Under the pieces are notes generated by a model. The model was not told the origin of the DNA, did no database searches, and worked only from the letters and a program-made list of their open reading frames with translations. Positions 1-64,000 of a stretch of 64,000 nt of DNA are shown here, piece by piece. The position numbers and the translations under genes were made by a program. Position 1 is the stretch's first letter; the number at the start of each line of letters is the position of its first letter. Location of the stretch: positions 186,001 through 250,000 of the forward strand of contig NZ_VFOU01000002.1 of assembly GCF_006716305.1 (NCBI RefSeq), in the 5' to 3' direction. This DNA comes from Enteractinococcus coprophilus. GTDB lineage: Bacteria > Actinomycetota > Actinomycetes > Actinomycetales > Micrococcaceae.

Positions 1-530
1 CCTCATGCGGGCTCTGTGGGCGTCAGTCGCTGGACGATGTTCACCAAAACGGTTGCTACCCGATCGACGCGCGCTCCGACTTCACCCTGGACGAGCACAC
101 CGTCATGGGCCTACCGGACCGACTCAGCGAAGATCAAAAAGTCTTCGCCAAAACCGGTGGGTTACACGGTGCCGGACTGTACGACGTTGATACCGGGGAA
201 ATCCTTGTCGTCCGTGAAGACGTCGGACGGCATAATGCCGTCGATAAGGTTCTGGGTTGGGCTCTGATGGAGGGCCTGCTACCGCTACACCGGCACGTGC
301 TGGTCACTTCCTCGCGTGCCAGCTTTGAACTTGTCCAAAAAGCCGCGATGGCTGGCGTGCCGATGCTGGTGGCCGTCTCAGCGCCTTCTTCGCTGGCAGT
401 CGAGCTGGCCCGCGAGTCCGATATGACGCTTGTGGGCTTCACGCGCGGTCACCGTTGCGTCATCTACGTCGGTGAAGATCGGATCGTGCCACCTGAGGAA
501 CGTGCCGACGACATCGCAGCAGCCCAATAA
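1..530 (+). CDS. fdhD: FdhD sulfurtransferase, 3' part (formate dehydrogenase accessory protein)
   Basis: FdhD moves sulfur from a cysteine desulfurase to the molybdenum cofactor so that formate dehydrogenase becomes active; it is cytoplasmic. The frame is open from base 3 and begins with the family signature SCGxCG (read as SCGLCG), which carries the sulfur-transfer cysteines. It continues with FAKTGGLHGAGLYD, the REDVGRHNAVDKV motif and the C-terminal GFTRG segment, all typical of FdhD. The 5' end lies before the window, so the start and any operon partner are not visible. The stop is at 528-530 and about 200 bases follow before the next gene. The missing part is the N-terminal half, about 100-130 residues judging from the usual 260-290 residue family length. 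Confidence 0.93.
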   Translation, partial: SCGLCGRQSLDDVHQNGCYPIDARSDFTLDEHTVMGLPDRLSEDQKVFAKTGGLHGAGLYDVDTGEILVVREDVGRHNAVDKVLGWALMEGLLPLHRHVLVTSSRASFELVQKAAMAGVPMLVAVSAPSSLAVELARESDMTLVGFTRGHRCVIYVGEDRIVPPEERADDIAAAQ

Positions 531-728
531 TCGCGTGTTGACGTCGCGAAATTGCTAGCGCGTCCTTGCAGTAGATACAACCCTCTTCAGCCGAATTGTG
601 GATAGCGTATGCACCGCTCGCGTAAGTTACTTGAATTTTCCAGAATCCGATAACGAGGGCTAGATATCGGGCTTCGATGCGGTTACTTTATGGGAACAGT
701 CTTTTCCGACCTGATAAAGGCATCACTC

Positions 729-1388
729 ATGAAGTCATCCTCGAAGAAGTCTGCTGCCCAATGGCTGCTGAGCGGATTTACTGCATTTACACTCACATTT
801 TCTTTAGCCGGTTGCTCTCAAACTGCTGAAGAAAACCCGGAACTCGAAAAGACCACCGATGCTTCTCTGGTCGAAACTGCCGAATACGTCCCAGCATCTG
901 CAGATGGCCCGGCACAAAACGTTCCCGAACCACAACTGCCTATCTCTGCGACAGAGAAGTCGGAGGCGGGTGCCGAGGCTACGTTGAAGTATTTTTGGGA
1001 AGCCATCGACTATGGGCGATTAACCGGTGATACCACCTATGCAGGACTTGTTTCATCGGAATCGTGCGATCTTTGTTCCGACCTAATCTCGGGCTGGACG
1101 CGGGTATACGAGGAAGACTCGTGGGCAGTATTGCACGGCAACATGGCTCTCGAAGTCCAAGATCTTGATATCTCTACTGAAGCCGACCGGGGCGAGACTA
1201 TCGCGGGTATCAGCTTCGTTATGACTGAACCTGCAGTGGACTTCTATGAAATAGACGGACATCTCGAAGATGACAGTTTCGATACCGAAAGTACAGCGGA
1301 CTGGTGGGCTGAGTTGAATTTTGACGAAACATCTGAACGTTGGAAAATTGAGTGGATAGGCGTAGAAGACCATCTTTCGGAGGATTAG
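729..1388 (+). CDS. DUF6318-type secreted lipoprotein
   Basis: A 219-residue predicted lipoprotein. From the ATG at 729 it has a basic N-terminus (MKSSSKK), a hydrophobic stretch and the lipobox LAGC near residue 30, so it should be exported and lipid-anchored. An upstream ATG at 690 is in frame but would put 13 extra residues before the signal peptide; I prefer 729, preceded by AAAGG. The mature part opens with an acidic linker rich in Pro, Glu and Ala, then ATEKSEAGAEATLKYFWEAI and a Cys-x2-Cys pair (SCDLC), which resembles the actinobacterial DUF6318 family of unknown function. The stop is 5 bases before the next gene, so the two are probably co-transcribed. The function is not known; the family call is from memory of the motif, not from a search. 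Confidence 0.72.
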   Translation: MKSSSKKSAAQWLLSGFTAFTLTFSLAGCSQTAEENPELEKTTDASLVETAEYVPASADGPAQNVPEPQLPISATEKSEAGAEATLKYFWEAIDYGRLTGDTTYAGLVSSESCDLCSDLISGWTRVYEEDSWAVLHGNMALEVQDLDISTEADRGETIAGISFVMTEPAVDFYEIDGHLEDDSFDTESTADWWAELNFDETSERWKIEWIGVEDHLSED

Positions 1389-1393
1389 CCCCG

Positions 1394-2335
1394 ATGCGTC
1401 ACGTTCTAAATTCGTTGCTTCTCTGCTTTGCGACTCTTTCCATCTTGATCTTCGCGTGGGACCCAAATGCTGTTGCTAATGCTGCTTTCGATGTCAAAGA
1501 TGAGAGTGACGGACATTCGATGTTTGTGCGAATCGAACAGAACTCTCGTATCTCTAACCGGCCCCCTCAGCGGCAGAACTCAGCGCGATCAAGCCAACAA
1601 TCTAGTCGACCGTCGCATCATAGTACTAAGCAAAATACGAGTCCCAGCACATATTCGGTGGATGCTGGTCCGATTACTACTCAAGCGCCCACAAGTTCGA
1701 CTGTTTGTTTCAGAGGGGGCAGGGGCGTCCTCACGCCGGTACAATCCAGCTACCTTTGCAATATGTCTGTACTAGACGACCTCCGTCGGATCCCAGAGAC
1801 AGAGGCTTCGCTGGCCCGACCAGCGGCACAACCAGCACCGGCTCCAGAACCAATCGAGATCGTTATCACTGCTTCAGACCTCTTGGAACTTATTCCTACT
1901 ACACCGCAAATCTTGATGGACCGGGGACCATTTGGTCTAAAGAACGCGCATACAAATTTCTATGCCAGCGATCATCAGGCGCAAACCGTCACGGAGACGA
2001 TGTTCGGGCAACAAGTGACTATCGTGGCTACACCCGTCGAATACCGCTGGGATTACGGTGATGGCGCCACATTAACGACTACAACTCCTGGTCGTCCGGT
2101 TGATGCATTTAACGTTGAGACTGAGACGAGCCACCAATATACAGAGCCCGGTAGGTATACCGTCACGCTGACGACAGTTTTTGAGGGAACCTACCAGGTA
2201 GATGGTGGTCCGACTCAAGCGGTCAGTTCCACTGTCACACAGCAAGCCGAGCCTGTTGAGATCCAAATCTGGCGAGCAGTGACCCGCAACGTCGACCAAA
2301 CCTGCTCAGAGAACCCGAGTGCCTGGGGTTGTTAG
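1394..2335 (+). CDS. Secreted PKD-domain protein
   Basis: A 313-residue predicted exported protein of unknown role. The ATG at 1394 gives a clear signal peptide (MRHVLNSLLLCFATL..., likely cut after ANA near residue 30); the in-frame start at 1352 would overlap the upstream gene by 37 bases and bury the signal. A Ser/Gln/Arg-rich low-complexity linker (about residues 45-95) follows, then a Pro-Ala linker. The C-terminal half carries the PKD/immunoglobulin-like signature YRWDYGDGATLTT and YTEPGRYTVTLTT, with a final Cys. PKD domains are usually extracellular adhesion or spacer modules. It follows the DUF6318 lipoprotein by 5 bases, suggesting that both act together at the cell surface. Nothing enzymatic is seen. 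Confidence 0.75.
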   Translation: MRHVLNSLLLCFATLSILIFAWDPNAVANAAFDVKDESDGHSMFVRIEQNSRISNRPPQRQNSARSSQQSSRPSHHSTKQNTSPSTYSVDAGPITTQAPTSSTVCFRGGRGVLTPVQSSYLCNMSVLDDLRRIPETEASLARPAAQPAPAPEPIEIVITASDLLELIPTTPQILMDRGPFGLKNAHTNFYASDHQAQTVTETMFGQQVTIVATPVEYRWDYGDGATLTTTTPGRPVDAFNVETETSHQYTEPGRYTVTLTTVFEGTYQVDGGPTQAVSSTVTQQAEPVEIQIWRAVTRNVDQTCSENPSAWGC

Positions 2336-2611
2336 AGCGATCTAGCCATCGCGATGTGCGCCCGCAATCACGAACACGCCCCAACTTACAAGAGCTAGCT
2401 CATAGAGATAAATTTGGGTGTTGCCAAGCATGGGTCTCATCTGCACACACTAGAGCAGTAGTTGAACTTGTCCCTTACAGGTTCGGAGCTCCAGGAATGC
2501 AACTTAAGACACTTCGAAAACGCGACGAAGTCCGCTGTCAGTCGGGTGCCTTATTTTACCGTCCTCTTAGCTGACAAATACGATCCACGTACGTAGCACG
2601 AAGGAGAAACC

Positions 2612-2998
2612 ATGCAGACTACTGAAATCGTTGAACGGGTATAACAGCGTGCCGAGTTAGACTCGTTCGACGACGCCAATGATACCGTCGTCGCCCTGTT
2701 CGAAACCTTGTCGCTTCGTGATCTTAAAGACGAGCGCGACGACTTCGCGGCACAATTGCCTAAAGCCTATGGAAAGATCCTTAAGGCTGATGCCCCTGCG
2801 GTCAAAGAGCGTTTCGATGCTTCGGAGATGGTGCGTCGGGTGAGCAAAAAGCTTGGCACTACACTCGAGGAGAGCCGCACTCGTACACATGCAGCATTTT
2901 CTGTCCTGATGGAGGCAGTATCAGACGGGCAGGTGACGAACCTGCTCGATGCCCTACCTGATGACTATGCTTCCTATGCCAGCTGGAACAATGCTTAA
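2612..2998 (+). pseudogene. DUF2267 protein gene with in-frame stop codon
   Basis: A strong ribosome binding site (AAGGAG, 2600-2606) leads to ATG 2612 and the short peptide MQTTEIVERV, which ends at TAA 2642-2644. The same frame then continues QRAELDSFDDANDTVVALFE... without a stop to 2998. Reading through the TAA gives a 128-residue DUF2267 domain: N-terminal ERVxxRAxLDS, then a repeat-like second half with AQLP and LPDDY. The family is typically about 130 residues and of unknown function, sometimes found near stress genes. An internal ATG at 2708 (96 residues) lacks the first helices and has no clear ribosome binding site. I call this a nonsense-disrupted gene; a base-call error at 2642 would give the same picture. 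Confidence 0.75.
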
Positions 2999-3031
2999 CG
3001 CTTTTCTAGCATCTTAAGATCCCGAAAAGCG
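2999..3031. terminator. Possible bidirectional terminator between DUF2267 gene and pepN
   Basis: An 8-base stem (CGCTTTTC at 2999-3006 with GAAAAGCG at 3024-3031) encloses the palindrome ATCTTAAGAT. It lies between the converging ends of the DUF2267 gene and pepN. The T-rich and A-rich arms give a weak U tract in each direction, so this is plausible rather than certain. Confidence 0.45.
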
Positions 3032-3035
3032 ATCG

Positions 3036-5507
3036 TTAGAACGCCTTGCGAGCGCGCAGAGCACGTTGGACGTCGTCGTGTAATTCGGTCAGAATCCGTT
3101 TGAGCCCAGTGTTGGTGGTCGTCGTCGCCACCGCCGTCGTCTGTACCGCTGTGTCTTGGGTAATCTCCCACATGGGGAAGAGTCCGACCGTAAATGTCTC
3201 GGCAGTTTCGAAGCTGCTGGCATCCCAGAGGTCATCGACGGTGGCGAAATACTTTTCGGTATAGGGCAGCAGCAGCGAGATGTCGTGGACGTCTCGGAAG
3301 CCCATCACGAGGCGACGCAATTCCAGGTTGGTGGGTTCACCGGAGGTCATTAGCCGCCAGGTTGCTGCCTTATTTTCCCGGGTTGGGATCATGGCCCGAG
3401 CCTGCATGGCGGCCAGATACCCTGTGGAGGTGTCATCTGCCATTTCGGCAGCGTCGATCTCGGTCTGGCCCGCTTCCCCCATGGCGACGAGTCGCTGGAG
3501 TGCGGTCCAGGCCATGTCGGTGGAGACTGAGAAGCCTTGTGGACCTTGTTTGTCTGCGAGCGCGCTGAGGGTGGTGACTTGGTCCTGGCGGGCGTGCCGC
3601 ATAAACGCCTGGATGAGTTGTAACTGGACATCCGAGCCCGTGGGGGTTTGCAGAGCAAGCTGCCAGAGGCGAGAGGCGAAATGCTGCCGGTAGAGCGGTA
3701 CTTGGCCTGTTGGGATGTAGCGTTCGAAGGTTTCGGCGGTCTGGCGCAGCAGCGTCATGACAATTGAAGAGTCGGTTTCTGATGCGATGTGGTCCAAGAC
3801 GAGTTCTAAGAACCAGGATGCGGAGGCTTGGGCGTCGCGGGTTTGATCCCAGGCTGAACCCCACACTAAGGTTCGCGCAAGCGAGTCATCGATTGCTCCC
3901 AGGTGATCGGTCAGAGTGTGGACTGAGGTGCTATCGGCGCGCAGTTTGGCGTAGGTCAGGTCCGCATCATTGACTAGCACCAGTGGGGCTTCGGGTACGT
4001 TGACGGTGGTGATTTCGGCGTTCATATCGGTTTCGAGGTAGTGGGTGCGGGTGAGGTTATCCCCGGTGAAGTCATAGCAGCCAATCCCGACGCGGTGTTG
4101 GCGTACCGGTTGGGTCTGGGTGATCGTCAGGCCGTTGTGGCGTTCCCAGCTCAGGGTGTTGACCCCGGTGGAATGCAACCATTGGCGTGACCAATCGGAC
4201 AGGTCACGGCCTGAGGCGCGCTCGAGGTGACGCAGCAGGTCAGAAAACTCGGCATTGCCCCAGGCGTGTTCGGCAAAGTACTGGCGAATACCGCTCATGA
4301 ACCGGTCTTGACCAACCAGTGCTACTAGTTGGCGCAGCACTGATGCACCCTTGGCGTAGGTGATCCCATCAAAGTTCCCAGCCACCGCATCTAGATCGAC
4401 CATGTCGGCGACGACCGGATGGGTCGTGGCAAGTTGGTCCTGACGGTAGGCCCACGTTTTCTCGATGGCGTTAAATGTGGTCCAGGCATCGGTAAATCCG
4501 GCATCGATTGCTGCGATGTGGGAGACGAATTCGGCAAAAGACTCTGATAGCCACAGATCGTCCCACCATTTCATGGTCACCAGGTTGCCAAACCACATGT
4601 GGGCTAATTCGTGCAGGATCGTGATGGCCCGGCGTTGGACTGTGGCCTGGGGGACAGGGGAGCGGAAAATATAGTCCTCTACGATCGTGACGGCCCCAAT
4701 ATTCTCCATGGCCCCGGCGTTGAACTCGGGCACAAAGATCTGGTCGTACTTGGTATATGGGTACGGCTGGTCAAATTGCTCTTCATAGAAGGCAAAGCCA
4801 CTTTTGGTGATGTCAAAGATCTCGCCGGCCTCCACGTATCTGGCCAATGACCGCCGAGCCCACAACCCCAACGACACCGCAGCCTGATGGGTTTCCCAGA
4901 CATCCTCAGCCACCTGAATGTACTCACCGGCAATCAGGGCAAACAGATACGACGACATCACCGGGGTGGGAGCAAACTTCCAGTGGGCAACATCGTCACT
5001 GATGGTATATTCGCCGGGCTCATTGGAGATGACCTGCCAGTGAGCAGGGGCTGTGACTTGAATGTCGTAGCGGGCTTTCAGATCGGGTTGGTCAAAGACC
5101 GGGAAAATGCGACGCGCATCAGCCGGGGCACACTGCGAGTACAAGTAAATGGCCTCATCGTAAGGATCCATGTAACGGTGCAAGCCCTCACCCGTGGTCG
5201 AGTAGTTGGCTTGCGAGCGCACCACCAGCTCATTGTCTTCTTGCAGATTTTGTAGGCAGAGGCGAGCGCCGTCGTAATTTACTGGGCGACCGTTCATGTG
5301 CGCCGAGATGACCTCGTGGTCGAGAAGGTCAATCGTCGTACCTTGTCCGATGGCCGCCGCAGACACGGAAAAGTTCACGACGGTATGCACCGTAAAGACG
5401 TCCTCGTCGGTGAGGTCAAAGTGCAACCGGTAGGTATCGACCTCAAGCATTGCGGCTCGCAGTTTCGCCTGTTCGCGGGTGATGGTGGTAGTCAGTGGTG
5501 CCGGCAC
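3036..5507 (-). CDS. pepN: Aminopeptidase N (M1 family zinc metallopeptidase)
   Basis: PepN removes N-terminal amino acids from peptides and works downstream of cytosolic proteases such as Clp. The 823-residue product has the M1 layout: an N-terminal beta domain, the exopeptidase motif GAMEN at residues 265-269, the zinc site HELAH at 299-303 with the third ligand Glu322 (HEXXH-x18-E), and a long helical C-terminal half. The start is GTG at 5505-5507, preceded on this strand by AAGGAG at a good distance. It is divergent from rpiB over a 110-base gap containing a perfect inverted repeat. The pepN/rpiB/nei neighbourhood is the same as in mycobacteria, where the genes point the same way; here pepN is inverted relative to rpiB. 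Confidence 0.96.
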   Translation of the reverse strand: MPAPLTTTITREQAKLRAAMLEVDTYRLHFDLTDEDVFTVHTVVNFSVSAAAIGQGTTIDLLDHEVISAHMNGRPVNYDGARLCLQNLQEDNELVVRSQANYSTTGEGLHRYMDPYDEAIYLYSQCAPADARRIFPVFDQPDLKARYDIQVTAPAHWQVISNEPGEYTISDDVAHWKFAPTPVMSSYLFALIAGEYIQVAEDVWETHQAAVSLGLWARRSLARYVEAGEIFDITKSGFAFYEEQFDQPYPYTKYDQIFVPEFNAGAMENIGAVTIVEDYIFRSPVPQATVQRRAITILHELAHMWFGNLVTMKWWDDLWLSESFAEFVSHIAAIDAGFTDAWTTFNAIEKTWAYRQDQLATTHPVVADMVDLDAVAGNFDGITYAKGASVLRQLVALVGQDRFMSGIRQYFAEHAWGNAEFSDLLRHLERASGRDLSDWSRQWLHSTGVNTLSWERHNGLTITQTQPVRQHRVGIGCYDFTGDNLTRTHYLETDMNAEITTVNVPEAPLVLVNDADLTYAKLRADSTSVHTLTDHLGAIDDSLARTLVWGSAWDQTRDAQASASWFLELVLDHIASETDSSIVMTLLRQTAETFERYIPTGQVPLYRQHFASRLWQLALQTPTGSDVQLQLIQAFMRHARQDQVTTLSALADKQGPQGFSVSTDMAWTALQRLVAMGEAGQTEIDAAEMADDTSTGYLAAMQARAMIPTRENKAATWRLMTSGEPTNLELRRLVMGFRDVHDISLLLPYTEKYFATVDDLWDASSFETAETFTVGLFPMWEITQDTAVQTTAVATTTTNTGLKRILTELHDDVQRALRARKAF

Positions 5508-5525
5508 GGTCGGCTCCTTTCAAAA

Positions 5526-5545
5526 AAACAATGTCACCATTGTTT
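5526..5545. promoter_or_regulatory. Operator-like inverted repeat between pepN and rpiB
   Basis: AAACAATGTCACCATTGTTT forms two perfect 8-base arms (5526-5533 and 5538-5545) around a 4-base spacer. It sits 19 bases before the pepN start codon, next to its ribosome binding site, and about 73 bases before rpiB. A symmetric site of this size is typical of a dimeric helix-turn-helix repressor. The regulator is unknown and is not encoded next to it. An mRNA hairpin over the pepN leader is the alternative. Confidence 0.45.
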
Positions 5546-5617
5546 CACCAACACGGGTCACTACATAACCCCGACTAAACTGAAGTCAGCAATTCTTCTC
5601 ATCCTCAAGGAGTCCAC

Positions 5618-6124
5618 GTGCGCGTTCACATTGCCACCGACCACGCCGGTCTAGAACTGGCCCAGTATCTGATCGACAATCTGGCCGAAGCCGGCTACGA
5701 GATGATCGACCACGGCCCCCAAGAATATGATGCGCTTGATGACTACCCATCGTTTTGCATCAACGCGGCGCTCGCGGTCGCAGCTGACCGTGAGTCCGGT
5801 ATGGACTCCTTGGGTATTGTGCTGGGTGGTTCGGGCAACGGTGAGCAAATGGCTGCCAATAAGGTCAAGGGCATCCGTGCGGCACTGGCCTGGAACGTTT
5901 CTACCGCCCAGCTGGCCCGGGAACACAATAACGCCCAGGTCGTGGCCGTCGGTGGTCGTCAGCATGAACCCGTCGAAGCTTTGGAGATCATCAAGGCATT
6001 TCTCACCGCTGAGTGGTCGAATGAAGAACGCCACGCCCGGCGTATCGGTCAGATCGGCGAATACGAGACCACCGGTGCCATCGGTGGCTTTGAACTCGGC
6101 ACCGAGGGGATTGCCAAGCCTTAA
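5618..6124 (+). CDS. rpiB: Ribose-5-phosphate isomerase B
   Basis: RpiB interconverts ribose 5-phosphate and ribulose 5-phosphate in the pentose phosphate pathway. The 168-residue protein begins MRVHIATDHAGLELA and has the phosphate-binding and catalytic GSGNGEQMAANKVKGIRAAL and the HNNAQVVAVGGRQ segments typical of the RpiB/LacAB family. The actinobacterial RpiB usually has about 155-165 residues, so this is full length. The start is GTG 5618, chosen because AAGGAG (5607-5612) sits 5 bases upstream. Its stop overlaps the ATG of the DNA glycosylase gene by one base, so the two are translationally coupled. Confidence 0.95.
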   Translation: MRVHIATDHAGLELAQYLIDNLAEAGYEMIDHGPQEYDALDDYPSFCINAALAVAADRESGMDSLGIVLGGSGNGEQMAANKVKGIRAALAWNVSTAQLAREHNNAQVVAVGGRQHEPVEALEIIKAFLTAEWSNEERHARRIGQIGEYETTGAIGGFELGTEGIAKP

Positions 6125-6993
6125 TGCCAGAAGGTCACTCTATTCACCGCCTTGCCCGGCACTTCGACGAAGTCTTCCTCAACCAACAGCTCCGACTTTC
6201 TTCACCACAGGGTCGGTTTGTCGACGGCGCGAAACTGCTCGACGGGCATCGGGCCGTCGCCGCCGAAGCATATGGTAAACACTGGTTTTTGTATTTCGAC
6301 AACGAACTCGTGCTCAACGTGCACTTAGGCATGTATGGCGCCTGGACTTTCGGCGGAACCCAGCACTCATCCATCGGGGCGCCGCGCAAGATTGGTGAAC
6401 AGGAAGATCACCGCGACGCCGCCGTCGAGTTGACTGAACCACGCCCGACCACCAGGGTGCGCATCATTGGCGACCACGCCTGGGCCGACCTGGTCGGTGC
6501 GAGTATTTGTCGAACTTTAACTATTGCTGAGGCCCAGGAAGTTATCGATGGCATCGGGCCGGATCCGCTGCGCGATGATGCCGACCCGCAACGATTCTAT
6601 GATGTCGCGGCCAAAACCCGGCGACGGATCGGGGCGATTCTCATGGATCAAAAGACCATTGGTGGGATCGGCAATATTTACCGCGCCGAAGGGTTATTCC
6701 GGTTGGACCTCAACCCGCACACCCCGGCCAATCAGCTGCCCAAGGATGTGCACGAAGCGATCTGGGCAGACCAGGTGAAGCTGTTGCACATCGGGGTAGA
6801 GACCGGGCGGATCATCACCACCGAACCCGACCACCGCCCCGGCGTGTCGTTGGCTGAGGCATTCCCGGAACACGCCAACTACGTCTACCAGCGCCAAGGC
6901 CAACCATGCCGGGTATGCGGCCGGGATGCGATCATCGTAGAAGAGCTAGAAGCCCGGAAACTGTACTGGTGTACCGCCTGTCAAAAGTCCTAA
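6124..6993 (+). CDS. nei: Fpg/Nei-family DNA glycosylase (endonuclease VIII-like)
   Basis: A base-excision repair enzyme that removes oxidised bases and cuts the abasic strand. The N-terminus MPEGHSIHRLAR supplies the catalytic Pro2 and Glu3 (exposed after Met removal); the H2TH region is at DQKTIGGIGNIYRAEGL, and the C-terminal zinc finger reads CRVCG...WCTAC. The MPEGH start is closer to Nei than to MutM (MPELPE). At 289 residues it is slightly longer than most Fpg/Nei proteins (265-275). The ATG overlaps the stop of rpiB (TAATG), the same coupling as in the mycobacterial rpiB-nei pair. A substrate cannot be assigned from sequence alone. Confidence 0.9.
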   Translation: MPEGHSIHRLARHFDEVFLNQQLRLSSPQGRFVDGAKLLDGHRAVAAEAYGKHWFLYFDNELVLNVHLGMYGAWTFGGTQHSSIGAPRKIGEQEDHRDAAVELTEPRPTTRVRIIGDHAWADLVGASICRTLTIAEAQEVIDGIGPDPLRDDADPQRFYDVAAKTRRRIGAILMDQKTIGGIGNIYRAEGLFRLDLNPHTPANQLPKDVHEAIWADQVKLLHIGVETGRIITTEPDHRPGVSLAEAFPEHANYVYQRQGQPCRVCGRDAIIVEELEARKLYWCTACQKS

Positions 6994-7044
6994 ACATTAG
7001 GTGAAACCTTAAAGCCCATCAGGAACTGTGGTTTAGTTAACTCC

Positions 7045-7713
7045 GTGCATGTCATAGATTTCCTTGATACCGGCCTGAAAACGTACACTGCGATGGACGA
7101 ACTGCAACGTGAATTGCACGCCCAGATCGCCACCGGTGACCATCCCAACGCCTTTTTGCTGTTCGAAGCAGAGTCAAGCTATACGGCCGGTCGTCACACC
7201 CGGTCTGACGACATCATCGACCACAGTCTGCCCATCATCGAAACCGACCGCGCAGGCTCTATTACCTGGCACGGTCCCGGACAGCTCGTGTGCTATCCAC
7301 TGGTCAAACTTGCCGCCCCGGTCGATGTCATCAAATACATTCGCGCGGTCGAAGGTGCGGTGTTAGATACCTTGCAGCACTCCTTTAATCTTGACGTCCG
7401 GCGTATTGATGGCCGCGCCGGCGTGTGGATCGACAACCGCAAGATCTCGGCCATCGGCCTGAAAATTTCCAAAGACGCCACCTTGCACGGCATCTCGCTA
7501 AACGTCAATACCGACCCTGCTGCCGCCTTTTCGGGCATCGTCCCGTGCGGCATCACGGATGCGACCGTGACCTCCATGGCCGAAGAAGGCATCGACACCA
7601 CACTGGGGGCCGTGGCCGCCCCACTGGTGGCAGCCTTAGAGCAACGCCTTGAACCACTACTTGCACCGACAAAGATTGAAGGAGACGTGCATGTCTACCA
7701 TCCCGCAGGCTGA
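7045..7713 (+). CDS. lipB: Octanoyltransferase (lipoate biosynthesis)
   Basis: LipB moves octanoyl groups from acyl carrier protein to the lipoyl domains of 2-oxoacid dehydrogenases and the glycine cleavage H protein. The 222-residue product carries the family block [17 protein letters not shown], the catalytic lysine in [10 protein letters not shown], and the conserved Cys in GIVPCGIT. The start is GTG 7045; no good ribosome binding site is visible. An ATG at 7093 lies inside the conserved N-terminal region and would truncate it. The 3' end overlaps lipA by 23 bases, so the two enzymes that make lipoyl groups from scratch are an operon. Confidence 0.95.
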
Positions 7714-8755
7714 AGGTCGCAAACTGCTGCGCATTGAGGCCCGCAACGCTCAAGTCCCTCGTGAGCCCCGCCCTGAGTGGCTCAAAACTCGCGCCACCGT
7801 GGGACCGGAATACAAAAAGCTCAAAGAGCAAGTTGCCACGACCTCGTTGAACACCGTGTGCGCTGAAGCCAACTGCCCGAACATTTACGAATGCTGGGAA
7901 GACCGCGAAGCGTCGTTCCTTATTGGTGGTGCGGTATGTACGCGTCGCTGCGGTTTCTGTGACATCGCCACCGGCAAACCCGACGAATACGATACTGATG
8001 AACCGTACCGGGTGGCCGAATCGGTCGATGAGCTGGGGCTGAACTACGTCACCGTCACCGGTGTAGCACGCGATGATCTCGAAGACGGCGCGTCCTGGCT
8101 GTACGCCGAAACCGCTCGAGCCATCCACGAACGCACTCCGCACACCGGTGTTGAACTGCTCGTCGATGACTTCCGGGGCGGCGACAGCGCCTTACAGAAG
8201 ATTTTCGACGCTAAACCCGAAGTCTTTGCGCACAACCTGGAAACCGTGCCGCGACTGATGAAAATCATCCGCCCGGCGTTCCGCTACGAAAAATCTTTGG
8301 CGTCGATCTCCAAGGCCCGAGATGCCGGACTGGTCACCAAATCCAACCTGATCTTAGGCATGGGGGAGACCACCGAAGAAATCGAATCGACCATCCTGGA
8401 CCTGATCAATGCCGGTACACATATTATTACGATTACCCAGTACCTGCGCCCGTCACCGCTGCACCACCCGGTCGATCGGTGGGTCAAGCCAGCAGAGTTC
8501 CTGCGCCTGCGCGACTTCGCCTACGAACACGGAGCCAAAGCCGTCATGTCCGGCCCATTGGTCCGCTCCTCGTACCGCTCCGGCAAACTCTACGTCGAAG
8601 CCATGCGCGCCCTGGGCCGCGAAATCCCGCCACAGTTCAGCCACCTAGCCGAAGGTGCTGATACCCCGGCCCGGCAGGAAGCCGAATCCGTCGCCGACCG
8701 TTTCAAAGATCCTAATAAGGACGTCGCTGCGATCCCAGCCGCAGCACTGAATTAG
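7691..8755 (+). CDS. lipA: Lipoyl synthase (radical SAM)
   Basis: LipA inserts two sulfur atoms into protein-bound octanoyl groups. The 354-residue sequence has both iron-sulfur sites: the auxiliary cluster cysteines in [13 protein letters not shown] (about residues 57-68) and the radical SAM motif CTRRCGFCD (CX3CX2C, from about residue 84), plus the C-terminal RSSYRSGK with the serine that ligates the auxiliary cluster. I start at ATG 7691 because GAAGGAGA (7678-7685) precedes it and homologues begin near this point; an in-frame ATG at 7649 would add 14 residues. It overlaps the end of lipB and ends just before a strong terminator. Confidence 0.96.
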
Positions 8756-8770
8756 AAATCCTAGATAGCA

Positions 8771-8810
8771 AAAGCCATACCGTGCCGTGAGGTACGGTAT
8801 GGCTTTGTTC
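8771..8810. terminator. Rho-independent terminator after lipA
   Basis: A perfect 13-base stem (AAAGCCATACCGT at 8771-8783 with its complement at 8794-8806), a 10-base loop and a short T run. The A-rich left side lets it also serve the converging minus-strand gene that ends at 8861. Confidence 0.85.
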
Positions 8811-8860
8811 TCTAGCTGTCGAGTGCCCCGGGGACACTTGGGAAGACCGTCGAGAACTCT

Positions 8861-9166
8861 CTATATGCCGTTCGTGCCGCCGCGGGAGAATTTATCCATC
8901 AGATCATTGAGATCTGATTCGGTCAGGGTGGCATCGCGTTCGATCCAGGATTTATATACCACTCGAATCATGTTCAGTTCAGGTGACAGGGTTGTATTGA
9001 CCCAGTCATCTTCTTTATAGGTCACAACCTCTTCGGGGGTGACGACATCGACGGTGCCTTTGTCTGGATAATGATGGATCGCTTGGATAACAGCGACCGA
9101 TTGTCCGCCGCGGTAGATCAGTGTTTGACCCACGTTGCGGTGATCGAGCGTCTTCGCTTCAAACAT
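8861..9166 (-). CDS. Hypothetical 101-residue protein
   Basis: I do not recognise this family. The product is acidic and soluble, with no signal peptide or membrane segment. It begins MFEAKTLDHRNVGQTLIYRGGQSVAVIQAI and ends with a helical tail and SRGGTNGI; the first 60 residues look like a small beta-barrel (alternating hydrophobic strands). The ATG at 9166 is preceded on this strand by AAGGGA about 9 bases away, which supports a real gene. It stands alone between the lipA terminator and the tRNA-Gly region and converges with lipA. Confidence 0.6.
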   Translation of the reverse strand: MFEAKTLDHRNVGQTLIYRGGQSVAVIQAIHHYPDKGTVDVVTPEEVVTYKEDDWVNTTLSPELNMIRVVYKSWIERDATLTESDLNDLMDKFSRGGTNGI

Positions 9167-9471
9167 TGTTTCTTGTCCCTTAAATTTTCATTAACATTGT
9201 CGGGCCCAGCCAGCGTGTGTTTTTGAAAAGCACAGAGACAGCTGATAATGCACATAATAGTGGCTGCAACAAGTCTCGTCACGAGCATGCGATGTCGCGT
9301 TTCATCCTAAATGATTGAGGTCGGAAAATGAACGTTCCACACATCAGCGCATGAGGAAACGCCAACACGAGAGCTAACTGAATCCTCAAGAACAATTTCA
9401 AAAAGACGGTGCCCCAGTTTTGCATGACAGCACCTTATAGGTTATTGTTATGTCTGTTGCCCAACCAGCAC
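9167..9471. other. Intergenic region, 5' flanks of two divergent genes
   Basis: No coding region is supported. The part near 9180 holds the leader of the minus-strand 101-residue gene, and the last 50 bases hold the tRNA-Gly promoter. I see nothing else in the middle. Confidence 0.6.
9420..9448 (+). promoter_or_regulatory. Probable promoter of tRNA-Gly
   Basis: TTGCAT (9420-9425), a 17-base spacer and TATTGT (9443-9448), ending 23 bases before the mature tRNA 5' end. Spacing is ideal and each hexamer matches consensus in most positions. Confidence 0.45.
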
Positions 9472-9545
9472 GCGGGTGTAGCTCAATGGTAGAGCCTCTG
9501 CCTTCCAAGCAGATAGTGCGAGTTCGATTCTCGTCACCCGCTCCA
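9472..9545 (+). tRNA. tRNA-Gly (anticodon TCC)
   Basis: A full cloverleaf can be folded: acceptor arms GCGGGTG (9472-9478) and CACCCGC (9535-9541), D arm GCTC...GAGC, anticodon stem TCTGC/GCAGA around the loop CTTCCAA with TCC at 9504-9506, and the T arm with GTTCGATTC. The discriminator is T and the CCA end is encoded (9543-9545). Reads GGA and GGG glycine codons. Confidence 0.95.
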
Positions 9546-9583
9546 AGCTCCGATTCCTGCTCAGGTCGAATCGGAGCTTTTTG
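9545..9583 (+). terminator. Terminator after tRNA-Gly
   Basis: A perfect 12-base stem (AAGCTCCGATTC at 9545-9556 with GAATCGGAGCTT at 9568-9579) followed by TTTTTG, directly after the encoded CCA end. Confidence 0.85.
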
Positions 9584-9975
9584 TTTGTCAAAATTCTGCA
9601 TGCCTCGAGATCTCATGGGGCGTAGGTGCAACGATCTGTCGAGCTGTTCCGGCGTTTCCGGGCGAACCGTGGGTCAAGGACAGCCATATGAGTTTTCACG
9701 TCTGAATCCCCGAGAAGTTTTGGCTCCAGGAAAACGGTTTCGGAGCAGACGCTAAAAAAGGCTTAAAGCGAGGTCAACGCGGGTATGGCGAACGTCACTT
9801 TCCCGGCTGGATTCCTTGCGATAGCGCCAAGTTTCGAGAAGTTTTCCGAAAAAGCGCATCTCGATTTGGACTTTCGGAAAGCTTTGTCATATAGTTATCT
9901 CTCGGCGCCATGGTGCGAGCCGCTACAGGGTAAGACTCCGATGGCGGATAATCCAGCAGGTCACTGACCTGATCG
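9584..9975 (+). other. Intergenic region between tRNA-Gly and tRNA-Pro
   Basis: About 390 bases with only short open frames that lack ribosome binding sites and recognisable sequence (for example 9785-9967). The last part holds the tRNA-Pro promoter. Otherwise I see nothing in it. Confidence 0.6.
9866..9895 (+). promoter_or_regulatory. Probable promoter of tRNA-Pro
   Basis: TTGGAC (9866-9871), an 18-base spacer and TATAGT (9890-9895). This is the best sigma-70-like match in the region and lies 80 bases before the tRNA. Confidence 0.55.
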
Positions 9976-10049
9976 CGGGACGTAGCTCAGCTTGGTAGAG
10001 CGCGCGCTTTGGGAGCGTGAGGTCGCAGGTTCAAATCCTGTCGTCCCGA
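9976..10049 (+). tRNA. tRNA-Pro (anticodon TGG)
   Basis: Acceptor arms CGGGACG (9976-9982) and CGTCCCG (10042-10048), D arm GCTC...GAGC, anticodon stem CGCGC/GCGTG around TTTGGGA, giving the anticodon TGG, and T arm CAGGTTCAAATCCTG. 74 bases without an encoded CCA. The trigger factor gene follows 84 bases later. Confidence 0.95.
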
Positions 10050-10133
10050 CTGCATGGTGCTGTCGGAAGCATATGATGTAATTCGGCAAGTACCGAAACC
10101 ATAGAAATTCCGATTAGAATCCAGGAGTCCTAC

Positions 10134-11480
10134 GTGGTCCAATCCACCGTTGAAAACCTCGCCCCAACTCGGGTCAAACTAGAGGTTGAGGTTCCTTTTG
10201 AAGAACTCAAACCGCGTATCGATGCTACTTACAAATCACTTGCAGACCAGATTCAGGTCCCTGGCTTCCGTAAGGGCAAAGTTCCACCACGTTTGATCGA
10301 TCAGCGCGTCGGCCGTGGCTTCGTCATCGAAAACGCAGTCAACGACAACCTTGATGCTTTCTTCCAAGAAGCGCTGCGTGACAACGATCTTGCACCACTG
10401 ACTCGCCCAGAAGTGGATGTCACTTCTGTACCGGGCAACGAAGGTGACGATGAAGCACCGCTGAAGTTCAACACCGAATTCGATATTCGTCCAACTGTTG
10501 AACTGCCAGATTACAAAGGTCTGGAAGTCACTGTTGAGCCAATCACCGTCACCGAAGAGCAGGAACAAAAAGTTCTCGACGAGCTGCGTGAACGCTTTGC
10601 TACTCTCGTCGACGTCGATCGTCCAGCCGAAAAGGGTGACACCGTCACCATTGGTCTGAATGCAACCATTGATGACGAAGAAGTCGACACCGCCGAGGGC
10701 CTGTCCTACGAAATCGGTTCTGGCACCATGCTTGACGGCCTCGATGAAGCCCTCGAAGGCCTTTCCGCCGGTGAAGATGCGATTTTTGAAACCACGCTTG
10801 CTGGTGGCGAGCACTCCGGTGAAGAAGCAACCGTCAAAGTCGTCCTGGAGGCCGTCAAAGAACGCGAACTCCCAGAAGCAGACGATGACTTCGCCCAGCT
10901 TGCTTCCGAGTTCGACACCATTGAAGAACTCAAAGAAGACCTGAAAAACCAGGCCGCTGAAGAAGCCAAGACCAACCAGGGTGTCGAAGCACGCGAAAAA
11001 GCACTCGAAGAACTCCTGAAGCTCGTTGAAGTTCCTGTTCCAGAAAATATGCTCACCGAGCAGGTAGAACAGCACTTCACTTCCCAGGGCCACACCGAAG
11101 GCGACGACCACGACACGCCAGAACATCGCGAAGAAGTCGCCGAGAACTTCCGCGAAGCGTTCGTCAACGAAGTCGTACTCGACACCATTGCCGACCAGGA
11201 AGAAATCCAGGTCGAACAGTCCGAGCTGATCGAATACATCCTCAGCTCTGCTTCGCAGTACGGCATGGATCCAAACCAGTTTGCTCAGATGCTGGATCAG
11301 GCCGGACAGGTTCCTATGATCATGGGTGAAGTTCGCCGTCGCAAGGCACTTGCCGCAGTCCTTGAAGAAGCCAAGGTCGTAGACACCGACGGCAACGACG
11401 TCGATCTGTCGTTCTTCCTCAACCCAGAGGGTGAACAGGAAGATCAAGAAGCAGAAGAGTCCGAAGAGGACAACAGCTAA
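10134..11480 (+). CDS. tig: Trigger factor (ribosome-associated chaperone, peptidyl-prolyl isomerase)
   Basis: Trigger factor binds the ribosome exit tunnel and shields nascent chains. The 448-residue protein has the ribosome-binding domain with the [12 protein letters not shown] signature (about residues 43-55), the FKBP-like isomerase domain (about 160-240), and the helical substrate-binding C-domain. The tail is highly acidic ([17 protein letters not shown]), as in other actinobacteria. The start is GTG 10134, after CAGGAG. It leads the clp gene cluster, as in mycobacteria, linking folding with degradation. A 403-residue open frame on the opposite strand is a codon-bias artefact. Confidence 0.97.
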
Positions 11481-11493
11481 GTCTTGCCCAAAC

Positions 11494-11531
11494 GTCGAGG
11501 TCCGCTCCTACAATAGGGGGTGGACCTCGAC
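11494..11531 (+). terminator. Hairpin after tig, possible attenuator
   Basis: A perfect 10-base stem (GTCGAGGTCC at 11494-11503 with GGACCTCGAC at 11522-11531); the interior CCTA/TAGG can extend the fold. There is no long T run after it, so it may be a weak terminator or a processing hairpin between tig and clpP1. Confidence 0.5.
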
Positions 11532-11664
11532 TGTTTAAGTACAATCCAAGGCCGACAGCGAAAAGTTTGAGTCAACCCTGCTCAAGTTGTGTTCGGCCCA
11601 GTAATGTCGATGACAAGAAAATGTTTGCTAACCCAATCACGCCAGTGAAGGAAGGTAGGACGTC

Positions 11665-12288
11665 GTGACTGACTCGTCCAACGCACCACGAATGGCATCG
11701 GTAGATCCGGCCAGCCGTGAAGACTATATTTATAACCGCTTGCTCAAAGAGCGCATCATCTGGCTTGGGTCAGCGGTCCAGGATGAAAACGCGAACGCGA
11801 TCGCATCCCAGATGCTGTTGCTCAGCGCTGAAGATCCAGAAGCTGACATCTTTTTGTACATCAACTCACCTGGTGGCTCCGTCACCGCGGGCATGGCAAT
11901 CTATGACACCATGCAACTGATCCCGAATGACGTCGTCACCGTGGCTACCGGTTTAGCCGCCTCCATGGGTCAGTTCCTGCTGTCCTCGGGTACTCCAGGC
12001 AAGCGTTACGCCACCCCACACGCTCGTATCTTGATGCACCAGCCTTCGGGCGGTATTGGTGGTACCGAGTCTGACATTCGTATTCAGGCTCAACTGATCA
12101 TGCACATGAAGCAGGTCATGTCAGAAATTACCGCTGAGCAGACCGGCCAGCCAATTGAACGCATCCTTGAAGATAACGCACGTGACAAATGGTTCACTGC
12201 TGAAGAAGGCCTCGAATACGGCTTCTTCGATCACATCGCTTCCGGGACCGCATCCATGGTCGGTGGCGGCGGAATCGACAAGAAGTAA
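11665..12288 (+). CDS. clpP1: ATP-dependent Clp protease proteolytic subunit 1
   Basis: One of two ClpP subunits that form a mixed tetradecamer in actinobacteria. The 207-residue protein has the catalytic serine at position 100 ([10 protein letters not shown]) and histidine at 125 (MHQPSGG), with the expected [12 protein letters not shown] oxyanion loop before them. A start at GTG 11665 (from gtgactgactcg) follows GGAAGG. It lies 51 bases before clpP2 and shares the transcript. Partner ATPase: ClpX, encoded 0.9 kb downstream. Confidence 0.96.
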
Positions 12289-12339
12289 CCGGCAGCCCAG
12301 TCGCGACACAGAATCTTATTTTTTCTTCAGGAGACTTGA

Positions 12340-12987
12340 ATGAATTTCGAAATGCCACAGGGCACACCGGCCACCCCGATGCCTTCCAACCGCTACATCC
12401 TGCCGCAGTTTGAAGAACGCACCCCGTACGGCTTCAAACGCCAGGACCCATATGCTCGTCTGTTCGAAGACCGCATCATCTTCTTGGGCACCCAGGTCGA
12501 TGACGCGTCGGCAGATGACGTTATGGCACAGTTGCTGGTCCTGGAAGCCATGGACTCGGATCGTGACATCACCTTGTACATCAACTCGCCAGGCGGCTCG
12601 TTCACCGCGATGACAGCGATTTACGACACGATGATGTTCATCCGCCCACAGGTTCAGACCGTTGCCCTTGGTCAGGCCGCTTCTGCTGCCGCAGTGTTAC
12701 TGGCTGCAGGAGCGCCAGGCAAGCGTTTGGCACTACCGAACTCGCGGGTGCTCATCCACCAGCCGTCCATGGGTGGGGACCGCGGTACGGCAACCGACCT
12801 GCAGATCCATGCAGACGAATTGCTGCGCATCCGTACCTGGATGGAAGAAACCCTGGCTAATCACACCAATAAGACCGCAGAGCAGGTCCGTGAAGACATC
12901 GACCGTGATAAGTTCCTCTCCGCCGAGCAGGCCAAAGAGTACGGTTTGATCGACGAAGTACTCGAATCCCGTAAGAAGATGGATTAG
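12340..12987 (+). CDS. clpP2: ATP-dependent Clp protease proteolytic subunit 2
   Basis: The second ClpP subunit, 215 residues, paired with clpP1. Catalytic Ser115 ([11 protein letters not shown]) and His140 (IHQPSMGG) are visible, as is [12 protein letters not shown]. The nucleophile context (QAASA instead of AASMG) separates it from ClpP1, which fits the heteromeric actinobacterial ClpP1P2 enzyme. ATG 12340 follows CAGGAG. A strong terminator directly follows the gene, so clpX needs its own promoter. Confidence 0.96.
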
Positions 12988-13005
12988 TAACCAACATCAT
13001 GCACT

Positions 13006-13040
13006 ACGCGCCCTACCATAGTGGTAGGGCGCGTTTGTTT
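13006..13040 (+). terminator. Terminator after clpP2
   Basis: A 13-base perfect stem (ACGCGCCCTACCA at 13006-13018 with its complement at 13022-13034), a 3-base loop and a T-rich tail. Confidence 0.88.
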
Positions 13041-13160
13041 GCATCAGGCGAATTCGCCCGATGACAGCGGGTAATGAAGTTATCCACGCCTGGAGCAACC
13101 TCCCGGGGAATAACCTCCTGACCATTTATGCTGGACTAGTAAGGTGCATAAGGAGATGAA

Positions 13161-14471
13161 ATGGCTCGAATCGGAGAATCAGCAGATCTGCTGAAGTGTT
13201 CCTTTTGTGGGAAAACTCAAAAGCAGGTGCGTAAGCTCATCGCCGGCCCCGGTGTCTACATTTGCGATGAGTGCATCGAGCTGTGTAACGAGATAATCGA
13301 AGAAGAACTTGCCGAGGTTACCCAGAGCAGCGAATTCGTCCTGCCCACCCCGCAAGAGATCTACGCGCACCTTGATGATTACGTCATCGGTCAAGACCGC
13401 GCCAAAGCGGCACTATCGGTCGCCGTCTATAACCACTACAAACGCGTCCATGCCCAAGACAATATTAAGGCTTCGATGCGAGAAGCCTTCGGCACGGACG
13501 TCGACTTCTCCCACCTCGATGAAGTCGAGATCGGTAAATCTAACATTATGTTGGTCGGACCGACCGGGTCGGGTAAAACCTATCTGGCCCAAACGTTGGC
13601 CAGACGACTGGATGTCCCATTCATTGTCGCTGATGCCACCTCGTTAACCGAAGCAGGCTATGTCGGTGAAGACGTTGAGAACATCTTGCTGAAGCTGATC
13701 CAAGCAGCCGACAACGATGTCGCGAAAGCCGAAAAAGGCATCATCTACATCGATGAGATTGACAAGATCTCAAGAAAATCTGAGAACCCCTCCATCACCC
13801 GGGACGTCTCGGGTGAAGGTGTACAGCAGTCACTGCTGAAGATTCTTGAAGGTACCGTTGCATCGGTACCGCCCCAGGGCGGACGGAAACATCCCCATCA
13901 AGAGTTCTTAGAGCTTGATACCTCCAACATCTTATTTATCGTCGCCGGTGCATTCGCCGGTCTTGAAGACATTATCGATGCACGAGCCGGGCAGAAATCC
14001 ATCGGTTTCGGCGCACCACTGAAGGTCGCCGGAGATGAAGATGCGCCTTCGTTCCTCGATGTCCAACCCGAGGACCTCATCAAGTTCGGTCTCATTCCAG
14101 AATTCATTGGTCGTCTACCGGTCATCACTGCTGTCGAACATCTTGATGAAGACGCGCTAATCCGGGTGCTGACCGAACCCAAGAACGCGTTGAGCAAGCA
14201 GTATCAGAAAATGTTCGCACTGGATGGCGTGCAACTGGACTTTGACCAAGAAGCTTTAGAAGCCATTGTTGCAAAAGCTGAAGCACGGGGGACTGGTGCC
14301 CGTGGTCTTCGCTCTATCATTGAAGACGTACTGCAACCCATCATGTTCGATTTACCATCTCGCGACGATATTGCCCAAGTCACCATCACGAAAGAAACGG
14401 TCGACGGTACGGGACAACCGGTGATGGTCTCCAGGGAAGTCGCCCGGAAACGTCGCAATAAAACTGCCTAA
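13161..14471 (+). CDS. clpX: ClpX, ATPase subunit of the Clp protease
   Basis: ClpX unfolds tagged or damaged proteins and feeds them to ClpP. The 436-residue product has the zinc-binding domain with Cys13, Cys16, Cys35 and Cys38, Walker A GPTGSGKT (about 133-140), Walker [11 protein letters not shown], and the KSIGFGAPL segment that contains the IGF-type loop docking onto ClpP. ATG 13161 follows a strong AAGGAG. It is separated from clpP2 by a terminator and followed 9 bases later by the mycothiol-linked oxidoreductase, likely on the same transcript. Confidence 0.97.
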
Positions 14472-14480
14472 GGAGAATAC

Positions 14481-15089
14481 TTGGCACAAACAGTCAAATT
14501 TTGGTTCGATCCGGCATGCCCATTTGCCTGGATTACTTCACGTTGGATCAGCGAAGTAGAGCAGGTTCGCGGTATTAACGTGGACTTCCAGGTCATTTCC
14601 CTGGGTGTATTGAATGAGGACAACGAAGATCAGGACGATCCTAACACCAAGTCCAAATGGCAGGGCGCACGCGCTGCCATTGCGGTTCGTCAACGTCATG
14701 GCGCAGACAAAGTCGCTGAGTTCTACACCGCAGCCGGCACACGAATTCACAACGAAGGCTATGGCCTGGAGCGCTATGACGACGCATTGAGTGAAGCCCT
14801 CGAAGAGATCGGCGTGGAAGATGCCGCCGAGATCCTGGAAGAATCCAAAACCAGCTCCTGTGACGACGCGCTGCGCGAGTCGACTAAGAACGCCCTGTCG
14901 CTCGTGGGAAATGATGTCGGAACCCCAATCATCGCGATTGGTGACTCTGCTTTCTTCGGTCCTGTCATGACCCGTATCCCGCGTGGTGAAGAAGCCGGGA
15001 AACTCTGGGATGGTTTCGCCGCCCTTGTTGAATACCCATACTTCTACGAACTAAAACGCGCACGCACTTCGGATCTAGACTTCAGCTAA
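14481..15089 (+). CDS. DsbA-fold mycothiol-dependent oxidoreductase (Rv2466c-like)
   Basis: A cytoplasmic thioredoxin-fold protein (202 residues) of the DsbA/FrnE group. In mycobacteria the homologue Rv2466c sits in the same gene block and is a mycothiol-dependent reductase that also activates some nitro drugs. The N-terminus reads FWFDPACPFAWITSRWI: the active-site motif is CPFA, so only the N-terminal cysteine (Cys13) is kept, in contrast to CPWC in Rv2466c as I remember it. The start is TTG 14481, chosen because AGGAG (14471-14475) is 5 bases upstream and it immediately follows clpX. A disulfide cannot form inside the motif, so a mixed disulfide with mycothiol is the likely intermediate (inference). 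Confidence 0.85.
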   Translation: MAQTVKFWFDPACPFAWITSRWISEVEQVRGINVDFQVISLGVLNEDNEDQDDPNTKSKWQGARAAIAVRQRHGADKVAEFYTAAGTRIHNEGYGLERYDDALSEALEEIGVEDAAEILEESKTSSCDDALRESTKNALSLVGNDVGTPIIAIGDSAFFGPVMTRIPRGEEAGKLWDGFAALVEYPYFYELKRARTSDLDFS

Positions 15090-15104
15090 TCCAACTTAGA
15101 CCCT

Positions 15105-15147
15105 AAAATGATCCCCGCCGGTGAGAACACCGGCGGGGATCATTTTT
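15105..15147. terminator. Strong bidirectional terminator between oxidoreductase and valS
   Basis: A 19-base perfect stem (15105-15123 with 15128-15146) around an AGAA tetraloop, with an A run before and a T run after it. It can stop both the plus-strand clpX transcript and the minus-strand valS transcript. Confidence 0.92.
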
Positions 15148-15161
15148 TGTGCGCTACCGCA

Positions 15162-17819
15162 TTATTCTGCGGAGGCTAATTCAATATCGGTCAAGCGGAG
15201 ATCGATAATTTCATCGTCTTCGCCAGTGATCGCTTCGCCAGCTTGCAGCTGCAAGTCGGTGACGTTCCCGGCGGCCCGCAGATCATCCAAACCAGCTTTT
15301 AGTTCAAGGATTCGGTCGTCGGTAGCCGTGATCGTAGCAGCCACGACTTCGGTGCGCTGTTTGACCTTGGCATCGGACTTCGCCTTGCGGATCCGCGAGA
15401 TCGCCCGCGTCACCGTGGACAGCACTTCAACGTTGCCGTTGTGTGCCGCGGCGGCAATACCAGCCAGCTCAGTATCGAGTCCTGGCCAAGCAGCTTTGTG
15501 GACCGAACCGGTGCGCCACCAAGACCAAACCTCATCGGTAGCAAACGGCTGGAACGGTGCCAACAGACGCAGCAATGCATCCAACGCGGTGGCCAAGGTG
15601 GCCACAACAGAGGCTTGTTCGGCTTCACCCCGGGAACCATATGCACGGTCTTTGATGAGTTCGATGTAGTCATCGGTGAAGTGCCAGAAGAACGTTTCGA
15701 CCAGATTCAGCGTACGAGCATAGTCATATTTCTCAAATGCTCGGGTGGCCTGGACGATCGCTTCATGCAGTTGGGCTAGCAGGGACTGATCCAACGGGTG
15801 TGTGATGACTTCAGCATCTTGGGCCGCCGTGATGATCTTGTCTTGGGTTGCACCCAGATTCAGCGCAAATTTCGAAGCATTGAGCAGTTTGATCGCCAAA
15901 CGGCGACCAATCTTCATCTGGTTGACCTCATAGGCGGTGTCAGCACCGAGGCGGGCAGAAGTCGCCCAGTAACGTACCGCGTCGGCCCCGAACTCATCCA
16001 GAATGTCAGTCGGTACCACCACGTTGCCCTTGGACTTCGACATCTTCTGACGCTGCGGATCCAACACCCAGCCCGACAACGCGGTGTGTTTCCACGGCAC
16101 GCTGTCCTGCAGCTGATCTGCGCGGACAACGGTGGAGAATAGCCAGGTCCGAATGATGTCGTGACCTTGGGGGCGCAAATCAAACGGGAACACGTTGTTG
16201 AAGTACTGCTCGTCTTTCGACCACTGACCAATAATCTGGGGCGTCAAAGACGAGGTGGCCCAGGTATCCAGGACGTCTGGATCACCTGTGAACCCACCGG
16301 GGACGTCGCGCTGATCAGCCGTGTAGCCCGCTGGGACATCTTCAACCGGGTCAACCGGCAGTTGCTCATCCGACGGGACGATCGGGTTGTCATAGTCAGG
16401 ATGGCCTTCATCGTCCAAGCGGTACCACAGCGGAATAGCTACACCGAAGACACGCTGGCGCGAAACCAACCAGTCACCCGAGAGATTATCAACCCAGTTG
16501 GTGTATCGGGACTGCATGAAGCCGGGATGCCATTCCAGCTCGTTGCCGCGTTCAATGAGCTTATTACGCAACTGAGCATCACGGCCGCCGTTGCGCAGAT
16601 ACCACTGACGCGAGGTGACGATTTCCAGAGGCTTGTCGCCTTTTTCAAAGAAGTTCACGGCGTGCATGATCTTCTTGGGTTCACCGTCGAGAAGATCGGC
16701 GGCTTCCAACATCTCGATGACCGCTTTTTCAGCGGAAAATACCGTCTTACCGGCCAGCTGCGCATAGTTTTCGATGCCGCGTTCCGAGGTAATCCATTCG
16801 GGGGTTTCGCGAGCAAACCGACCATCGCGACCAATCAACGTGCGGGTCGGCAGTTGGAGCTCGCGCCACCAGGTGATGTCGTTCTGGTCACCGAAGGTAC
16901 ACACCATCGCGATACCGGCACCCTTGTCAGGTTGTGCCAGTTCGTGTGGGTACACCTCGACCTCGACATCGAACAGAGGTGACGTAACGGTTTTACCAAA
17001 CAGGTGCTGGTAGCGTTCGTCGTCTGGGTGCGCGACCAATGCCGAGCAGGCGGCCAGTAATTCTGGGCGAGTGGTTTCAATGAAGATTTCGGAGCCGTCT
17101 TCTGCGAAGAAGGGATAGCGATAATAGGCTCCGGGGATTTCTTTATCTTCCAGTTCAGCCTGGGCTACCGCAGTTTGGAACGTGACATCCCACATGGTCG
17201 GGGCCTCAGCGTTATACGCATGACCATCAGCAAGGTTTTGTAAAAAGGCGCGCTGGGAAATTTCGCGCGAATGATCATCGATCGTGCGATAGCTGAGATT
17301 CCAGTCGACCGACAGGCCCAACTGGGTGAACAGCTGCTCATAGATCTCTTCATCATCGCGAGATTGTGCCAAGCACAGCTCGATGAAGTTCTGGCGGGAG
17401 ACCACATCCCAGTCCCGGCGGTTCTTTGCCGGTTGTTCAGGTGGCTGATAGTTCGGATCATAGGGGACCGAGGTATCGGTGCGGACGCCAAAGTAGTTTT
17501 GTACGCGGCGTTCGGTGGGCAGACCGTTATCATCCCAGCCCATCGGATAAAACACGTTCTTGCCGCACATGCGATTAAACCGGGCAATCACATCTGTTTG
17601 GGTGTAAGAAAACACGTGCCCCACGTGCAAGGAACCCGACGCCGTTGGTGGTGGCGTGTCAATCGAGTACACCTCATCGCGGGTAGTGTCCGGGTCAAAA
17701 GCATACACCCGGTCCTCTTCCCACCGGGTGCTAAATTTTTCTTCGAGTCCCTCCAGACCAACACGATCTGGGACATTTACCATTTTGGGCGTGTCTGTGC
17801 CCATTGAATTTTCAGCCAT
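15162..17819 (-). CDS. valS: Valine-tRNA ligase
   Basis: Charges tRNA-Val. The class I signatures are present: HIGH-type motif SLHVGHV near residue 65 and KMSKS (QKMSKSKGN) in the C-terminal part of the catalytic core, with an editing domain between (ETTRPELLAACSALVAHP) and a C-terminal coiled arm. I use ATG 17817-17819 (MAENSMG, 885 residues); an in-frame GTG at 17846 would add 9 residues, and neither has a clear ribosome binding site. It is transcribed against its neighbours and is divergent from the SDR gene. The protein looks intact. Confidence 0.95.
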   Translation of the reverse strand: MAENSMGTDTPKMVNVPDRVGLEGLEEKFSTRWEEDRVYAFDPDTTRDEVYSIDTPPPTASGSLHVGHVFSYTQTDVIARFNRMCGKNVFYPMGWDDNGLPTERRVQNYFGVRTDTSVPYDPNYQPPEQPAKNRRDWDVVSRQNFIELCLAQSRDDEEIYEQLFTQLGLSVDWNLSYRTIDDHSREISQRAFLQNLADGHAYNAEAPTMWDVTFQTAVAQAELEDKEIPGAYYRYPFFAEDGSEIFIETTRPELLAACSALVAHPDDERYQHLFGKTVTSPLFDVEVEVYPHELAQPDKGAGIAMVCTFGDQNDITWWRELQLPTRTLIGRDGRFARETPEWITSERGIENYAQLAGKTVFSAEKAVIEMLEAADLLDGEPKKIMHAVNFFEKGDKPLEIVTSRQWYLRNGGRDAQLRNKLIERGNELEWHPGFMQSRYTNWVDNLSGDWLVSRQRVFGVAIPLWYRLDDEGHPDYDNPIVPSDEQLPVDPVEDVPAGYTADQRDVPGGFTGDPDVLDTWATSSLTPQIIGQWSKDEQYFNNVFPFDLRPQGHDIIRTWLFSTVVRADQLQDSVPWKHTALSGWVLDPQRQKMSKSKGNVVVPTDILDEFGADAVRYWATSARLGADTAYEVNQMKIGRRLAIKLLNASKFALNLGATQDKIITAAQDAEVITHPLDQSLLAQLHEAIVQATRAFEKYDYARTLNLVETFFWHFTDDYIELIKDRAYGSRGEAEQASVVATLATALDALLRLLAPFQPFATDEVWSWWRTGSVHKAAWPGLDTELAGIAAAAHNGNVEVLSTVTRAISRIRKAKSDAKVKQRTEVVAATITATDDRILELKAGLDDLRAAGNVTDLQLQAGEAITGEDDEIIDLRLTDIELASAE

Positions 17820-17912
17820 GGCCACTATTGTTTCATATTCTGACACTGGTCTTGGTCGCTGACGTCACCGCAAACATCGATATTTCCCCGACCCTGTTTT
17901 ATGGTGGTGCAT

Positions 17913-18695
17913 ATGACTGCTGAACAACCTGCTGCCCTGGTAACCGGCGCGACCTCCGGAATTGGTCGTGCTACTGCAATAAAACTGGTTCGTGACGGTT
18001 GGCAGGTGTTTGCCGCCGGACGCCGCACCGAGAATTTAGAAACCCTGGCACAAGACTGCCATCAGCTGTCCGGAACGTTGATCCCGGTTGCTACCGACGT
18101 CACCGATGATGCGTCAGTACAAGCGCTCTATGACACGATCGAGGCGCAGGGTGGCATCGATACGGTGTTAAACATTGCCGGTGGGGCAATGGGGGCCGAG
18201 GCCGTCGCCGATGCTAGTCTGAGCGACTGGGAATGGATGTACGACACTAACGTGCTGGGGTCGCTGCGGGTCATCAAGCAGTTTTTACCGATGCTGCGTG
18301 CGCATGGTGCCGGAACCGTTTTGAATCTCACCTCCACCGCCGGCATCGTCGCCTATGAAGGTGGCGCCGGGTATAACGCGGCGAAGTTCGGCCAGCACGC
18401 CCTGACCGGAGCTTTGCGGTTGGAAGAAGCCGAACATAACATTCGCGTTATTGAGGTGCTACCCGGCCTTGTCAAGACCGACGAGTTTGCACTGAACCGC
18501 ATGCGCGGCGACGCCGATAAGGCCGCCGACGTCTATGCAGGCGTGGACAAACCCCTGACCGCTGAAGATGTCGCGGATGTTTGCGCTTACGCGGTGAATT
18601 TGCCACACCACATCAATTTGGACGAGATCGTGATGCGCCCGGTTAAACAAGCGGCCCAGCATAAAATCATTCGCGATGCGCAGAGCAGCGATTGA
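17913..18695 (+). CDS. Short-chain dehydrogenase/reductase (SDR)
   Basis: A 260-residue classical SDR that should use NAD(P)H to oxidise or reduce a small alcohol or carbonyl compound. The nucleotide-binding motif TGATSGIG is at about residues 13-20, an NxAG-type motif (NIAGG) near 88, the catalytic Ser in NLTSTAG and the YNAAK pair near 155-159. The motif GRRTEN after beta-2 suggests preference for NADP(H). ATG 17913 gives the usual short N-terminus; GTG/ATG codons slightly upstream are also possible. It resembles the YdfG-like group, but the substrate cannot be read from the sequence. A broken cupin gene converges on it from the other strand. Confidence 0.9.
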   Translation: MTAEQPAALVTGATSGIGRATAIKLVRDGWQVFAAGRRTENLETLAQDCHQLSGTLIPVATDVTDDASVQALYDTIEAQGGIDTVLNIAGGAMGAEAVADASLSDWEWMYDTNVLGSLRVIKQFLPMLRAHGAGTVLNLTSTAGIVAYEGGAGYNAAKFGQHALTGALRLEEAEHNIRVIEVLPGLVKTDEFALNRMRGDADKAADVYAGVDKPLTAEDVADVCAYAVNLPHHINLDEIVMRPVKQAAQHKIIRDAQSSD

Positions 18696-18767
18696 TAGCT
18701 TCGTCAGACTTCGAGGCGTGTTCTTAGCAAATGCGTCTGGAAACGCGTCCTTAGAGATCTCACGTTG

Positions 18768-19140
18768 TTAGCTCGACGTTAGCCATTTCTCGAAACCCTC
18801 GTGTGCGGGACGGATTTCCAAGACCATCCTGACCGGCTCCTGCACGGGACCCCACGAATGAACCATGCGCGGCGGTACCGAAACTTCGTCACCGGGCCCC
18901 AGACGAACGCTCCGATCGTCAGCACTTCCTACAAAAGTTCCATCCAAGACCTTGATGCTTTCGGAGTATTGCGTGTGATAATGCGGAGACACCAGGCGAA
19001 GCCTCACCATAACCAAGAAGGTATTCTCCGTTGGTTTCCTGGCTGGTTCGTAGCCAAGTTAAAGCGCCACTTGTCTGTCTATCGCCGTAGATGGGTCGGC
19101 CGAGGCGCATCTCATCGATCTGTTCAACGGTCCATTTCAT
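18768..19140 (-). pseudogene. Cupin-domain protein, frameshifted
   Basis: The N-terminal part (19140 to about 18970) reads [19 protein letters not shown]...LLGYGEASPG in one frame. The C-terminal part, from PHYHTQYSESIKVLDGTFVG through RLGPGDEVSVPPRMVHSWG to the stop at 18768, is in another frame. Joined, they form one cupin of about 122 residues with both metal-binding motifs (HxH...E and PPxxxH). The switch falls near 18965-18980, where the shift expected for the SPHYH motif needs one base removed or two added. No slippery heptamer is visible, so programmed shifting is unlikely. GGGAG precedes ATG 19140. Treat as a recently broken gene or a sequencing error. Confidence 0.72.
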
Positions 19141-19383
19141 GGCTGTCGCTCCCAGCTGTTGAGAATCGGGGAGTGGGCAGAACCGAGGTATCCTCACGGT
19201 TCCGGTAACTCAATTTTCCTCCCCGCCGTCTTCCTGAGTCAATCAACACCAGCTGGATCACCAGGCACTCGGGATATCGCTGAGATACGGGGTGGACTAG
19301 GATTGAGGCAATCCGAAGCACACCGTCACCAGGACTGTCCATTCCATAATGCGTATGTCTTTGGTAGAACCGATCGGAAGGTC

Positions 19384-21396
19384 ATGGGTGGCAGCGACGA
19401 AGCAAATGACCGGCAACGACCCCACGGGGAGGGCCCGGTACACCATGCCAGGACAGGTCGCGACACTACGCTAGCGCCCGAGAAGCGACTTCGTCGTTGG
19501 ATGCTTGCTGACACAGCGGTTCCACATGGTCGTCATGCCGGCCCACACGGTCGAGCGGAACATCATGAGCGCGCCCATTGGCTGCGAGTTATGTGCCTGA
19601 CTGGCCTGGACTACTTTTCGACGCTGGGGTACCAACCAGCCATCGCGGCACTTGCTGCTGGGGTGATTGCCCCTGCTGCAACCATTGTGCTGGTCCTTGT
19701 GACGTTGGCGGGCGCTTTACCCGTCTATCGAAGAGTCGCCCAAGAAAGCCCGCACGGTACCGGCTCGATTGCGATGCTAGCAAAGCTACTACCACGCTGG
19801 ACCGGCAAGTTTGCGGTCTTGATCCTGTTGGGATTTGTGGTGACCGATTTCGTTATCACCATGACGTTATCTGCCTCTGACGCCACCGCACACCTGAGTG
19901 AAAACCCCATTACTGCACCGATGGTGAGTGGTCGTGAAGTCGTCACTACGCTAGTGCTCCTGGCCGGACTAGCGCTCATTTTCCTGTGGGGCTTCCGAGA
20001 AGCCATCCGGGTAGCTACCGTGTTGGTCATCGCGTTTCTGACCGTTAACTTGATCGTGATCATCGTGGCGATGACGCACATGTTCCAACAGCCAGTGCTG
20101 ATTGACAACTGGTGGACGGTGCTGACTACCCAACACGGGGACCCGTTGTTTGTAGTCGCGATTGCACTGCTCGTCTTTCCCAAGCTCGCACTGGGGCTTT
20201 CTGGGTTCGAAACCGGTGTGGTCGTCATGCCACAAATCCGTGGCGATCCCACCGACACTGAAGCCCACCCGACCGGGCGCATCCGGCATACCAAGCAACT
20301 GTTGACCACTTCTGCACTGATCATGAGCGGGTTTTTGATTACATCGTCTCTTACCACCGTCGTGCTCATCCCGGCAGCCGCATTTGAAGAAGGCGGACCA
20401 GCCAATGGTCGTGCACTGGCGTATCTGGCCCACGAATATTTAGGGCCCGAATTCGGCACGGTATATGACGTCATTATGGTGGCGATTCTATGGTTTGCCG
20501 GTGCCTCGGCCATGGCCGGGTTGCTCAACCTGGTGCCCCGCTATCTACCGCACTACGGGATGGCCCCGGCCTGGACCCAACGAAACCGGCCCCTGGTGTT
20601 CGTGTTTGTCGCCATCACTTTTATCATCACCATCATCTTCCAGGCCGACGTCGATGCCCAGGGTGGGGCCTATGCCACCGGGGTGCTGGTGCTGATCACC
20701 TCGGCTGCAATCGCCGTCACGCTCGCGGCCCGGCACAAAGGGCAACGTGGGGCCACGATCGGATACGGCGTCATTGCGGTCATCTTTACCTATACAACCG
20801 TCGCCAATATCATTGAACGCCCCGACGGTATCAAAATTGCCGGCAGCTTCATTATGGCGATCCTGGTGGTCAGCCTCATTTCACGGGCGCTGCGCTCCAC
20901 TGAACTCCGGGCCACCTCGATCCACTTCGATGCGGCCGCCCAGCGGATGCTCGCCGACCACGCCGACGGCGTCATTCGCCTGATCGCCCATAACCCCCGT
21001 CATTTAGCTGCTCAGCGCTACCGCGATAACCTGCGCAAAGCGCAACTAGCACACGATCTCCGGCAGGACGGCGTGTTGTTTATCGAGGTCGTCGTGGCCG
21101 ATAGTTCGGAGTTTGAGACCGATGTGATCGTACACGGCGTGCAGCGCTATGGTCATCAGGTCCTGGTGGCCGAGGGGACCACGGTCGCCAACACGATTGC
21201 CGCGGTCGCTTTGCATCTGCGCGATGCGCTGGGGTGTGAAACGCACGTGTATTTCCAATGGACCGAAGCGACCCCGGTGACCAATATCTTGCGTTATTTG
21301 GTTTTCGGAGAGGGCGCGGTCGCCCCGGTCACCAGGGAAGTCTTACGCGAAGCAGAACCTGATGTTCACCGCCGTCCGATCGTGCATGTCGCCTGA
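19384..21396 (+). CDS. APC-superfamily amino acid permease with C-terminal soluble domain
   Basis: A 12-helix type transporter of the amino acid-polyamine-organocation superfamily. The membrane part begins at [22 protein letters not shown] and continues to about residue 500; a soluble domain of about 165 residues follows. Its N-terminal extension is His-rich ([18 protein letters not shown]). The start is uncertain: ATG 19384 (670 residues) keeps an RLRRWML segment that matches relatives, while ATG 19501 would give 631 residues; an open frame further up to 19159 overlaps the cupin gene and is not convincing. The substrate is not identifiable. It ends 60 bases before the ileS T-box leader. Confidence 0.8.
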
Positions 21397-21447
21397 GGGC
21401 AAAACCTTGCCGGAGCTGATTTCGCGGCTGCGAATATGTTGTAGGAT

Positions 21448-21654
21448 GGTTGCGATCGCGCAGTGATCCGACCATCATCGGGGAGCGCTTCGGAAGAACG
21501 GCACACGCTTAGTAGAACCGAACGGGATCAGCCCGATACAGCTGCAATAAGCGATCTTGGAGTTACCAAGATAAGCAGGGTGGTACCGCGTCGTGAGGCG
21601 TCCTTGCAAGTATGTACACGTGACACAACGAACGTCGATGCAAGGAAGGTAACT
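21448..21654 (+). promoter_or_regulatory. T-box riboswitch controlling ileS (translational type)
   Basis: A leader that senses uncharged tRNA-Ile. The T-box core AGGGTGGTACCGCG lies at 21577-21590, with TGGT able to pair with the ACCA end of the tRNA. Upstream are elements typical of actinobacterial ileS leaders: CCATCATCGGGGAGC with an ATC isoleucine specifier candidate, and the conserved AGTAGAACCGAACGGG. Downstream, TCCTTGCA (21601-21608) is exactly complementary to TGCAAGGA (21639-21646), which covers the ileS ribosome binding site AAGGAAGG (21642-21649). This points to control of translation initiation rather than transcription termination; no T run follows the element. Confidence 0.9.
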
Positions 21655-24600
21655 GTGTACCCTCTGGCAAGTTCCCATGCGCAATGGGTTCAAAACGGTT
21701 CCACACCGTCCACCCCAAATCTGCCCGCCATTGAAGAGCTCATCCTAAAATACTGGGGCGAAGACGGCACCTTCCTAGCCTCCATTGACAACCGTCCGGC
21801 GGAAGTCGACGGCGACAACAACGAGTTCGTGTTCTACGATGGCCCGCCGTTTGCCAACGGTCTGCCACACTACGGCCACCTGCTGACCAGTTACGTCAAA
21901 GACCTCGTCGCCCGCTATCAGACCCAGCAGGGTCGTCGCGTTGAGCGGCGCTTCGGTTGGGATACCCATGGCCTGCCGGCCGAATTAGAGGCCATGAAGC
22001 AACTCGGCATGACGGACAAGGCCGAAATTGAAGAAATGGGCATCGATAAATTCAACGACGCCTGCCGCGCCTCGGTCCTGGAATACACCGAAGAATGGCG
22101 CGAGTACATCAACCGCATGGGGCGCTGGGTCGATTTTGAAAACGACTACAAAACGCTGAACCCATCCTTTATGGAATCGGTCATCTGGGCCTTCAAAACC
22201 CTGCATAACCGTGGCCTGACCTACCGTGGTTTCCGTGTTCTACCTTACTGCTGGAATGATGAAACCCCGCTGTCCAACCACGAACTGCGCATGGACGACG
22301 ACGTCTACAAGATGCGTCAAGACCCATCGGTCACCGTGCAGTTCAAGATCACCGGTATGCCAGCCACACCCGAACTCGTCCCCGAAGGTGGCGTGACCGC
22401 CGAGATCGCCGAAGCCCTGACCGGCGTCGGTGTGCTGGCCTGGACGACCACCCCGTGGACCCTGCCAACCAACTTCTCGGTCGCCGCTGGCCCGGACATC
22501 GAATACGCCGTCGTGCCGGTCGTGGCCGCCGAAGTCGACACCTTCAGCGCGGACAAGGTCCTGCTGGCAACCGACCGCGTTCGGGCGCACGCCAAGATGC
22601 TGGGCTACGACGACGGCGACGCAGCCGTTGCGGCCATCGAAGCCACCTACACCGGCCGTCAACTGGCCGGGCTGGCCTATGAGCCACTGTTTACTTACTT
22701 TGTAGACGCCGAAACCTACGGCACCGAAAGCGCCTTCCGGATCCTGGTCGATGACTATGTCTCAACCGAAGACGGTACCGGGCTGGTGCACCAGGCTCCG
22801 GCCTATGGTGAAGAAGACCAACGCGTCAACGAAGCCCACGGCATCCCGGTAGTCCTCTCGGTGGATGAGGGCGCCAAATTCCTGCCGCTCTTCGCCGATG
22901 AATCCCAGGGCGACGGAGTATTAAAAGACATCGCCGGTGTGCAGGTATTCGAAGCCAACCGCACGATCATTCGTGCCCTGCGTGCCCAGGGCGCGCTGCT
23001 GGGCGAACAGTCCTATGAACACTCCTACCCGCACTGCTGGCGCTGCCGCACCCCACTGATCTACCGGGCGATCACCTCCTGGTATGTCAAAGTCACCGAC
23101 TTCAAAGATGACATGTTGCGCCACAACGAGGACATCAACTGGATCCCGGGCAACGTCAAACACGGCCAGTTTGGCAAATGGCTAGAAAACGCCCGCGACT
23201 GGTCGATCTCGCGCAACCGCTACTGGGGCTCACCCATCCCGGTGTGGGAATCCGATGACCCGAACTACCCGCGCATCGAGGTCTACGGGTCATTAGCTGA
23301 AATCGAAGAGGCCTTCGGTCAGTTGCCCCGCAATGCCGAGGGTGAAGTCGACCTACACCGCCCATGGATCGATGAGCTAGTGCGGCCAAACCCGGACGAC
23401 CCAACCGGTAAATCAATGATGCGCCGCGTCGAAGACGTCCTCGACGTCTGGTTCGACTCCGGCTCCATGCCGTATGCCCAGGTCCACTACCCGATGAACA
23501 ATAAGGACTGGTTCGACACCCACAACCCGGCCGACTTCATCGTCGAATACATCGGTCAAACCCGCGGCTGGTTCTACACCATGCACGTGCTAGGCACCGC
23601 ACTCTTTGATCGTCCGGCGTTCAAAAACGTCATCTCCCACGGTATTGTCCTGGGCTCCGACGGCAATAAGATGTCCAAATCACTGCAGAACTACCCGGAC
23701 GTCAACGAGGTCTTAGACCGCGACGGCTCCGATGCGATGCGCTGGTTCTTGATGGCCTCGCCCATCCTGCGCGGCGGCAACCTGATTGTCACCGAAGAGG
23801 GCATCCGCGAAGCCGCCCGCCAGGCCATCCTGCCGGCCTGGAATGTCTGGCACTTCTTTAGCTTGTATGCCAACTCGGCCACCGACGGCGGCAAACGCCC
23901 CGAAGGCTACCAGGCTTCCTTCCGCTATGAGTCCACCGATCCACTTGACCAGTACATCCTGGCCGCCACCGGCACCATGCTGCGCGACGTGAAAGCTTCA
24001 CTGGATGACTACAATGTCTCTGGAGCCACCGAAGCCATCCGCGGCTACATGGAAACCATGACCAACTGGTACATCCGCCGGTCGCGGCAACGCTTCTTCG
24101 CCGAAGACACCCAGGCACTGGACACCCTGTACACCGTGTTGGAAGCCTTCGTTCGCGCCGCCGCTCCGCTGATGCCCATGGTTGCCGAGGAAATCTGGCG
24201 TGGCATGACCGGCGGCCGTTCGGTCCATCTGACTGACTACCCGGATGCCGACCTGTTCCCATCGGGCGCCGAAGCAGAACAGCTCCAGGACACCATGGAA
24301 CTGGTCCGCACGATCGCCTCGTCGGCCTCCTCCCTGCGCAAGGGCGCCAACCGTCGGGTGCGCTTGCCACTGTCTGAGCTGACCGTCGTCGTGCCGGATA
24401 TCCAGCGCTTCACCCAGGATTTCACTGACATCCTGGCCGATGAACTCAACCTGAAAAACATCAAACTCGTGGATGTTGCCAACACCTCAGCCGAGGACTT
24501 CGGTATCTCCCAGCAGCTGGTTGTCGACGCTCGCGAAGCCGGTCCACGCCTTGGCCGCGACGTCCAGACCGTCATCAAGGCCTCCAAATCTGATGATTGG

Positions 24601-25035
24601 AAAGTCGAAGACGACGGCACCGTCGTCGCCGGCGGCATTGCCCTGGAACCCAATGAATACACCCTGTCCACGGTGGTCGAAGAAGACCTCGACAACCCAG
24701 AATCAGCAGTCGCTGTTATTCCAGCCGGCTTCGTCATCCTCAACACCGCAGTTGATGAAACTCTGGCCGCAGAAGGTGCCGCACGCGACGTCATCCGTGC
24801 CGTCCAATCGGCCCGCCGCGACGCAGACCTGGATGTCTCGGACCGGATTCACACCGTGATTACCGGACCCGACGCCGTCATCAGTGCCATCAGCGCACAC
24901 GAGGGCCTCATCAGCAATGAAACGCTGTCGCTCAAGGTCGCTTTCGAAGCCACTGACGCTACCGACCCCCGCGAATCGTTCGCCGATGACGCCACCAAAT
25001 CCGTGGAAGTCACCGTGCAGAAAGTCGACGCCTAA
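21655..25035 (+). CDS. ileS: Isoleucine-tRNA ligase
   Basis: Charges tRNA-Ile and edits misactivated valine. The 1126-residue protein is of the long class with an extended C-terminal domain. Visible are the HIGH-type motif (FANGLPHYGHL), the editing region with WTTTPWTLPTN, the KMSKS loop (GNKMSKSLQ), and a C-terminal domain with several anticodon-binding features. The start is GTG 21655, right after the sequestered AAGGAAGG; the open frame upstream to 21463 is the T-box leader and not protein. The stop overlaps the ATG of folC by one base, so folC is coupled to isoleucine-responsive translation (inference). Confidence 0.96.
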   Translation: MYPLASSHAQWVQNGSTPSTPNLPAIEELILKYWGEDGTFLASIDNRPAEVDGDNNEFVFYDGPPFANGLPHYGHLLTSYVKDLVARYQTQQGRRVERRFGWDTHGLPAELEAMKQLGMTDKAEIEEMGIDKFNDACRASVLEYTEEWREYINRMGRWVDFENDYKTLNPSFMESVIWAFKTLHNRGLTYRGFRVLPYCWNDETPLSNHELRMDDDVYKMRQDPSVTVQFKITGMPATPELVPEGGVTAEIAEALTGVGVLAWTTTPWTLPTNFSVAAGPDIEYAVVPVVAAEVDTFSADKVLLATDRVRAHAKMLGYDDGDAAVAAIEATYTGRQLAGLAYEPLFTYFVDAETYGTESAFRILVDDYVSTEDGTGLVHQAPAYGEEDQRVNEAHGIPVVLSVDEGAKFLPLFADESQGDGVLKDIAGVQVFEANRTIIRALRAQGALLGEQSYEHSYPHCWRCRTPLIYRAITSWYVKVTDFKDDMLRHNEDINWIPGNVKHGQFGKWLENARDWSISRNRYWGSPIPVWESDDPNYPRIEVYGSLAEIEEAFGQLPRNAEGEVDLHRPWIDELVRPNPDDPTGKSMMRRVEDVLDVWFDSGSMPYAQVHYPMNNKDWFDTHNPADFIVEYIGQTRGWFYTMHVLGTALFDRPAFKNVISHGIVLGSDGNKMSKSLQNYPDVNEVLDRDGSDAMRWFLMASPILRGGNLIVTEEGIREAARQAILPAWNVWHFFSLYANSATDGGKRPEGYQASFRYESTDPLDQYILAATGTMLRDVKASLDDYNVSGATEAIRGYMETMTNWYIRRSRQRFFAEDTQALDTLYTVLEAFVRAAAPLMPMVAEEIWRGMTGGRSVHLTDYPDADLFPSGAEAEQLQDTMELVRTIASSASSLRKGANRRVRLPLSELTVVVPDIQRFTQDFTDILADELNLKNIKLVDVANTSAEDFGISQQLVVDAREAGPRLGRDVQTVIKASKSDDWKVEDDGTVVAGGIALEPNEYTLSTVVEEDLDNPESAVAVIPAGFVILNTAVDETLAAEGAARDVIRAVQSARRDADLDVSDRIHTVITGPDAVISAISAHEGLISNETLSLKVAFEATDATDPRESFADDATKSVEVTVQKVDA

Positions 25036-26519
25036 TGTTTGAAACCGCAGAACAGGTCTATGTACACCTGTTATCGCGGGCTCCCGAAAACAAAATGGAG
25101 CCCCGCATGCAACCGATGTTCGACATCATGGCCCTGCTGGGCGACCCTCAGCACAGTGCCCCCGTGATCCATTTGACCGGTACCAACGGCAAGACGACAA
25201 CGGCACGCATCATCGAACAAGTTTTGATCGCCCACGGGCTGCGCACCGGGCGCTACACCTCGCCGCACCTGGTCAAGGTTACCGAGCGCATCACCTTAGA
25301 TGGTGAGCCCGTCGATGACGCCACCTTTGTCCGGGTGTTCAATGAGATCGCCCCGCTGCTCGACATTGTGGATGCCAAACTCGAAGCAGCAGGTGAACAG
25401 AAACTCACCTACTTTGAAACCGTGACCGCCCTGGGTTATGCGATCTTCGCCGATGCCCCGGTAGATGTCATGGTGGTAGAAGTGGGCTTAGGAGGGATCA
25501 CTGATGCCACCAACGTGGCCGACGCCCAGGTCTCGGTGGTCACACCGATCTCGGTCGACCACGCCGACCTGCTCGGCGATACACCTGGTGCCATCGCGGT
25601 CGAGAAATCCGGAATCATTAAAGACAACGGCTATCTGATCTCGGCGGCTCAAGACCCCGAAGCCGCCCAGGTGCTGCTGGAAGCGGCCCGTGCCAAACAC
25701 GTGAACTTCAAATTCGAAAACATCGAGTTCGGCGTCACGCATCGCTCGGTGGCCGTAGGCGGCCAACAGGTTTCCATCAAAGGTCTCGCCGCTGATTACA
25801 ACGATCTCTTCCTCCCACTGCACGGTGCCCACCAGGTCCAAAACCTTGCGGTTGCCATCGCAGCACTGGAAGCGTTCTTGGGAGCCGGTGAACAACCGTT
25901 GAATCGCGACATCCTGCAAGACGGACTGTCGATGGTCACCAGCCCGGGACGTCTAGAACTGCTGCGCACCAACCCGTCACTGGTCATTGATGCCGCCCAC
26001 AACCCGCAGGGGATTGAAGCCACCGCCGCCACCATGCGCGAAACCTTCAACTTCTCCTCCCTGGGCCTGGTCGTTGGCATTTTGGATGACAAGGATACCC
26101 TGGGCATCCTCACCGCACTCTTTGACCACTTCGGGGACGACGTGGAACACGTGGCGATCACCAAATCCAATTCCCCGCGAGCCATCGGCGCCGAAGAATT
26201 GACCGAAATCGCCCTGGACGCCGGGTGGGACGAAGACCAGCTATTCACCACCGACTCGGTGGTGGATGCCATCGCCTGGACCGTGCAAGGCGTGCGAGAT
26301 ATTGAAGCCCGAGTTCAGGAAGCCGGACGGACGCTGACCGCCGGGACCGGGGGAGCGGGCGTTTTGGTCACCGGGTCGATCACTTTGGTCGGGCAGGTCC
26401 GCGGACTGCTGGGCCCCGATGCCACGACGACCGATGCCAGTGTCGAAGTCGAAGGCCACGATGACTTCAGCGACTTCTTCGCACAAGATGACCAAGAGGA
26501 GGACGACGATGAGTCCTGA
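25035..26519 (+). CDS. folC: Folylpolyglutamate/dihydrofolate synthase
   Basis: Adds glutamate to folates, and in many bacteria also makes dihydrofolate. The 494-residue product shows the ATP loop TGTNGKTTTARI (near residue 48), the region GLGGITDATNV that resembles the family's second signature, and the C-terminal Mur-ligase fold with DAAHNPQG. An acidic C-terminal tail (DDFSDFFAQDDQEEDDDES) extends beyond the core. It starts with ATG 25035 inside the ileS stop and overlaps the next gene by 11 bases, so ileS-folC-DUF4233-ndk form one transcription unit. Confidence 0.94.
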   Translation: MFETAEQVYVHLLSRAPENKMEPRMQPMFDIMALLGDPQHSAPVIHLTGTNGKTTTARIIEQVLIAHGLRTGRYTSPHLVKVTERITLDGEPVDDATFVRVFNEIAPLLDIVDAKLEAAGEQKLTYFETVTALGYAIFADAPVDVMVVEVGLGGITDATNVADAQVSVVTPISVDHADLLGDTPGAIAVEKSGIIKDNGYLISAAQDPEAAQVLLEAARAKHVNFKFENIEFGVTHRSVAVGGQQVSIKGLAADYNDLFLPLHGAHQVQNLAVAIAALEAFLGAGEQPLNRDILQDGLSMVTSPGRLELLRTNPSLVIDAAHNPQGIEATAATMRETFNFSSLGLVVGILDDKDTLGILTALFDHFGDDVEHVAITKSNSPRAIGAEELTEIALDAGWDEDQLFTTDSVVDAIAWTVQGVRDIEARVQEAGRTLTAGTGGAGVLVTGSITLVGQVRGLLGPDATTTDASVEVEGHDDFSDFFAQDDQEEDDDES

Positions 26520-26991
26520 AGAACAACCCGGCCGTGAGTCCTGGCGGCCAGAACGCGAAACCCGGGCACAACGCGCCTGGCAACCCGGGCAACAGAAAAC
26601 CCAGCGCTCGATCTTTGTGCTCTTCGCCTCGACCGTGCTGCTGGGGGAAGCCTTTGTCATCGCCTTCTTCGGGTTGATGCTTTATGGTCTGAACCAAGAC
26701 AACGGTGGCCTATGGATGCTGCTAGGCAGCCTCGTGTTGGCGATCATTACCGGGGTGACGGCACGGTTTGTGAAAAAACCAGCCGGTATCGCCGTCGGCT
26801 GGATTATCCAGGGATTGCTGGTTGCCTCCGGTTTTTTCGAATCCTTCGGCTTTTTCATCGGAATAGCGTTCGCCCTGGCCTGGTGGTATGCGATAACCAA
26901 GGGCAAACAGATCGATGCTGAAAATGCTCAACGAGCCAAAGAACAAGAAGCCTGGGAACAGGAACACGGTACGGAAGCCGACACCGATTAG
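26509..26991 (+). CDS. DUF4233 membrane protein
   Basis: A 160-residue protein with a charged N-terminal tail (about 34 residues) and four hydrophobic segments, followed by a charged C-terminal tail. Position and architecture match the actinobacterial DUF4233 family, which is nearly always placed between folC and ndk; its function is unknown. ATG 26509 overlaps the end of folC by 11 bases, which is the usual arrangement. An in-frame upstream ATG at 26419 would lie inside folC and is rejected. Confidence 0.82.
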   Translation: MSPEEQPGRESWRPERETRAQRAWQPGQQKTQRSIFVLFASTVLLGEAFVIAFFGLMLYGLNQDNGGLWMLLGSLVLAIITGVTARFVKKPAGIAVGWIIQGLLVASGFFESFGFFIGIAFALAWWYAITKGKQIDAENAQRAKEQEAWEQEHGTEADTD

Positions 26992-27053
26992 GTATGATCG
27001 TGAGGGGTAACGCAACCGCGAGACCTTCAAGCATCTGATGAAGAGGTAGTTTT

Positions 27054-27473
27054 ATGAGCCAGCCTGAACGCACACTTGTTCTCGTCAAGCCCGACGGCGT
27101 GGAACGTGGACTCACCGGTGAGATCTTGGCGCGTATCGAGCGTAAGGGATACCAAATCACCGAGCTACTCATGCTCAATGCCACCCCTCAGATGCTGGCT
27201 GAACACTACGAGGAACACCAGGGCAAAGACTTCTTTGAACCACTGGTCAACTTCATGGCTTCCGGACCTATTGTCGCGGCCATCTTCGAAGGCGACCGCG
27301 TGATCGAAGGCATCCGCCAGCTGGCTGGTATTTCCGATCCAACCCTGGCCGACGCCGGAACGATTCGCGGCGATTTTGGACGCGACTGGGGCGAAAGCGT
27401 ACAAAAGAACCTCATCCACGCCTCCGACTCGACCCTGTCAGCAGAGCGCGAGATCGACCTCTGGTTCGGCTAA
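27054..27473 (+). CDS. ndk: Nucleoside-diphosphate kinase
   Basis: Transfers the gamma phosphate from ATP to other nucleoside diphosphates. The 139-residue protein starts ERTLVLVKPDGVERGL and contains TIRGDFG and the catalytic histidine in NLIHASDS, all in the expected places. ATG 27054 follows AGAGGTAG. It is the last gene of the ileS-folC block and is followed by a clear terminator. Confidence 0.97.
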   Translation: MSQPERTLVLVKPDGVERGLTGEILARIERKGYQITELLMLNATPQMLAEHYEEHQGKDFFEPLVNFMASGPIVAAIFEGDRVIEGIRQLAGISDPTLADAGTIRGDFGRDWGESVQKNLIHASDSTLSAEREIDLWFG

Positions 27474-27491
27474 GCTCAAGACTTTAAGCAT

Positions 27492-27520
27492 CAATGGCAC
27501 CGGTTTTTCCGGTGCCATTG
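27492..27520 (+). terminator. Terminator after ndk
   Basis: A perfect 12-base stem (CAATGGCACCGG at 27492-27503 with CCGGTGCCATTG at 27509-27520) around a TTTTT loop. It also faces the end of the NUDIX gene on the other strand. Confidence 0.82.
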
Positions 27521-27539
27521 GCGTTTGAGCAGTCACTTC

Positions 27540-28202
27540 CTAAAGGCCGCGTATCGGGGTGACCACCGGATCACGGGCGAGCAGCGCCTGGATCGAGCCG
27601 GCTTCTACAATATCGGCCAGTAAGAATTCGGTGGGGCGCATCAGCGCAATCTTTTTGACTTCTGCCCCGTGCAGGATTGACTCGATACTGTGCCAATCGG
27701 CCGCAGTGGCCTCGGTTGTGATGTTTTCTGGCATCACTTCGTCCCCAGGGGTAGCCAAATAGAAGAACGTATCAAACCGTTTGGGATAGCCCACCGGAGT
27801 GATCAGATTCGCCCACGGCCGCATGATCTCAGGTTTCAGTTGCACCCCGGTTTCTTCTTCCACTTCGCGTAGGCCGGTACGCAGCATCATCGAAGAGTTT
27901 TTGACGGCCTGGCCCGGAATCGATGAACCCAGTGACGTCCGCTGCCAGCCTCGGGCGTGCTGGGTCAGGATCGGCTGGGTGTCGATACCAAATTCAAAAT
28001 CAGCGTCCTCGGCATCGGTGCGGCCACCGGGAAATACGACGGCACCGGCGGCAAAGTCCATCGTCGTAGCACGGTGTTGAACATATACTTCAAGCTCTTG
28101 GTCCACCTGCCGCACCATGATAACTGAGGCGGCCTGTCGTGCTGCCACATAGGGGTGGGTGAGCTCGGGGCGGGGCATGGCATTGAATTTTTGAGCGTCC
28201 AA
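27540..28202 (-). CDS. NUDIX hydrolase
   Basis: A 220-residue NUDIX-fold enzyme that probably cleaves a nucleoside diphosphate linked to another group; the substrate is unknown. The core motif is REVEEETGV, preceded by GG-x-TDAED and a VFPGG strand. The NUDIX glycine is replaced in the usual position (MMLRTGLREVEEETG), which still fits the relaxed form. The likely start is TTG at 28200-28202, preceded by AGGA; ATG 28178 is an alternative. It begins 10 bases after the VKOR gene ends, so both form an operon. Confidence 0.85.
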   Translation of the reverse strand: MDAQKFNAMPRPELTHPYVAARQAASVIMVRQVDQELEVYVQHRATTMDFAAGAVVFPGGRTDAEDADFEFGIDTQPILTQHARGWQRTSLGSSIPGQAVKNSSMMLRTGLREVEEETGVQLKPEIMRPWANLITPVGYPKRFDTFFYLATPGDEVMPENITTEATAADWHSIESILHGAEVKKIALMRPTEFLLADIVEAGSIQALLARDPVVTPIRGL

Positions 28203-28212
28203 TTACACGGTC

Positions 28213-28830
28213 CTAAAACATTGCTTCGCCAAAACGCAGCAGGATTGATCCACCGATCACAAGGTATAACACAATGATCGTCGGCCAGGTGGCCGTTGTG
28301 ATGATCATCTTCGTTCGTGGTGTGACTTTGATCAAATCCTGTGACACATTACGCGCAAAGATGAGCACCGCAGCCGGGATGGTCACCGCCCATACCACCA
28401 TGCAATAGATGCACAGCGTGTTGATGACATACACCGCCTGGGTCCACAGCCACAAACAAAAGATCATGGCAAGTCCCAGTCCGATGCATAGGGCGTGCCA
28501 CCACCAATTCACAAACCGTGCCCCACCGATAATCGCCATCGCAATCGTGATGACAATCGTAAACCCGATGATGCCGATGAACTGATTGGAAAACCCAAAT
28601 AAACTGGCCTGCCAGGATTGCATGACCTTCCCACAGGAGACCCAGACGCTGAAGTCACACGAGGTGACATAGTCGGGATTCATCCACAGTTGAACGCGTT
28701 CATAGGTCAACACCAAGGTGGCAATCAGCCCGATGATACCGCTGACTAACAGCACCATCGCAGAACCAAAACTGGACGCGTACCAGGGTTGTTCTTCGGT
28801 GTCAGGGGGGAAGTTTACTGCCGTATTCAC
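28213..28830 (-). CDS. Vitamin K epoxide reductase (VKOR) family membrane protein
   Basis: VKOR-type proteins reoxidise extracytoplasmic dithiol oxidases (DsbA) by passing electrons to quinones; actinobacteria use them instead of DsbB. The 205-residue protein has four or five hydrophobic segments, the loop cysteines in SCDFSVWVSC and the active-site pair CIYC in the last helices, which are hallmark positions. I choose GTG 28828-28830; an open frame extends upstream to 28929 but its added residues are not a signal or membrane segment. No fused thioredoxin domain is present. Its partner thiol oxidase is not in this window. Confidence 0.82.
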   Translation of the reverse strand: MNTAVNFPPDTEEQPWYASSFGSAMVLLVSGIIGLIATLVLTYERVQLWMNPDYVTSCDFSVWVSCGKVMQSWQASLFGFSNQFIGIIGFTIVITIAMAIIGGARFVNWWWHALCIGLGLAMIFCLWLWTQAVYVINTLCIYCMVVWAVTIPAAVLIFARNVSQDLIKVTPRTKMIITTATWPTIIVLYLVIGGSILLRFGEAMF

Positions 28831-29181
28831 GCGGCCAAGTATAGGGCCGTCAGCTGAGTGCGAGCACAGAATAACGGGTTTTGGCCAAAAGTATGTCACA
28901 ATGGTGGAGACCACATCGTGCACGCACACTCGGTGGGTCCTGCGGAAGCTTTATGGCTTACGGTTGCGACGGTTGATTCCATTGTGACACTAAAGATGTT
29001 GAATCCCTCGACGTAAGCTCCTGAAGTTTTTGAATTGTCTTGTATGCTTCTGCTGGCTCCGGCAACGACCGGTTCATTCTAGGCTTTTTCGTAGTGCGTA
29101 CTAGCCACCAAGGCGGACGCACAATCGGATTTGGCCTACCCGTGGTGAGTGCGGACCGCGGTTAGGTCCGGGAGGCGCAGC

Positions 29182-31893
29182 ATGCCAGCTGCCGATAAAA
29201 CTCAAGAACTCAATGAATACACGCAACCATCGCCTGTCGCGGGCACACCACTGCCCGATGATCCCACCGGGTTGTTATTTCAAGCTCCGGACTACTCAAA
29301 GGTCCCGGTTCGGCGCAAGAAACCCGAAAGCCAAGAACCTCAAGAGGAACGGTCACGGGATGATCGGCAACACAACACGAAACGCGACAACAAGCGTGGC
29401 GACAACCGTCAACAACGCAACCGCAAACAGCGCGACAACACAGGCGACGCCGATCATGACAGTGAAGACGACACTCGCGATGATGACAAGCGCACCTCGC
29501 GCGGCAAACGCGACAGTGAGCGCAGCCGGGCGGCAGATGATGACCAACCGGTATCCCATCGTCGTCGCCGTCGACGCCGCGGCAACATTGATTTAGAAAT
29601 GGACGGCGGGGGAGAAGGCGATCCGGAAGATACCGTCACTCGGGTGCGCGCCCCACGCCAAGCCTCAACCTCCGGGCCCGATGAGGTCACCTCACTGCGC
29701 GGCTCCACCCGCCTGGAAGCCAAACGCCAACGCCGCCGTTCAACGCGTCGCGGCCGCCAACGCAACACCGTCATCTCAGAAGCTGAGTTCCTGGCACGCC
29801 GCGAATCGGTCGAACGCAAAATGCTGGTTCGCCAACACGACACCCGCATCCAGATCGCGGTGTTAGAAGACGGCATTTTTGCCGAGCACTTTGTTTCGAA
29901 CACTCAGCAGGATTCGCTCATTGGCAACGTGTACCTCGGTAAGGTACAAAACGTGCTGCCCTCGATGGAAGCCGCCTTCGTGGATATCGGTCGTGGCCGC
30001 AACGCGGTGCTATATGCCGGTGAGGTCAACTGGGACACCGCGCAGTTAGACGGCAAAGCCAAGAAAATTGAAAACGCCCTGAAATCGGGTGACTCGGTCT
30101 TAGTTCAGGTGACCAAAGACCCGGTCGGTCACAAGGGTGCACGCCTGACCGCACAGATTTCCCTGCCGGGCCGCTACCTGGTGTATGTGCCCGGTGGTTC
30201 GATGACCGGTATTTCGCGCAAGTTGCCCGATACCGAGCGTAACCGTCTCAAAGCGATCCTGAAAGAAAACCTGCCGGATAAGACCGGTGTTATCGTGCGG
30301 ACCGCTGCCGAAGGGATCTCGGAAGAAGAATTACTCAACGATATTAACCGCTTGCGGAAGCAGTGGGAAGAAATTGAAGCCCAGTCGAAATCGACGAAGG
30401 TCTTAGCTCCGGAACTGTTGCACTCCGAACCGGATCTCACGATCAAAGTGGTTCGCGACGTCTTCAATGAAGACTTCACCAAGATGCTGGTCGAAGGCGA
30501 AGAGGTCTGGGACAAAATCCAGGCCTACGTCACCTACGTGGCGCCAGACCTGACTGATCGTTTAGAGCAATGGGATCCCAAAGCCTTCAACGGTGCTGAT
30601 CTGTTTGGGCACTACCGCATCGATGAGCAACTGCAAAAGGCACTGGACCGGAAGGTCAACCTGCCCTCTGGTGGATCATTAGTCTTTGACCGGACCGAAG
30701 CCATGACCGTGGTGGACGTCAACACCGGGAAATTCACCGGTTCCGGGGGCAACCTGGAAGAAACGGTGACCAAGAATAACTTGGAAGCTGCCGAAGAGAT
30801 TGTGCGTCAGCTGCGGTTGCGCGATATCGGCGGCATTATTGTCGTGGACTTCATCGACATGGTCTTGGAATCCAACCGCGACCTCGTGGTGCGTCGTTTA
30901 GTCGAATGTCTCGGTCGGGATCGTTCCCGCCACCAGGTTGCAGAAGTCACATCGCTTGGTCTAGTCCAGATGACCCGGAAACGCATGGGTACCGGATTGG
31001 TCGAAGTGTTCTCACACACCTGTGAGCACTGTGACGGTCGCGGCATTGTCGTACACGATGAACCCGTCGAACGCGGAAAACCCTATGAGTCGTCGGCATC
31101 GCATCGTCGCCGCGGGGGAGAAGCCGGTACACGGCGTAGCCGTCGTCGCCAGCCGAAAGACCAGCAGGCCGACGAGCAGCAGGACCAACAGCTTGAAAAC
31201 GGGCACGGGGAAAAGGCCGAGCAGACTCGTCATGCCATGGCCTCGGTTGCTGCCGCCACGACCAAAACCAACGGTGACAGCAAGAAAGGTACCGCTGACA
31301 CCCGGTCCGACGATGCCCAAGAGACCTCCAACGGGTCCGGTCGTCGTCGCAGAGGCGAACGCGGACGCACGAACCGCCGTGCCGACGAGAGCTCACGCGA
31401 CGATCAGCGTGCTGAACAGCAAGACGCCGACAAATCCGCACAGCAACAGCAGTCGGCAGCCGAGCAGTCGGTGGCAGCAGATGAAGGGCAACGTAGCTCG
31501 CGAACATCGCGCAAGCGCCGTCGTGCCGTTGCCCCGCAAGGATCCGCCGGACAGGCCAGCACCCGCAGCGAGCAAGACGTCAAACAGGCCGTGCAGCAGC
31601 ACCAGCCCGAGACGAAGGCCCCAGCCCAGCAGGCGGCCCAGCCGAAGGCTGAGACTCGTGACAACGTCACCCCGAGCCAACCAGCATCGAAGAAGCGTCG
31701 CCGTGCGGCAACCTCAGGCACCGGGGCAACAAAGATTCAGCAGGCCACCGATGCGCCAGAGCCGCAAGGCAAGACGTTTGCGGCCAGTATCGAAGATCAG
31801 CCTCGCAAAGCTGAGAAACCTGTGAAGTCATCAGCAATCTTGGGGGTCGGGGTGCCAGCCGAAGAAATTTCTTCGCCGGGCACGTCACGCTGA
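29182..31893 (+). CDS. rne: Ribonuclease E/G
   Basis: An endoribonuclease for mRNA turnover and rRNA maturation. The 903-residue protein follows the actinobacterial plan: a catalytic core (roughly residues 200-640) flanked by long low-complexity arms. The N-terminal arm is full of Arg, Asp, Asn and Gln (NTKRDNKRGDNRQQRNRKQ); the C-terminal arm is rich in Gln, Glu and Ala. The core has an S1-like part (VFVDIGRGRNAVLYAGE region), the active-site loop VVDVNTGKFTG, and the zinc-link C-x2-C in THTCEHCDGRG. ATG 29182 follows GGGAGG (29170-29175). The arms probably bind RNA and other degradosome proteins. Confidence 0.94.
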   Translation: MPAADKTQELNEYTQPSPVAGTPLPDDPTGLLFQAPDYSKVPVRRKKPESQEPQEERSRDDRQHNTKRDNKRGDNRQQRNRKQRDNTGDADHDSEDDTRDDDKRTSRGKRDSERSRAADDDQPVSHRRRRRRRGNIDLEMDGGGEGDPEDTVTRVRAPRQASTSGPDEVTSLRGSTRLEAKRQRRRSTRRGRQRNTVISEAEFLARRESVERKMLVRQHDTRIQIAVLEDGIFAEHFVSNTQQDSLIGNVYLGKVQNVLPSMEAAFVDIGRGRNAVLYAGEVNWDTAQLDGKAKKIENALKSGDSVLVQVTKDPVGHKGARLTAQISLPGRYLVYVPGGSMTGISRKLPDTERNRLKAILKENLPDKTGVIVRTAAEGISEEELLNDINRLRKQWEEIEAQSKSTKVLAPELLHSEPDLTIKVVRDVFNEDFTKMLVEGEEVWDKIQAYVTYVAPDLTDRLEQWDPKAFNGADLFGHYRIDEQLQKALDRKVNLPSGGSLVFDRTEAMTVVDVNTGKFTGSGGNLEETVTKNNLEAAEEIVRQLRLRDIGGIIVVDFIDMVLESNRDLVVRRLVECLGRDRSRHQVAEVTSLGLVQMTRKRMGTGLVEVFSHTCEHCDGRGIVVHDEPVERGKPYESSASHRRRGGEAGTRRSRRRQPKDQQADEQQDQQLENGHGEKAEQTRHAMASVAAATTKTNGDSKKGTADTRSDDAQETSNGSGRRRRGERGRTNRRADESSRDDQRAEQQDADKSAQQQQSAAEQSVAADEGQRSSRTSRKRRRAVAPQGSAGQASTRSEQDVKQAVQQHQPETKAPAQQAAQPKAETRDNVTPSQPASKKRRRAATSGTGATKIQQATDAPEPQGKTFAASIEDQPRKAEKPVKSSAILGVGVPAEEISSPGTSR

Positions 31894-32057
31894 TGATCAA
31901 TTTGGTTCACGAGCCGAAAAACGCTAGACTACCTGTTTGGTGCTGTGAAACCTGGCAGTTGGTGTCCCATATCGGCAACTTGTCTCGTGAGCCAAGACCC
32001 TCAGGTGTTTAAACAGCTGATAAAATTTTTGATTAACGTCGAGAGAAGTGAGTCCAC

Positions 32058-32366
32058 ATGGCATACGCGATTGTACGCGCTGGCGGACGCCAGGAAAAAG
32101 TTTCTGAAGGAGACCTGGTGGTCCTTGACCGTCAGGCAGCAGAAGTCGGCAGCTCCATTGAACTGCCAGCCCTCATGCTGGTCGATGGTGACAAGATCAC
32201 CTCGGATAAAAGCGATCTGGAAAACGTCAAAGTTGCCGCCGAAGTGCTCGAGCACATGCGCGGTAAGAAAATTGTCATCCAGAAATACAAGAACAAGACC
32301 GGTTACAAGAAACGCCAGGGTCACCGTCAGGACCAGACCCGCGTGAAGATCACCGAAATCAAGTAA
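32058..32366 (+). CDS. rplU: 50S ribosomal protein L21
   Basis: A 102-residue component of the large ribosomal subunit that binds 23S rRNA. It starts [19 protein letters not shown] and ends [18 protein letters not shown], both typical of L21. ATG 32058 follows a GAGAAGTGAG ribosome binding site. It lies 35 bases before rpmA in the usual rne-rplU-rpmA-obg order. No autogenous RNA element could be recognised in the 160-base gap after rne. Confidence 0.97.
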
Positions 32367-32401
32367 ACTCGTTTCGGAAGAACTCGTAAAGGATTTAACT
32401 C

Positions 32402-32659
32402 ATGGCAACAAAAAAAGGTGCTAGTTCCACACGTAACGGTCGTGACTCAAACCCACAGTATCTTGGGGTAAAACGTTTCGGTGGCCAGGTCGTCAACGCC
32501 GGTGAAATTCTCGTTCGCCAGCGTGGTACCAAATACCACCCAGGTCGCAACGTTGGTGTTGGCAAAGACCACACCCTGTTCGCACTCGAAGGTGGTGCCG
32601 TGGAATTCGGTAGCCGCCGCGGTCGCAAAGTTGTGAACATCGTCCCGGCTGAAGCCTAA
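32402..32659 (+). CDS. rpmA: 50S ribosomal protein L27
   Basis: An 85-residue protein of the peptidyl transferase region. The N-terminus [19 protein letters not shown] and [18 protein letters not shown] are diagnostic. There is no N-terminal extension to be cleaved as in Firmicutes. ATG 32402. A terminator follows, so obg has its own promoter or depends on readthrough. Confidence 0.97.
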
Positions 32660-32684
32660 GACGCAAACCGCTTATTAACGCTCC

Positions 32685-32721
32685 AGCGGGGGCGGACCGT
32701 CCCTGGTCCGCCCCCGCTTTG
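32685..32721 (+). terminator. Terminator between rpmA and obg
   Basis: A 14-base G+C-rich stem (AGCGGGGGCGGACC at 32685-32698 with GGTCCGCCCCCGCT at 32705-32718) and a TTT tail. The short tail may allow partial readthrough into obg. Confidence 0.85.
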
Positions 32722-32755
32722 AGTTTTCACCACAACATTGCCCGGAGGAACCCAA

Positions 32756-34321
32756 ATGTCACAATTTATTGATCATGTGACCGTGCACGCCACCGCAGGA
32801 AACGGTGGACACGGGGAGACCTCCGTGCGCCGTGAAAAATTCAAACCCCTCGGCGGACCCGACGGCGGCAACGGTGGACACGGTGGCAACGTGATACTGG
32901 TTGCCGACCCAGATGTGACCACCCTGTTGGACTACCACCACCAGCCGCACCGCAAAGCCACCAACGGTGAACCCGGACGTGGCGACTTACAACACGGCAA
33001 AAACGGTGAGAGCCTCTACCTGCCCGTTCCCGTGGGCACCGTCATTAAAGACACCGACGGCAACATCCTGCACGATATGGTCACCCCGGGCGAAGAAGTC
33101 GTGATCGCCCACGGCGGGACCGGGGGAGCCGGTAACGCCTCGCTCGCCTCGCCAAAACGCAAAGCCCCGGGCTTCTCACTGCTGGGAATTCCCGGCGAAG
33201 AACGCAGTGTCGTGCTGGAGCTCAAGACTGTCGCTGATATTGCCCTGGTCGGATTCCCATCGGCCGGCAAGTCCTCCCTGATTGCCGCGATCTCCGCGGC
33301 GCGCCCAAAGATCGCCGACTATCCATTTACCACCCTGGTCCCGAACCTTGGGGTAGTCGATGCCGGGGGTATCCGCTACACCGTGGCCGATGTGCCAGGA
33401 CTAATCCCGGGTGCCTCGCAAGGCAAGGGACTGGGCCTGGAATTCTTACGCCACGTCGAACGTACCCATGCCCTGGTGCACGTGCTAGATGCCGGCACGC
33501 TGGAATCAGATCGCGACCCGATCTCCGACTATGAGGCATTAGAAAAAGAATTAGCCGCCTATGCGGTGGAGCCGATCTTGACCGAGGCCGGCGAACAGCT
33601 GATCCCCCTCACCGAGCGGCCACAACTGGTGGCCATCAACAAGGTCGATCTGCCCGATGGGCAGGCGATGGCCGATATGACCCGTGCCGAACTGGAATCC
33701 CGGGGACTGCGGGTTATCGAAATCTCTGCGGTCAGTCGCAAAGGTCTTGATGAGCTGAAATACGCGATGGCAGAACTGGTGACCCAAGCGCGTGAACAGC
33801 TCGCTCAAGCTGCTGCAGCCCAAGAAGCCGCGCCGCAGACCATTACGATCGAGCCGGCCCGGCGTCGTCGCGGTGGCCGTCCAAGAGAGTTTAGCCTCAC
33901 CGAAGAAGAACGCGGTCTGAAGCCTCTGTTTCGGATCCGGGGCGATAAACCCGAGCGCTGGGTCGCCCAGACGAACTTTAATAACGACGAAGCCGTGGGC
34001 TATTTGGCCGACCGGCTCGAGCGACTCGGCATCGAAAGGGCCCTGTTTGAAGCCGGTGCCCGCCCCGGGGACGCGGTGGTCATTGGCGATGATGAGTCCG
34101 GAGTGGTCTTTGACTGGGAGCCCACCATGACCACGGGTGCTGAACACCTGTCTGGCCCGCGCGGCGTCGATCCGCGGTTAGAAGACCGTCAACGTCCGAC
34201 CCGTGAAGAAAAACGCCAAGACTATGCCGAGCGGAAAGCAGCTCGTGCCGCAACTCGCGCCCAAATGGAAGCAGAACGACGTTCCGGGTTGTGGACCGAC
34301 TACGAATCCGACAACGACTAA
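32756..34321 (+). CDS. obgE: Obg-family GTPase
   Basis: An essential GTPase linked to 50S ribosome assembly and the stress response. The 521-residue protein has the glycine-rich Obg fold ([29 protein letters not shown]), the G domain with GFPSAGKSS (G1), DVPGL (G3) and NKVDLP (G4), and the C-terminal OCT domain ([15 protein letters not shown]). A charged tail rich in Arg and Ala follows. ATG 32756 is used because CGGAGGA lies just upstream; an ATG 18 bases earlier is not supported. Confidence 0.96.
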
Positions 34322-34337
34322 ACCAAGAAAGCACCAC

Positions 34338-35504
34338 GTGTCCACCCCCAACCTGTCTACTCCTAATCCGGTTCTTGATCGCACGAAACTGCGCGACGCC
34401 CGGCGCATCGTCGTCAAAATTGGGTCTTCCTCGCTGACCAATGGCCAAGGCGGCGTCTCAGTGGAAGCCATCGATGCCCTCACGCGTGTGGTGGGTCAGT
34501 TATATCACGGCGGGACACAGGTGGTGTTAGTCTCCTCGGGTGCCATTGCCGCCGGTTTCCGGCCGTTAGGCTTAGATAAGCGACCCAAAGACTTAGCCAC
34601 CCAGCAGGCCGCAGCCGCCGTGGGCCAGAGCCGGTTGATGGCCCAGTACACCGAATCGTTTTGGAAGCACTCGATTAGTGTGGCCCAGGTGTTATTGACC
34701 GCCGAAGACCTCATGCGTCGTACTCAGTACAACAACGCATTTCGGTCGCTGAACCGGCTGTTGAACCTCGGCGTGCTACCGGTGGTCAATGAAAATGACG
34801 CGGTCGCCACCCATGAGATTCGCTTCGGTGACAACGACCGACTGGCCGCCCTGGTCGCCGCCGTCACCAAAGCCGATGTGCTATTCATGCTCTCGGATGT
34901 GGACGCGCTGTATGACGGCCCGCCCACCCAGCCCGGGGCGCGACGAATCGCCAATGTTTCGGCAGAAGCCAACCTCGCCCACATTTCGGTGGGTGACTCC
35001 GGGTCTTCGGTCGGCACCGGTGGGATGATCACGAAACTCCAGGCCGCCTCCATTGCCACCGATGCCGGGATTCCAACGTTTTTGACCTCGGCCGAAAACG
35101 CGCAGGCCGCCATTGACGGCGAGGACGTCGGCACCTGGTTTGCATCCCGGGGGGAACGGAAGTCGGCGCGCAACGCGTGGTTAGAACACATGGCGATCTC
35201 GCGCGGCAGCATCATGATCGATGACGGCGCGGTCGAAGCCATCACCGTGCGTCGGCGTTCCCTACTACCGGCAGGACTCATTGGGGTCGCCGGTACCTTT
35301 GAGGCCGGCGACGTCGTAGAAATTACCAACGGTCAGGGCACCGTGGTGGCCCGCGGACTGACGAACTACTCAGTGACCGAACTGCCCGCCATGGTCGGCA
35401 AATCCACCCAGCAACTGCGCGACGAACTGGGCCCTGAATACGACCGCGTGGTCGTGCACACCGATGACACGGTCATCGTGAAGCAGACAACACTGACGAG
35501 TTAG
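34338..35504 (+). CDS. proB: Glutamate 5-kinase
   Basis: The first step of proline synthesis: ATP-dependent phosphorylation of glutamate. The 388-residue protein has the amino acid kinase domain (RRIVVKIGSSSLTN, then NENDAVAT and FGDNDRLAALVAA) and a C-terminal PUA domain (AITVRRRSLLPAGLIGVAG). The start is GTG 34338, which gives a short, usual N-terminus; the open frame upstream to 34203 overlaps obg. Ribosome binding signal is weak. proA follows after 21 bases, so proB and proA form an operon. The opposite pathway, proline oxidation, is encoded at 60-64 kb. Confidence 0.95.
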   Translation: MSTPNLSTPNPVLDRTKLRDARRIVVKIGSSSLTNGQGGVSVEAIDALTRVVGQLYHGGTQVVLVSSGAIAAGFRPLGLDKRPKDLATQQAAAAVGQSRLMAQYTESFWKHSISVAQVLLTAEDLMRRTQYNNAFRSLNRLLNLGVLPVVNENDAVATHEIRFGDNDRLAALVAAVTKADVLFMLSDVDALYDGPPTQPGARRIANVSAEANLAHISVGDSGSSVGTGGMITKLQAASIATDAGIPTFLTSAENAQAAIDGEDVGTWFASRGERKSARNAWLEHMAISRGSIMIDDGAVEAITVRRRSLLPAGLIGVAGTFEAGDVVEITNGQGTVVARGLTNYSVTELPAMVGKSTQQLRDELGPEYDRVVVHTDDTVIVKQTTLTS

Positions 35505-35525
35505 CACAAGGACTACAATCAAGGC

Positions 35526-36794
35526 ATGACCGCTCAATTAGATTCCGTGACCCAACAGATCGCCGAGATCACTCAGGCTGGTCGCACAGCACAAAAAGCG
35601 CTAGCCGGAGCCTCACGCGCCGATAAAGATGCCGCCTTGCACGCCATGGCCGCTGCCATCGATGCCAACCGCGCGAAAATTTTAGAAGCCAATGCCACCG
35701 ATTTGCAACGCGGCAAGGCTGAGAATATCGCCGAGTCGCTGTTGGACCGGCTAGCACTGACCGACGAACGGATCGACGGACTGGTCTCTGCCCTCGGGGA
35801 GCTGGCCGCGCTGGCCGACCCGATCGGCAATGTGGTGCGAGGCAATAACCTGCCCAACGGCATCCGTTTACAGCAGGTTCGCGTGCCCCTGGGCGTGGTC
35901 GGTGCGATCTATGAAGCTCGTCCGAATGTGACCGTGGATATCGCCGGTATCGGCATCAAATCCGGCAACGCCGTCATCCTTCGCGGTGGCTCCGCTGCCG
36001 AAACCACCAACGGCGTTACGATCTCGATTCTGCGCGCGGCTCTTGAAGAGCGTGGATTGCCCGCGGATCTGATTCAGGGCATTGATGAGCTGAGCCGTGA
36101 GGGCGCCAATGCGTTGATGACCTACCGCGGGGGAGTCGATGTGTTAATTCCACGAGGCGGCCCAGGCTTGATCCGTGCGGTCGTAGAAAATGCGGCCGTG
36201 CCAGTGATTGAAACCGGAGCCGGCGTGGGACACGTTTTCGTGGATGCCTCGGCCGATCCGAAAAAAGCCGTGGATATCGTCTTCAACTCGAAGACTCACC
36301 GCCCATCGGTTTGTAACGCCGCCGAGACCGTGCTCATCCACAAGGACGCCCAAGAGACCGGGGTTCAAGTGCTGACCGCTTTGCAAGAAGCCGGTGTCAC
36401 GCTGCACGTGGACCCGACCGCCGCGACTTGGGTCACCGACACGGTGACCGCGACCGAAGACGACTGGTCAACAGAGTGGCTGGACATGGTCATGTCGGTC
36501 AAAATCGTCGAGGATATCGATGAGGCACTGGCCCATGTGGAAACCTATACGACCGGCCACACCGAAGTCATTGTGACAGAAAACCTGTCCAATGCTGATC
36601 GCTACATCGCCCAAGTCGATGCGGCTGTGGTGATGGTCAACGCCTCGTCCCGGTTTACCGATGGCGGACAGTTCGGGTTGGGAGCAGAAATCGGCATCTC
36701 GACACAAAAATTGCATGCTCGCGGACCGATGGGATTAGAAGAACTGACCTCCACGAAGTGGATTCTTCGTGGTGATGGTCAAATCCGACACTAA
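35526..36794 (+). CDS. proA: Gamma-glutamyl phosphate reductase
   Basis: The second step of proline synthesis, reducing gamma-glutamyl phosphate to glutamate semialdehyde with NADPH. The 422-residue protein contains RVPLGVVGAIYEARPNVTVD, the phosphate-binding LIPRGGPGLI region, the catalytic cysteine in HRPSVCNAAETVLIH, and the C-terminal FGLGAEIGISTQKLHARGPMG. All are hallmarks of the ProA family within the ALDH fold. ATG 35526. It lies directly after proB. Confidence 0.96.
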   Translation: MTAQLDSVTQQIAEITQAGRTAQKALAGASRADKDAALHAMAAAIDANRAKILEANATDLQRGKAENIAESLLDRLALTDERIDGLVSALGELAALADPIGNVVRGNNLPNGIRLQQVRVPLGVVGAIYEARPNVTVDIAGIGIKSGNAVILRGGSAAETTNGVTISILRAALEERGLPADLIQGIDELSREGANALMTYRGGVDVLIPRGGPGLIRAVVENAAVPVIETGAGVGHVFVDASADPKKAVDIVFNSKTHRPSVCNAAETVLIHKDAQETGVQVLTALQEAGVTLHVDPTAATWVTDTVTATEDDWSTEWLDMVMSVKIVEDIDEALAHVETYTTGHTEVIVTENLSNADRYIAQVDAAVVMVNASSRFTDGGQFGLGAEIGISTQKLHARGPMGLEELTSTKWILRGDGQIRH

Positions 36795-36877
36795 CCGGCG
36801 ACACCGTGACCATTTGGCACCAAAAATTCGGTAAGCTCATCTACGAGCAACCTCGACACCTACAGGAGTATGAACCC

Positions 36878-37084
36878 ATGGAACAGTTCCTCGCAGCAGC
36901 AGAACATGCTGTCGTTAACGAACTACCCGTTGACCCAATTGTTTACGGTATTGCGATCTTTGCCGCGCTGATGTTCTTGCTGCTGGCTATCTTGTCGATC
37001 CGTTCGGTTGCGCTGCGCCCCGATGCCCCTGCTTCGACCGACGTCGCACAGCCAACCCAGGGCTCCACGGCCGCAAAGCGCTAA
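36878..37084 (+). CDS. Small single-pass membrane protein before nadD
   Basis: A 68-residue protein starting [20 protein letters not shown], with one hydrophobic helix ([20 protein letters not shown]) and a short basic tail. AGGAG (36864-36868) sits 9 bases before ATG 36878. It lies between proA and nadD, a position where small membrane proteins are common in Micrococcaceae. No function is known to me. The short length and clear ribosome binding site support a real gene. Confidence 0.65.
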
Positions 37085-37094
37085 ACACCTGACA

Positions 37095-37787
37095 GTGACG
37101 CAAACTCCGCACATGCCGCCCGCCCGCCGGACCCGATTGGGCATTATGGGTGGTACATTCGACCCCATTCACCACGGCCACCTAGTGGCAGCCAGTGAAG
37201 CGGCAGCAGAGTTTGATCTCGACGAAGTAGTGTTCGTCCCCACCGGCCAACCATGGCAAAAATCAGACCGGGAAGTGTCCCCAGCAGAACACCGCTATTT
37301 GATGACCGTGATTGCCACGGCAGCAAATCCGCGGTTTTCTGTCTCCCGGGTAGACATCGACCGGCCTGGGCAGACCTACACCGCAGATACCCTGGATGAT
37401 ATCCAAGAGTTGCGTCCAGATGCGGATCTGTTCTTTATTACCGGGGCCGACGCCATGGAACAGATCATGACGTGGAAAAACGTCGAACATCTCTGGGGAA
37501 AAGCCCACTTTGTGGGGGTCTCGCGGCCCGGTCACGAGCTGACCGACTTTGGTTTGTCCGAGGAGGTCTCGCTGATGCAGATCCCGGCGATGGCGATCTC
37601 TTCGACCGACTGCCGTGAACGCGTGGCCCAAGGCAAACCAGTGTGGTACCTGGTCCCCGACGGGGTGGTGCAATACATCGGAAAGTATGGTCTGTATCTG
37701 GATCATAGTGGCAACATGCAACGACCAACAGTAGAACGTCACACGACCGTTTCTTTGAACAATCGACCGGAGGAAGCCGATGAGTGA
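37095..37787 (+). CDS. nadD: Nicotinate-nucleotide adenylyltransferase
   Basis: Makes deamido-NAD from nicotinate mononucleotide and ATP. The 230-residue sequence has the nucleotidyltransferase signature [12 protein letters not shown] and the second motif ISSTDCR. GTG 37095 is the likely start; ATG 37113 is an alternative, and the open frame further up overlaps the small membrane protein. The stop overlaps the ATG of the next gene by 8 bases. The C-terminal extension after LYLD (about 23 residues) is longer than in many relatives and is hydrophilic. Confidence 0.94.
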
Positions 37788-39192
37788 ATCTTATCCTTCC
37801 CGCCGTGAGCTGCGCTTGCAGCGCGAACGCGAAGCACGCGCCAAACTACGTGATGAAGAAGCCCAGCGCTGGGCCTCTGAAATAGCGCAACGGGGTGCAG
37901 GCGCATCTCCCGATGAGCCCTCGCAACCTGACGAAGACCAGCCCACAGATGTCGAAGAGACTGGGCGACTGGGTCGACGAGCTTCTGCGAGCCCGATAGA
38001 TACGCCCGCTGAGGGGCAAGAAGACGCGACCGCTGCTCCCCAGGGTGCGCGGCGTCGCCGTCGTGCCGATTCCGAGGTCACCTCGACCGGCATGATTCCG
38101 ATCATCAGCAAACCTCGAGATGACCAGGAGGCTGATCGGCCACTTTCGCGTCGCCAAAAGCGCGAACTCGAAGCCCGTCGCGCAGCAGAACGGCGTGCCG
38201 AAGCCGCTCGATTACACCGCGAGCAGGAGCAAGCAGCGCAGGCTAGACCAGCGCGCCGTGTCACTGCCCCACAGACCACCCCGATCGCAGTACCGCTCAT
38301 AACCGAGGCGCCGGTATCAGCGGAGCCTGCACCGGCTGAGACCGAAAGCGCCCCCGCCGACGACGTCGATGTGACCCTGGGGGAGTCGTTCACTGAATCG
38401 GCCGCAGAGATCACCGACATGTCGGGGTTGGACACCATCGAGATTCGACGAGCAGAGCTGCGCGCCGAAACCGAACGATTGACCCAAGAAATTTTGGAAA
38501 TGGGACAAGCCAATCCCAACGTCATCGACCCGGTCATGCTGCGACGACAAAAAGAGCTCGCCGAGAAATCGCAAGAGCTGCAGAATCTTGAGACCGCAGC
38601 CATTGCGATCGTGGAGGAAACCGAAGAGGCCGCTACAAAGGCTGACGGTGCAGCACTCCAAGACTCTGCATCAGATGCTGCCGAGCAAACCGAACTGGTC
38701 ATCACCGACATCGGTGCCCGGCAGGACAACGTCCCAGAGGACGATACTCAGCCTGTCGAATCCGACTCGTCGTCCCCAACAGCCGATGCTGACACTGTAG
38801 AGACCGACGAGGCCACCGCAGAAGAGACGCCTGCTGAGCCGCCTGCTGCGGCAAATGAACCTGCGCAACCGATCGTGGATGCACAAAAACCATCTCGACG
38901 ACGTACCCGGCGTGCACAGTCTCCACCGATGATCTCCGGTCCATTTGATGTGGACCACAATGCGGCAGATAAGCCCGCACCGGTACCATCTCCTGCTTTA
39001 TTGGAGGAGCTGCAGCGCCCCGCAAAGCCCTCCTCAGGAGAACCGGTGGACGCGACCTACGCCCATGGCCTGGATTCTGTGGATGCAAAGGATTTTGAAG
39101 CTCCAGAACGACGGATGTTTCTGTCATCAGTCATTGTCTTTGCCATCGGCATCATCGCCTTGATCACAGCCATCATTTTGCTGATTCGCTAA
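37780..39192 (+). CDS. Large charged tail-anchored protein between nadD and rsfS
   Basis: I do not recognise a family. The 470-residue product is almost entirely hydrophilic and low-complexity, with Arg-rich, Glu-rich and Ala-rich blocks. A predicted coiled coil spans about residues 215-285 (heptad-like [20 protein letters not shown] and further). It ends in one strong hydrophobic segment ([19 protein letters not shown]) at the extreme C-terminus with only LIR beyond. So it is probably a tail-anchored membrane protein with a long cytoplasmic, disordered part. ATG 37780 overlaps nadD. An open frame on the opposite strand (37791-38729) reflects codon bias only. Confidence 0.72.
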
Positions 39193-39208
39193 ACTGAGAA
39201 GGAGTTTC

Positions 39209-39574
39209 GTGGCAGTACCCGAACCAACCCTGGATGCCTTGCACATCGCGGCACAAGCAGCAGCAACTCGACAGGCTGAAAATATCTCAGCGGTAGACGT
39301 TGCTGACCGACTCGGCATCACCGATGCGTTTTTCTTTGCATCCGCGCCAACAGAGCGTCAGGTGAAATCTATTATCGATGAGATCGAAGACCAGCTGCGC
39401 GAACAGCTGGAACTGAAGCCCCTGCGTCGCGAAGGTGAAACTGAAAGTCGCTGGGTACTGTTAGATTATGGACACTTCGTCGTCCATGTCCAGCATGACG
39501 AAGAGCGCGAAAACTATGCGCTCGATCGTCTTTGGTCCGATGCCCCACAGATCGACCTGCCAGAAACTGACTAA
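39209..39574 (+). CDS. rsfS: Ribosome silencing factor RsfS
   Basis: RsfS binds L14 and blocks subunit joining under starvation. The 121-residue protein shows the family features in VADRLGITDAFFFASAPTERQVKSIIDEIED and the WVLLDYGHFVVHVQHDEERENYALDRLW segment. GTG 39209 follows AAGGAG (39198-39205 area). It completes the usual nadD-rsfS-phosphoglycerate-mutase run, with the charged tail-anchored protein inserted in the middle. Confidence 0.94.
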   Translation: MAVPEPTLDALHIAAQAAATRQAENISAVDVADRLGITDAFFFASAPTERQVKSIIDEIEDQLREQLELKPLRREGETESRWVLLDYGHFVVHVQHDEERENYALDRLWSDAPQIDLPETD

Positions 39575-39610
39575 CCAAGACTTCTGACATGAGATAGGTG
39601 AACCGCAGAC

Positions 39611-40207
39611 ATGAAGACTCTCGTCTTGTTCCGACACGGTGAAACGGAGTGGAATGCTCAAGGACGCTATCAAGGCCAACAAGATACGCCCATGAACGAT
39701 GCTGGACGAGATCAAGCCCGCGAAGCGGCACGGCGCTGGGGGCATACCGAATTTGATGCGGCACTGGTCTCCCCATTGGGGCGGGCCGTCGAGACCGCCC
39801 AGATCCTGTGGCGCGATCGTCAACTCGATGTTGTTGTTCATGAGGATCTGAAGGAAACTCACGGGGGCCAGTGGGAAGGCATGCTCTATACCGAAATCGC
39901 CGAACGTTGGCCCGATGAGCATGCCGCATTTCGCCTGCCGGATATTGATGCTGGCCCGGTCGGCGGGGAAACGCCACGCGAATCTGGAACCCGCACAGTG
40001 AACGCCGTGCTCGGTGCCCTAGAAACTGCCGATGTGCTCCTGGTGGTGTCTCATGGAAACTCCCTTCGAGCAGCCGCGCACCTGCTGACCGGTCACGACG
40101 ATGAAGACTACGCCAGCGTGCCTCGTCTGAGTAATTGCCGTGCCCATGTTCTGCAATCATATTCAGGCAAAATTGGGACATTTACCCTGACGCAAACCAG
40201 TGTTTAA
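39611..40207 (+). CDS. Histidine phosphatase superfamily protein (phosphoglycerate mutase-like)
   Basis: A 198-residue protein with the phosphohistidine motif LFRHGETEWNAQGRYQGQQD at residues 6-25 and the distal catalytic histidine in VVSHGNSLRA. In mycobacteria the gene in this place encodes a glucosyl-3-phosphoglycerate phosphatase (GpgP, Rv2419c). The same activity is a reasonable guess but is inference, since many phosphatases share this fold. ATG 39611 follows AGGTG. It is the last gene before tRNA-Ala. Confidence 0.88.
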   Translation: MKTLVLFRHGETEWNAQGRYQGQQDTPMNDAGRDQAREAARRWGHTEFDAALVSPLGRAVETAQILWRDRQLDVVVHEDLKETHGGQWEGMLYTEIAERWPDEHAAFRLPDIDAGPVGGETPRESGTRTVNAVLGALETADVLLVVSHGNSLRAAAHLLTGHDDEDYASVPRLSNCRAHVLQSYSGKIGTFTLTQTSV

Positions 40208-40235
40208 GGTCACGTATTGAATCTGCCATCTAGAA

Positions 40236-40264
40236 TTTGTTTTCAAAACAAAGCTATGTATACT
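40236..40264 (+). promoter_or_regulatory. Probable promoter of tRNA-Ala
   Basis: TTTGTT (40236-40241), a 17-base spacer and TATACT (40259-40264), ending 42 bases before the tRNA. The -35 region overlaps the palindrome TTTGTTTTCAAAACAAA. Confidence 0.5.
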
Positions 40265-40306
40265 AGTTGATGTTGCCCAGCGAGGTAGCAGAGAAAAACT
40301 TGATAC

Positions 40307-40379
40307 GGGGCTTTGGCGCAGTTGGTAGCGCGCTTCCGTGGCACGGAAGAGGTCAGGGGTTCGAATCCCCTAAGCTCCA
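40307..40379 (+). tRNA. tRNA-Ala (anticodon GGC)
   Basis: Acceptor arms GGGGCTT (40307-40313) and AAGCTCC (40372-40378) with a G-T wobble, D arm GCGC...GCGC, anticodon stem CTTCC/GGAAG around GTGGCAC, anticodon GGC at 40340-40342, and T arm GGGGTTCGAATCCCC. 73 bases, CCA not encoded. Confidence 0.94.
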
Positions 40380-40412
40380 CAATTTAACCTGAGTCGCAAC
40401 AGGGAGAACAAG

Positions 40413-40442
40413 AGCTCCAGAAAGTATTTTCTGGAGCTTTTG
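40413..40442 (+). terminator. Terminator after tRNA-Ala
   Basis: An 11-base perfect stem (AGCTCCAGAAA at 40413-40423 with its complement at 40428-40438) followed by TTTTGT. Confidence 0.85.
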
Positions 40443-40538
40443 TCGTTCCTGGGATAGTGATGATCAGGTCTACCTCCGAAGATCAGACGGCCGATCTTCG
40501 GCATGTTCAGAGCCTCATACCGGGTGTATCATTGGGCC

Positions 40539-41099
40539 ATGCAAGAGCGCTGGATACTGGCGATAGCGGCGATCAGCTTCGATATCGGAGCCCTCACCAT
40601 ATGGTCCGCCGCCCTGATGCCGCAGTTCTTCCCGATCTGGTCGGGTCGCGGCAACCAGCTCGAGATTGTCGCGCGGCATGCGAAGCTGTGGCGGGTGAAC
40701 GCGGTCTTCTTCATTATCAGCGCCATCGCGGTGCTCTTCGGCTGTGCCCTGGTGTTCACTTCGGAAACAGGACCGCTAGCAATCCCAAGTCTGCTCGTTT
40801 TGGCCGTTGCGACTGCGCTGTGGGTGGCGAATAACGCGATGCGGATGAGCGCGGTCGTGGACGCCGCCACGGATCGGACGCCCACGAGCCACGGATGGTT
40901 CACGCTGGCTGAGTCATGGACCGCGGCCCTGTGGCAGATCGCGTCCGCACTCGTCCTGCTCGCCTTTGCCGGTCTCGGTGTGACAACGCTGACCTCTGCT
41001 GTGCTTGGGGCATGGATCGGATGGCTGATGATTGGCTCTGCTGTGTTCTCGCTCGGCATCCTCGTCCTGCTGCGTGATGTGCCACCTGTCGTTGCATAG
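40539..41099 (+). CDS. Five-helix integral membrane protein of unknown function
   Basis: A 186-residue protein with five predicted membrane helices: ILAIAAISFDIGALTIWSAA, VNAVFFIISAIAVLFGCALV, LAIPSLLVLAVATALWVANN, AALWQIASALVLLAFAGLGV and the terminal AVLGAWIGWLMIGSAVFSLG... I do not recognise the family. ATG 40539 (MQERW) is preferred over the in-frame start at 40503, which adds 12 residues; no good ribosome binding site is visible for either. It is the first gene after the tRNA-Ala boundary and stands alone. Confidence 0.6.
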   Translation: MQERWILAIAAISFDIGALTIWSAALMPQFFPIWSGRGNQLEIVARHAKLWRVNAVFFIISAIAVLFGCALVFTSETGPLAIPSLLVLAVATALWVANNAMRMSAVVDAATDRTPTSHGWFTLAESWTAALWQIASALVLLAFAGLGVTTLTSAVLGAWIGWLMIGSAVFSLGILVLLRDVPPVVA

Positions 41100-41784
41100 C
41101 TGCCGGTACTGCCCCTTGCGATCGCGACCGGAATCGCCACGGTGCAGACATGAACGAACACTAGCCAATGTCGGTCGCGAGCAGATTTGGACGCTGTCGG
41201 AGTGAACGCTTCTTGACCACAAACAACCTCGTCGGAACACGAGAGTGTAGGCCCCACATCGACAGCGTTGCGACAGGTATGGGTGTACACGTAGAGGCGT
41301 TTCGGATGGCTGGCATAGGGCTTTAGCTTTGTTTGCAGATCTTAATTCGTTCATCGCCCTTGTCGCTCTGGACATAGCAGCTCGTGCGCTGCGAAGACGA
41401 CTGCCACTCGATCGCGAAGTTGATCATCACCATGATTCATCAGTGGCCGCTCGTGTCGAATGCTCGAGTCAAATGAAATAAGCGCTGTCTTCAGATCGGG
41501 TCACCAATATTCGAGGTTGAAGTGACTTTGGAGTTCTATCTCATCCTGAGGATCGTTTCGAGCATTGTCTTGTCAGTGCACAGTGATTTCACTCGAGAAG
41601 ACATGGCGGTGACGTCCTGACCTATGCATTCAATCTCGAGTTTTGCGCTCATGAAACGTGAGGCACAACACGAGCTACACGCGCAATAGGCATACGATAT
41701 GCCGGTCTGTTGTTGATCGCTGAGACGCGGAGTAGATTTATTTTATCGAAGGTCTAGAACCAGGCGATTTCAGAGGTGATGGCG
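41100..41784. other. 685-base intergenic stretch, no gene supported
   Basis: Both strands were read. Short open frames exist (for example one ending at about 41480 that runs ALALFADLNSFIALVALDIA in part), but none has a ribosome binding site or known motif. A weak promoter candidate TTGATC (41713-41718), 17 bases, ATTTAT (41736-41741) lies before the flavin-type gene. The size suggests eroded sequence, but I could not identify a source. Confidence 0.5.
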
Positions 41785-43170
41785 ATGCGTTCGTTGGACA
41801 CTGATTATCTTGTTATCGGTGCTGGCGCGATGGGAATGGCTTTTACAGACACCCTAATTGATCACGCCGATGTGCATGTCACGATCGTCGACCGTCGCTA
41901 CGGGCCCGGCGGTCACTGGCAGGATACGTACCCTTTTGTGCAGCTTCACCAGGCATCGCAGTTCTACGGGGTTGCTTCGACCATGCTCGGTACCGGTGAG
42001 GTGCAAGAACACGGTCCTGAGGCGGGGCTGCATGAGCGGGCGCGACGCGCAGAGATCCTGAACTACTTTGACCAGATCCTGTATCGCCGTTTTGTTGATT
42101 CAGGACGCGTCACGTTTCTCGGAGCCAGTGAGTATCATACGGATGGCACCTATCATTACGTGACATCCCGAGTTTCGGACGAAACAGCCCAAGTCAACGT
42201 CCGGCGTCGCATCGTCGATGCTACCTACTTAGCACCCACCATCCCTGCCACGACACCGCCGCCGTTCGGAGCCGTTGACAGCACCCGAGTGGTTCCCATC
42301 AATGAGCTCGCGAGTTTGGATGAGGCGCCACGCAACTATGTGATGGTCGGATCAGGCAAGACCGCCACTGATGGGATCGTGTGGTTGTTAGGCCACGGTG
42401 TTCAGCCAGATCGGATCATGTGGGTGAGACCGCGCGAACCCTGGATGCTTAATCGTGCAGCCGTCCAGCCAGACCCGGCTGTGGCGTTCGGCCTAGCAGC
42501 TGACACCATGGAGGCGGCGGCCGCCGCTGAATCACTCGATGACATGTTCCTGCGCCTTGAAGCTGCCGGTGTGATGCTACGAATTGATGCTGACGTCATC
42601 CCCACGATGGCGAAAACACCAACCCTTGGTCGCTGGGAGCTCGATCTGCTCCGTCGCATCGAAAACGTGGTTCGTCTCGGACATATCAAGTATGTGACGG
42701 ACCACCAGATCGTGCTCCAAGACGGAGTTGTTGACTTGCCCAGCAGCGCACTCGTGGTACACAGCGCCGCCTCCGGACACCGATACCCGCCCGTCGTTCC
42801 CATCTGGGGTGTGGATAAAATACGATGCCAAACGATCCGGGCTGGCTTCCCGTGTTTCTGCGCGGCGCTGGCGGGGTGCGTTGAAGCCACCCGCGACGAC
42901 GATCGAGAACGCAACCGGCTGTGTCCACCCAACAGACTTTCCAATACTCCGGCCGAGTGGGCGCAAATGCAGGTCCGGGGAGTCCAGGCGACGCGTGAAT
43001 TCAACGCTGAACCCGACATCGCCGCGTGGGCCAATAGCTGTGCACTCAACCCCGAGCGCATCGAACCATCCCAACGCGACGCACCTGCAGTCCACTCCGC
43101 CATGACTCGACTGGCAAACGCCGCCGAACTAGGACTCACTCGGATGGCCGAACTTGCCCACGACGCCTGA
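41785..43170 (+). CDS. FAD/NAD(P)-binding oxidoreductase-like protein
   Basis: A 461-residue protein with an N-terminal dinucleotide-binding fold (YLVIGAGAMGMAFTD, GxGxxG at about residues 12-17) followed by DRRYGPGGHWQDTYPFVQLHQAS, which resembles the flavin-containing monooxygenase and aminotransferase-free NAD(P)-binding families. A second nucleotide-like motif, VMVGSGKTATDGIVWLL, lies in the middle, as in FMO-type two-dinucleotide enzymes. The C-terminus is Ala/Glu-rich. The substrate is unknown. ATG 41785 is used because AGAGGTG lies 8 bases upstream; starts at 41776 or 41779 are in frame. It has no obvious operon partner. Confidence 0.68.
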   Translation: MRSLDTDYLVIGAGAMGMAFTDTLIDHADVHVTIVDRRYGPGGHWQDTYPFVQLHQASQFYGVASTMLGTGEVQEHGPEAGLHERARRAEILNYFDQILYRRFVDSGRVTFLGASEYHTDGTYHYVTSRVSDETAQVNVRRRIVDATYLAPTIPATTPPPFGAVDSTRVVPINELASLDEAPRNYVMVGSGKTATDGIVWLLGHGVQPDRIMWVRPREPWMLNRAAVQPDPAVAFGLAADTMEAAAAAESLDDMFLRLEAAGVMLRIDADVIPTMAKTPTLGRWELDLLRRIENVVRLGHIKYVTDHQIVLQDGVVDLPSSALVVHSAASGHRYPPVVPIWGVDKIRCQTIRAGFPCFCAALAGCVEATRDDDRERNRLCPPNRLSNTPAEWAQMQVRGVQATREFNAEPDIAAWANSCALNPERIEPSQRDAPAVHSAMTRLANAAELGLTRMAELAHDA

Positions 43171-43301
43171 CCATCGAGGACTGAATGTAATCCTTCGTAG
43201 ATTCTGCCATTGCCCAGTTTACGGAAGCTGCAAGTAATTCTTTCCACGTTCAAGATCTAACCTTTGTAAGCTGCTGACCTGAAATTCGGAAGGCTCATAC
43301 T

Positions 43302-43452
43302 ATGAAGCATTGGAAACCCGTCTCTTACCCGTCGATGAGCCCGTATCTCATTTGCCACGACGCTGAAAAACTCATCTCTTTCCTTGAAGCAGCATTCGAC
43401 GGAACGGTGCAACGACGATTCGACCGGCCTGACCGATCTGGCGACACAGAAC
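43302..43452 (+). pseudogene. Truncated VOC (glyoxalase/PhnB-like) gene, N-terminal part
   Basis: GGAAGG precedes ATG 43302. The peptide MKHWKPVSYPSMSPYLICHD and LISFLEAAFDGTVQRRFDRPD are the start of a VOC-fold protein, about 45 of the usual 130 or more residues. After about 43440 the frame continues to 43664 with sequence unlike the family (SGDTERWSMLVTQ...), and this part reads antisense to a membrane protein on the other strand. The end coordinate is my estimate of the junction. Function is lost. Confidence 0.68.
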
Positions 43453-43454
43453 GC

Positions 43455-43721
43455 TGGTCCATGCTCGTGACGCAGCACCGCGAGCAATGTGCCGATTCCG
43501 CACATGCCGAGCTCAAAAAGTTGCGACATGGCGAGCTGGAACAAGGAGGGTATGGCCACGACGAGCCAGAGCGTCAGCGCCCACCAGGTGAAACGCATAG
43601 GACCAGTATTGGGTTCCCGATTCGAAGTGGTCGCGGCAATAGCGAACCATACGGCAGCGAATGAGACCCAGAGAACAAGTCCGTCAGTCCACGTCTGCGG
43701 GGGTGAATGCAGGCGAGGCAT
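43455..43721 (-). pseudogene. 3'-truncated small membrane protein gene
   Basis: From ATG 43721 (overlapping the amidotransferase gene by 38 bases) the frame encodes LVLWVSFAAVWFAIAATTSN and a second helix WWALTLWLVVAIPSLFQLAM, then SQLFELGMCGIGTLLAVL. After about 43460 the reading frame continues only as the antisense of the truncated VOC gene. So the true 3' end is missing. No ribosome binding site is clear. It would follow the amidotransferase in one operon. Confidence 0.5.
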
Positions 43722-44562
43722 CTGGGCGAAAAACCCCGATCGATCCGGAGGGTACTTCATCCCAAATATGCGCGCTCCAGTGCAGCTCAAGTGGTTCGGA
43801 CACCACAAGCTGGGCATCATCGGGAAGGGTTTCGGCATCCCCGTCGACAGTATGTAGCATGGTCGGACCCCAGGAGTAATACAGCGTTGGAGCAGCAGCT
43901 TCCTCCACCTCGGGGCTTACCCAACGAATGACGACTAATCGTGTGCCATCCGATGCGCATATCGTTGCACGAAATGGTGCGGCAATGCTGTGTTTATGTC
44001 GAGCTCGTTCTACGCGTTCCACCATTCGAGTGATACCTTGCACCGGGTCGTCAGCCAGACCGTAGGTCAGTGCGAGGTAGAAGCACACTTCGGTGTCTGT
44101 GTTGCCCAGGATAAACGGATACAACGCCGGATGAACATCGAAGGTGAGTTCGCGTTTTAACTCGTGGAAATGCGGTATTTCGCCGTTATGTTGGAACATC
44201 CACCCGCCGTGCACGAACGGATGACAATTTTGTTCGGAGATCGTATGACCCGGTGCTGCCCGGACATGCGCTAGAAAGCAAGGCGCCTCCAGTTGTGCGG
44301 CGAGATGTCGAAGATTCAAGCTATCCCACGCTGGTCCGATCTGACGGTACTGCCCGAGGGTTCCGGCGCGCCCGGTCCAGGCTATGCCGTACCCATCACC
44401 GTTGGTCGGGAAAGCATTGTCCAAGAAGACAGACGCCAGCGGGTCGCCGGGCAAGAAAAGCTGGCGTGCATGAAGGCTCTGGTCGATGAGCGAGTGGTTC
44501 GGACGGACCAGTACATCCTCGAGAGCGATCGGTGAGCCGAGATATGCAAGCCAACGGCACAT
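43684..44562 (-). CDS. Class II glutamine amidotransferase (YafJ-like)
   Basis: A 292-residue Ntn-hydrolase. Cys2 (MCRWLAYLG) is the nucleophile after Met removal; the downstream HNGEIPHF and FLAHVRAAP segments form the glutaminase pocket. There is no synthase domain, as in the YafJ and EgtC group; EgtC is a gamma-glutamyl hydrolase of the ergothioneine pathway, but no other egt gene is nearby, so that role cannot be claimed. ATG 44562 follows GAGG on this strand. Confidence 0.85.
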   Translation of the reverse strand: MCRWLAYLGSPIALEDVLVRPNHSLIDQSLHARQLFLPGDPLASVFLDNAFPTNGDGYGIAWTGRAGTLGQYRQIGPAWDSLNLRHLAAQLEAPCFLAHVRAAPGHTISEQNCHPFVHGGWMFQHNGEIPHFHELKRELTFDVHPALYPFILGNTDTEVCFYLALTYGLADDPVQGITRMVERVERARHKHSIAAPFRATICASDGTRLVVIRWVSPEVEEAAAPTLYYSWGPTMLHTVDGDAETLPDDAQLVVSEPLELHWSAHIWDEVPSGSIGVFRPDASPAFTPADVD

Positions 44563-44750
44563 AATGGCCTCATTTCATTGCCAGCCCAGCGATTGTAGGT
44601 GTCTTGAGTGTACGACTTTCCCGTCTTCGTCGCACCACAGCGGCGTAGGGTCACGAAGCGCTCTTGAGAGTCTGATGGAGCTACAGAGATGCATGCGAGG
44701 GTGATACCGTGAATACTAATCAAGCTAGACGACGGTTGTGAGGAGCTGAC

Positions 44751-44963
44751 GTGGCTCAACGATTCAAGGTCGGAGACCATGTGTCTTGGAACTCGGAAGC
44801 CGGGCGAGTTTCAGGCAGTATCACCAAGGTGCACACGCAAGATTTCGATTATAAAGGTCACACGCATCGTGCGTCAGAAGACGAGCCTCAATACGAGATT
44901 AAAAGCGATAAGACAGACCATATCGCCGCTCATAAGGGCACGGCATTGCGGAAAATTGACTAG
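44751..44963 (+). CDS. DUF2945 small protein
   Basis: A 70-residue soluble protein: FKVGDHVSWNSEAGRVSGSI, VHTQDFDYKGHTHRASEDEP and QYEIKSDKTDHIAAHKGTAL match the DUF2945 family, a small Tudor-like domain of unknown role also seen as hypervirulence-associated. GTG 44751 follows AGGAG (44741-44745). The stop shares one base with the GTG of the ZIP transporter gene, so the two are translationally coupled. Confidence 0.85.
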   Translation: MAQRFKVGDHVSWNSEAGRVSGSITKVHTQDFDYKGHTHRASEDEPQYEIKSDKTDHIAAHKGTALRKID

Positions 44964-45760
44964 TGACGCAGTTGTCGTTGGCCACTGCGGCTGCTGGTGA
45001 TCCACTCATGGGCACAGTGCTCGCCGGTGCCTGGGGGTTACTGGCTGGTGGTGCGTTAGTCATAGGTGCAACGATCGCTTGGTTTGTCCAGGTGCCCGCC
45101 CGGGTGGTGGCCGCCGTGATGGCGTTTGGTGCCGGGGTGTTGATCTCTGCTTTGGCGTTTGATCTGGTCCAAGAGGCTGCAGACAGCGCCGGTGTGGCAC
45201 CGGTGGTAAGTGGCTTCGCAGGCGGTGCAGTGACCTACATGCTCGCCAATAAGCTCCTCGATAGATTCGGGGCCCGACACCGCAAACGGTCCCAAAACCA
45301 GCAGCCCACAGAAAGTGACCAGTCGGGTAGTGGCCGGGCGATCGCCGTCGGCGCGCTCCTCGATGGGGTGCCCGAGTCTGTCGTGCTTGGCGCCAGTCTG
45401 CTCGGAGGCGGTGGAGTCAGCACCGCGGTGGTCGCGGCGGTGTTCATCTCCAATCTGCCCGAAGGGCTATCCAGCGCTGCCGGGATGAAACAAGCCGGAC
45501 GCAGCGCCCGGTACGTCTTCGGGGTTTGGAGTAGCATCGCGGTCGCCAGTGCAATTGCCGCCGCGCTAGGCTATCTGTTGCTCGGTGACGCCTCGCAGAA
45601 CTCGGTCGCGGTCATCACGGCCTTCGCCGCTGGTGCGATCCTGACCATGCTGGCCGACACCATGATCCCGGAAGCCTTCGAGCGCACCCATTCCTGGACA
45701 GGGCTGATCGCTGCAACCGGGTTTCTGTTGGCCTTTACCATCAGCCGACTCGGTGGGTGA
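44963..45760 (+). CDS. ZIP-family metal transporter
   Basis: A 265-residue integral membrane protein with about eight helices. The characteristic helix 4 sequence ALLDGVPESVVLGASLL and helix 5 ISNLPEGLSSAAGM carry the usual metal-binding PES and NLPEG motifs; the cytosolic loop between (about residues 100-125) is hydrophilic but has only one His. Probable uptake of zinc or another divalent metal. The GTG start overlaps the DUF2945 stop. A Cys-rich short frame follows. Confidence 0.85.
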   Translation: MTQLSLATAAAGDPLMGTVLAGAWGLLAGGALVIGATIAWFVQVPARVVAAVMAFGAGVLISALAFDLVQEAADSAGVAPVVSGFAGGAVTYMLANKLLDRFGARHRKRSQNQQPTESDQSGSGRAIAVGALLDGVPESVVLGASLLGGGGVSTAVVAAVFISNLPEGLSSAAGMKQAGRSARYVFGVWSSIAVASAIAAALGYLLLGDASQNSVAVITAFAAGAILTMLADTMIPEAFERTHSWTGLIAATGFLLAFTISRLGG

Positions 45761-45772
45761 GCGACGATGGAG

Positions 45773-46015
45773 CAGTGCGTGGGCGGTCCCACCTGTCGCC
45801 AAGGTTTCGAATGCCACGAACAGTGCACTGAGAAATGTCTATGGGAAAGCCGTGAAACAGAGCACGCCTGCCCTGTAGAGACTGAGCATCTCGGTGCGGC
45901 ACATTGCCCGCCAGTAGGCTGTCTTCAAATACTGACAGTGTCAAGACAGGTCGCCATTGGGCAGCGTAGAATTTACGGTACAGCCTCCATGGCCACCCAA
46001 CTCTGCTTGTGGTGA
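45773..46015 (+). CDS. Possible small Cys-rich protein after the ZIP transporter
   Basis: An open frame from ATG 45767 (given here from its third codon region) encodes an 82-residue product with eight cysteines in the first 52 residues (MEQCVGGPTCRQGFECHEQC and further). The pattern suggests metal binding and it starts 7 bases after the ZIP gene, but only a weak GGTGAG precedes it and the second half is unremarkable. It may be a coincidence of frame. Confidence 0.25.
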   Translation, partial: QCVGGPTCRQGFECHEQCTEKCLWESRETEHACPVETEHLGAAHCPPVGCLQILTVSRQVAIGQRRIYGTASMATQLCLW

Positions 46016-46057
46016 CCGTGCTACGGAACCGGCCCACCAGCGATGAGGAGAGACATC

Positions 46058-46552
46058 ATGCCTATACCGACGGGTCGGCTCGTCCCGACTGACCAGGGAT
46101 ATGACTTAACGCTCCAAAGAACGCTGCCCGTAGCAATCGAGCACGCCTGGGACTACATCACAGAATCCCAATTCACAGAAAGGTGGATCGGGCCCTGGGA
46201 AGGTGTAGGAGATGTGGGCGAAACCATCAAGCTCTACCTGGCTTTCGAAGAAGGGAAACCCGGATTTAAGGTAGAAATCCTCGAATGCCAAGCTCCTGAG
46301 CATGTTCGCGTAAAAACCTTGGACGACACCCTACCCTGGGACCTAGCAATCGAATTGACCCAACCAGAGGGACAAACCGAGCTGCAATTTACGATGCGCG
46401 ACGCTGATCCCTCAACAATCGGTGAGATCGGGCCGGGCTGGGAATACTATCTCGACCAGCTCGTGGCCATCGTCGCCGGGGATCCAGCCCCAGACTTCGA
46501 TGACTACTTTCCAGCCCAGCGCTCCTACTACGAAGACCAACGCCCATCATAA
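46058..46552 (+). CDS. SRPBCC/AHSA1-type protein
   Basis: A 164-residue protein of the START-like fold. It reads LTLQRTLPVAIEHAWDYITESQFTERWIGPWEG at the start, typical of AHSA1/polyketide cyclase-like domains, then ending TMRDADPSTIGEIGPGWEYYLDQL. Such domains bind hydrophobic ligands; no enzymatic role is visible. ATG 46058 follows GAGGAG (46045-46050). It stands between the ZIP gene and the PBP gene, with its own leader. Confidence 0.8.
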   Translation: MPIPTGRLVPTDQGYDLTLQRTLPVAIEHAWDYITESQFTERWIGPWEGVGDVGETIKLYLAFEEGKPGFKVEILECQAPEHVRVKTLDDTLPWDLAIELTQPEGQTELQFTMRDADPSTIGEIGPGWEYYLDQLVAIVAGDPAPDFDDYFPAQRSYYEDQRPS

Positions 46553-46861
46553 TGCCTGTGGTGTTCTGATGGGTGTTGCGACAGTCTTCCGCCCGTTCGA
46601 CAGTCAAGTGGGAGGATGCCCGCCGTGACATCCCAACACACCGGGCTGATAAACGTCGCGGCAGGAGTGAACCTATTGCGCACGGGCCGCTACAGGTTCA
46701 CCTCGACTGTCTACCTCCTGAGCTCCGGCTCAAGAAATTCGCAGCGCACTTCCGCTGACCACCGTCGACGTCACGGCGAGTTTTCATGAACGGATCCTGC
46801 ACCAGGGTATGGCCCATGTCACGCGGACTAAAGAGCATCTTCAGGCCGTTAGACTCGCACC
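46553..46861. other. Intergenic stretch before PBP gene, nothing recognised
   Basis: About 310 bases with short, unsupported open frames on both strands. A PBP promoter must lie here, but I could not pick hexamers with confidence. Confidence 0.5.
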
Positions 46862-48967
46862 ATGATGGCAACCACTCACACCGCACATCACTCCACGTCA
46901 ACCAAGACAACACCGACCCATTGGGGCCGCCGTCTGAGTTTAACCGCGACGCTTATTATCGGTGCGCTGGGACTCAACGCATGCGGTCCCAATGTACCCG
47001 ACCCAACCGAGGCCGCCCAGCAATTCGCCGACCAACTGGCGACGGAGGATCTCATCGGCCTCACTGACCTGGCCCTCACGGCTGACTCGATGGACCCGGC
47101 TGCGCTCGCAGACGCTGTCGAAGAACTCGAGCGATTCTCGCTGACCGTTCACCTCGATTCGGCCGAGGTGGATGACTCCGATGGTGACGAGGTCACAGCA
47201 ACCGCGAACTACACGGTGACCTGGGATCTCACCCCCGGGAACGACGAAACAGAAGAGCAACAAGGCGACGACGAGAAAACCTCGGAAACCTGGTCGTACC
47301 CAACGCAGGCACACCTGGTGTGGGATGACGAAACGCAAGCCTGGCAGCCGCACCTAACCGCCAGCACGCTGGTGCCCGGACTGGCCGATGGCGGGCGCGT
47401 GGACGTCGTCGTTGATCAAGCCCAGCGCGGCACGATACGCGATGGCGAAGACAATGCTCTGGCCATGGAGCGTCCGGTACAGCGTATCGGCATCGATAAA
47501 TCCCACGTGGTCCAAGCGTTATCCCAGGGTGGCGCCGAGCCGACTGCAGCGGATATTGAAGAGACCTTGACCGAATCGGCCACCGACCTTGCCGAAGCGC
47601 TGGATCTCGACCCGGAAGCCTTCGTGGATCGCACCCTGGCGGCAGGCGAGCGCGCGTGGGTCGAATTCATCGTGCTGCGCGATGACGAGGACACTGACAT
47701 CCCCATGGATGACATTGCGCAAATCCAGGGTGCCATGACCATGGAAGACACGGTGGTCCTGGGCCCGTCACGCACCTTTGCCCGATCACTGCTGGGCACG
47801 TATGGGGAACCCAACGCGGAACAAATCGAAGCCTCTGACGGGGAATTTACCGCGGGTGTCCCCACCGGGCTGACTGGACTGCAGCGCATGTACAACGAGC
47901 AGCTGGGCGGTACAGACGGGTTGAATATTTCCGTCGACAATGCAGAAGCCACCCACGAACCCGCATCCGGCGAAGAGGTATCCTTTCAACGCGACGTCGT
48001 TGACGGCCAGTCCATAACAACCACGCTGCATAGTGACGTCCAACAGCTGGCCGAAGAGATGATCGACGACGCCGAGGTACCCGCCGGACTGGTGGTGGTC
48101 CGTCCTTCCGATGGGCATATCCTGGCTGCCGCCGACGGTCCGGCCGAGACCAGTTGGCCGCTGGCTATCACGGGGACTTACCCGCCGGGATCGACCTTCA
48201 AAATCGTCACGGCGCTTGCGATGCTGCGTAACGGCATGACCCCGGAGACTACGGTCAGCTGCCCACAAACCATGACGATCGATGGTACGGAGATCTCGAA
48301 CTTCGAAGGGTATCCGTTCGAGTACCTCGGAGAGATTACCCTGGCCGATGCGATCGCCCAATCTTGTAACACGAGTTTCGTGAGCCAGTGGGAAGAACTT
48401 GCCCCAGAAGACATCCATGATGCTGCGGTGGCGCTAGGCCTGGTGGAAGATCCCGTGACCGGTTATACCGGGGCATTTCTTGGCTCGGTGCCCACAGATG
48501 TCGAAGGAACCCAGCACGCCGCCGGACTCTTTGGTCAGGGCCTGGTGCAAGCCTCGCCCCTGGGCATGGCCACGGTTGCGGCCTCGGTTGCTGCCGGGCA
48601 AACCGTCCCCCCGGTGCTGGTGACAGATCCGCAGGTTGATCCGGCCCAAAACGAGAACCTCCCCGGCACCGCGCCGCTGACCGAAGACGAAGCCGCCACC
48701 CTGCAGGAACTCATGGCCGGGCCGGTGGAACACGGGACCGTCCCCATTCTGCAAGAGGTCCCCGGAGCCCCCGTGTATGCCAAGACCGGCACCGCAGAGT
48801 ACATCGACGACGGCGAGGACCTAGCCCACACCTGGATCATGGCCACCCACGGCGATCTAGCAGTGTCGCTATTCTACACCGAGGGCTTTGCCGGCGCCCA
48901 GACGAACGGCCCGGTCCTCCAGGAATTTCTCACCGAACTCGAAGCCATCATCCCCTCGGCGGGCTAA
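46862..48967 (+). CDS. Lipoprotein penicillin-binding protein (transpeptidase)
   Basis: A 701-residue cell-wall enzyme. The lipobox LNAC near residue 40 follows a hydrophobic signal; most class B PBPs instead have an uncleaved helix, so this is unusual. An N-terminal region (about 45-380) resembles the NTF2-like MecA_N and dimerisation domains of PBP2a-type enzymes. The transpeptidase domain has all three motifs: SxxK as STFK (Ser444, Lys447), SxN as SCN (501-503) and KTG at 641-643. ATG 46862 (or 46865) is used. No partner cell-division or wall gene is nearby. Confidence 0.9.
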   Translation: MMATTHTAHHSTSTKTTPTHWGRRLSLTATLIIGALGLNACGPNVPDPTEAAQQFADQLATEDLIGLTDLALTADSMDPAALADAVEELERFSLTVHLDSAEVDDSDGDEVTATANYTVTWDLTPGNDETEEQQGDDEKTSETWSYPTQAHLVWDDETQAWQPHLTASTLVPGLADGGRVDVVVDQAQRGTIRDGEDNALAMERPVQRIGIDKSHVVQALSQGGAEPTAADIEETLTESATDLAEALDLDPEAFVDRTLAAGERAWVEFIVLRDDEDTDIPMDDIAQIQGAMTMEDTVVLGPSRTFARSLLGTYGEPNAEQIEASDGEFTAGVPTGLTGLQRMYNEQLGGTDGLNISVDNAEATHEPASGEEVSFQRDVVDGQSITTTLHSDVQQLAEEMIDDAEVPAGLVVVRPSDGHILAAADGPAETSWPLAITGTYPPGSTFKIVTALAMLRNGMTPETTVSCPQTMTIDGTEISNFEGYPFEYLGEITLADAIAQSCNTSFVSQWEELAPEDIHDAAVALGLVEDPVTGYTGAFLGSVPTDVEGTQHAAGLFGQGLVQASPLGMATVAASVAAGQTVPPVLVTDPQVDPAQNENLPGTAPLTEDEAATLQELMAGPVEHGTVPILQEVPGAPVYAKTGTAEYIDDGEDLAHTWIMATHGDLAVSLFYTEGFAGAQTNGPVLQEFLTELEAIIPSAG

Positions 48968-48970
48968 TAG

Positions 48971-49746
48971 TTAGTGCTCGCCAACGGCGCGTGCGTGGCG
49001 CAGCGCCGTTGCGGTCCCCAGCTTCCAGGGCTCACCGTGGCCAGGTAGCAGAGTTGTGGCCTGATGTGTCTCGAGTGTTTCCAGAGCTTGCATCGCCTCT
49101 GCGGTGTCCTGGGTCGCGGCAGAAGCAACGATTTGGGGTCCGGTTTTGCCGGTATAGGGGTCCAGTGTCACCAGCGCATCACCGGTGAGCATCACGTCAC
49201 GGTGTGGCAGATATAGCATGCAGTGCCCACGAGTATGACCCGGAGTGTGCAGCGGAATCGGGGCGCCGGGCACCGGGAGACGTTCTAGGCCATCAAACGG
49301 TATCGTCCGCGAGACACCGCGTACTCGCAGCGCGCCAGCCACGGCCATACTGCCCATCACCGGCAGCGAGCGCGGGTGAAAGAACGGGTACAAGAACCGA
49401 TTGGTCTGGGGTGTGTAGCGATACGGGTGCGCGGCCAAATCAGCATCTGCCCGATGGACGTAGACGTCGAGGTTCCATTCCCGTTGCGCCCGGGCTGCCA
49501 GTCCGACGTGATCGAAATGGCCGTGGGTTAGCACGAGTGCCCGGAGCTCATCGGGTCTTCGTCCAATGGATTCCAGTGCTTCGTGAAGCAATGACCACAT
49601 TCGTGGCAGCCCTGCATCCACTATCGTGACGCCGTCGTCATCTTCAATGAGATAAAAATTGACGTGCGCACGAGTGGACGTGCGCACGAGTGGACGTGCG
49701 CACGAGTGATGGCGTGGATACCATCGGCAACATTTGACCGAATCAT
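48971..49746 (-). pseudogene. MBL-fold metallo-hydrolase with frame-breaking 16-bp repeats
   Basis: The metallo-beta-lactamase core is complete: FYLIEDDDGVTIVDAGLP, the HxHxDH zinc motif LTHGHFDHVG, TPGHTRGH and TGDALVTLDP. The strong ribosome binding site AGGAGGGG points to ATG 49746 (MIRSNVADGIHAITRAH). Three tandem copies of a 16-base unit at 49661-49708 follow, and the ATG frame then runs into a stop before reaching the core. With one copy (or four) the ATG frame would join the core directly. In the present sequence the core is open only from a weak TTG at 49783. So the gene is disrupted or switched off; the core may still be made at a low level. Confidence 0.75.
49661..49708. repeat. 16-bp tandem repeat, 3 copies, inside coding region
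   Basis: GACGTGCGCACGAGTG repeats exactly at 49661-49676, 49677-49692 and 49693-49708. The unit length is not a multiple of three, so each copy-number change shifts the reading frame of the MBL gene. Confidence 0.95.
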
Positions 49747-50014
49747 GACCCCTCCTATTGAGCCGAGCATAAAGATACGTCAAAGAGCCTCAAGTGTGGA
49801 GCTGGAATCGACCCTACCCTGCACCGACATTGAGCGACACCATTTGTGCGACGACTATTTCGCGGTGTTCAACGATCAGTGTTGAGAAGAAGGCAGGGTG
49901 CAACGCAGTGGATATGCACGCCGCGGTAGAAGGTAACACGGGGTGGGTGGGCTCTACCCCTGGACAACGCGACTCAGTAGCCTGGAGACACCGAGTCCCC
50001 ACGGAAGGATGGTT

Positions 50015-50590
50015 ATGACCGCGCACGAGCCCAGCACGCAGGAACAGGATGTCACCCATATCCTGACCGTAGACCATCAGGATATGTTGGATCTGATCGC
50101 AACCATCCAGCAGGCCACCACCGTTGAACAGCGTCGTGATGCCGCCGATACAGTGATAGCAGAAGTCATGCGGCACTCAGTCGCCGAAGAGATGCATGTT
50201 TATCCAGCCATGGAGAAATATCTGCCCAATGGTGCTGAAGAAGTTGAGCACGATAAGAAAGAGCACGACGAACTGGTCGAGGTCATGAAACGTTTAGAAG
50301 ACGTTGACGCTGACTCTGAACAGTTCATGAGTTTGGTCCGGCAATTCGAAGAGAAATTACGGCACCATGCCAGTGACGAAGAAGACGACCAGTTCCCGGA
50401 ACTCCGCAATCACATTCCGTTGGAAGAGCGCATCGAACTCGGGCGGAAAGTCGAACAGGCGAAATCGATGGCACCAACCCGGCCACATCCCAACGCTCCG
50501 CATTCGGAACTTTTTCACAAAACAGTCGGAGTAGGAGTGGGTATGGTGGATCGACTTCGAGACAAGCTTACGGGTCGCAATACACAGTGA
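50015..50590 (+). CDS. Hemerythrin HHE-domain protein
   Basis: A 191-residue protein with an HHE cation-binding domain: TVDHQDMLDLIA, VMRHSVAEEMHVYPAM, HDKKEHDELVEVM and LRHHASDEEDDQF supply the His, Glu and Asp ligands of a di-iron site. Such proteins bind oxygen or nitric oxide and often help in iron or redox sensing. The C-terminal tail (Pro/His-rich, then Gly/Val-rich) is typical of actinobacterial members. ATG 50015 follows GGAAGG (50003-50008); an in-frame ATG at 50009 is an alternative. It neighbours the stress genes katE and a Crp-type regulator several kb away. Confidence 0.88.
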   Translation: MTAHEPSTQEQDVTHILTVDHQDMLDLIATIQQATTVEQRRDAADTVIAEVMRHSVAEEMHVYPAMEKYLPNGAEEVEHDKKEHDELVEVMKRLEDVDADSEQFMSLVRQFEEKLRHHASDEEDDQFPELRNHIPLEERIELGRKVEQAKSMAPTRPHPNAPHSELFHKTVGVGVGMVDRLRDKLTGRNTQ

Positions 50591-50662
50591 TGCACTGCGT
50601 GAGCGACGTTGGCTGGCTGATGAGGTCACTGCAATAGCTACCGAGCTGAGGACAAAATTACC

Positions 50663-51031
50663 ATGATCCCGAAAAAGAATGCTCGCAAAACATGGCACGA
50701 TCTGACACCAAAACAGCAAGCGTCCGTGCTGACATTAGCGTCGATTCAAGTCGTACTGGCAGCTACCGCTTGGACTGATCTTGCGCGCCGGCCGATGGAC
50801 CAGGTGCGGGGCAGTAAAAGGAAATGGGCTGCCGTTATTGCGGTGAACTTTATTGGCCCGGTGCTCTACTTCGTCCGGGGCGTCCGCCGCTACATCACGC
50901 CCGCCGAGGATCAGTCACCTCGGTTTCGCAGTGCTCGATTCGTCTTGGCGGTGGCTGTAGCAGTCAGTGGATCTTCCGGCCATGGATGTTTGACATACCG
51001 ACCCCGGTTCTCCGCCCGCACCTGCGGGTAA
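50663..51031 (+). CDS. PLDc_N-type small membrane protein, extended into hrpB
   Basis: The first 85 residues, WHDLTPKQQASVLTLASIQVVLAA then WTDLARRPMDQVRGSKRKWAAVI and NFIGPVLYFVRGVRRY, match the short actinobacterial PLDc_N (phospholipase D nuclease N-terminal-like) membrane proteins with two helices. These normally end soon after the GRR-type motif. Here the frame continues about 37 residues further and overlaps the 3' end of hrpB by 121 bases on the other strand. Only the first part is likely to be functional. Confidence 0.7.
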   Translation: MIPKKNARKTWHDLTPKQQASVLTLASIQVVLAATAWTDLARRPMDQVRGSKRKWAAVIAVNFIGPVLYFVRGVRRYITPAEDQSPRFRSARFVLAVAVAVSGSSGHGCLTYRPRFSARTCG

Positions 51032-53535
51032 ATGTTGGCCCAGAAGTTCGCCAGATCCCGGGTAATCGCTAACGGACGCCGAGCAGGAGACAACAGGTGC
51101 AATATCACCGGCACCTGCCCGTTCACCACTGTCGGGCTGCCCGTCCAACCGAAACATTCCTGCAGCTTGACCGCCAGCACTGGAGGCGCGACGTCGTCGT
51201 TCGTGTGTTCTTCCGGTGCTGGCCAATCCAGGCGTACCCGGGACCCCGAGGGCACCTGGAGTCGTTCCGGGACGAGCTCATCTAGTCGCGATGCTTCAGG
51301 CCAGGGGAGCAGCCGGCGTAATGCTGCTGTCAGATCGATGCGATCTCGATGCGTTCCGCCGGCAAGCTGCTCGATCTCTGGACCCAGCCAATCGTCGAGA
51401 CAATTCGTTAGTGCTGCATCAGTTACATTAGGCCAGGGCGAACCGATGACCCGGTGTAGGAGCCCCATGCGACCACGCAAGGCTTCAAAATCGGCATATC
51501 GTTTAGGATTGGTTTCAACCTCGAAAAAGTCCAACACTCCGCGCTGTCGGATATCATCGGCGACGGCGACCTTGGTGTGCTCGGGAGTGGGCTTGATCGG
51601 GGTCGATGACAACTCGATGGCACCCAGGCGGTGCACTGAACGCGCCGAGACTTTGCCATCGATGAACTTCGCTTTGATTTGGTTCGTGACCAGTGTGCCG
51701 GCGGCAAGTTCTGCATGATCTTGATCCAGCTCGGCTGCACTACGGATGATCGCGCGGTCACCGTGCAGCGTCAGCTCGGCGATGGCCAACCACTGACAGC
51801 CTTGCAGGGATGAATCCCGCGGCAGTGACGCCGCAGTACCCGATGCCAGTAAATATTCGGATTCCTGCCCTGCGCCAGACCCGCGTCGACGCGCAATCTG
51901 TGAGGGATACGCCAGGGCAGTGATCATCCCGATGTGCAGGGGATCTTGCGAGAGCTTGGGGGAGTCTGCTGGCAGGACCCGGCGCAGCCGGGACACATCG
52001 CTCGTCCAGCGCTGGGGTCGTTCGGACCGGAGACGACGTAATAACGCAGCCAGGTCAGCTCCAGGGGCACGCTGGTCCGAGGCGAGGGCTGCCACGGTTT
52101 CTGCCGCCAGTTGCGCGCCAGCGAATTCGGCGCCGTCGTACAGTGCCCGTCCCAGTCGCGGGTCCACTGGTAGGTCGGCCAGTTTCCGCCCCAGGGCCGT
52201 GACCCGCAGCTGATCATCAAGTGCACCTAACTGCGTCAGCGTTTCGACCGCACTATGATAGGCGCGCTCCGGGAGGGGCTCAGGCAGAGCCATACCAGAA
52301 CCATCGGCCGTACCCCAGCAGGCCAGATCCAAGACGGCTTGGGTGAGATCGGCTGTCCGAACTTCGGCGGGGCGATGCGCAGGACGGGCTGCGAACTCAG
52401 CATCTGACAGACAGCGCACAACGAGCCCGGGGGCTTGTCGAGCTGCACGGCCGCCACGCTGAATCATCGAAGACTTCGCAGCACCCACCGTCACAAGGCC
52501 GGCCACGCCGCGAATGGTATCGAGTCTGCTTTGTCGGTCGAACCCGGCATCCACCACGAGGCGAACACCGGGCACTGTCAGTGCGGATTCAGCCACGTTC
52601 GTCGCCAAAACAATTCTGCGGGGTTGTCGTGTGGTCGGTGGTTGCAATATGCGGTCTTGTTCAGTCGCCGAGGTTGAACCCAACAGTGGCAAAATTTCTA
52701 GGCTCTTGAGTTGTTGGGAGAGTCGATTGGCCACACGATCGATTTCTCGTGCACCGGGTAAAAAGACCAAAACGTCACCGTCGGGCTCGCGTTCTACAGT
52801 GGAGACGACCGTGTCGGCCACATGCGTGAGAAACGTATCGGTTACCCCGCGGGCATCCAGACCACGTTGATTACCCGGCAGCGGCGCCCACTGCTCACGT
52901 AGGGGATAGGTCGCAGCGTCGACGGCCAGGATCTTTGCAGACGCCTGGTCGTCTGCAGCCAATAGGTTGGCCCACATATCAGCATCAAGGGTGGCTGACA
53001 TAACGACAATGTCGAGCGGATGATCACGCAACTGACCCAGCTGCTGGACCATGGCAAACGTCAGATCGGTGTCCAGGTGACGTTCGTGAACCTCATCCAA
53101 CACGATGGCTGCAATTCCGGCGGCTTCCGGATCGCGAATAAGCCTCCGCAATAGCACCCCGGTGGTTACAAACTCGACCACCGTGTCTCTCGAGGTCTTC
53201 TGATCCCCGCGCACCGTATACCCAATCTCAGCACCGAGCCGAGTACCAGTCAGCGAGGCCAATCGCCGGGCTGCGGCACGAGCTGCCATCCGACGCGGCT
53301 GCGTCACCACGACTTTCCCGAAGCGCCCGTGAGCCGACAATCGATTGGCCACGGTGGGTGGCACGATCGTGGTTTTTCCGGTACCTGGAGGAGCTACCAC
53401 CACGCTACGCAACGCATCGTCATCATCCAACAAGGCCTCGACGAGCTCCGCTGCGGGTAGCCCAGCGCCGACCGTATCGAGCGCAAACGGTAACGCCGCG
53501 GGAGGGGTGCGGCCGCCAGAAGTGTCATGTTTCAT
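50911..53535 (-). CDS. hrpB: ATP-dependent helicase HrpB
   Basis: A DEAH-box family superfamily 2 RNA helicase (874 residues). Walker A PPGTGKTT (near residue 50), DEVH box (VLDEVHERH), SATLDAD (motif III), and the QRGGRAAR motif VI are in order, then the HrpB-specific C-terminal domain. ATG 53535 follows no strong signal; an upstream open frame to 53652 adds 39 unlikely residues. Role unknown in actinobacteria; the Escherichia homologue is dispensable. It is transcribed alone and faces the PLDc_N gene. Confidence 0.93.
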   Translation of the reverse strand: MKHDTSGGRTPPAALPFALDTVGAGLPAAELVEALLDDDDALRSVVVAPPGTGKTTIVPPTVANRLSAHGRFGKVVVTQPRRMAARAAARRLASLTGTRLGAEIGYTVRGDQKTSRDTVVEFVTTGVLLRRLIRDPEAAGIAAIVLDEVHERHLDTDLTFAMVQQLGQLRDHPLDIVVMSATLDADMWANLLAADDQASAKILAVDAATYPLREQWAPLPGNQRGLDARGVTDTFLTHVADTVVSTVEREPDGDVLVFLPGAREIDRVANRLSQQLKSLEILPLLGSTSATEQDRILQPPTTRQPRRIVLATNVAESALTVPGVRLVVDAGFDRQSRLDTIRGVAGLVTVGAAKSSMIQRGGRAARQAPGLVVRCLSDAEFAARPAHRPAEVRTADLTQAVLDLACWGTADGSGMALPEPLPERAYHSAVETLTQLGALDDQLRVTALGRKLADLPVDPRLGRALYDGAEFAGAQLAAETVAALASDQRAPGADLAALLRRLRSERPQRWTSDVSRLRRVLPADSPKLSQDPLHIGMITALAYPSQIARRRGSGAGQESEYLLASGTAASLPRDSSLQGCQWLAIAELTLHGDRAIIRSAAELDQDHAELAAGTLVTNQIKAKFIDGKVSARSVHRLGAIELSSTPIKPTPEHTKVAVADDIRQRGVLDFFEVETNPKRYADFEALRGRMGLLHRVIGSPWPNVTDAALTNCLDDWLGPEIEQLAGGTHRDRIDLTAALRRLLPWPEASRLDELVPERLQVPSGSRVRLDWPAPEEHTNDDVAPPVLAVKLQECFGWTGSPTVVNGQVPVILHLLSPARRPLAITRDLANFWANIYPQVRAENRGRYVKHPWPEDPLTATATAKTNRALRNRGD

Positions 53536-54045
53536 TGCTTCCACTCTATGACGTGGATACGCAACCCGACGACTCAACGATCCCGGAGCAGTCCACGCAT
53601 TTTTCGGCATCGTCTGGAAATGACCTGACGGTCTTGCTAAGAAAGAGGTCAAGGGATCAGATCAACTCTGACCTGCGCTAGCGAATCAAGGAAGCCTCGC
53701 ACTATGTCACCATCGCCCAAGACATTAGACGTCATCGATATTCCAGAACACTGTGGTAATGCCCCACGGTCACCAGGCTGTTGAGTCGTGGCTGCAGACA
53801 CAACCGGCTGTATCAGCTTTGTATCTGAAGACCATCAGCACCCACGGCACCGAGTGCGGTGCAGATGGGAGTGTCGTTGGGGACGACGGGGCAGAAACCG
53901 CCTTTAGTCATGTGTTCAGCTTTGCAGGCCACGCAAAAACGGCACAGATCAGGACCGTCCGAAGCTACCTGGTCTCGCTGAAGACTCCTATGACACGTTA
54001 AGGGTGTGGGCCGAATACCGACCCACACCCCGTCCGCATCAGCCT
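53536..54045. other. 510-base stretch, hairpin but no gene supported
   Basis: Short frames on both strands (for example 53753-54001) have no ribosome binding site or motif. At 54002-54030 the stem GGGTGTGGG/CCCACACCC lies just after the end of the catalase gene and may end its transcript. Confidence 0.55.
54002..54030 (-). terminator. Possible terminator after katE
   Basis: A perfect 9-base G+C-rich stem (54002-54010 with 54022-54030), 16 bases beyond the katE stop on its strand. The tail is not T-rich, so the call is tentative. Confidence 0.5.
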
Positions 54046-56088
54046 TTAGACGCGGTCCCAGAATCTGTGCTGGGCAATAGCATCAACGAAAGCATCGCCA
54101 AACGAGGATTCATGTTGTGCCAAGACCACCCCATCATGCTGACCTTCGGTGGGCAGGTTGAGGTACGTCTCACCAGTGCTTGCCACCCCGATGGGTTTGA
54201 AGAACTTATAGGCCATGCGGGCGAATTCCGTCATGTGTTCATCAAATAGTTTCTGGTCTTCTGAACTGCCGCCGACTACGTAGTAGGCATCAAATTGCGC
54301 CGGGTGCGCAGTTACAAACGATGTATCCACGGGCAGCTCCAGACCGTTGGCGCCGGCTACCATCCCCAGCTTGTCGCTGACGATGTGGACGAACGCGCCT
54401 GCGGCTTGCAATGCGTCGAGTGTTTGTCGCACTTCATCATCCTGGAACCCTTGACCAATCAGTACCCCGACCTTTTGGGTTGCGGCACTATGTGGCGTGG
54501 TGGTCATACTCAAGGCAGGGGACGCCTCGTCGTAGGCAACGTGGGTGCCTTCGGGTGGGTTCACGCCGATGTTGCGGGCGAGCTCGATCGCCAAAGTCTC
54601 GTCGACATTGGCGAACATATCCACCGTCTGCTGACGAACCGATGCGCTGACGACCTTGCCCAGATGATAGCTGAAGGACTTGATGATGTCCTGCTGCTCA
54701 ACGGTCGTCATGCTATTCCAGAACATGCGAGCCTGCGAGAAGTGATCATCAAATTTTTCGCTCGGCAGCTGCCGGGTAACGTGGCCTTCTACTTCTGCTG
54801 GGTAGTCTGAAACCCTTGCCGACTCCGCCGCATCCGATGGGGTGTTCTCAGCCAGTGAGTTCTTATGGTAGGTCACCATGTCAGTATCGATGTCGTGCCG
54901 CACGTGCCCATCGCGTTGGTTATTGTGCACCGGAATGATCGGCTGGTTGATCGGGATGTTATTGATATTGGCGGTACCTAACCGGTGATAATCCGTATCA
55001 CGATACGCAAACGAGCGGCCCTGTAAGACAGGGTCGTGAGAGAATTCGATACCCGGTACCAGTGAGGCCGGGTCAAAGGAGGACTGTTCCTCTTCGGCAA
55101 ACGCATTATCCACGAGTCGATTGAGCGTCATGGTCCCAACGATTTCTACGGGCACGACTTCTTCGGGCCAGAATTTGGTGTCGTCGAGGATGTCGAAATC
55201 GTAGGCGAATTCATCCTCCTCAGCGATCAGCTGCACACCGAGATCATATTTCGGATAAGCGCCCGCTTGGATGGCTTCGATCATGTCGTTGCGGTGGAAA
55301 TCTGGATCGACGCCGCCAAGGATATCGGCTTCTTCCAGGAGCAGCCCGTGGACACCGAGGTGAGGTTTCCACACGAAGCGAGCAAACGTCGATTTGCCCT
55401 CCGCATTGATGAACCGGAATGTGTTAATCGGCCAGGCTTCCATCATGCGCCAACTTCTGGGCCGTGCGCGCATGGATTGCAGCCACATGACCATGTGTGC
55501 GGATTCTTGGTTGTTGACCACCCAGTCCCATAGCGTGTCATGCGCTGATGCGGCCTGCGGGACCGCGGTCTTCGGGTTGGGTTTGATGGCGTGAGTGAAG
55601 TCCACAAACTTCATGGCATCTTTGATGATGAACACACCAAATGACAGGGCAAGGTTGTCGTAGTTACCCTCTTGGGTGTAAAACTTCGTGGCAAAACCGC
55701 GCACATCGATCGCGGTGTCTTTGGAACCTTTGCTCCCAATGAATGTGGAGAGACGAACAAAAGTTGGGGTTTTGATTCCTGGCTCAGACAAGAAGTGCGC
55801 CTTGGTCACATGACGTAGGGATTTGGTCAGCTCAAATTCACCGTGCACACCAAATCCGCGAGCGTGCACAACCTTCTCCGGGATACGTTCCCTGCTGAAG
55901 TGCGATTGCTTCCGATAGAAGTCGGGGTCATGCAACAGAGCCGGTCCACGTCGTCCAGCCCGCAGGGATTGCTCATTGTCTACCGCTGGAACACCAGAGT
56001 CTTGCCTCAAAGCTTCGCCCGTGTTCTGCTTCTTGAGCTCGTTGAGTTGATCGATCTTTGCGTTGCTTGATGGGGGCTTCTGTGCCAT
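54046..56088 (-). CDS. katE: Large-subunit catalase (HPII type)
   Basis: Destroys hydrogen peroxide. The 680-residue monofunctional catalase belongs to the large clade 2 type: heme-pocket His75 in VVHARGFGVHGEF, a proximal-Tyr region at RSFAYRDTDYHRLG, and a C-terminal flavodoxin- or DJ-1-like domain (KVGVLIGQGFQDDEV, about 545-680) that small catalases lack. ATG 56088 is chosen; an in-frame start 24 bases earlier is possible. It is a single-gene unit. A role in stationary-phase or oxidative stress is inferred from homologues. Confidence 0.95.
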   Translation of the reverse strand: MAQKPPSSNAKIDQLNELKKQNTGEALRQDSGVPAVDNEQSLRAGRRGPALLHDPDFYRKQSHFSRERIPEKVVHARGFGVHGEFELTKSLRHVTKAHFLSEPGIKTPTFVRLSTFIGSKGSKDTAIDVRGFATKFYTQEGNYDNLALSFGVFIIKDAMKFVDFTHAIKPNPKTAVPQAASAHDTLWDWVVNNQESAHMVMWLQSMRARPRSWRMMEAWPINTFRFINAEGKSTFARFVWKPHLGVHGLLLEEADILGGVDPDFHRNDMIEAIQAGAYPKYDLGVQLIAEEDEFAYDFDILDDTKFWPEEVVPVEIVGTMTLNRLVDNAFAEEEQSSFDPASLVPGIEFSHDPVLQGRSFAYRDTDYHRLGTANINNIPINQPIIPVHNNQRDGHVRHDIDTDMVTYHKNSLAENTPSDAAESARVSDYPAEVEGHVTRQLPSEKFDDHFSQARMFWNSMTTVEQQDIIKSFSYHLGKVVSASVRQQTVDMFANVDETLAIELARNIGVNPPEGTHVAYDEASPALSMTTTPHSAATQKVGVLIGQGFQDDEVRQTLDALQAAGAFVHIVSDKLGMVAGANGLELPVDTSFVTAHPAQFDAYYVVGGSSEDQKLFDEHMTEFARMAYKFFKPIGVASTGETYLNLPTEGQHDGVVLAQHESSFGDAFVDAIAQHRFWDRV

Positions 56089-56112
56089 AGGAATCTTCCT
56101 TCCGCCGTCCAT

Positions 56113-56546
56113 GGAGCTGTGTACTGCGAGTCAAAGGACCCTTTATCTAGCCTGGCTGGAACATTTCGCGATTCCAAGAGTTCGTGAGCGGGATAATCGT
56201 CGCTCATGCAGGGGGAGAGGATGTGCGGATTCTATTCGTATTGCACGGTCACTCGGGCTGTCCATAATGGCCCTCATTGGCATGCTTGTTGACCAGCTCT
56301 TGGTGCTGGAAAAGTTCGGTACAGGCTGTGTGCCGCCGGGCCGGTCTGCCACGAATCTGCGCAGTTCTTTCTGGACGATCGTCCGGCTGGAAACCATAAT
56401 GCTGTCCGCGGCTTATCTCCTGACGGAGAATACCTGAGACGTAGACCGTTGCGTGTTACCTCTGTGGGACAGACGATACTTGGCACCTGATAACATCCGC
56501 TTAGACTTGAATCCCGACCTGTTTCACAATGTGAGGTAATTACCCC
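56113..56546. other. Intergenic region between katE and the OYE gene
   Basis: About 430 bases hold the divergent promoters of katE and the Old Yellow Enzyme gene. Short open frames on both strands show no recognisable sequence. I could not place a -10/-35 pair with confidence. Confidence 0.5.
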
Positions 56547-57623
56547 GTGTCACGACTCGTTTTCGAACCCATCACTTTGCGCGGTATGACCGCACGCAAC
56601 CGGCTGTGGGTCCCGCCGATGTGCCAATACAGTGTCGAAGCCCAAGACGGCGTAGCCACTGACTGGCATATGGTCCACCTGGGTGGGCTGGCCCGCGGGG
56701 GAGCAGGGGCCGTGATTGTCGAAGCGACCGCAGTGACACCCGAAGGACGGATCTCTCCGCAGGATCTCGGCCTATGGAACGACGAACAGCGCGACGCGCT
56801 GGCCCCCATCGTCGGTTTTATGCAATCCCAGGGTACGAAAGCCGGAATCCAACTAGCTCATGCCGGACGAAAAGCCAGTACGTATCGTACATTCGAGCCG
56901 GAGCGTTCCGGCAGTGTGCCCGTATCTGATGGCGGTTGGCAGACCGTCGCGCCATCGGCTCTCGCCTACCCAGAGCTCGCGGAGCCCCAAGCCCTTGACC
57001 AGGCTGGCATCAAGCAGCTGATCGCAGCGTTTCAAGCTGCTGCACGTCGTGCGGTGGATGCGGGCTTTGATTTCATCGAGGTTCACGGTGCGCACGGCTA
57101 CCTGCTACACGAATTTTTGTCACCGCTGAGTAATACGCGTGACGACGATTATGGTGGCTCGTTGGAAAACCGAGCACGGTTCTTGCTGCAAGTAGTCGAC
57201 GTCATCCGCGAGGAGGTACCAGACGACATGCCCTTATTCGTGCGTCTGTCGGCTGTGGACTGGATCGATACCGGACTGACAATTGACGACACCGTTCAGG
57301 TGGTCCGTTGGTTGGACGAACACGGTGTGGATCTGATCGATGTCTCCTCGGGATCAAACCTGCCCGCGAAGATCCCTTCTGGCCCGGGCTACCAGGTGAA
57401 ATTTGCCGAAACTATCCGTGAGCGTACTGGTGTTCCGACCGCGGCGGTCGGCCTGATCACGCAGCCTTTCCAGGCCGAACACATCCTGACCACGGGCCAG
57501 GCCGATGTCGTGTTAGTGGGCCGGGAATCCTTACGCAATGCGAATTTTCCCATTCATGCCGCCCAGGTGCTGCGCCATAAGACCCCGCCGACTCCGATCC
57601 AATATCACCGGGCGTACCGCTAA
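56547..57623 (+). CDS. Old Yellow Enzyme-family NADH:flavin oxidoreductase
   Basis: An FMN-dependent ene-reductase of the YqjM/NamA type (358 residues). It starts SRLVFEPITLRGMTARNRL, has the active-site Cys-x2-Tyr type region PPMCQYSVEAQDG, HAGRKAS, HGAHGYLLHEFLSP and SNTRDDDYGGSLENRARF. These match the thermophilic-like subclass of OYEs, which reduce activated double bonds. GTG 56547 is the start. Its stop overlaps the stop of the Crp-type gene on the other strand, and the tail-to-tail genes share 4 bases. Confidence 0.92.
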   Translation: MSRLVFEPITLRGMTARNRLWVPPMCQYSVEAQDGVATDWHMVHLGGLARGGAGAVIVEATAVTPEGRISPQDLGLWNDEQRDALAPIVGFMQSQGTKAGIQLAHAGRKASTYRTFEPERSGSVPVSDGGWQTVAPSALAYPELAEPQALDQAGIKQLIAAFQAAARRAVDAGFDFIEVHGAHGYLLHEFLSPLSNTRDDDYGGSLENRARFLLQVVDVIREEVPDDMPLFVRLSAVDWIDTGLTIDDTVQVVRWLDEHGVDLIDVSSGSNLPAKIPSGPGYQVKFAETIRERTGVPTAAVGLITQPFQAEHILTTGQADVVLVGRESLRNANFPIHAAQVLRHKTPPTPIQYHRAYR

Positions 57624-58336
57624 ACGTCGCCGGCCAAAAGGTCTTCTAGAGCGTCAAGGTCACGCAGCGTAATTGTGTCGTCGTCGACACCAATCAACCC
57701 TTTTGTTTTCAACCGCCCCAAGGCTCGGCTGAAGGACTCCGGTGTGGTGCCCAATAATGAAGCCACGTCTTTCTTCTCTAACGGCAAGCGCACCGTGATG
57801 AGGCCTTCGGAAGGACTATGGCGCAGCACAGGTTGCTGTAGGAGGTAGTCGGCGAGTCGGACATCGACGCTCTGGGTGTTCAATACCAACTGGTGTTCAG
57901 TTTGTGCCAGGCGGTCACCCAGAGTCCGCAGCATGCGATGAGCAATGTCAGGGTAGCGCTGAATCAGGCCTGTCAGGTCCTCATGGACAAACACACATAA
58001 TCGGGTGCCATCCATGGCCTCGGCTTCGTCAAGCGTGGGACTGCTGGTCAAGAATGCATGCTCGCCTACTGTGTCACCGGGCTGTGCCACCCGGAGCAAT
58101 AACTTCCGGCCGCTAGGCAGGACTCGATACAATTTCACTTGGCCTGAATGCACCACAAACATTTTGCCTGTCCGTTCACCGACGCTATGCACGAGTTCAC
58201 CGTCATCTAAAATCTGCGGACGTGCCATGGTCGCCACCAGATCTTGTTGGTCTGGCGTCAGCCCAGCAAAGATCGCCACTCGGCGGACACAGTTATCATC
58301 GTGGAGCGTGATGTCTCGAATCGGTATTTCCCGCAT
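57620..58336 (-). CDS. Crp/Fnr-family transcription regulator
   Basis: A 238-residue regulator with an N-terminal cyclic-nucleotide-type beta barrel (MFVVHSGQVKLYRV and PGDTVGEHAFL) and a C-terminal winged helix-turn-helix (KKDVASLLGTTPESFSRALGRLK). The N-terminus keeps only one Cys (NCVRR), so it does not look like an oxygen-sensing Fnr with a four-cysteine cluster. Ligand and targets are unknown. Starts at ATG 58336. It ends against the OYE gene. Confidence 0.9.
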   Translation of the reverse strand: MREIPIRDITLHDDNCVRRVAIFAGLTPDQQDLVATMARPQILDDGELVHSVGERTGKMFVVHSGQVKLYRVLPSGRKLLLRVAQPGDTVGEHAFLTSSPTLDEAEAMDGTRLCVFVHEDLTGLIQRYPDIAHRMLRTLGDRLAQTEHQLVLNTQSVDVRLADYLLQQPVLRHSPSEGLITVRLPLEKKDVASLLGTTPESFSRALGRLKTKGLIGVDDDTITLRDLDALEDLLAGDV

Positions 58337-58391
58337 GCTGACAGGCTACAACAGCTCATGAACATGCGGCTTGGATGGGCTTGATGAAAAT

Positions 58392-58738
58392 GGACTTGGT
58401 CAGATTGGTGCCCGCTTGGCAGACCTAGAGGGCTCCGAAGTCTACGTCGCCAAAATTAAAGAGGACGTCTGGGAGCAAGCCAAGGCCGCATTGTGCTGGT
58501 CGGCATGGGCAAGCTCGAAGCCACCATCGACACGAACGCCATGATATTGGGCCAAGTCGAATTGGTCGGTTCCAACGGTGGGTCTAAAGACGATATCGCT
58601 GCTGTCATGAAGTGGATTGCTCCTGGTGATCTGGAACCAACCCTGAGCGTCATTGACTTTGAAGAAATTGCTGACGGCGTCGAGCGTCTCAAGCGCGGTG
58701 AAGTAACCGGCCATCTCGTCGCAAAAGTCGCAGAGTAA
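58392..58738 (+). pseudogene. Remnant of zinc-dependent alcohol dehydrogenase
   Basis: Two pieces of an MDR-type dehydrogenase in different frames. From 58392 the frame reads GLGQIGARLADLEGSEVYVA and KIKEDVWEQAK (nucleotide-binding fold); from about 58490 another frame reads IVLVGMGKLEATIDT and runs to ...GEVTGHLVAKVAE, ending at 58738. The N-terminal catalytic domain and about 60 residues between the two pieces are missing. No start codon or ribosome binding site serves it. A deletion relic. Confidence 0.78.
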
Positions 58739-58761
58739 AACCCTCCACGCAGAGAGTCTCA

Positions 58762-58796
58762 AACGCGCCTACCGAGAGCCCATCGGTAGGCGCGTT
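58762..58796. terminator. Bidirectional terminator after dehydrogenase remnant
   Basis: A perfect 14-base stem (AACGCGCCTACCGA at 58762-58775 with its complement at 58783-58796). It separates the remnant from the end of the minus-strand epimerase gene and was likely the original terminator of the dehydrogenase gene. Confidence 0.8.
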
Positions 58797-58801
58797 CAGT
58801 C

Positions 58802-60172
58802 TTAAAGCATGACGGCATCTGCTGCTTCGGCGATGGTCGGATATTTGAACTGGTACCCGTTATCGTCCAGCACTTCTGACCGGGCACGGGTACTGCTCAT
58901 TAACAGTCCGGGTTCCTTGCGAATAATGCTCATTCCCATGCTCAACAAGGTCGCCGGGATCGGGATGTTGCGTGTGCCAAGCCACGGGGCGAGCGCATTG
59001 ATGACCTCGGACAGTCGAGTCTGATGCGGTGCAACCGCGACCACAATTCTGGGTGGCTGATCAACGGTGAGGAGATACTCGATGATCCCGAACCAGTCCT
59101 CCTCATGAATCCACGGTAGGTAGCCGTCAATGTTTGGGCGAGTCTTGGACATCGCCATGGCTGTAAGTCCCAATGTGATTTCCGTTTCAGGCCCAAGCAC
59201 CACGCCGGTTCGTATGATGATCGCACCGTGAGGGGCTGCGGCTTCCCAGTCAGCAACGAGCTGCCCCATGCCCTTGATGCCGTCGAGGTCTGCGGTCGGG
59301 GCGGTCTGTTCGGTGAATTCCGTCGTGGATTTGGCATCCCACAGGGGTACAGCACTCCCTTGGATCCACCGGTGGAGTGTACCGCCCTGATGTTCAGCGG
59401 TGTTCACAGCATTCCTGAGTCGCTGCGTAGGGGCGATACGAGAGACGGCCAGCGCATCGACTTCGGTCGGCGAGAATTTAGCCCCCATGCGACGCCCGAC
59501 CAGGTTGATGATATTAAACCCCGCATCATCCATGAGTTGTTCATGCAGGGGTGCCAGGTCATCTTCTCCCCAGCGGGTCTGAGGATAAGCCACCCCACTT
59601 TGTGGACTGCGAGTCAATACCATCACCCGCTTGCCAGCAGCAATCATACGGGTAGCTAACCGAGAGCCCAGATAACCGGACCCACCGGCGATAATATTCA
59701 ACGGCTGGCTCGGATCCGCGCTGCCCGCCATCTTGAACATGCGTGCCCCGACGGCCCCAATATCTCCGGCTAGGGGATCGGCCAAGGCGGCGCCCAGAGG
59801 AGCAGCAAGAGGCCCCACCACTTCGATGTGACGGGTCAGTGTGGTCCCACCGTCGCTGGTAGCGTGCATCGTCCAACGTTGCTGCGTGTGGCCACCCGGT
59901 TGATTCTGCCGCCACGCAATTTCTTGATTTTCTCGAGCCGTCACAATCGTGGCCGGTGGTGCGGTGACAGCGTGAACAAATCCTCGGACTAAAGCTTTGG
60001 GGACTACCTTGACGGTATCGCCGGCTTGCAACCTGTTCCCAGCCATGTTGACCGGCGTGAACTTTTGTAGCTGGTCGTCAAATTGCAACCACGCACTAGG
60101 AGCCGAGAGCAGATCCCAGACCGCTTCGGTTGGTAGCGCCAGATAAATACTTTGTGTCCGCGAGAAACCCAT
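58802..60172 (-). CDS. TIGR01777-type NAD-dependent epimerase with SRPBCC domain
   Basis: A 456-residue fusion. Residues 1-145 form an SRPBCC domain (AVWDLLSAPSAWLQFDD...), then the Rossmann NAD-binding part begins at NIIAGGSGYLGSRLATRMI (about 160) and follows the TIGR01777/SulA-like epimerase pattern (GSAVPLWDAKS, RTGVVLGPETE, PWIHEEDW). In many bacteria the two parts are separate genes or one fusion. The substrate is unknown. ATG 60172 starts it, no strong ribosome binding site. Confidence 0.85.
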   Translation of the reverse strand: MGFSRTQSIYLALPTEAVWDLLSAPSAWLQFDDQLQKFTPVNMAGNRLQAGDTVKVVPKALVRGFVHAVTAPPATIVTARENQEIAWRQNQPGGHTQQRWTMHATSDGGTTLTRHIEVVGPLAAPLGAALADPLAGDIGAVGARMFKMAGSADPSQPLNIIAGGSGYLGSRLATRMIAAGKRVMVLTRSPQSGVAYPQTRWGEDDLAPLHEQLMDDAGFNIINLVGRRMGAKFSPTEVDALAVSRIAPTQRLRNAVNTAEHQGGTLHRWIQGSAVPLWDAKSTTEFTEQTAPTADLDGIKGMGQLVADWEAAAPHGAIIIRTGVVLGPETEITLGLTAMAMSKTRPNIDGYLPWIHEEDWFGIIEYLLTVDQPPRIVVAVAPHQTRLSEVINALAPWLGTRNIPIPATLLSMGMSIIRKEPGLLMSSTRARSEVLDDNGYQFKYPTIAEAADAVML

Positions 60173-60258
60173 AGGACCATCGTAAGCCCGTTAAAACACC
60201 GGTTGGCACCAACTCAGAAGATAAGTCGCTGCCAACCAGTATCCAGGCTTGTGGCAGA

Positions 60259-61767
60259 TTATTTTGATGAGACAGTTTCTCGCATTTGTTCAAACTCTGA
60301 GGCAACCTCTGGGCCGGGCTTTGTCGTCAACAATGACACAATGGCCGCGACCACGAAGTGGGCGATAACTCCAGGAACAATCTCGTAGAGGTCAATAGCC
60401 TCCTTGATGGCCGGAACGGTACCCCACACATAGGACACCACCGCGCCAGCAACCATGCCGGCCAGCGCTCCCATACCCGTGACGCGTTTCCAGTACAGGG
60501 CCATCAAAATCATCGGTCCGAACGCGGCACCGAATCCGGCCCAGGCAAACCCAACGAGGTCTAATACGGTGGAATCCGGGTCCTGGGCGATGAGAATCGC
60601 AATGATAGTGACAACCACTACCGCGATACGCCCCAGCCACAACTGTTGCTTCTCACCCGGGTTGTGCTTGAACAATCCGTAAATATCTTCGACCAGCGCC
60701 GAAGCGGAAACCAGCAGCTGGGAGGACATTGTCGACATAATCGCCGCCAACACAGCAGCCAATACCAGCCCAGCCACAAAGGGATGAAAGAGGGTCTGCG
60801 ACAGCAGGAGGAACACCGTCTCGGGATTGTTCAGTGGCTGCCCGGCATCATGGAACCACGCCACGCCAATCAGACCGGTCAACACAGCGCCACCCATACA
60901 GAGGATGACCCAACCGGTCCCGATACGACGAGCAGTTGTGATTGCGGCATGGCTTCGAATGGCAAAGAAGCGGGCCAGGATGTGTGGTTGCCCGAAGTAT
61001 CCCAAACCCCACGCTAGACCAGAAATGACGACCAGCATTGAAGCGCCAGACCACCCACCACCGGTGAAGGACAGGTGATCGAGGCCTGCTTGGGCATCAG
61101 CTTCATCAATGAGGCTCATGACCCGACCGGGTCCACCCAGTTGGACCGTGGCGATAATGGGAACCGATACCAAAGCCGCCAGCATCAACAGACCTTGTGC
61201 CACATCGGTCAGTGATGCCCCCAGAAACCCACCGAACGCGGTGTAGACCAAAGTGACCCCACCGACGACGAAAACGCCGGTCAGATAATTCCAACCAAAT
61301 GAAGATTCAAAGAACGCCCCGGATGCGACCATCATCGATGCGACATAGAAAACGAAGAAGACCAGAATAATGACGGCGGAGACGGAACGCAGCAGACGCG
61401 TGCGGTCCCGGAAGCGCAGCTCAAAGAAAGCCGGCATGGTAATCGAATCGCGGGTAATTTCGGAGTAGACCCGCAGTCGGGGAGCGACGATCATCCAGTT
61501 CATCCAGGTCCCCAGGGTAAGCCCGATGGCAATCCACGCTTCGATCAATCCAGTGGCATAGAGTGCACCGGGCAAGCCCATCAACAGCCAACCTGACATA
61601 TCGGAGGCACCTGCGGAGAGCGCGGCTACTCGAGGTGATAAGTCTCGTCCAGCCAACAAAAAATCGCGACCGGTCTTGGTCCGTCGATACGCGTAATAGC
61701 CGATAACCAGCATTCCGATCAGGTACACAACAATGGCAGCCAGCTGATAGGCGTGTTCTTCACTCAT
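60259..61767 (-). CDS. putP: Sodium/proline symporter
   Basis: Imports proline with sodium. The 502-residue protein has about 13 helices and the SSF family signature (ASDMSGWLLMGLPGALYATGL; GLGYFGQPHILARFFAI region). Together with putA, which is divergently encoded and oxidises proline, this makes a proline utilisation unit. ATG 61767 is chosen; ATG 61776 is in frame. No clear ribosome binding site. A 232-base gap with putA holds both promoters. Confidence 0.94.
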   Translation of the reverse strand: MSEEHAYQLAAIVVYLIGMLVIGYYAYRRTKTGRDFLLAGRDLSPRVAALSAGASDMSGWLLMGLPGALYATGLIEAWIAIGLTLGTWMNWMIVAPRLRVYSEITRDSITMPAFFELRFRDRTRLLRSVSAVIILVFFVFYVASMMVASGAFFESSFGWNYLTGVFVVGGVTLVYTAFGGFLGASLTDVAQGLLMLAALVSVPIIATVQLGGPGRVMSLIDEADAQAGLDHLSFTGGGWSGASMLVVISGLAWGLGYFGQPHILARFFAIRSHAAITTARRIGTGWVILCMGGAVLTGLIGVAWFHDAGQPLNNPETVFLLLSQTLFHPFVAGLVLAAVLAAIMSTMSSQLLVSASALVEDIYGLFKHNPGEKQQLWLGRIAVVVVTIIAILIAQDPDSTVLDLVGFAWAGFGAAFGPMILMALYWKRVTGMGALAGMVAGAVVSYVWGTVPAIKEAIDLYEIVPGVIAHFVVAAIVSLLTTKPGPEVASEFEQMRETVSSK

Positions 61768-61999
61768 AGCAAACATTATTCGCCATCGATACTTAATCGA
61801 CAACTTTTTGCCACCTACGGCAAGGTCGTCGCCGGTCAGCAGCCTCACCCACTGCTGCAGAACGCTCGAGGGGACTACTCTTCTGCTCGGCTGGCGCCTT
61901 TAGAAAACCGGTGTCTCGCCAGTCGTTGCTATCCTCAAATCGAAGCTCCGGCGTATGCTGTGTGGCAACTCAAGTTTGGGAGCCACCGACGGGAGTCTC

Positions 62000-64000
62000 A
62001 TGCCCACCACCTCGCAGCACACTTCGGATATCGCACCCTGGCAGCTGGATGACCAAGCGATCCAGCAGGTTCGCACCTGGTTGGCGCGGGCCACCAATAT
62101 CACACCTGATGCCTCGGCACAGCAGCTGGCCGGAGTCCTCAAAGACCCCCACGGTTTAGGATTCACCGTGGGCTTTGTAGATCGCGTGATCCGACCAGAA
62201 GACAACGCGACAGCAGGACAGGCACTAGCAGGTATCGCGCAAAATGTGCCAGATTTCTTACCGTGGTATCTGCAAACCGCAGTCAAGGCCGGGGGCAAAC
62301 TTGCTCGTATCGCGCCCGATGCGATCGTACCGACTGCACAGTCAGCACTTCGTTCACTGGTTGGCCACCTCGTGATCGATGCTCGCGACCCGCATCTTGG
62401 CCGGGCTATCAAACGCCTACGCACCGACGGGATCAGCCTCAATATTAATTTGCTTGGTGAGGCCATCCTGGGGCAGAACGAGGCAGAGAACCGCCTTGCC
62501 GCCACACTTGAGCTGATTCAACGAACAGACGTCGACTACGTCTCGGTCAAAGTTTCCGCCACGGTGGCACCGCATAACCACTGGGCCTATAACGAAGCCG
62601 TAGAGAACATTGTTGGCCAGTTGCGTCCGCTCTACCGAGCTGCAATGAACTCTGTTCCGGTGACGTTCATCAACTTGGACATGGAGGAATATAAAGACCT
62701 CGAGCTCACCCTGGATGTGTTTCGACGGCTCATTTCAGAACCCGAGTTCCAGCACTTTTCGTCCGGCATCGTCTTGCAGGCCTACCTGCCAGATGCCTAT
62801 CAGGCCATGGTGGATCTGCAGGAATTTGCCGCACAACGGGTGGCACACGGCGAGGCGCCCATTAAAGTCCGGGTGGTCAAGGGCGCGAACTTGCCGATGG
62901 AAAAGGTCCAGGCGGCCATGCATGACTGGCCCCAAACCGTCTGGCCAACCAAACAGGATACCGACACCAACTACAAGCGGATACTGAATTATGCGCTCAC
63001 CCCGCAACGCTTGGCGAATGTAGGAATCGGCGTTGCCGGGCATAACCTATTTGATATCGCCTTGGCCTATCTCCTGATGCAACATCGCGGTATTGAAATC
63101 AACGGCCCGGTGGATTTCGAGATGCTGCTGGGTATGGCGACCGCTCAGGCCGAGGCCGTCCGCGCCGATGTGGGGCGATTGCTGTTGTACACCCCCGTGG
63201 TCCATCCAGACGAATTCGATGTTGCGATCTCGTATCTTGTTCGACGGCTAGAAGAAGGCGCCTCGCAAGACAACTTCATGTCGGCGGTCTATGAACTCGG
63301 CGATCCTGAGCTATTCGATCGCGAGGCAGAGCGATTCCGGGCCTCACTTGCTCAGTTAGAAATCGAAGCGAACCTGATTCCGAAACCCCGTAGACAACAA
63401 AACCGTGCCATAGAAGACTACTCCCAGGCGTCACCACCGGAATTTGCTAACGCGGTGGATACCGATCCTGACTTGCCACAAAACCGTGCGTGGGGTCGAG
63501 CCATCCTAAATCGAATGGCTGATTCCAAGTTGGGCGAAGACCTGGTGGCCTCACACGAGGTCACCAGCCAGAAACAACTCAACGACGTCATCACCTCAGC
63601 CACAAAAGCTGGTGCAACCTGGCAGGATCTGCCACTACAGACCCGAAGCCAAGTCCTGATTCGCATCGGCGATCATCTGGCAAAAAATCGGGCTCGACTC
63701 ATTGAGGTGATGGGCTCAGAGACTGGTAAGACCATCGATCGGGCCGACCCTGAAGTATCCGAAGGGATCGACTTTGCCCGCTATTACGGTCAACAGTGCC
63801 TGGAACTAGTGAACATCATTGGGGCGACGCCACATCCGGTGGGTTTGACCGTGGTAACACCGCCCTGGAATTTTCCGATGGCCATCCCCACCGGGTCAAT
63901 CACCTCTGCACTGGCTGCCGGGTCCCCGGTGATCGTCAAGCCCGCGCCACAAGCCCAGCGCACTGTCGCCGTCATCGTCCAAGCCATCTGGGATGCTCTC
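62000..64000 (+). CDS. putA: Bifunctional proline dehydrogenase / P5C dehydrogenase, 5' part
   Basis: Oxidises proline to glutamate in two steps. ATG 62000 follows GGGAG, and the frame stays open to the window end (667 codons). The proline dehydrogenase domain is seen in SLNINLLGEAILGQNEAENR, DYVSVKVSA and VRVVKGANLPME; the aldehyde dehydrogenase domain begins after about residue 460, with TPPWNFPMAIPTGSITSALA and VIVKPAPQAQ. The 3' part (catalytic Cys region and beyond) is outside the window. It is divergent from putP. Confidence 0.93.
   Translation, partial: MPTTSQHTSDIAPWQLDDQAIQQVRTWLARATNITPDASAQQLAGVLKDPHGLGFTVGFVDRVIRPEDNATAGQALAGIAQNVPDFLPWYLQTAVKAGGKLARIAPDAIVPTAQSALRSLVGHLVIDARDPHLGRAIKRLRTDGISLNINLLGEAILGQNEAENRLAATLELIQRTDVDYVSVKVSATVAPHNHWAYNEAVENIVGQLRPLYRAAMNSVPVTFINLDMEEYKDLELTLDVFRRLISEPEFQHFSSGIVLQAYLPDAYQAMVDLQEFAAQRVAHGEAPIKVRVVKGANLPMEKVQAAMHDWPQTVWPTKQDTDTNYKRILNYALTPQRLANVGIGVAGHNLFDIALAYLLMQHRGIEINGPVDFEMLLGMATAQAEAVRADVGRLLLYTPVVHPDEFDVAISYLVRRLEEGASQDNFMSAVYELGDPELFDREAERFRASLAQLEIEANLIPKPRRQQNRAIEDYSQASPPEFANAVDTDPDLPQNRAWGRAILNRMADSKLGEDLVASHEVTSQKQLNDVITSATKAGATWQDLPLQTRSQVLIRIGDHLAKNRARLIEVMGSETGKTIDRADPEVSEGIDFARYYGQQCLELVNIIGATPHPVGLTVVTPPWNFPMAIPTGSITSALAAGSPVIVKPAPQAQRTVAVIVQAIWDAL

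Follow-up and report, generated by a model that had tools for sequence, protein, structure and literature searches.

A palindromic 16-bp tandem triplication puts an MBL-fold hydrolase gene of Enteractinococcus coprophilus out of frame, probably as a young null allele with latent reversibility

In the 64,000-nucleotide stretch of the E. coprophilus genome analysed here (the window), three exact copies of a 16-bp unit separate the start codon of an MBL-fold hydrolase gene, ATG 49746, from the rest of its reading frame. With a probability of roughly two in three, we regard this as a recent loss-of-frame mutation, that is, a young null allele with latent reversibility, and not as an evolved switch. 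We propose that a 16-bp segment in the 5′ coding region of the gene, which is dispensable and present once in the genome, first became duplicated and later triplicated in the lineage of this genome. As the sequence shows, ribosomes starting at ATG 49746 are diverted by the additional 32 bp to a short frame that leads nowhere, and the tandem palindromes are predicted to add a hairpin to the mRNA. On these grounds the three-copy allele is most likely off or nearly off. Since the direct repeats are exact, loss or gain of a unit could restore the frame at a low rate, and the allele would thus be latently reversible without selection as a switch. The features of the locus are collected in Table 1.

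Table 1. Features of the hydrolase locus (positions in the window)
Feature	Position	Strand	Basis
Penicillin-binding protein (PBP) gene, flanks the hydrolase gene	46862-48967	+	
MBL-fold hydrolase frame 3′ of the repeats, 229 codons plus stop (48973-48971), intact, zinc-ligand motifs retained	48971..49660	-	profile match and alignment
Longest present ORF in the hydrolase frame, from TTG 49783, 270 aa	48971..49783	-	ORF list; N-terminus is the ancestral 5′ end read out of frame
Frame of ATG 49746-49744, 41 codons, stop TAG 49623-49621	49621..49746	-	sequence, translation
Repeat copy 3, immediately 5′ of the conserved Asn codon of the hydrolase	49661..49676	-	sequence and Tandem Repeats Finder
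Terminator-like hairpin from the palindromes of copies 2 and 3, 10-bp stem, 6-base loop, then TCAATTTTTA	49663..49688	-	terminator scan
Repeat copy 2	49677..49692	-	sequence and Tandem Repeats Finder
In-frame GTG born of the repetition, 238-aa product, without Shine-Dalgarno match	49685..49687	-	start-site check
Repeat copy 1, first in gene direction	49693..49708	-	sequence and Tandem Repeats Finder
Shine-Dalgarno sequence AGGAGGGG	49749..49756	-	sequence; script matched AGGAGG
Hemerythrin-domain gene, flanks the hydrolase gene on the other side	49943-50590	+	

An earlier note on this DNA had described a 16-bp unit repeated exactly three times in the 5′ coding part of the gene. Tandem Repeats Finder confirmed it at 49661-49708 with a period of 16, 3.0 copies and 100% matches to the unit GACGTGCGCACGAGTG, and gave it the top score among the 15 rows for the window. 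Every unit contains a 10-bp palindrome, CGTGCGCACG, which the note had not mentioned. Its description of the start region was also correct: the Shine-Dalgarno sequence before ATG 49746 is strong, and the three units separate this ATG from the hydrolase frame. Its own frame ends after 41 codons at a TAG which shares one base with GTG 49621 of the hydrolase frame. Because 32 mod 3 is 2, ATG 49746 joins the hydrolase frame at 1, 4, 7 ... copies, in agreement with the claim that one or four copies would be in frame. The ancestral reading frame is interrupted, as in a pseudogene, and an intragenic unit that is not a multiple of 3 makes the copy number set the frame, as in a contingency locus.

The 5′ ends of relatives were compared at 41 loci, 40 of them distinct (L001 and L012 are one contig and were counted once). 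The weak matches L008 and L009, and the weak or partial ones L018-L039, of which L018 is the relic in the congener G005 described below, were left out of this count; the 5′ ends of the wider family were drawn from 30 loci. In 37 of the 40 distinct relatives a start codon lies exactly 18 codons 5′ of a conserved Asn, the same spacing as would be found here with one copy, and the three exceptions, L005, L006 and L007, start at other positions. The common N-terminus, M-x4-VADGVH-x-ITHAxVN, agrees with the product of ATG 49746 as far as the first unit. The ancestral N-terminus proposed in the earlier note, i.e., the product of this ATG with a single unit, is thus upheld by the spacing kept in these relatives. 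Homologues that begin as the present open frame does, which would have spoken against it, were sought and none was found among the 40. None of the 40 carries a comparable tandem repeat at the 5′ end, where the longest run was 14 bp with a period of 6, in seven rows. When a two-unit query was searched with up to 3 mismatches, the array was found in one of nine genomes of the genus, the window's own, and in none of the eight congeners. From the shared one-unit spacing, the lack of a comparable repeat in the relatives and this distribution, the extra 32 bp are derived; they are new and confined to their own genome among those compared. A 30-base probe made of a repeat copy and its flank had no match among viral contigs.

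As the native start, TTG 49783 was rejected, since the N-terminus that it gives occurs in none of the 40 distinct relatives and results from reading the ancestral 5′ end out of frame. The present gene might still be translated from TTG 49783 (270 aa), from GTG 49687 (238 aa) or by re-initiation at GTG 49621 (216 aa), so that the repeats would have remodelled the N-terminus and not knocked the gene out. All three codons stand in the open hydrolase frame, the overlap of TAG and GTG is a translational-coupling arrangement, and the downstream frame is under purifying constraint, as shown below. However, a Shine-Dalgarno match was found at TTG 49783 alone, and it is GAGG with a spacing of 4 as compared with AGGAGG at ATG 49746. 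A weak promoter-like pair seen by eye, TTGAGG-16-TATGCT, would start the transcript 3′ of TTG 49783; at its threshold, the promoter scan found nothing at the locus. In a model of the orthologue L001 (mean pLDDT 86), residues 2-7, 10-15, 18-25 and 28-32 are core strands. GTG 49621 matches residue 32 and GTG 49687 lies near residue 10; according to the model, core strands would be missing from both shortened products. We consider an alternative start improbable, though slightly less so than the other rivals discussed below.

No second copy of the hydrolase was detected in its own genome at E ≤ 0.001. Among the eight congeners, G006 and G007 (the latter only 71% complete) have orthologues with 72 and 70% identity, respectively, in the gene order PBP, MBL, hemerythrin, HrpB as in the window, and at a different location G008 carries a full-length homologue that is more distant (43%). 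A full-length hydrolase was not found in the other five, G001-G005, of which G002 is 88% complete. HrpB and PBP are separated by about 40 bp with nothing between them in G001, G002 and G003, and in G004 3.7 kb without any MBL match separates HrpB from a PBP fragment. By HrpB (84%) and PBP (79%), G005 is the nearest congener; what is left there of the MBL gene is a fragment of some 82 residues, interrupted by a TAG and now on the other side of HrpB. The absence of a full-length copy from five of eight congeners and the truncated relic in the closest one show that the hydrolase is dispensable in the genus. In the wider family, a match at E ≤ 1e-50 was obtained in 107 of 295 genomes, with no internal stop among the matches listed.

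Several other observations were made around this locus. The PBP gene of the window encodes PBP_dimer and Transpeptidase domains, and has a MecA_N match that is weak, with 22.5 bits where the cut-off is 22. Beside the MBL relic of G005, part of the region for the HrpB N-terminus is present again, decayed and spread over three frames (L072:2268-2580 and L072:4027-4272), which is a local duplication in decay. Degraded PBP pieces are present at the locus in G008 (L079:1147-1510), and the PBP gene of G004 is split across contigs C49 and C25, with stops. The plasmid search returned one distant homologue of the hydrolase, L142, on the Dietzia kunjamensis plasmid pDK2035-77. There a hemerythrin-domain gene lies directly 5′ of the homologue, and the two genes are divergent neighbours in the window (48971-50590), G006 and G007. 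The hemerythrin-domain protein and the MBL hydrolase may be functionally linked.

We looked for perfect tandem runs, with a period of 9-200 and two or more copies, in 864 kb of the same genome, consisting of the window and 40 stretches of 20 kb, or about 30% of the 2.88 Mb in six contigs. Twenty runs were found, six of them with a period of at least 12, as compared with 5 runs in a mononucleotide shuffle of the same 864 kb; 400 kb of G006 as a control gave 6 runs, one with a period of at least 12 and none above 2.5 copies. The array at 49661-49708 is the sole one of at least 2.5 copies in the 864 kb. The idea that the genome is rich in such arrays was therefore rejected. Perfect two-copy duplications of 29, 23 and 18 bp were seen elsewhere in the genome (L087:9097-9154, L105:7752-7798 and L087:17245-17280, respectively); the first two lengths are not divisible by 3.

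These data bear on the main suggestion of the earlier note, a contingency locus. It would imply frequent slippage and populations mixed for ON (1 or 4 copies) and OFF (2 or 3 copies) states, kept by selection. An exact, frame-disrupting repeat right after the start codon, with a palindromic, hairpin-forming unit that is not a multiple of 3, and a downstream frame that is intact and not accelerated are what such a locus would show. An evolved contingency locus is nevertheless not supported. Typical contingency arrays are longer than three copies, and this one is not a long hypermutable array. The tract is not kept in the congeners or the 40 distinct relatives, no sister array exists in the 864 kb, the gene is missing or a relic in five of eight congeners, and the family appears to have a soluble-type hydrolase fold. 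Like the mod repeat of Haemophilus influenzae, the array lies towards the 5′ end of an ORF and has a unit whose length is not divisible by 3. Classical simple-sequence loci are long arrays of short units, as in mod, where AGTC is repeated more than 30 times according to a survey of frame transitions (PMC3711429), whereas here we have 3 copies of 16 bp that are not kept in relatives. The same survey gives as signs of phase variation tandem repeats near a frameshift and clusters of at least 5 frame-shifted relatives (PMC3711429); by these signs the repeat is present here but the case is a singleton. In the literature consulted, nothing bore directly on the rarity of contingency loci in actinobacteria, which the note had also asserted. 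Taken together, we regard a switch maintained by selection as unlikely.

The unit palindrome CGTGCGCACG was missing at the equivalent site in all five relatives compared. Its presence in the unit and absence from the closest relatives make it likely that the array arose when replication stalled at the palindrome hairpin and the strand then slipped. The base 5′ of the array differs from the last base of the unit, and the base 3′ of the array differs from its first base, so no flanking microhomology is available to account for the first duplication. For this step, hairpin-provoked template switching or Ku end joining would be possible, and the later gain of a unit would need slippage alone. The genome has NucS and a Ku gene, and no match to MutS was found in it. 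NucS is unable to correct indels, as stated in a review (PMC8228993). The ends of two contigs (C2:21-4437 and C4:4419-1; L100, L117) have 4.4 kb in common in opposite orientation, with a nucS gene in each, probably because the contig ends overlap or because the sequence is an inverted repeat.

The hairpin at 49663..49688 requires at least two repeat copies. It was the one site found by the terminator scan in 601 bp (mean of 0.3 in shuffles), and none of 200 shuffles folded as well as the RNA of 49650-49712 (z = -4.71). An intrinsic terminator at this position is a prediction only; the T-run begins four bases past the stem. A further reading is built on this hairpin, in which a chance palindrome seeded the array and the copy number now sets both the frame (open at 1 or 4) and, from two copies, a hairpin before the T-run. 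The hydrolase would then be off at two levels in a MutS-less actinobacterium, and a phase switch would have been caught at birth, with its array not yet grown. We think it has little chance of being correct.

Slippage of the ribosome by −1 in the TTTTT run 3′ of the repeats would, by arithmetic, also lead back into the hydrolase frame. By eye, no canonical slippery heptamer was seen there, and the hairpin lies upstream of the TTTTT run, so this explanation is left as a weak one.

The age of the break was estimated from the downstream frame, in which the 229 codons contain no further stop. Stop-creating mutations are expected at 16.5-18 per substitution per site, which limits the neutral age to less than about 0.17-0.18 substitutions per site (5% level). 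The two neighbour genes, HrpB and PBP, are at a synonymous distance of about 1.3-1.6 from their counterparts in G005. The triplication thus appears, from these sequence distances, to be younger than the split from the nearest congener. Between the downstream frame and those of G006 and G007, pN was 0.17-0.20 and pS 0.69-0.79; as pS is saturated and some distances are infinite, dN/dS was not used as numbers. No acceleration of the downstream frame was detected in six comparisons by Tajima counts (13-16 unique to this genome against 16-21 unique to the relative; chi2 0.13-1.48). The relaxed constraint or additional lesions expected of a pseudogene were not observed downstream, which is compatible with a very recent event. 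An intact and unaccelerated frame means either that the gene was broken recently or that the frame remains in use. It is the strongest point for a switch or an alternative start, and it fits a very recent break equally well.

A further possibility is an error of assembly or a change acquired by the culture that was sequenced, as the array is known from a single assembly. Assemblers collapse exact tandem copies more often than they invent them. The 4.4-kb overlap of C2 and C4 contains no substitution, and its only two gap columns are confined to the very end of the alignment; in that part, then, the consensus is good. We give this possibility a low weight.

The 270-aa frame matched Lactamase_B PF00753 (E 2.5e-29, 103.1 bits against a cut-off of 22.7). 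In an alignment of eight sequences, THGHFDH and the His and Asp columns conserved further on, which we take to be the zinc ligands, are invariant except for GH replaced by AH in some rows. The profile score and these motifs place the protein among the MBL-fold hydrolases (Lactamase_B). It scored below the NCBIfam cut-offs for subclass B3 metallo-beta-lactamase (50.8 against 240 bits) and for the N-acyl homoserine lactonases AidB (49.3/360), AttM (46.2/390) and AiiA (45.5/375 bits). The nearest folds are TTHA1429 (2zo4) and TTHA1623 (2zwr), whose identity to the hydrolase is 24%, and no function was transferred from them.

In its way of working the locus most resembles the intragenic tandem duplication of the pneumococcal capsule genes (cap3A, cap8E/wchA, tts), where an exact tandem duplication within the frame reportedly inactivates the gene; an exact intragenic repetition that breaks the frame is found here as well. 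Intragenic tandem duplications reportedly control phase variation in these genes, as the titles of studies by Waite et al. from 2001 and 2003 have it. Acapsular isolates with a tandem duplication within wchA are described in a further paper (PMC4022640). The present case differs in that the unit is 16 bp, palindromic and triplicated and the gene is an actinobacterial hydrolase gene. In another actinobacterium, Mycobacterium tuberculosis, glpK undergoes reversible frameshifts by homopolymer slippage. It is likewise an actinobacterial case of frame loss, there reversible, but the repeat is a homopolymer and not a long-unit tandem array.

The locus is also a warning for annotation, since a gene caller would accept the 270-aa frame from TTG as normal although its N-terminus is spurious. 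A frame-breaking tandem triplication is ordinary in kind, yet this is a clean and dated case, with a clear ancestral state and an intact downstream gene. The locus would be convenient for asking at what rate 16-bp palindromic arrays change their copy number in a NucS-positive actinobacterium without a MutS match, and it also bears on whether contingency loci start as such accidents.
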